From positions 1-24,908 of IMG/VR virus record IMGVR_UViG_3300020411_003515: a stretch of 24,908 bases of DNA; one strand, given 5' to 3'. Both the position numbers and the translations under genes were made by a program. Under the pieces are notes generated by a model that ran no database searches, had not been told where the DNA came from, and was given only the letters and a program-made list of their open reading frames with translations. Position 1 is the stretch's first letter; each line of letters begins with the position of its first letter. This DNA comes from a virus. Of the stretch, positions 1-24,908 are shown in pieces.

Positions 1-3000
1 TTCTGTACAGAACTTGTTATTAGCGTAGTTCCTGCTCCTGTAGATAGAGTAGTATCACTAGTATAATATATTAATTTTTTACCAGTAGTAAATGACTGTC
101 CTTGTACATTAGTCAAATATAAAGTATCAATTCCAGTTGTTATTCCAACTGTAACCTTATATCCACCACCAAAATCATCAGATCCTAAATCTGCAGTAGT
201 AATACCTAAAACATCTCCAACTTTATATCCAGTTCCAACATCACCAGGTTGATTACTAATAGTAATATCCGAAATTGATCCATCTGATCCAACAGTTACA
301 GTTGCTTTAGCACCAGATCCAGATCCAGTAATACTAAATAATCCAACATTCATATAGCTTTGACTTGCAGGATATCCTGTTCCTGAACTAATAGTTGTTA
401 TACCAGTAGCATCTAAAGATAGTGGACCACCCACATCCTCTATAATACCAGTAGGATCGTCTGGTACGTTACTTCCACTAGTGGCAGTTACTTTTACACC
501 ACTGACTAATACTGAATCCATTACAGTAGTATTGTTAATACCAACTTTTAATTTTCTTGGATAAGATGTTATTGAATTTGATTGTAATTTAAATTGTGGT
601 ATACCATTTGATGTTAATGAAGAATTATATAATGTCAAAGCTCCAGTATTTGTAAAAGATGCTTTATATAAGTTAAATTTAAGATCTTCAGTTTGAGTAG
701 AAGTCCATATAGTTCCATTTTGAGATTTAAATAAACTACCACCAAGATATTGTTTAGAAACTTGTTCCTGACTTTCTTGACCAAGACTCTTTGTTTCAAT
801 AGTGGTTTCATTCATTCTAGAAATCCAAACAGTATATGCTGTTGTTTGGGGTGCTAATAAAACAATAGCATATTCTGTTCCTGGTTCCAAATAAACAGGA
901 GAAGGAAATGTTACTTTTGTTGCTAATGAGGCATCATCTGATACTTGTATTAATCCAGATTCAGTAGGGTCTAATTGAACTTCTGCATATTCCTGAAGTA
1001 TTTGATTAGTTGGAGTCCCTAATTCCATTGTTCTTATTTGAACAGTTAATGGAATAGATTCATCTTTAGTAGCAAAGAATAAATCAAGAGATGTTAAGAA
1101 CATTCCAGTCTCATCAACAGTAAATGACTGGGCTAAAGGATCTCCATGTTCCTGTCTTGCTGGTCTTGGTTCTGGTCTAATAATTGTTGTTGTCGATGTA
1201 AACGTATCTATTTTTGCACTTGTAGTATATTCAGCATCTCCACGGGTAATTCCAGCAGAAGTATCTTCTGAACCAGGTAAAGGTTCACTGTTAGTATCAG
1301 ATGAAGTTAATCTTAAAGTTTTAAGACCATTACTAAATGTTAAAGCTGGTGGTGGAGTTGTATATGCATTTCTAATGAAGAATGACCCTTCTATATTACC
1401 AGAAACGTCCGATACTAAACGTACATCAGATATTGTAGCACTTGCATTATTTCCTAGACCTTTAAGCTCCATTCCTTTAACAATTCTACCATAATAATCA
1501 CTCATTGCTACATTATTTAAAGATGCCATATCTACATTCAATATGGTATTAGATTCTGTATAAACTGATGATATCCCAACAGTAGGTGTATATGGATTTT
1601 TATCATAAAAAGTAGTTGGGGAATTATAGGTTCCCTTTCTATGATTAGGTTGTGCTAATCTAAATGTAATTAATTTTTCTGTACCAACATATCCTTCAAC
1701 AATTTCTCCAGTTGTAAAAAATCCAGAGTTCATATTAACTTCAATCAATTTGGGAATAACATCTAGATTTTGTCTTCCATCAAGAAACGCATAATATCTT
1801 GTCAAAGGAACCATAGCAATTCCTTTAAATCCAACATTTCTAGATCTAGCAAATGGAAGATCTCTAGTTCCAGTTAGTATTCTAGACGTTGTTTCGGATA
1901 CTTCATCACCATCTAATACTATATCATCAGCTCTAATTTCTTCAGTAGTTGAATAATTATCAGAAGATGGATGGCATTGAATTCTTGATCTAAAAACAAC
2001 AACCTCATATGGGTTTACATTTTCAACACGACTAGCTTTTTTATTACCAATATCAGATTCTACTTCAGTATATTTTAAAGTTATTAAATCACCTGTTTTT
2101 TGTACATTTGGATCTAATAAAATTAGATCATCATCAAAATCAACTGTTGATTTATTATATGATTCTGATATTCCTATTTCTGGAGCATTTGTAAATCTAT
2201 CAAATGGAACAATTAATTCATTTTTTACAGTGTCAATATTAACCTTATTATCGGGATTATCAATATCCATTCTGAGAGTATCTTTAAAGTCATCTACAAA
2301 GAAACCAGACTTAAACCTATCTCCTGTAGCATCTTTAATTTGTAATGATTTTGTATCTAACTCCAATAATGATAAACTAGTTACAGTTTCTAAATTTGAA
2401 ATTCTATCATCTAATTTTCCAATATCTCTCATAGTATATCTTTTATTATCAACCAATGATATGGTGGCATCATTTGTATCATACAAATATGCTGGTAAAT
2501 CAATTGTTGCTACATGCATAGCATCATCAATAAATGAAGGTTCTTTTGGATTAACTGAAGAAACTCCTTTTATTAATGAGAATTTTCCAGTAAAATCTTC
2601 TCCAGTATTAAGAACTAATTTATCTATTCTTGGAAGATAGAAATTATATCCCAATCTAGATTCACCTTCAGGTCTAACAACAATATCACTAGTTTGTCCA
2701 GAACCTTGGAATGATCTACTAGTGTATGCAAATGGTGATTTATTTGATGATGTAAATTTAGATACTCTAGGTCTAAAATCAAGAGTATCAGATGCTCTTC
2801 CTTTCTTTAAAACAGGAATATCATTTGCAAATCTTTCTTTATTATAAGAATTTACAGTAAATACTTTTCCTGTATCGCTGGATGAAACAATATAATTATC
2901 AAAGATTATTAATAATTTTTTATCTGGACTTGAAAAATTGGGTTTTCTAACTATTCTAGAATAATCGTAGAATTGTTCTTTTTGACCTTTATCTAAAGTA

Positions 3001-5834
3001 TAATATTCAGTTATATCTAAATGATTACCGTGAGTTACAGCCTGTAATATTGTGGAAATATTTGATTCATCAAAAGTAACTAATTCACCAATAATGAATT
3101 TATCTGGAGTTAAATAAACAATAGTAACATCTGTATTATTAGATTCTCTATCAACTATTTGAGCAATTGCCCCACTTTCAGATCCTCTTATAAGTTCTCC
3201 AACTACTGAATTTGTAGATAATGATAATCCTGAAACAAATGTAAGAGTATCTAATGTTGGATTATCAGTATTTTTAGATTCTAATACTGCAAGTACTTTA
3301 ACAACATCTGGAACATTTAATGATATTTCAGTATCTTCAACTCTTAAACCATAGTAAATACTTTCAGTTAATCCTGTAGTAGATGTTGATACACCAGAAC
3401 TTGTCTTAGTTACAAATAATTTATTACTTCTAGAATATTCTTTAATTTTTTCTTTAAATCCTTGAATTTCTATTGTAGTATTAAAGAATGCTGCAGTATT
3501 TTGAGTTAGATTCTTAAATTGAACTTGAGTTCCACCTGAAATTATGCTAACTTTATCACTATTCAAAGGTTCAGTTGATCCTGCTGGATCAGTATATGAA
3601 ACTGAATATTTTTTATCATCATAACCACTAAAGAATGCACTTGATATACCAGATGGTATATTTAAAATTGCCCCATTTGAAGATGGTGTTTGAGAAATTT
3701 GCTTACTAATCGTTAATGTGGAATTTGTTAAAATAGCATCAGAAATATTTGATTCTGGTAATTTTATATAAAGACCAGCATTTTCATTATCAACAAACTG
3801 TGGTTTTGCTACTTTTATATTAACAGCAGTTGTTATTCCACTAGACTGTTGATACACTGCACCATTACAAACACCAGGAACTGATGGAACATTTTTAATA
3901 GATAATGTTCTTAAATCATTGGATACATTAGTAACCTCATTAAATGTAATATCATAACCTTGTCCAACACTATTAGCAATTTGATATGCTATAATAGAAC
4001 CTTTTTTTACACCTGAGAATGCATTACCTGGAGAAGTTATGCTACCAGTTAATCCATTAGTAGATGTAACTATACCAACAGCATCAGAACCAATATTAGG
4101 TATCAATGATGGGACTAAAACAGTATCAGCAGCAAAATCTATAGAAGTTGGAAGTGTTGCAGCATCTTGATACACGGATTTTACATCATTGATACCATAC
4201 GCAACTATACTGTTTATTACTCTTGATAAGATCTCAGATTCATTTATTAATATTTTTTCACCACTAATAAATGTTCCTGATGTTTGTGATATTGTAATAG
4301 TTGATCCTGAAGCATTAGCTACAACATAACCCGTAGCACCACTACTTATACCCCTAATATAAGAACTAGCAGGACATTGAGAACTACTTAATTCTGAATT
4401 TAATGTTAATTTTGTATATGTTTGAACATCAAATAGATATAAATTCCATTCACTAGCACCATCTGAATATGGAGTATTTCTTAAATTAAAAGAATATACT
4501 CTAGCTTTACCAATAGTTTCACCTCCACTTGGTAATTGTGTTACTGGAGTAGAACCATCTCTTCTTATATTAACTAAATCTACCTGATTATCATCATCAT
4601 CAAAACCAATATATGGAGTTCCCCATACATTATTAACTCTAAGTATATTTCCCATGTCATAATCAACAAGGGCTGATTCAACCTCTTCTTTATCTCTAGG
4701 TTTTGGCACATCAATAACAGTAGTTCCTACACTGTTTATTCTATACCCCTTAACATATGCTTTTCCTGGTTCTATTTCTATACAAGCTAAATCATCAGAT
4801 GGTGTTGCTCCTTCATCTGTGACTTGATTAGGACCAAAAATACCTTGATTTGAAAGACCATTATCTAAAGAATCTGATACCTTTACATTAAAATTATCTA
4901 TGGAATAATTTCCAGACTCTTCATAAGTTCTTGCAGCAAAATATTTATTAATTTCAGAATAAACTGAAAAATCTTGTAATTTTTTTAATTCACCTTCTCT
5001 TAACTTAATTATTTCAACAAAATTAGTATCATTTGTATCAGTAAGAGATTTTTTACTTAATTTAGTACTAATCTTTAATCTATCTGCTCCAGGAGCAGCA
5101 AAATTAGAGAATCCCCTAGCATTATCATATAATGAATTATCATCATTTGATGTTACAAAAGATTCTAAAATATTTAATCCAACTCTATATGATGGATCAT
5201 TGCTATATGGATCTAAAATTAAAGTATCTGCAGATACATCAACAAAAGTTCCTCTAATATAGTAAACACCAGCATTTATTTTTACCGCACTTCCAATAGA
5301 ACATGCATTTGATCCTACTAAATTAGCTACACTCTCACCAATTTCTATAGTAGTATTTCCATATGTAATAGATTCTTGTGCTAATATAAGTTCACTATCT
5401 TCTAAACTCTTTGTTTGATTATTATTATCAGATGTTAAATATTTTACAAATAAAGTTAAATCAGTAATACCATCAATTGCTGAAGGAACCTTAAAATCAT
5501 TTACTAAAAATTCTATTCCAGTATTTTGTCCTTTTAATTTTTTTCCTTTAAGACTAGACGCATATGTTGTTACTGGAATACCTAAATGCTCAGAATCTAT
5601 TTTAATAGAAAAATAACTATTATCATAATAAACCCCACCAGGGATTACCATAGATCCTTCTTTGAAAATATGTCCACCAAAAGATTCTACTTGATTTTGT
5701 AATATTGACTGGAGAGTTGATAATTCTCTTGCTTGAACAGGTTTTCCTGGTTTAAATAATACCCTATAAAAATTTTTATCTTTATCAAAGTCATCATAAT
5801 ATGGACTTATATTTAAATTTGATTTTATTGACAT
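1..5834 (-). CDS. DUF4815-type virion structural protein, 3' end beyond the window
   Basis: I translated the minus strand from ATG at 5834 and found the frame open to the left edge (about 1,944 codons, no stop in the stretches checked), so the C-terminus is missing. The N-terminus reads YYDDFDKDKNFYRVLFKPG, then PVQARELSTLQSILQNQ and a GGHIFKEGSMVIPGG segment, which is the pattern I associate with the DUF4815 family found next to gp8 in T4-like cyanophages. Near residues 1563-1725 is a second recognisable block, starting HGDPLAQSFTVDETGMFLTS and including TVQIR and EYAIVLLAP; it resembles beta-sandwich modules common in these tail proteins. Residues about 1810-1902 hold G-x-G-Y repeats like those in the two preceding genes. 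The start lies 3 bases after the gp8 stop, so it is probably co-transcribed and translationally coupled with gp8. The likely role is a baseplate-peripheral or fibre-associated virion component; the exact position in the particle is inferred. Confidence 0.85.
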   Translation of the reverse strand, partial: MSIKSNLNISPYYDDFDKDKNFYRVLFKPGKPVQARELSTLQSILQNQVESFGGHIFKEGSMVIPGGVYYDNSYFSIKIDSEHLGIPVTTYASSLKGKKLKGQNTGIEFLVNDFKVPSAIDGITDLTLFVKYLTSDNNNQTKSLEDSELILAQESITYGNTTIEIGESVANLVGSNACSIGSAVKINAGVYYIRGTFVDVSADTLILDPYSNDPSYRVGLNILESFVTSNDDNSLYDNARGFSNFAAPGADRLKISTKLSKKSLTDTNDTNFVEIIKLREGELKKLQDFSVYSEINKYFAARTYEESGNYSIDNFNVKVSDSLDNGLSNQGIFGPNQVTDEGATPSDDLACIEIEPGKAYVKGYRINSVGTTVIDVPKPRDKEEVESALVDYDMGNILRVNNVWGTPYIGFDDDDNQVDLVNIRRDGSTPVTQLPSGGETIGKARVYSFNLRNTPYSDGASEWNLYLFDVQTYTKLTLNSELSSSQCPASSYIRGISSGATGYVVANASGSTITISQTSGTFISGEKILINESEILSRVINSIVAYGINDVKSVYQDAATLPTSIDFAADTVLVPSLIPNIGSDAVGIVTSTNGLTGSITSPGNAFSGVKKGSIIAYQIANSVGQGYDITFNEVTNVSNDLRTLSIKNVPSVPGVCNGAVYQQSSGITTAVNIKVAKPQFVDNENAGLYIKLPESNISDAILTNSTLTISKQISQTPSSNGAILNIPSGISSAFFSGYDDKKYSVSYTDPAGSTEPLNSDKVSIISGGTQVQFKNLTQNTAAFFNTTIEIQGFKEKIKEYSRSNKLFVTKTSSGVSTSTTGLTESIYYGLRVEDTEISLNVPDVVKVLAVLESKNTDNPTLDTLTFVSGLSLSTNSVVGELIRGSESGAIAQIVDRESNNTDVTIVYLTPDKFIIGELVTFDESNISTILQAVTHGNHLDITEYYTLDKGQKEQFYDYSRIVRKPNFSSPDKKLLIIFDNYIVSSSDTGKVFTVNSYNKERFANDIPVLKKGRASDTLDFRPRVSKFTSSNKSPFAYTSRSFQGSGQTSDIVVRPEGESRLGYNFYLPRIDKLVLNTGEDFTGKFSLIKGVSSVNPKEPSFIDDAMHVATIDLPAYLYDTNDATISLVDNKRYTMRDIGKLDDRISNLETVTSLSLLELDTKSLQIKDATGDRFKSGFFVDDFKDTLRMDIDNPDNKVNIDTVKNELIVPFDRFTNAPEIGISESYNKSTVDFDDDLILLDPNVQKTGDLITLKYTEVESDIGNKKASRVENVNPYEVVVFRSRIQCHPSSDNYSTTEEIRADDIVLDGDEVSETTSRILTGTRDLPFARSRNVGFKGIAMVPLTRYYAFLDGRQNLDVIPKLIEVNMNSGFFTTGEIVEGYVGTEKLITFRLAQPNHRKGTYNSPTTFYDKNPYTPTVGISSVYTESNTILNVDMASLNNVAMSDYYGRIVKGMELKGLGNNASATISDVRLVSDVSGNIEGSFFIRNAYTTPPPALTFSNGLKTLRLTSSDTNSEPLPGSEDTSAGITRGDAEYTTSAKIDTFTSTTTIIRPEPRPARQEHGDPLAQSFTVDETGMFLTSLDLFFATKDESIPLTVQIRTMELGTPTNQILQEYAEVQLDPTESGLIQVSDDASLATKVTFPSPVYLEPGTEYAIVLLAPQTTAYTVWISRMNETTIETKSLGQESQEQVSKQYLGGSLFKSQNGTIWTSTQTEDLKFNLYKASFTNTGALTLYNSSLTSNGIPQFKLQSNSITSYPRKLKVGINNTTVMDSVLVSGVKVTATSGSNVPDDPTGIIEDVGGPLSLDATGITTISSGTGYPASQSYMNVGLFSITGSGSGAKATVTVGSDGSISDITISNQPGDVGTGYKVGDVLGITTADLGSDDFGGGYKVTVGITTGIDTLYLTNVQGQSFTTGKKLIYYTSDTTLSTGAGTTLITSSVQ

Positions 5835-5837
5835 TTT

Positions 5838-7478
5838 TTAAAATTCCAGGATAACTTTAACATCTTCTTTTTGTCTTTCATCACGAGTAATTAATGGTCT
5901 ATTATCTAGGTAAATAATATCACCCGACTGATTATTTATCTCAGAAGGAGCTATTCCTTTTGTGAATTCAATTCCTAATTCAACTACTTTACTTCCAGTA
6001 GGATTAGTTGTAATTCCTGAAAAAGATGTGTTTATACCTAAAGTATATGATGGTGCTCCTTGCTTAACTATATCTGCTGTAGCAGATAATTGGAATGAAT
6101 TAATTCTACCATCAAGACCAGATGTACTAGTAATTCCACTATAATCAGTTTGATCTCCAGTTAATTGATTAAAATATAAAGACCTATCTTGATAATACTT
6201 TAAAACTCCTATTTTTGGATTATCAGAAACTAAATCAAAAGATGTAACATATGCTTTTGCTTGTCCAATAACTACACCACTATTATTTTTAGTATCTTGA
6301 ACAATAATATCACCAACATTAATACTTGTTACTGCATCTTCAGGAAAACTATTTAAATATAAAGCTCCTGTAGATGAATATTGGTTTTTATTATAAATTT
6401 GAGTAGATCCTATCGACAAAGGATTTTTAACAATTCCAATTTGAGAGAATTTTGTATCTGGTGGAAAATCTTTTGTTGATGTATCAAATCTGGCATATAC
6501 TAAAACTCTATCAGCACCCAATTCTTTGTAAGGATCAAATCCATGCCCTTTACTTGGAGGTATTATAGGAATTAATTGTGCTCTATTACTCTCACTGACA
6601 TTTTGATCTATAGTATCCAAATCAACCATAGCATAAGTATACCCTTTACCCCCAACAGATACCTTTACATCTGATATTTCTGTTTGTTGATTTACATCAA
6701 CAATTACTTTACCGCCAGTTCCATCACCAACCAATTTAAATTCCTGTCCAGTTCCGCCAGAATAACCCTTTCCAGAATTTTGTATGAATACCTTTTTAAT
6801 CTGATTATTGTTAACATCAGAATCACCATTTTCTCTAACTGCAACGACTTGAGAATCAGTATTTGATGACCAAGAATTTGGGATAGGTATAAATTCAGTA
6901 GCATCAAATTTTATTACATCACTTGGAGAAACTGAAAATAAATATTTCCAAACATAACCATCATTAGTGTCTCCTGATGGTTTAAATGGTTCTAAACCAG
7001 TGAGTGTTGGTTCGTTTTGTGAAGAATTTCCTGTAGAATTTATCCCTGTTGAACCATTATCAATACAAATATAAACATTATAATCTTTGTTCATTACATA
7101 ATAAGATGCCTCATATAACCTAGATCTATCAGTTATAGGTGTTTTATTACTACTACTATAATCATGACGATACATTTCATAGGTTGTACCCTTTTCCCAT
7201 ATTTTTTTCTTAATAACTCTTCTTATATTATCAGTAGTAATTTTTTTACCATAAATCATGGTATCTTTAACATGATTAAGATAATTAAAATTATCTGTAG
7301 GATTTGGTGTATCACCATTCCAATCAGGAACTGAAGTTGATCTACCAAATCTAGTATTACCAATACCTGGATTTGATAATCCAACAAAAATATAATAAGA
7401 ATTATTTGGGTCAGTTACATCACCCAAAAAATTACCAGCGTTATTAATTCTAAACTGATCTGTTACAATTGCTGCCAT
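5838..7478 (-). CDS. gp8: Baseplate wedge protein gp8
   Basis: This 546-residue protein is the homologue of T4 gp8, a structural subunit of the baseplate wedge. Conserved landmarks in the expected order are IVTDQFR at residues 4-10, DGYVWKYLFSVSP at 173-185 (T4: GDGYVWEYLFEIPP), FSQIGIVKNPL at 344-354 (T4: FRQISIITNPL), and the C-terminal IIYLDNRPLI...KVILEF at 521-546 (T4: MIYMENRPPI...NILFTF). GHGFDPYKELGA at 311-322 is a motif I recall from marine T4-like gp8 proteins. T4 gp8 has 334 residues; the extra length is mainly at about 210-300, which carries two G-K-G-Y units, and at about 355-515. The gene has its own late promoter 18 bases upstream, and its stop is 3 bases before the next gene. 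The ribosome-binding site is A-rich and weak (AAAGAAAAAG). Confidence 0.93.
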   Translation of the reverse strand: MAAIVTDQFRINNAGNFLGDVTDPNNSYYIFVGLSNPGIGNTRFGRSTSVPDWNGDTPNPTDNFNYLNHVKDTMIYGKKITTDNIRRVIKKKIWEKGTTYEMYRHDYSSSNKTPITDRSRLYEASYYVMNKDYNVYICIDNGSTGINSTGNSSQNEPTLTGLEPFKPSGDTNDGYVWKYLFSVSPSDVIKFDATEFIPIPNSWSSNTDSQVVAVRENGDSDVNNNQIKKVFIQNSGKGYSGGTGQEFKLVGDGTGGKVIVDVNQQTEISDVKVSVGGKGYTYAMVDLDTIDQNVSESNRAQLIPIIPPSKGHGFDPYKELGADRVLVYARFDTSTKDFPPDTKFSQIGIVKNPLSIGSTQIYNKNQYSSTGALYLNSFPEDAVTSINVGDIIVQDTKNNSGVVIGQAKAYVTSFDLVSDNPKIGVLKYYQDRSLYFNQLTGDQTDYSGITSTSGLDGRINSFQLSATADIVKQGAPSYTLGINTSFSGITTNPTGSKVVELGIEFTKGIAPSEINNQSGDIIYLDNRPLITRDERQKEDVKVILEF

Positions 7479-7496
7479 TTTTTATAGCTTTTTCTT

Positions 7497-7504
7497 TATT
7501 TATA
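7497..7504 (-). promoter_or_regulatory. T4-type late promoter for gp8
   Basis: The minus strand reads TATAAATA, an exact match to the T4 late-promoter box recognised by the gp55 sigma factor with the sliding clamp. It lies in the 31-base gap between the giant structural gene and gp8, ending 18 bases before the gp8 start. The surrounding GTATAAATAAA is identical to the sequence before gp25. It should give gp8 and the downstream DUF4815 gene late transcription independent of the 13-kb gene ahead of them. Confidence 0.8.
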
Positions 7505-7509
7505 CTAAG

Positions 7510-10500
7510 TTACTGTGGTTTATTTATTCCACCAGTCTTTCTAATACCAAAGTTTCTTCTTTGTATTGATGGATAAGTTGTCAATCCTGAATTAACAGTT
7601 TTATTTGACACAGAAATTTCTATAGGATTAGAACTTCTAGTTACTCCAGATATCTTACCCCAAGAAAATCTACCAGATCCTTTTCCTGTTGTTCCTATAC
7701 CAACAACAGTAGAATTAGTTTGAATACCAGCAACAAATTCTGCAGTGCTGACTGTTTTAACAACACCACTAATAGTGTAAATATTATCCAAGAATGTTGT
7801 TCCAATTCCAACTATAGATCCAGAAGAATTTACAGCAGTAACTCCAGTTCCAATTGATGTATTAGAAATATAGATAGGTAATCCATTAACAAGAGTAGAT
7901 GAATCTCCAAATTCCCAATTTAAATAGAACTTAATTGAAGTATCTCCAATTGCTGTTATTGCTGTAACTATTCCAGAGAATCCTGAAACATTTGCTTTTG
8001 TTACATCACTTATAGTTTCTGTTAAATCTTCTGGGAAAGGTGCTAATACTGTAGGTGCTACAGTATATCCAAATCCAGAATTTGTAACATTTACATTTGT
8101 TATAGAACCATTAACAATATTTGCTATTCCTGTTGCAAAATATGTACCTGCTATTCCAGGAGTATTTCTAGCAATAGATAATGTACTAAAGTCTTGAGAT
8201 GTAAGACCATATCCAGTTATACTTCTAGGTTGGGATATTGAAACAGAAGTTGTTGATCCAACATATCCAGTACCACCATCATTAACTGTTATCGACTGTA
8301 CTTTTGATCCTGAAAGTACTGCTGTCAAAGATGCTGCAGATTTATTTGTTGATTGATCAGAAATAAGGAAATTAATCTTACTAGCACCTGTCATATCATA
8401 AGTTGTAATTCCAACAGAATCAACATAAATGTCTGTGCTAGTTGTTGTAATTCCAGATATTAATTTTAAATCTGGGAATACTAAAGGTTCAATAGATGGT
8501 CTTGACTTTGATACTGGTTCCCCATCAATTATTAGATCTGATTTTTGTTTAATCCAATTTAATGGTTTAAAGTTATCATCTATACCAACACCAACATATA
8601 GTTCAGTTTCAATAGTATCTGAAGTTGTTATACCAAGTACAGTTCTGTTATCTGTTTGATTAATTGTAGATGGCATACCATCAAGTTTTAAGATTCTTAT
8701 ATCATCACCAGCTTTAATAGTTTCTTCTATATCAGTATAAACAATATCAACCCCATCTTTTCCTCTATAGAAAAATACAGCGACATTATCATTTTTATCA
8801 GGAGGTTCTGACAACATAAAACTGGTTCCACCATCATATTCATAAGAAATACCTGGTTCTTGAATAACACCATTTATAAAGATAAGTAATAAATCCTGAG
8901 GAATTATTCCTGCTCCTGGTTTAGACTTAAATGATAAAAGTTCATTATTAAGACTCATAGGGAATCTTCTTCTAACACCATCTTGCAAGTTTGCTATATC
9001 ATCCAAATAATCAAGTTCTCCAAAATTCCAAGCAGAAAATCTATCAGTAAATATTTCATTAACTGTAAATTCAAATGGAGTTATTAATGAAGAAATTTGC
9101 TTATCAGTGACAATTCCTATTGGTTTAAATACATCTCCTTTTTTGAAGGCAAATCCGTCTCTAGTTATCTTAAATCCTTTTACTTCAAACAATGTAGATC
9201 CAATTCCAGTGGTAGAACTAGAACCAACTTCTAGAGATACTCTTAATGCCTTTCCAGTTTCTGTGGTTGTTCCAATTCCTAGTCTAGATACTCCAATAAC
9301 ATCAAGATTTTCATAGGATGGAGATGGTGGTAAAATTTGCGGATTTATATAACCAGATCCACCAGAAACAACATTAAATGTTAATGTTCCACCTACACCA
9401 ACAGTTGCAGTTATATTTGCTCCAGATCCTAAACCACCACCACTTCCAACTGAGACTTTAAAATAATCATTGGTAGCTTCAATAATAGATAACGCTGTAT
9501 TATAAGCAGGGTCTGTTGTGCGAGGATATAGATGAAGAGTCTTAAAGTCATCCTTAGAACAAGTGTATACTAATGACGTGGTAGCAATGCTGATTGTATT
9601 TGCAGATCGATTTACACCATTATTAATAGCACTTACAAATGTATGAATACCTGTATTTGTTGATGGAACAATATCAAGAACATTTATTTCAAACTGATTA
9701 CCACCACTTACATTAGATATAGGTAACCATTTACCACTTAAAGGATCTGTTGACCGTGGATATGTATGATTGGTAGAATGAGAATCTTTATCGCATGTAA
9801 ATGTAAGAGAATTATTATCAAAGTTAACTAATTGACCATTTGCTAAAGCTGGTGATGGTGTTGAATTAAGTTTTACAGTCATAATACCAACATTTGGATC
9901 ATACACGGTTCCTGTGGTTGCTGTATATGAATCTGATGTAATAAGATTATGATTAGACTTTGTTAATGATACAATACCAGTTAATGTATCATAAGGTGCA
10001 GCAGTAGGTGTAAATGTAGTATTTCCACCTATTCCATTAGCATTAACGGTAATAGAATTATTATCTGAACTTACAAATGTATGATCATAAGCAGAATCTG
10101 TAACTCCTATTGATATTGGAGTACTAGAGAAATATCCAGATCCATTAAAATCAGTAGTTCCCAATCCGACAGATGTAATAGTCCCTGAAGCATTAGTAAC
10201 AACAGTTGCAGAGGCACCAACTAAAGGTGCTATACCAAGACCACCACTAGAACCTATAGATATTATCTGGCCAGATCTTGGTAATTGATTTTGTGTAGAA
10301 TCAATTTCACTTATAATGATTGATCCATTAGCAGAAGTAATACCAGTAAATACAAAACTAGTAACCCCTACATTTTCATCTAAATCATAATTGTTTAATG
10401 GATTGTTGAGTGTAGTTGGTCTCTGGAATATTCCATTTATTGTCATTAAAGTACTTCCAGTATTAAGTCCAACTGTATTAACACCACTAACAGTAGTAGT

Positions 10501-13500
10501 AAATGTTCTTCCTATACCAGTAAATTCTGAAGATACGTCATCATATATGTTATTAGTAGTATAATCCTGTCTCAAGAAAACTCTTCCATTGAAATTTGTT
10601 CTATGACGTAAGCGATTTGAATCATCAACCTCATTCACTCCTGATCCTCTAGGTGGTTCTGTAAAGTAAATATTCTCTCCAACAATACTATAAGATCCTC
10701 GATATAATCTAACTGTAGTAGAGTCAGTATGTGTTGATGCTGAACTACCAACAAATCCTCTCTTAACTTCAATTAATGTTAGAGAACCTGAAGTTGTTAT
10801 TGGACCATAACTTGTATTTCCCAACCCAACATTATCAACTCTCATATATTCATCATCTATTCTAATAACATCATCTGGAGCTATTGATGATATACCAGAA
10901 ACATTAATAATAGAAGTCGATATTGATACTTGACCATTAATATTATTAGTAAGTGTTGTTGTAACTGGAGTATATGTTAAAGGTGATTGTATTACATCAT
11001 CTAAGGCAATTAAACTTTTTTCAGTTTTTTTGAACATTTCCAAAGTATGGAAATTACCAGTTCCAAAAGTATTGAAAGTAACAGCTGCTCCTGCTAAACT
11101 AGTTGATAATCTAAATAAATTCTCATTCACTCCACCATCAACTGTCTTAACATAAACTTCACTTGGTAATGGATTTCCATCAGACATAACAAGTGAAGCA
11201 ATACCAACACTATCAATTGAAGACCCAGGTTTATAAATCAACCTTTCATTATTATTAAAGAAATTTCCTTCTATATTGAAAACTCCAGTTGATAAATTTA
11301 AAGTAGATGTTGGAGAAAAAGATCTAGAAAAAATATTTTTATTTTTATATCTTAACTTAAATACATCATTATCATATCTTACACTATTAGCAGAATCCAA
11401 TGTCAACACAGATAATGAATCTTGTGATGATCCATATTGATAATCTGGTGGTATATTAACAGTATCTATTTCTGTATTAAGAATTTCATTAAAACTTTGA
11501 ATCTGTAAATTACCAACTCCAGTAAACGATGCATCTGGATGGAATTTTAAATTAAGATTAGATCCAGAATATTCTGAAGAAAATGTTCCAATACCAGATG
11601 TGCTTCCTATAGATATAAATGGATATTGCTCAGTAAAGGTACTTGTTCCATTATGAACTAGTAGTATTTGATGAATAGCACTAGTTTGTCCAATAGAAAC
11701 TCTAACTAAACTCTTAACTGTAGAGTCCTTGGAAGATGTAAATCCTACAATAGATCCAGTAGAAGTAATATTAGTAAAATTAGACTGATATCTAGCACTA
11801 TTTTCACTACCATCAGGTTGTAATGATGTTTTAAACCTGTATGTTCCTATTCCAGAAGCCGTTGTTCCAAAACCAACTATTCTAGATCTAACTTCAATAT
11901 CATTATTTCTATCATTAGAGTATTTTAAATATAAAATATTATTTGAATCAATCTCTGATGTAAATGTTCCTATAGCATTAGTTGTATTAGACTCTAAAGT
12001 ATAATCACCAATAATAGAATTAGTTCCATCATGAGTTACATAAATTTCAGAAACATTTATTTCATTAGCAAAAGTGTCCTTCACTTCAACTGTAGCAAAG
12101 AATGAATCTATATTAGAAATATTTGATTGAATAATATTAGATGTAGTTGCTGCAGCAACAATTGTAGTAATTCCTGTTAATGTAGTAAATCCAATACTAG
12201 TAGACCCTATACCACTCGTTGTAAACTGATTATTAAGAACTTGAATATCCAAATCAGTATCAAAAATATCAACAGGTGTTAAATTTAACTTAAAATTACC
12301 TAAATTATTAGTATCTTCACTAGCAATAATATCAACTAAATATTGATCATTTCCCGATAAAGAATTTAAGGTATTATCTGATAATGATCCTTTTTGAATA
12401 TTGTATGAATTATTATTAACAAAATCTATAGATGTAATTAATTCTGTTGATTGAATATTATTTGTAATAGGATCTCTTGATTGAATTAAAAATCTATTGA
12501 AAGAATTTGCTATTTCTATAGTACCATCAAGTGTAGCATGGTTTGAAGAATCTCTGAATAAAGTATTGATATTATCAATAGATAAAACTCTATTTGATCT
12601 ACATTCAAAATAATTTGCAAGTTCTCTAGATTTAAATTGAACATATTTACTTCTAGTTGGATTTAATAATGTATCAACATCCTTAACAAAATCAAAATTA
12701 TTAATAACATCTACCCTGTTTTCTGAAGACAGACTACGTGTTATAGCTGTAGAATCAGTAACTGTCGATAATCCAGAACCAGTAGTAGATGTAATTCCAG
12801 TATCTGAGAAATTTTTAAGACCTGTAGTATGAACTAAAAGATTTACTGGTGTAATTAATTCCTTATATTCTATGGGACTTTGAATTGTATATGATAGTGT
12901 TTGGTAATAATCATTATCAGGAAGAACTTGATAGTCTTCATTTAACTTACCAGTATTTGTAATCCATCCTTTATTTTTTCTAGAAGAAAAATCTACAGTA
13001 TAAGAACCAGTATTTTTAGTTAAACTATTAATAGTCGCTATAGATCCACTAAATGATCCTCTTATAATATCATTTCTTTTTAAATCATATTTTCCATTTA
13101 TTTTAATATAATTATTACCAACTTTATCTAAAGTTAGACCTTTATCTACATAATTACCACCTATTAAAACAAAAAGTTCTTCACCCTCACTAAATGATGA
13201 TGGTTTTTGAATAACATTAAATTTAGGATAATTATCGAAATTTATAACATTTGCAAAATTTTGAATTGTTTTTGCAAATCCAGGATTAGTTGAAATTCCA
13301 TTTACATTAAATTCCATTCTAAATGGATTTGAAGACACAATATTTGTAACTGGATAGAATTTAAATCCATTAGAAGATGAATTTAAAGTATCACCATAAT
13401 TACCATCATTTTCTATACCTTCTATAAAAATCTTATCCCCAACTTTAAATGGTGGTACACTAAATCCAGCAATGGGTGTTTCTAGTGTACAAGTAACTAA

Positions 13501-16500
13501 TCCACTTTGAACACTGTTAACAATAGTTGATCCAATAGATATAGTACTAATTCCAACACCATTTGTATTGTTTATGGTAAACAATTCAGCAGCATCTATA
13601 CCCTTAGGTGGTTGTATAATATTAACACTTGTTATTGATTGAGTAGCAGGACTAATATTTGCTTGTATAAAACCATTATCAATAACTTTTCTTGTATTAA
13701 TATCAACAACAACTATCTGAGGAGCAATATTTTGATATCCAGATCCACCATCAATAATACTTACTTCACTTATCATATCAGAATCTCTTAGTGAAATTAC
13801 TGGAGATATATTTGCTATGGGTAATAGAGTTTTATCTGAAGGATATTCAAATCCAATATTCTGAATCTCCGATTCATAAATTTTATTTGCACTATTGGAT
13901 GTTGGTATTATTTTAGCATTTGTTCCAGTAGTTGTAGCAACACTAACAAATTTTGGCATTTGTTTATATCCAAAACCACCAAAATTAATTTTTAATTCAT
14001 TTATAGGACCTTGTACTGATGTAGAAGATGTTGAATAATCCAAATCCTTACAGTCTTTAGTCTTATATCTTAAAGACTCTGGTTTTTGCTCTAATAATAC
14101 ATTAAAAGTCGTATTTCCTACACCAAATACTGAATAATTTCCATTATATTCACTATCAACAAAATTAATTCTAGATCCATTAAATACATCAACATCACTA
14201 GTGCTTATAAATCCAGATTTTTCAATATTATAGAATAAATTTAAAGGAAGATTATCAGAATATCTTAAAGTAACCGATGCTGTAGAAGATACTCCTACAG
14301 TACCAATACCAGAAACACTGAAAACATTAGTATTTCCTACAGATACAAAGTTTTTAACAAACTTATTATCATAAAATATTTTTAAATTATATCCAGACAA
14401 AGATGGGTCTGAAACATCAAAAACTAAATTATTATTTCTAACAACATTAATTGGAGGATTTATTAGAGATAATTCTTGTTCTGATCCACCTATAGAAACC
14501 AAACTTACAATTGATGGTGATAGATTTATTGCATCTATTCTAGTCTCTGATAATTGTATTTGATTATCATTTATTTTACGAACAAAATATCCACCAGTTG
14601 ATAATCCACTTATAATTTCATCAGTAGAATCATAAAATATCTTATCACCAGTCTCATAACCATGAGAATTTACAGTTATTCTATTTGTAGAAGTATTAAC
14701 ACCTGCTGATGTAAATCCAACAGTATTAATTAATAGTTTATTTTTTTGCGAATTATATTTAACTCTAACAGATGTAGATGTACCAATACCGACTGATTGA
14801 TTTGGATTAATTGATAAGTTAATAATATTTCCATCAATTAAATTATGATTTGTAGATACGGATACCTTTGTAGAAATTGTTTCTATTAGACCAGTAACTT
14901 GATCAAATGTTGATTCAAAAGCATACTCATAATTATCACTACTACTTTGCCAAACTCCTGGTATGAAAAATAATCCACTAGTAGAAGTAGTTAATCCAAT
15001 AGTAGTTACAATACCAATATAATTATCTGATTTGTTAATAACAAAAAGTTCAGAATTATTTGTTAATGTAATACCAGCACCAATGGTACCATCTGGAGAT
15101 GCACCTATTTTACCTGCAGTAGATGGAATTATTAATTTAACCTTTTGTCCTGTTGTAAATTTATGATTTGGTAAATAAATGCTCTGAGAAGGAACTGAAA
15201 CAATACTAGAAGTATCACCAACAGATACTCTTACAGAAGAAGTTATACCAGATAAAGTAGCTACACCAACTGATTGTCTAGCATTAAAATAAACAATATC
15301 ATTTAATTTAGATTCAAAGAAACTAGATTGTACTGGTAAAGTTAAAAAACTAGGAATTAAGTTAACTGAAGTAGAAACAGTATGAGATGTTGCTGTTACA
15401 CCCCTTTTAACTCTTAAAACATTTCTATCATCAAATTTATTTAAGACTAAAAGTTTTTCTGTACCTATACCAATACTACTACCAACAGATATTAAAGATG
15501 TTCTACCAACAAAAATATCAGTTATAATTCCAGCAGAAGAATTTGATGATACTTCTTTATATAATATAGTTGATTCTGAAGAAACGCCTATTTTGTGAGA
15601 TCCTGAAAGATTTTGTATATTACTACTTAATCCAGATACTATTACATCTGCTCCATTTGTTAATGTATGAGATGTTGATATAAAAGCAGTAATTTTACTA
15701 GAATCTTTCCATACAAATTGAACATCTACGTCTTGATTAAATGAAGTTTCAACGTCAGTGATTGGTTTACCTTTCAATGAAGAAATAACAGCATTTAACC
15801 CACTTCCTTCAGTATTTGAATCATCAAATCTTAAAGATTCCCCTATCTTATAGTTATCACCAGAATTAAGGATTTGTAAATTATCAACAGAACCTGGAGT
15901 TACTGAATTAATTTTTGTTATTTGGTTAACGATTTCATCAGATTCTATAATATAATCATTACCCATATTTTCTCTTGATAAATTATATGGGAAAGTATTT
16001 CTTATTAAATCTGAATTATTAAAATCAAAATTTTGAGTAAATTCTTCATCTTTATCTAAAGATATTGGATTTGATCTGTAAGTATCTCCAATAAAATATG
16101 GGAATTTTGGTTCAAGTGTATTTTCATCAATACTGACAAAATATGCATAAACTCCTTCAGGATAATCTGGTGTTTTACAATATCTTCCATTATGGATATC
16201 CAAATCTCCAGAATTATTAAATTTATAATCAGAACTAAAAAATCCTAAATTAAAATTAGATGGTCTATCTTTTATATTAGAAGAATCTAATACATAACCT
16301 GAATTTAATATTTTTGTTTCAGAAGTATCAAATGGTTTACTAAATCCACGTGGTCCATAAATTGGATTGCCATCATATGCCCATCCTATAATAGGAGAAT
16401 GGTTACTAGATAATAAAGAATTATATTTTAAGAAATTAAATTCTTCTCTATTAGTAGAATATCCAACAATAGAATATCTTAATCCATCAGAAATTGGTTC

Positions 16501-19500
16501 CAATATATCATCAGAATAACGAATATCATAAGGTAAATTGGTTTGAATATTATTTAAAGATAATTTTCTAACATTAGGTTCTAAAACTTCTCCAGAACCT
16601 GCAGGAATAACCTTTATAGATGTATTAGAATCTGTATAATTAGATCCAGATCTTAATATTTTTACCTCTTTTATTTTTAAATAAGATAATGAAGACGGAT
16701 CTCTATCTATTATTGGTCTTACTTTAGCCCCTACTCCATCACCAACTACTTCTAAAGATGGTGTTGAATAATATTCTGATCCACCATTTCCAATATTAAT
16801 TGATATTATTTTACCATTAGATATAATTGGTTTTATATCAGGAGAAATAAGTTTAGTAGATCTACTTCTTCCATTTTTTACAACTATGTCTGGTTTAATT
16901 TCATAGTTAATAATACTAGTATTTCCATATCCAGTTCCCTTTTCATATAATAAAATTTCTTCAATAGTACCACGAACAATTGGTGTTAAAACTATTTTAT
17001 CTGATGTTGAAATAGGATAAATTATATCAGGAGTAATTTCAATTTTTGGATATTTAAATATTTGATCACCAATACCACTTGATTGAAATTTAACATAATT
17101 ATTTCTAATATAATTTGATGTTATTATCCCACTAGGACCAGCATCTGCTAATCTAAATTTATTATCATCTATTTTTAAAACTTTATATTGATTTGTTGTA
17201 GATAATCCAGAAATAATAGATGGTTTTAAAGATCCAAAATTAAATGAAGTTGTAAATCCAGTTGATCTTAAGGATGGTAAAGATATGAATACAGTTCCTA
17301 TACCTATTGATGTTACTGTAGTACCTGTAGAAACCACTCCAGACGTATCACAAGTGATTAATTGACCAACAGATATACCAGAAGTACTAATTCCAGTAAT
17401 CGTGCTTGCAGAAGCAACTAGAGTACCTGTGGTTGCTATCCCTAAAGAAAATGTAGATACTCCAATAACACTTTGATATTCAATATTTTCTCCATTTGAG
17501 AATTTATGATTAGTAAATTCTATAGTTGAAAAATCTGTAGATATACCACTTTGTTTTACAATAAGTTCTCTATTACTAAATGGAATATCTGAATTAATAA
17601 TTTCAACAGAATCTAAAGTATTAGTTGCATCTTTAAGAGTAAATTTATGAATTCCTGATTTAGCAACAGCAGTAAATCCAATAGTATTAATACCACTCAT
17701 ATAATCTTTTTCACTAGGATAAAGTCTAATACTGCTTATACCAAGAACTTCTGGCCAATATGGACTACCATCAACTAATGTTTTAGTTCCAATATTACTA
17801 CCTTTAAAAGTTCCAATACCTAGTTCAGGATTATTATTTCTATTATAAATCAATACTTGGCCACTTTTAAGATTATGATTTTTTTGGAAAACAATAGTTT
17901 CATTAACCGAATCAATATCACCTCTACTACTTGTAAGTTTTCCATTAAATTCTAAAACTCTATTTCTTTTCTTCAAAATAGGTCTTAAATTTGTTCCAGT
18001 AGAATTTCCACCAGTAATTTTTAAAGAAATTACATCTTCAATATCAAAATTTTGAGGGTCAATGTCTATTTTTTGAAGATATCCAGATATAACTGCTTTT
18101 GCTAAAGCAGTTGTACCTAAACCAGCAGATATATCAACAAAAGGTGGATTTATAACATCAAAATCAGTTCCTACACCTATGGTAGATATACTATCTAAAG
18201 GACCATAAAAAATACTATCAGTTGATTTGCCATTTTCTATTTCAACACCATTAATTAGCACTCCAACTGTTCCAGGAACTGTTTTTGTGTTAGTTTTAGA
18301 ATTAACAGTAGGAGTTAATGGTAATTTTTTAAATAATTTTCTAGGTGATATTTTCTTATCATAATGCTTTAATAATGTAAATGTATGCTTTTTACTATCA
18401 GATGGGATACCAAATTTCAAATTTGTGCCTGATTGAATAAATGATGGACCAGAATATAATCTAATTTTATTATTACTAATGTTTTTAATAAAATATATTC
18501 CCTCAGTTAATCCAATAAGTGGATTTGTTTCTGGTTTATAATATACAGCATCTCCTGTAATAAAAGGTGCATTAGTTTCAAATGATATTGTTTGAAATAA
18601 CTGTGTTCCACTATCATAATCTTGAATTGTTGGAGATGTTCCAGTGGATTTTGCTTCATCAATTGATATTGTTAATATATTTTTATCTATTTCATAGGAT
18701 GGTAAAGAATTAGTAGCAACATAAAGGTTATCTTTTGAATCTACATAAGTATTTTGTATATCTGAATTTATCTTATTACCATACTTAAGTAAATTTAAAG
18801 TAGAATCTTTCATAGAAGCAGTTTTTAAAACTCTTCTTATACTATAATTTTGATTTGTATTATCATTTACAAAAGGAACTGAGAGAACAATTTTAGTTTT
18901 ATTATCTAATATCTGATTTACTGTAGTAGTATGTTTTACTTTAGGTATAGAAAATGGATTTACACTTCTAGTAACGATTTCTATAGTATCTCCCACACTT
19001 AAAGATGCTTTATTGATACTAGTTTTTAAAACAACTTCAGAAATTTCTCCCAACCCAAGAGATTGTTCTAAAATTTCATACGAAGAAGCAGTATTATAAA
19101 TCCAAGAATTTGCATTAATTTCTTTTTTAGTTTCTTTATTATCTTTAATAATTTCACCAATACTCTTAATATCAATAGTTTCTCCTTCTATTGATAAAAT
19201 ATTTGATGGATTTGGATTAAATTTAGATAAAACACCTGTAATTCTTAATTCTACCCTTTTATTTAAATCTCCATTTTCATAACCAAAGATAACTTCATTA
19301 GATCTTAAATCAGTTCCTGATGTTATAACACCAACAACATTTGTACAATCTAAAAACTGATTAATTGTCTTATTTTGATAACTAATATTTGTATTAATTC
19401 CTGATATAATCAAACTACCAGTAGTTCCAAATCCTACAGTAGAATCAACAGATATAATTGAAGAATTTTCTGGTACATCACCTATAACTTTTGTTTTACC

Positions 19501-20463
19501 TGGAACAGAAAATGATCCAGTTACATATTCTTCATCATCAAAACCAATAAAAATATCTAAACTATAATATTCTTTTGATGTTGATAAACCAGAAATACCA
19601 CTAATTAACTCTACTTGAGATATAGAAGCACTAGATGTTGGTTGTAATAATTGAGATATGGTTTGTCCACTTAATTTTAAAGGATCTCCTATTATTTTCT
19701 CTGCTACTATTCTCTCTCTTCTAATATACTTTGCAGATGATGGTTTTACTAGATATTCTTCTAAATCAATTACTTTAGGATCAGTATCATATAAAACATT
19801 AAATAAAATCTTAAATGACTCTTCAGTACCTTTTGACTGGTAAAATGTTCTAGCTTCTTTGATAAAATTATTTACATCTAAATTTGATACAAACTTAGAA
19901 TTTTCAAATCCTGGTGTAAATGTATATTTTAGTTTTTTATAGAATTCTTGTAAAAATAAGGCACTTAAGTTTTGAACAGTGCTACCATTATCATGATTAT
20001 CACTAGCACCAATTATATCATCATCAACTCCTCCCTCAAAAACTAATTCTCCTGGATCATCTGGAGAATGATATGAAGTTATTCCACTAAAACCACCTAT
20101 ACAACCAGTAAAGTTTTTAGATGTTTTACCAGTATATGTGAAAATTTCATTATCAATCTTTAAGAGACCATATTGGTCAGGATAACCTTTTGTACTATCA
20201 ACACTAATAGTAACATCACCTTTGGTTATAGCAGCAGAAAGATTAGTTTTTGCAGTTATTACTTCTGGTGTTAAGTTATCTAATTTTAAATATTGGTCAA
20301 GATTATCTACAATATCAATGGGACCACCACGATATTCTTGTGAAATATAATATTGTTTTAAAAAATCCGCTACTTTTGGATTTTCTGCTAATACAAATTC
20401 TGGAAGTTGGTTGTTAATTATTTCCTGAACTTGTACTCTTTTATCAATTCCAGTTGATATCAT
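7510..20463 (-). CDS. Giant VrlC-like virion structural protein with YHYH-like domain
   Basis: One uninterrupted frame encodes 4,317 residues, over half of the window. The position between gp6 and gp8 matches the large 'VrlC-like' structural protein of T4-like cyanophages; I assign it by context and pattern, not by an aligned match. The N-terminal part (about 1-260) is the most protein-like: FLKQYYISQEY near 34-44, NFIKEARTFYQSKGTEESFKILFNVLY near 200-225. The rest is Ser/Thr/Gly/Ile/Asn-rich and probably repeated beta structure. Visible modules are G-x-G-Y repeats (about 1174-1290, 2152-2290, 3685-3747, 4042-4166), a YHYH-like domain (about 1352-1460), a tandem pair with TC-x-KD...YPR-x-TDP (about 3555-3577 and 3631-3653), and a block with RRRFPM, FINGVIQEP and VAVFFYRG (about 3827-3904). 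No signal peptide or membrane segment is evident. It is co-transcribed with gp25 and gp6. It may be a fibre-like or baseplate-periphery protein involved in host contact; that role is inference. Confidence 0.82.
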   Translation of the reverse strand: MISTGIDKRVQVQEIINNQLPEFVLAENPKVADFLKQYYISQEYRGGPIDIVDNLDQYLKLDNLTPEVITAKTNLSAAITKGDVTISVDSTKGYPDQYGLLKIDNEIFTYTGKTSKNFTGCIGGFSGITSYHSPDDPGELVFEGGVDDDIIGASDNHDNGSTVQNLSALFLQEFYKKLKYTFTPGFENSKFVSNLDVNNFIKEARTFYQSKGTEESFKILFNVLYDTDPKVIDLEEYLVKPSSAKYIRRERIVAEKIIGDPLKLSGQTISQLLQPTSSASISQVELISGISGLSTSKEYYSLDIFIGFDDEEYVTGSFSVPGKTKVIGDVPENSSIISVDSTVGFGTTGSLIISGINTNISYQNKTINQFLDCTNVVGVITSGTDLRSNEVIFGYENGDLNKRVELRITGVLSKFNPNPSNILSIEGETIDIKSIGEIIKDNKETKKEINANSWIYNTASSYEILEQSLGLGEISEVVLKTSINKASLSVGDTIEIVTRSVNPFSIPKVKHTTTVNQILDNKTKIVLSVPFVNDNTNQNYSIRRVLKTASMKDSTLNLLKYGNKINSDIQNTYVDSKDNLYVATNSLPSYEIDKNILTISIDEAKSTGTSPTIQDYDSGTQLFQTISFETNAPFITGDAVYYKPETNPLIGLTEGIYFIKNISNNKIRLYSGPSFIQSGTNLKFGIPSDSKKHTFTLLKHYDKKISPRKLFKKLPLTPTVNSKTNTKTVPGTVGVLINGVEIENGKSTDSIFYGPLDSISTIGVGTDFDVINPPFVDISAGLGTTALAKAVISGYLQKIDIDPQNFDIEDVISLKITGGNSTGTNLRPILKKRNRVLEFNGKLTSSRGDIDSVNETIVFQKNHNLKSGQVLIYNRNNNPELGIGTFKGSNIGTKTLVDGSPYWPEVLGISSIRLYPSEKDYMSGINTIGFTAVAKSGIHKFTLKDATNTLDSVEIINSDIPFSNRELIVKQSGISTDFSTIEFTNHKFSNGENIEYQSVIGVSTFSLGIATTGTLVASASTITGISTSGISVGQLITCDTSGVVSTGTTVTSIGIGTVFISLPSLRSTGFTTSFNFGSLKPSIISGLSTTNQYKVLKIDDNKFRLADAGPSGIITSNYIRNNYVKFQSSGIGDQIFKYPKIEITPDIIYPISTSDKIVLTPIVRGTIEEILLYEKGTGYGNTSIINYEIKPDIVVKNGRSRSTKLISPDIKPIISNGKIISINIGNGGSEYYSTPSLEVVGDGVGAKVRPIIDRDPSSLSYLKIKEVKILRSGSNYTDSNTSIKVIPAGSGEVLEPNVRKLSLNNIQTNLPYDIRYSDDILEPISDGLRYSIVGYSTNREEFNFLKYNSLLSSNHSPIIGWAYDGNPIYGPRGFSKPFDTSETKILNSGYVLDSSNIKDRPSNFNLGFFSSDYKFNNSGDLDIHNGRYCKTPDYPEGVYAYFVSIDENTLEPKFPYFIGDTYRSNPISLDKDEEFTQNFDFNNSDLIRNTFPYNLSRENMGNDYIIESDEIVNQITKINSVTPGSVDNLQILNSGDNYKIGESLRFDDSNTEGSGLNAVISSLKGKPITDVETSFNQDVDVQFVWKDSSKITAFISTSHTLTNGADVIVSGLSSNIQNLSGSHKIGVSSESTILYKEVSSNSSAGIITDIFVGRTSLISVGSSIGIGTEKLLVLNKFDDRNVLRVKRGVTATSHTVSTSVNLIPSFLTLPVQSSFFESKLNDIVYFNARQSVGVATLSGITSSVRVSVGDTSSIVSVPSQSIYLPNHKFTTGQKVKLIIPSTAGKIGASPDGTIGAGITLTNNSELFVINKSDNYIGIVTTIGLTTSTSGLFFIPGVWQSSSDNYEYAFESTFDQVTGLIETISTKVSVSTNHNLIDGNIINLSINPNQSVGIGTSTSVRVKYNSQKNKLLINTVGFTSAGVNTSTNRITVNSHGYETGDKIFYDSTDEIISGLSTGGYFVRKINDNQIQLSETRIDAINLSPSIVSLVSIGGSEQELSLINPPINVVRNNNLVFDVSDPSLSGYNLKIFYDNKFVKNFVSVGNTNVFSVSGIGTVGVSSTASVTLRYSDNLPLNLFYNIEKSGFISTSDVDVFNGSRINFVDSEYNGNYSVFGVGNTTFNVLLEQKPESLRYKTKDCKDLDYSTSSTSVQGPINELKINFGGFGYKQMPKFVSVATTTGTNAKIIPTSNSANKIYESEIQNIGFEYPSDKTLLPIANISPVISLRDSDMISEVSIIDGGSGYQNIAPQIVVVDINTRKVIDNGFIQANISPATQSITSVNIIQPPKGIDAAELFTINNTNGVGISTISIGSTIVNSVQSGLVTCTLETPIAGFSVPPFKVGDKIFIEGIENDGNYGDTLNSSSNGFKFYPVTNIVSSNPFRMEFNVNGISTNPGFAKTIQNFANVINFDNYPKFNVIQKPSSFSEGEELFVLIGGNYVDKGLTLDKVGNNYIKINGKYDLKRNDIIRGSFSGSIATINSLTKNTGSYTVDFSSRKNKGWITNTGKLNEDYQVLPDNDYYQTLSYTIQSPIEYKELITPVNLLVHTTGLKNFSDTGITSTTGSGLSTVTDSTAITRSLSSENRVDVINNFDFVKDVDTLLNPTRSKYVQFKSRELANYFECRSNRVLSIDNINTLFRDSSNHATLDGTIEIANSFNRFLIQSRDPITNNIQSTELITSIDFVNNNSYNIQKGSLSDNTLNSLSGNDQYLVDIIASEDTNNLGNFKLNLTPVDIFDTDLDIQVLNNQFTTSGIGSTSIGFTTLTGITTIVAAATTSNIIQSNISNIDSFFATVEVKDTFANEINVSEIYVTHDGTNSIIGDYTLESNTTNAIGTFTSEIDSNNILYLKYSNDRNNDIEVRSRIVGFGTTASGIGTYRFKTSLQPDGSENSARYQSNFTNITSTGSIVGFTSSKDSTVKSLVRVSIGQTSAIHQILLVHNGTSTFTEQYPFISIGSTSGIGTFSSEYSGSNLNLKFHPDASFTGVGNLQIQSFNEILNTEIDTVNIPPDYQYGSSQDSLSVLTLDSANSVRYDNDVFKLRYKNKNIFSRSFSPTSTLNLSTGVFNIEGNFFNNNERLIYKPGSSIDSVGIASLVMSDGNPLPSEVYVKTVDGGVNENLFRLSTSLAGAAVTFNTFGTGNFHTLEMFKKTEKSLIALDDVIQSPLTYTPVTTTLTNNINGQVSISTSIINVSGISSIAPDDVIRIDDEYMRVDNVGLGNTSYGPITTSGSLTLIEVKRGFVGSSASTHTDSTTVRLYRGSYSIVGENIYFTEPPRGSGVNEVDDSNRLRHRTNFNGRVFLRQDYTTNNIYDDVSSEFTGIGRTFTTTVSGVNTVGLNTGSTLMTINGIFQRPTTLNNPLNNYDLDENVGVTSFVFTGITSANGSIIISEIDSTQNQLPRSGQIISIGSSGGLGIAPLVGASATVVTNASGTITSVGLGTTDFNGSGYFSSTPISIGVTDSAYDHTFVSSDNNSITVNANGIGGNTTFTPTAAPYDTLTGIVSLTKSNHNLITSDSYTATTGTVYDPNVGIMTVKLNSTPSPALANGQLVNFDNNSLTFTCDKDSHSTNHTYPRSTDPLSGKWLPISNVSGGNQFEINVLDIVPSTNTGIHTFVSAINNGVNRSANTISIATTSLVYTCSKDDFKTLHLYPRTTDPAYNTALSIIEATNDYFKVSVGSGGGLGSGANITATVGVGGTLTFNVVSGGSGYINPQILPPSPSYENLDVIGVSRLGIGTTTETGKALRVSLEVGSSSTTGIGSTLFEVKGFKITRDGFAFKKGDVFKPIGIVTDKQISSLITPFEFTVNEIFTDRFSAWNFGELDYLDDIANLQDGVRRRFPMSLNNELLSFKSKPGAGIIPQDLLLIFINGVIQEPGISYEYDGGTSFMLSEPPDKNDNVAVFFYRGKDGVDIVYTDIEETIKAGDDIRILKLDGMPSTINQTDNRTVLGITTSDTIETELYVGVGIDDNFKPLNWIKQKSDLIIDGEPVSKSRPSIEPLVFPDLKLISGITTTSTDIYVDSVGITTYDMTGASKINFLISDQSTNKSAASLTAVLSGSKVQSITVNDGGTGYVGSTTSVSISQPRSITGYGLTSQDFSTLSIARNTPGIAGTYFATGIANIVNGSITNVNVTNSGFGYTVAPTVLAPFPEDLTETISDVTKANVSGFSGIVTAITAIGDTSIKFYLNWEFGDSSTLVNGLPIYISNTSIGTGVTAVNSSGSIVGIGTTFLDNIYTISGVVKTVSTAEFVAGIQTNSTVVGIGTTGKGSGRFSWGKISGVTRSSNPIEISVSNKTVNSGLTTYPSIQRRNFGIRKTGGINKPQ

Positions 20464-20464
20464 A

Positions 20465-22384
20465 TTATCCCCTAATTAATTCTCCGTTTGTGTAACTTGA
20501 AGTAACCTTATAACCAACTCCAGATATTTGTTCACCTGAAGAAATGGTATCCTTAACCATATTTATTGAACTATTTTCAACGCTAAATTGAAGATATAAA
20601 TCCTGAAGACCTATAATATCATTTGATTCAGGGAAAGCCTGTATTTCTATAACATTATCATCTTTTTCAGTAGAAATTATATTAATTGTAGTTAAATTAA
20701 TCTCACCTTTTACATAATCAACAGTTCCTGCATCTTTAACTATAATAACTTTTTCTCCACCTATCAATTCTTTTTTCACAATCGATAAAACACCTGTTAA
20801 TTTATCCTCATTTGGAGTATCTGTTAGATATACAGTATCACTCACTCCAGAAATCTTAAATCCTGTACTCTTGATATTTAATCCTTCTGGTTTAACGTTA
20901 AATTTATTACCAAAACAAAGTTCATATTGTGCAAATTGATTTACAAGAGCTCTTAAGTTTCTTCTAATTCTTACTCTAGTAATATTTGAAGTTATAGCTC
21001 TATCAATATTATCAATAACACTTAAAACCTTACTATATTTAAATCTTCCACCAAATTTGTTAATATCAACTGATTTTGAATATCTCGTAAGATTATTGGT
21101 AACTAATGTTTTTAATCCAGAAATTTCTTTAACTTCTGAATTATTGTAATATATGAAAGATTCTAATTCTATGTAAAGTATCTTAAGGTCAATAATTTTT
21201 TGATTTATACCTGTTAATGAATAGTTTTTTAAATCAGAAAGTATTTGAGTTTTATCAAAATCTGATATAAAATCACCATTTTTTGGTTTTATTGTTAGAA
21301 AAACTGTTCCAAATTGAGGGGGATCTATCTCTTCCCCACCAACAACAGATACACTCTCAGTATTTGGGTATATTTGTTGAATAATTGCCTCATAATCCCT
21401 TGCTGTAACCGCCCTATACTGCGATGAATATAGTCTAGGGGCAAAATACTTAATTGAATTTAATGATTCAATATCGCCGCCATTTTGTGCCTTAGAAATG
21501 GTAGTTACCATAGGAGTAGATGAAGGACTTATAGTAATATTTTCAGAATTCTCTAAAGATCCTGCAAATACAAACGAAGAAGGACCATTTCCTTCTATTC
21601 CATCAGTAACAATGTAAGTAGCAGTAATATTATCCCCATTATCTAATTTTTTACCAAAAATACCATCACCAAATAGAAGTTCATATTTTTCATCCTGAAC
21701 TTCTTGAATTAAATATGTTTCTGATGAAGTTGTTATTCCTACAATATTATCAATTTTTGTATATAATTTCTTTTTCGCATTTACATCATTTGCTTTTTTT
21801 ACATAAGCATTTAAAGTAGATGTGTCAATAAATGAATTATCAAGTATAAATCTTTGATCCAATGAACCATCAACAGTAAAGTCTTTTGTTAGGTATGTTC
21901 CTTGAAATACATTGATAGAATCAAAGGTAGCAATACTTCCATTATTGTTTCCATCTGCATCTTTTGTTATTGACGCAGAAGTTGTAATATCCTCTGGTAT
22001 TGAGAAGACATAAGTTTGGTCATTCTGAGACCCAACACACACTAGACCTGCCTTAAGAGTCATTGTAGGTGTTATAGAAGTCGTATTAACAGTGAATTTT
22101 ACTGATGCTCTTGCTGCTGTTATAGATCTAGGAACATAACCGATATTTCTTGCAAGAGAAACTACATTTTCTCTAACTGTTGCTGAATCTAAGAAAGATT
22201 CATTCACAACCATATTGGAATTTACAGCTGTAATATAGGTATTATATGCTAAAGTATCAATTAAAACTGAAAAATTAGACCCCTCAAAGTCAAAATCAGA
22301 AAAATCTGAGTTTGAACGAAGGTAACTTTTAATTGATGTTTTAATCTGATCAAAATCTAGATCAGTAAATTTAGTAAAAGGCAT
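20465..22384 (-). CDS. gp6: Baseplate wedge protein gp6
   Basis: This 639-residue protein is the homologue of T4 gp6 (about 660 residues), which forms the inner ring of the baseplate by dimerising between wedges. The N-terminus (FTKFTDLDFDQIKTSIKSYL, then FDFEGSNFSVLIDTLAYNT) and the following region with VRENVVSLARNIGYVPRS are typical of the family: a helical start that mentions a polytope of six or more residues repeated in related wedge proteins. The middle segment, from about residue 315 (PRLYSSQYRAVTARDYEAII) to about 375 (FGTVFLTIKPKNG), is the baseplate-J/gp6 signature. The start codon follows the gp25 stop after a single base (TAA-T-ATG), and the stop is followed in the same way by the next gene, so gp25, gp6 and the giant gene appear translationally coupled. 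Length and motifs are intact, with no sign of decay. Confidence 0.94.
   Translation of the reverse strand: MPFTKFTDLDFDQIKTSIKSYLRSNSDFSDFDFEGSNFSVLIDTLAYNTYITAVNSNMVVNESFLDSATVRENVVSLARNIGYVPRSITAARASVKFTVNTTSITPTMTLKAGLVCVGSQNDQTYVFSIPEDITTSASITKDADGNNNGSIATFDSINVFQGTYLTKDFTVDGSLDQRFILDNSFIDTSTLNAYVKKANDVNAKKKLYTKIDNIVGITTSSETYLIQEVQDEKYELLFGDGIFGKKLDNGDNITATYIVTDGIEGNGPSSFVFAGSLENSENITISPSSTPMVTTISKAQNGGDIESLNSIKYFAPRLYSSQYRAVTARDYEAIIQQIYPNTESVSVVGGEEIDPPQFGTVFLTIKPKNGDFISDFDKTQILSDLKNYSLTGINQKIIDLKILYIELESFIYYNNSEVKEISGLKTLVTNNLTRYSKSVDINKFGGRFKYSKVLSVIDNIDRAITSNITRVRIRRNLRALVNQFAQYELCFGNKFNVKPEGLNIKSTGFKISGVSDTVYLTDTPNEDKLTGVLSIVKKELIGGEKVIIVKDAGTVDYVKGEINLTTINIISTEKDDNVIEIQAFPESNDIIGLQDLYLQFSVENSSINMVKDTISSGEQISGVGYKVTSSYTNGELIRG
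20469..20473 (-). promoter_or_regulatory. Shine-Dalgarno of the giant structural gene
   Basis: The minus strand reads AGGGG, 5 bases before the ATG at 20463, inside the last codons of gp6. It is the clearest ribosome-binding site among the late genes here and fixes the start of the 4,317-codon gene, even though only one base separates that start from the gp6 stop. Confidence 0.6.
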
Positions 22385-22385
22385 A

Positions 22386-22784
22386 TTATCTAGTGGCTTC
22401 TAATATGAATTGAAATGCTTGAGATGGAAACTGTTGACCAACAATGTCATAAAACACGTTAACCTCAAATTCATTGTTATCTGGTTTTGGATTTACTTCT
22501 ACACTTAAATTATCTATTCTTGGTTCGTAATTCAACAAAGTAGTTTCAATTTGATTCTGAATTACAGATGCAGTACCAAAGTCTACAAAGTCAAAAAGAG
22601 AAGATCTAATATCAGTTCCTAAGTTAGAATTGAAAAATCTCTCTCTAGGAATAGTTTGTACAAGATTTCTTACTGATTTTTTGATCGCATTCTCATTTTT
22701 TATGACAGTAAGGTCTTTTGTTACTGGATGAGGAGTAAAAGATAGACTAATATCCTTAAATGATCTAGATATCCTAGTTTTCAT
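22386..22784 (-). CDS. gp25: Baseplate wedge protein gp25 (GPW/gp25 family)
   Basis: This 132-residue protein matches T4 gp25 in size (132 residues) and pattern. gp25 is the conserved, sheath-proximal wedge subunit that, with gp6 and gp53, forms the core wedge and helps start sheath assembly; the family is shared with type VI secretion TssE. The diagnostic segment is LNYEPRI at residues 84-90, containing the Glu-Pro-Arg motif (87-89). It is preceded by the usual IPRERFFNSNLGTDIRSSLF stretch (45-64) and followed by beta strands ending in FQFILEATR. It is the first gene of the late unit: a late promoter box ends 27 bases before its ATG and a terminator for the preceding unit lies just beyond. 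The ribosome-binding site is weak, as is common in AT-rich phages. Confidence 0.94.
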   Translation of the reverse strand: MKTRISRSFKDISLSFTPHPVTKDLTVIKNENAIKKSVRNLVQTIPRERFFNSNLGTDIRSSLFDFVDFGTASVIQNQIETTLLNYEPRIDNLSVEVNPKPDNNEFEVNVFYDIVGQQFPSQAFQFILEATR

Positions 22785-22811
22785 TCAATTTAGTAAACAG
22801 TTTGCTAGATT

Positions 22812-22819
22812 TATTTATA
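22812..22819 (-). promoter_or_regulatory. T4-type late promoter for gp25-gp6-giant gene
   Basis: The minus strand reads TATAAATA, an exact T4 late-promoter box, ending 27 bases before the gp25 start and about 40 bases downstream of the terminator at 22861-22884. With its flanks it shares GTATAAATAAA with the promoter before gp8. A poorer AATAAATA-like sequence lies slightly further upstream. Confidence 0.8.
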
Positions 22820-22860
22820 CCTATAACAACAATTCTTTATTTATTGCAAAAAAACATAAA

Positions 22861-22884
22861 AAAATCGCCAAAAAAGGCGATTTT
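22861..22884 (-). terminator. Rho-independent terminator
   Basis: On the minus strand a 9-bp perfect stem (AAAATCGCC with GGCGATTTT) encloses a TTTTTT loop, and the stem's 3' side continues into a run of seven T. It lies 13 bases after the stop of the 48-codon gene and before the gp25 late promoter, closing the glycosyltransferase unit. The stem also has four T on the plus strand, but no plus-strand gene needs it. Confidence 0.88.
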
Positions 22885-22897
22885 AAGTCATTTTTAG

Positions 22898-23044
22898 CTA
22901 TTTTCCTTGCCCTCTATACCTTTTGCGAGCCGAGTTACGGGATGTTGCCGAGTATTTCGAGTGTTTTCCTCTTCCTTGACGAGACTTTTTCGGAGTTGCC
23001 TCTACATAAGTCCCTCCTAGAAGACCTGTTTTCATTTTTGCCAT
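22898..23044 (-). CDS. Small basic protein, 48 residues, function unknown
   Basis: A 48-codon frame runs from ATG at 23044 to TAG at 22898. The protein starts MAKMKTGLLGGTYVEATPKK and ends RKRYRGQGK; more than a quarter of its residues are Lys or Arg and it has almost no acidic residues (one Glu), so it should bind nucleic acid or an acidic surface. I recall similar Gly-Leu-Leu-Gly-Gly...Arg-Gly-Gln-Gly-Lys peptides in T4-like cyanophages but cannot verify this. It begins 3 bases after the stop of the 54-codon gene and ends just before a terminator, so it is the last gene of the glycosyltransferase unit. The start at 23044 is preferred over the internal ATG at 23035 because of the spacing. 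Three of its serine codons are TCG, unusual in such AT-rich DNA, and ACTCG occurs three times in its coding strand. Confidence 0.75.
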   Translation of the reverse strand: MAKMKTGLLGGTYVEATPKKSRQGRGKHSKYSATSRNSARKRYRGQGK

Positions 23045-23047
23045 AAT

Positions 23048-23212
23048 TTACTCTACTATAATTTCAGTTTTGATGTCATTTGGGTTTGGTGTGCCTGTCT
23101 GATAAAATTCTATCGATAAATCTTCTAGTCTCTCAAACATTTCCATCTGAGTTAGACTAGAAAATACTAATTTATCATTTATTAAGATGTTATATAACTC
23201 TTGTTTTTTCAT
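23048..23212 (-). CDS. Small acidic protein, 54 residues, function unknown
   Basis: A 54-codon frame runs from ATG at 23212 to TAA at 23048. It begins MKKQELYNILINDKLVFSSL and continues with a helix-like FERLEDLSIEFYQTGTPNP segment, ending EIIVE. I do not recognise a function. The layout (a Tyr-rich strand pair, then an amphipathic helix) resembles the 55-residue protein at 23993-24160, suggesting a small shared family. The start overlaps the 3' end of the glycosyltransferase gene by 23 bases in another frame, and the next gene starts 3 bases after its stop, so it is very likely a real, coupled member of the same transcript. Confidence 0.7.
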   Translation of the reverse strand: MKKQELYNILINDKLVFSSLTQMEMFERLEDLSIEFYQTGTPNPNDIKTEIIVE

Positions 23213-23945
23213 GTCCTACACGAATTCGTGGATCACACCAGATCTCAAATCCAGCAGCAATTGCGTCTAAGCAGAATGAGACATCTTCTCCACACATGTC
23301 TTGAACTTCTCCTGATTCAAATACTTGCATCTTAGGAGCAAACCAAGGATACTTCATTTCTTCGTGTTCAAAGACTCCTTTCTTAATCAATAACCATCCG
23401 AAACCTGTATAATCTACTGTAAATGGTTTCTTACGTTTGGATATACTTTCGATAGTCTCATGATTCATAACACCACCGTTGCTACGAAAATCTTCCTCTT
23501 CTAACCAATGTGCTACAGATGTAGTTTTACCATCTTCGGTACAATACCAACCACCTGCAATGTCTTTTTCCATTAAGACTAACTGATAAAACTTCTCAGT
23601 ATTAAAAACAATATCTGAATCAATCCATAATTGATAATCATAATTTAACTTACCATCCCAAGGTAATTGATCTGCTCCTCTTAATACATTTGCTCCAAGA
23701 CACTTACAACGGGCAAAATTGACCATTGATGAATAATCTTGTGAAATCTGTATACTTGCACCGCATTGTACTAGATCAAAGCACAATTGTACAAATGCTT
23801 TTAAAAATGTAAAAGATACTCCCCTACCAGGTAAACAAAATACTACTGATTTTCCTTTAAGTAATTCTTTTGCTTTATCATAATCCCATTCAGGTTCTTT
23901 TTTAACACTGGGCGTTTTTGCTTTTACTGTAAATCCTTTAGCCAT
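23190..23945 (-). CDS. GT-A type glycosyltransferase-like protein
   Basis: This 251-residue protein has the features of a small GT-A fold glycosyltransferase. A beta-strand start after a Lys-rich leader reads SVVFCLPGRGVSFTFLKAF (33-51). NFARCKCLGANVL (76-88) is the usual helix-strand segment. LWIDSDIVF (106-114) holds the metal- and sugar-nucleotide-binding Asp-x-Asp (D109, D111). GEDVSFCLDAIAAG (219-232) carries the acidic pair E220/D221 typical of the catalytic region, and DPRIRVGHEKT (238-248) ends with a likely metal-binding His (H245). The sugar donor and acceptor cannot be read from the sequence; virion proteins or host surface are possible targets. Such genes are common in marine T4-like phages. 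It is the first gene behind a strong sigma-70 promoter, and its 3' end overlaps the next gene. There are no membrane segments. Confidence 0.85.
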   Translation of the reverse strand: MAKGFTVKAKTPSVKKEPEWDYDKAKELLKGKSVVFCLPGRGVSFTFLKAFVQLCFDLVQCGASIQISQDYSSMVNFARCKCLGANVLRGADQLPWDGKLNYDYQLWIDSDIVFNTEKFYQLVLMEKDIAGGWYCTEDGKTTSVAHWLEEEDFRSNGGVMNHETIESISKRKKPFTVDYTGFGWLLIKKGVFEHEEMKYPWFAPKMQVFESGEVQDMCGEDVSFCLDAIAAGFEIWCDPRIRVGHEKTRVI

Positions 23946-23967
23946 AATGTTTTGTAATTACATTCAT

Positions 23968-23996
23968 ATCATACTCTATTATCTATACTTTGTCAA
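23968..23996 (-). promoter_or_regulatory. Sigma-70 promoter of the glycosyltransferase unit
   Basis: On the minus strand a perfect -35 box TTGACA (23996-23991) is separated by exactly 17 bases from TATGAT (23973-23968), one mismatch from TATAAT. Transcription would start about 15 bases before the ATG at 23945. The -35 box contains the TGA stop of the upstream gene. Unlike the structural genes this unit has no TATAAATA box, so it is probably read early by the host polymerase. Confidence 0.8.
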
Positions 23997-24160
23997 TATG
24001 AAGCATCTACATATTGCTCTTCAATAACCTTCTCATATGTTAAATCTTCTGTAAAATAAGACTTATATATTCTTCTCCATATTATATTAAACTCCCATTC
24101 ATTTAAATCTTTAAATAAACAATTATTTTGCAAGTATATGTGATAAGTTGGATTAGTCAT
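23993..24160 (-). CDS. Small protein, 55 residues, function unknown
   Basis: The protein begins MTNPTYHIYLQNNCLFKDL and has a helical WEFNIIWRRIYKSYF segment and an acidic C-terminus. I chose the ATG at 24160, not the in-frame ATG at 24193, because it gives the usual short overlap (ATGACTAA, 8 bases) with the preceding gene, has a purine-rich AGAGAAG just before it, and starts where the recognisable strand begins. The pattern (Tyr-rich strand pair, 'LF..L', aromatic helix) is like that of the 54-residue protein at 23048-23212. I do not recognise a function; small proteins of this look are frequent in cyanophage genomes. The stop is inside the -35 box of the next promoter. Confidence 0.7.
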   Translation of the reverse strand: MTNPTYHIYLQNNCLFKDLNEWEFNIIWRRIYKSYFTEDLTYEKVIEEQYVDASY

Positions 24161-24329
24161 CTTCTCTGTCAGTAATAACGATTTCATTGCCATCTAGTGT
24201 AAGTTCAATTTCAGATCCCTCATACCATCCAAAATCATTAACGACCCATTCAGGTAATTCAACATAATAATGATTTGTTACTGAATCGACCTGTATGGAT
24301 TCAAAAATTTTTCCAGAATTTTTTTTCAT
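24153..24329 (-). CDS. AbrB/MazE-like swapped-hairpin protein
   Basis: A protein of 58 residues when started at ATG 24329. The core HYYVELPEWVVNDFGWYEGS followed by EIELTLDGNEIVIT fits the SpoVT/AbrB/MazE DNA-binding fold: a strand, 'Leu-Pro-x-x-Val-Val-x-x-x-Gly-Trp', 'x-x-Gly-x-x-Ile-x-Leu', then a hairpin 'Gly-Asn-x-Ile-Val-Ile'. Members are transcription regulators or antitoxins that bind palindromic DNA as dimers. An in-frame ATG at 24377 would add 16 mostly hydrophobic/aromatic residues, but a TATAAT-like box (24356-24351) between the two ATGs and the domain boundary favour 24329; this choice is uncertain. It lies downstream of the HicA-like gene and overlaps the next small gene by 8 bases. 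Whether it regulates phage genes or counters a toxin cannot be decided from the sequence. Confidence 0.72.
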   Translation of the reverse strand: MKKNSGKIFESIQVDSVTNHYYVELPEWVVNDFGWYEGSEIELTLDGNEIVITDREDD

Positions 24330-24350
24330 ATAATTGAATCTTATATCGAA

Positions 24351-24356
24351 ATTATA
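24351..24356 (-). promoter_or_regulatory. Possible -10 box before the AbrB-like gene
   Basis: The minus strand reads TATAAT, 21 bases before the ATG at 24329, a sensible distance for a transcription start near 24344. I see no good -35 box at 16-18 bases (GAATGA lies there), and the DNA is so AT-rich that a chance match is possible. Confidence 0.3.
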
Positions 24357-24403
24357 TATGGGAAAAAAAATTTTCATTCTTCTTTATATCAAAAGGTCGA
24401 TCT

Positions 24404-24448
24404 GGGTCGTTTATAGCTTAGGGGATCCATCGGAATTATAAACGACCC
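24404..24448. repeat. Perfect 12-bp inverted repeat in a non-coding gap
   Basis: GGGTCGTTTATA at 24404-24415 is the exact reverse complement of TATAAACGACCC at 24437-24448, with a 21-base spacer containing GGGGATCC. A GATC flanks each arm (24399-24402 and 24452-24455), extending the symmetry imperfectly. It sits in the 165-base gap between the HicA-like and AbrB-like genes. It could be an RNA hairpin or a palindromic operator. Its right arm shares three C with the hairpin at 24446-24464, so both cannot form fully at once. Confidence 0.75.
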
Positions 24449-24464
24449 CCCGATCAACGGGGGG
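24446..24464 (-). terminator. C/G hairpin, possible terminator of the HicA-like gene
   Basis: The minus strand can form a 7-bp stem CCCCCCG with CGGGGGG around a 5-base loop, starting 30 bases after the HicA-like stop. The sequence that follows (TCGTTTATAATT) is only partly T-rich, so termination is plausible but unproven; it may instead be half of a switching structure with the adjacent inverted repeat. Confidence 0.4.
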
Positions 24465-24494
24465 AACTGTCTGATTCACGAACGAATGACTATG

Positions 24495-24665
24495 CTATAT
24501 TGCTAATTGTCTGAGGATGAGTTTGCCAACATAGTCTTTGGCATTGTATGGGATAGTCACACGTTTCTTATGCTTAGGGTGACCCCATACCTCATGGCAC
24601 CCACCGTTACGAATGAAATACCACCCCAACGCTTTAGCACGTTTTTTTAACTGTTTACATTTCAT
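24495..24665 (-). CDS. hicA: HicA-like mRNA interferase toxin
   Basis: A 56-codon frame from ATG at 24665 to TAG at 24495. It fits the HicA family (usually about 55-85 residues; small double-stranded-RNA-binding fold that cleaves mRNA): a Lys-rich first helix, ALGWYFIRNGGCHEVWGHP at residues 12-30 with the 'Gly-Trp...Arg-x-Gly-Gly-x-His' pattern, then KRVTIPYN (34-41) and a final helix LILRQLAI (49-56), like the family's 'IL-x-Q-x-G/L' end. H24 corresponds to the catalytic histidine. A good ribosome-binding site (GAGGT) lies inside the upstream gene, and the start overlaps that gene's stop as ATGA, implying translational coupling. No HicB-type antitoxin is visible beside it. Function as an active toxin is inferred from family membership; a host-transcript nuclease role is equally possible. 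Confidence 0.8.
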   Translation of the reverse strand: MKCKQLKKRAKALGWYFIRNGGCHEVWGHPKHKKRVTIPYNAKDYVGKLILRQLAI

Positions 24666-24908
24666 GCTGACCTCACTGCGAACTTAGGATTAACGAAGTT
24701 TGAATATGAAAACTCACGGCGACTGACTAACTTGAAATATCCAAAGCGGGTGATCATAACGTATCCCTCCCCCTTCGTGCGTTCCGTGTAATTAATACGG
24801 GTTTCAAAATCAGAATTATCATCACACAAATTAAGTGCCTGTAATTTGATTTCATTTACTGTATGCCAGAACTCAATCAAATTTGCCTTGCATAAACCCG
24901 CCCATTCA
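24662..24908 (-). CDS. Unidentified protein, 5' part outside the window
   Basis: The frame is open from the right edge to TGA at 24662, giving at least 81 residues; the true start is probably outside the window. A TTG at 24880 could begin a 72-residue version (TTG-ATT-GAG), but no ATG or GTG start is present in frame and codons upstream of the TTG read on without a stop. The visible part includes FWHTVNEIKLQALNLCDD, a charged middle and GYVMITRFGYFKLVSRREF, suggesting a helix then beta strands. I do not recognise it and it does not have the look of HicB. Its stop overlaps the start of the HicA-like gene by 4 bases, so the two are expressed together. The region is clearly GC-richer than the structural genes. 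Confidence 0.6.
   Translation of the reverse strand, partial: EWAGLCKANLIEFWHTVNEIKLQALNLCDDNSDFETRINYTERTKGEGYVMITRFGYFKLVSRREFSYSNFVNPKFAVRSA

Follow-up and report, generated by a model that had tools for sequence, protein, structure and literature searches.

A split YHYH-family domain in the giant gp7 baseplate protein of a marine T4-like phage has probably lost its predicted metal-site segment and may serve as a scaffold

The window analyzed here is the whole 24,908-nt stretch of viral DNA deposited as IMG/VR record IMGVR_UViG_3300020411_003515. It carries the gene order gp25-gp6-gp7-gp8 of baseplate wedge proteins, with a 4317-aa open reading frame placed between gp6 and gp8 (Table 1). 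The match of this frame to the baseplate wedge family phrog_2885 covers residues 1082–4303, that is, most of its length. Phages P-SSM2 and S-RIM8 have the identical order gp25-gp6-gp7, the protein being annotated there as gp7 or baseplate wedge initiator, and among sequenced gp6 proteins that of Synechococcus phage S-SKS1 is closest (63%). Gene order and nearest gp6 thus identify the window as a fragment of a marine T4-like (Kyanoviridae-type) phage. A search of NCBIfam with gp7 gave no match, and self-BLAST of the protein did not find internal repeats. After gp8 follows an ORF of 1944 aa (3–5834, minus strand) with matches to DUF4815 (PF16075, 190 bits) and phrog_358, which runs off the window end.

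Table 1. Positions of genes, domain pieces and motifs in the window.
Feature	Position	Strand	Basis
gp25, baseplate wedge	22386..22784	(-)	Pfam GPW_gp25
gp6, baseplate wedge	20465..22384	(-)	phrog_219, Pfam Gp6-like
gp7, giant baseplate wedge protein, 4317 aa	7510..20463	(-)	phrog_2885 baseplate wedge subunit, 3384 bits
gp8, baseplate wedge	5838..7478	(-)	phrog_438, Pfam Phage-Gp8
N-terminal YHYH piece, gp7 residues 703–745 (PGTVGVLINGVEI)	18229..18357	(-)	hhalign to canonical 42–84, E 4e-6
Insert, 585 residues (746–1330)	16474..18228	(-)	replaces 58-residue metal-site segment; hhalign background
Last three beta-repeats of insert, residues about 1162–1281	16621..16980	(-)	repeat HMM
C-terminal YHYH piece, residues 1331–1463	16075..16473	(-)	hhalign to canonical 143–279, E 8e-42; Pfam 87–186
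Core motif GWAYDGNPIYGP	16351..16386	(-)	conservation table; the D, G, P and Y do not vary among bacteria, gp7 and free-standing phage proteins
Second core motif DLDIHNGR, residue 1420	16183..16206	(-)	conservation table; R of NGR also R in canonical proteins
C-terminal YxY motif YAYF, residue 1439	16138..16149	(-)	aligned to YAYF, YHY, YYY of canonical proteins

Whole gp7 matched the Pfam profile PF14240 (YHYH) at 97.4 bits (E 1.4e-27; gathering cut-off 25 bits), the best stretch pairing residues 1350–1449 with profile positions 87–186, and window positions 16117–16416 reached 88 bits. An HMM of the core, derived from bacterial and free-standing phage YHYH proteins, scored 89.7 bits at residues 1355–1456 versus at best 1.2 bits on reversed gp7 sequences, which places the match far above chance. 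The sequence HSPIIGWAYDGNPIYGPRGF starts at residue 1355, and KFPYFIG is found at 1453. The YHYH core is the best-conserved 109-residue stretch of the region (identity 0.74 vs 0.59 in the insert), and D132, G133, P135, Y137, L194, D195, N198, G199, R200, Y212 and Y214 of the conservation table are 98–100% conserved in gp7 and bacteria. The first-pass annotation of this locus had suggested a YHYH-family domain within a giant baseplate protein, to be checked by a profile search against that family; the significant PF14240 match and the assignment to phrog_2885 bear this out. Its span of 16085–16400 equals residues of about 1355–1460 and holds for the core, but the domain is larger, with a second piece located ~600 residues upstream.

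This piece was detected in a sliding profile–profile scan (hhalign), in which an alignment of 44 gp7 sequences (residues 692–1508) was compared, in windows of 70 residues, with an alignment of 42 canonical YHYH sequences. The scan gave only two matches, which are colinear and correspond to the two pieces listed in Table 1; windows wholly within the insert stayed at background (E about 0.3–0.7), without YHYH similarity. The N-terminal piece occupies the same site in nearly all gp7 relatives. Against positions 3–37 of the Pfam profile (window 18223–18327) it scored 19–21 bits, which alone is under the cut-off. Both the N-terminal strand and the C-terminal core of PF14240 are hence present in gp7, not as a contiguous domain but separated by the 585-residue insert. 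Taken at the sequence level, the YHYH domain of gp7 has very probably been split, with loss of the metal-site segment. A repeat HMM built from kyanovirus gp7 inserts, which contain ~41-aa beta-repeats, identified a repeat at residues 1213–1247 (iE 4.5e-8) and weak ones at 1162–1183 and 1263–1281 (iE about 0.1). By eye, the insert start also appears to hold two repeats, e.g. KSTDSIFYGPLDSISTIGVGTDFDVINPP, and some 300 residues may be nested between the starting and ending repeats. Two further repeats of the insert type lie near the C-terminus of gp7 (residues 4049–4139, window about 8047–8319; iE 2e-4 and 4e-7).

The eponymous YHYH corresponds to profile positions 74–77, upstream of GWAYDG (fragments cut to start at YHYH align from position 74), and in bacterial and free-standing phage members it sits between the N-terminal strand (G..G..LNGV) and GWAxDG. 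Only profile positions 3–37 and 87–186 are matched in gp7, and positions 38–86 are missing; canonical positions 85–142, including D116, H121 and YHYH 128–131 of the predicted Zn site, have no counterpart. Of 73 bacterial matches, 71 had YHYH upstream of the core, versus 0 of 84 gp7 matches, and the motif is missing from about 50 distinct gp7 relatives. In none of the gp7 tested did a metal-segment HMM exceed -1.4 bits, apart from L248, whose intact second copy gave 38.7 bits. Residues 703–1508 of gp7 contain only five His, with no close pair and no HxH. The proposal in the first-pass annotation that YHYH has changed into YAYF is ruled out by the profile position of YHYH and by the free-standing phage YHYH proteins, in which an intact YHYH occurs together with GTYAYF at the C-terminal end. 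YAYF is thus a regular C-terminal element, represented by YHY or YYY in bacteria, and separate from the YHYH segment that gp7 lacks.

The Asp and three His are conserved to 98, 100, 100 and 100% among 70 bacterial YHYH sequences, and to 100, 45, 51 and 41% in 31 rows of free-standing-type phage loci, which include some second YHYH copies from neighbouring proteins. As the gap of the gp7 rows at the Asp/His columns of this table stems from the fragment used, absence of the segment in gp7 was deduced from the upstream-motif counts, the metal-segment HMM and the profile–profile scan. Neither the name-giving motif of PF14240 nor the three His plus one Asp of the Zn hydrolase predicted in PMC7824862 was found in gp7. 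Since the YHYH segment is absent, the gp7 copy is to be regarded as a degenerate homologue, not a typical PF14240 member, and judged by its sequence it cannot hold the proposed Zn site.

The AF2 models of gp7 residues 692–1508 (pLDDT 77, pTM 0.70; insert residues 1003–1078 unreliable) and of canonical YHYH (pLDDT 83.5, pTM 0.85) are similar in strand order and spacing, with strands at positions 41–45/50–52 and 667–671/676–678/681–685/688–694 of the former (add 691 for protein residues) and at 71–75/80–82 and 170–174/179–181/184–188/191–198 of the latter. This similarity, the sequence itself and a pLDDT of about 79–88 for the N-terminal piece suggest that the piece packs against the core. A PDB sequence search with whole gp7 and the canonical YHYH alignment found no solved relative. 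Foldseek of the canonical model against the PDB gave no match at E <= 1e-3 and VIA-align of this model nothing at Z >= 2, which does not mean that the fold is new. In VIA-align of the gp7 model, only insert residues 833–945 matched, the hits being phage tail-tube proteins and the E1 FCCH domain (Z about 6–9, 77 residues); this match was set aside because it represents a common small beta arrangement. Among the BFVD matches of the gp7 model are phage Bellamy gp7 as well as YHYH proteins from cyanophages and from giant viruses, the latter being A0A5B8IDC5 (Mimiviridae sp. ChoanoV1) and A0A5J6VJS1 (Megaviridae environmental sample).

The relatives can be placed in a graded series, to be understood as an arrangement of living sequences rather than a chronology. 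Within a 7185-aa frame, L248 provides a contiguous YHYH copy whose motif is intact, GEDACGGHPEQNGLYHYH. The second copy of L247 is unsplit but decayed (DSYGGK..GNYYHT), its first copy being split. S-RIM8 and ACG-2014d gp7 carry an insert with six ~41-aa repeats in tandem, followed by a remnant GGEYAH (kyanovirus GGEYAHLS). The window gp7 keeps no part of the motif, and its insert ends in the same kind of repeats as kyanovirus gp7. The distance from the strand PGxxGMLINGVEI to the core amounts to 513–564 residues (510–560) in nearly all relatives, 327 in S-RIM8, 236 in phage MA01 and about 600–630 in the window gp7. In G023, the single 7185-aa frame holds a split, decayed YHYH (L159) as well as the intact contiguous one (L248). 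In the YHYH domain of L246 gp7 and of other baseplate proteins (L084:14536–18000, phrog_708; L251), additional insertions lie elsewhere, at about profile 133–143.

In a tree of 100 cores, which is unrooted and based on only 115 columns, gp7 sequences form one clade (99/89) and bacterial sequences another (100/100). Counted by name, with the YHYH figure taking in other proteins too, YHYH occurs in 372 'Synechococcus' and 61 'Cyanophage' records versus 373 and 61 for gp6; YHYH is near-universal in sequenced cyanomyophages. The single gp7 clade apart from bacteria, together with this distribution, argues for an old resident. The first-pass annotation had suggested a surface-binding module acquired from outside the phage, and bacterial YHYH proteins do occur in many phyla; the same two observations nonetheless speak against a recent gain, and a recently acquired cellular module in this phage is hardly credible. 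For the cultured pelagiphage HTVC008M (NC_020484), neither YHYH nor the first 1750 residues of gp7 gave a match, so that it offers no basis for ordering the insertion events; YHYH domains are nonetheless reported by PMC7029224 for the phage groups compared there. Sphingomonad genomes (L183, L187, L188, L214) have two YHYH genes near each other.

Since a long arm with repeats has taken the place of the part bearing the name motif and the predicted metal site, the gp7 YHYH domain is probably a scaffold, i.e., a non-catalytic structural platform, rather than an enzyme (probability about 0.65). Residues 703–745 and 1331–1463 would fold together into one domain, which the insert would exit at the former active-site face as a beta-repeat arm bearing a further nested domain. 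The YHYH core would then be a rigid platform that positions the arm in the periphery of the baseplate wedge. Speaking against the scaffold is that the N-terminal piece is short and weak alone (21 bits), and also that the residues conserved in the core might just as well make up a ligand site. Along the latter line, the domain might be a surface- or carbohydrate-binding module whose conserved polar core site binds host glycans, loss of the metal segment being immaterial; the D, DG.P.Y, DLD..NGR and G.YxY residues indeed hardly vary, also in copies that have lost the metal site. We consider this unlikely, given that gp7 is a wedge protein, that neither a solved structure in the PDB sequence search nor a binding report in the literature searched was found, and that the core is highly conserved across relatives, unlike receptor-binding parts, which are usually variable.

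An active, tail-associated Zn hydrolase for opening peptidoglycan, the role put forward for YHYH generally in PMC7824862, would be in line with the conserved His triad and Asp of that prediction and with the retention of all four residues in bacterial copies. For gp7 it is very improbable, as the whole segment is missing in the window gp7 and the gp7 first copies tested, and the window gp7 has neither an HxH nor a cluster of His that might act as a substitute. It might also be argued that the match of the N-terminal piece is coincidental, reflecting a generic NGV strand, and that the gp7 domain consists of the C-terminal half only, the remainder being unrelated to YHYH. The piece is short, and the score of a 17-column HMM did not exceed 6.1 bits in the first copies of gp7; yet this HMM had its best match at that site in most full-length gp7 (reversed controls only 1.4 bits), the site is shared by nearly all relatives, the hhalign match extends colinearly over 43 columns, and both halves are linked in unsplit relatives. 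Coincidence thus appears rather improbable. Beyond the scaffold reading, and more tentatively, marine T4-like phages may have disarmed a catalytic-type domain by swapping exactly its active-site segment for a beta-repeat arm, so as to yield a mechanical or receptor-contacting baseplate platform, with a disarmed split and an armed intact copy in one giant protein of G023.

The jumbo-phage survey PMC7824862 predicted a Zn site for YHYH from three His and Asp, and a tail-associated hydrolase; PMC7029224 counts YHYH as one of the domains associated with carbohydrate binding in structural proteins of cyano- and pelagimyophages. Both proposals concern YHYH in general and treat phage copies alike, and the passages on YHYH in the two papers mention no split or motif loss in gp7; in the literature searched, neither an established biochemical function for YHYH nor wet-lab data showing metal binding by the canonical motif were found. 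The distinction between armed copies (bacterial, many free-standing phage proteins) and disarmed ones (gp7) shows experimenters which to assay, the disarmed gp7 copies being natural negative controls. Nearly all sequenced cyanophage baseplates would be reusing an enzyme-like fold as a structural component, and calling the window gp7 a YHYH enzyme in annotation would be wrong.

T4 gp7 likewise lies between gp6 and gp8, but T4 gave no YHYH match. Bacterial PF14240 proteins (e.g. Pseudoalteromonas L164, Deinococcus WP_239051980) have the core GWAxDGxP.Y, DLD..NGR, TPE.P.G.YxY and the N-terminal G..G..LNGV strand in common with gp7. They are, however, contiguous, with 67–86 aa from NGV to core in most and an intact D..H...YHYH, whereas in the window gp7 this distance is about 600 aa and the segment is lacking. 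Free-standing cyanophage YHYH proteins (phrog_2576, ACG-2014d AIX19095) share the core and the GTYAYF C-terminal motif with gp7, but are contiguous and keep each His in about 40–50%, whereas gp7 is split; those of the ACG-2014d type are fused to an esterase-like domain. Free-standing cyanophage YHYH proteins beside gp7 and gp9 (L089:4001–5764, plus strand; L084:11551–13314) have an alpha/beta-hydrolase-like C-terminal half, with a weak match to short-chain PHA depolymerase (26 bits, cut-off 150). The gp7 proteins of Kyanoviridae (P-SSM2, S-RIM8, S-SKS1) resemble the window gp7 in that the gene order is the same where checked, the YHYH domain is split and the motif is lost, but insert length and content differ, the S-RIM8 type being about 6400–6900 aa with the GGEYAH remnant.
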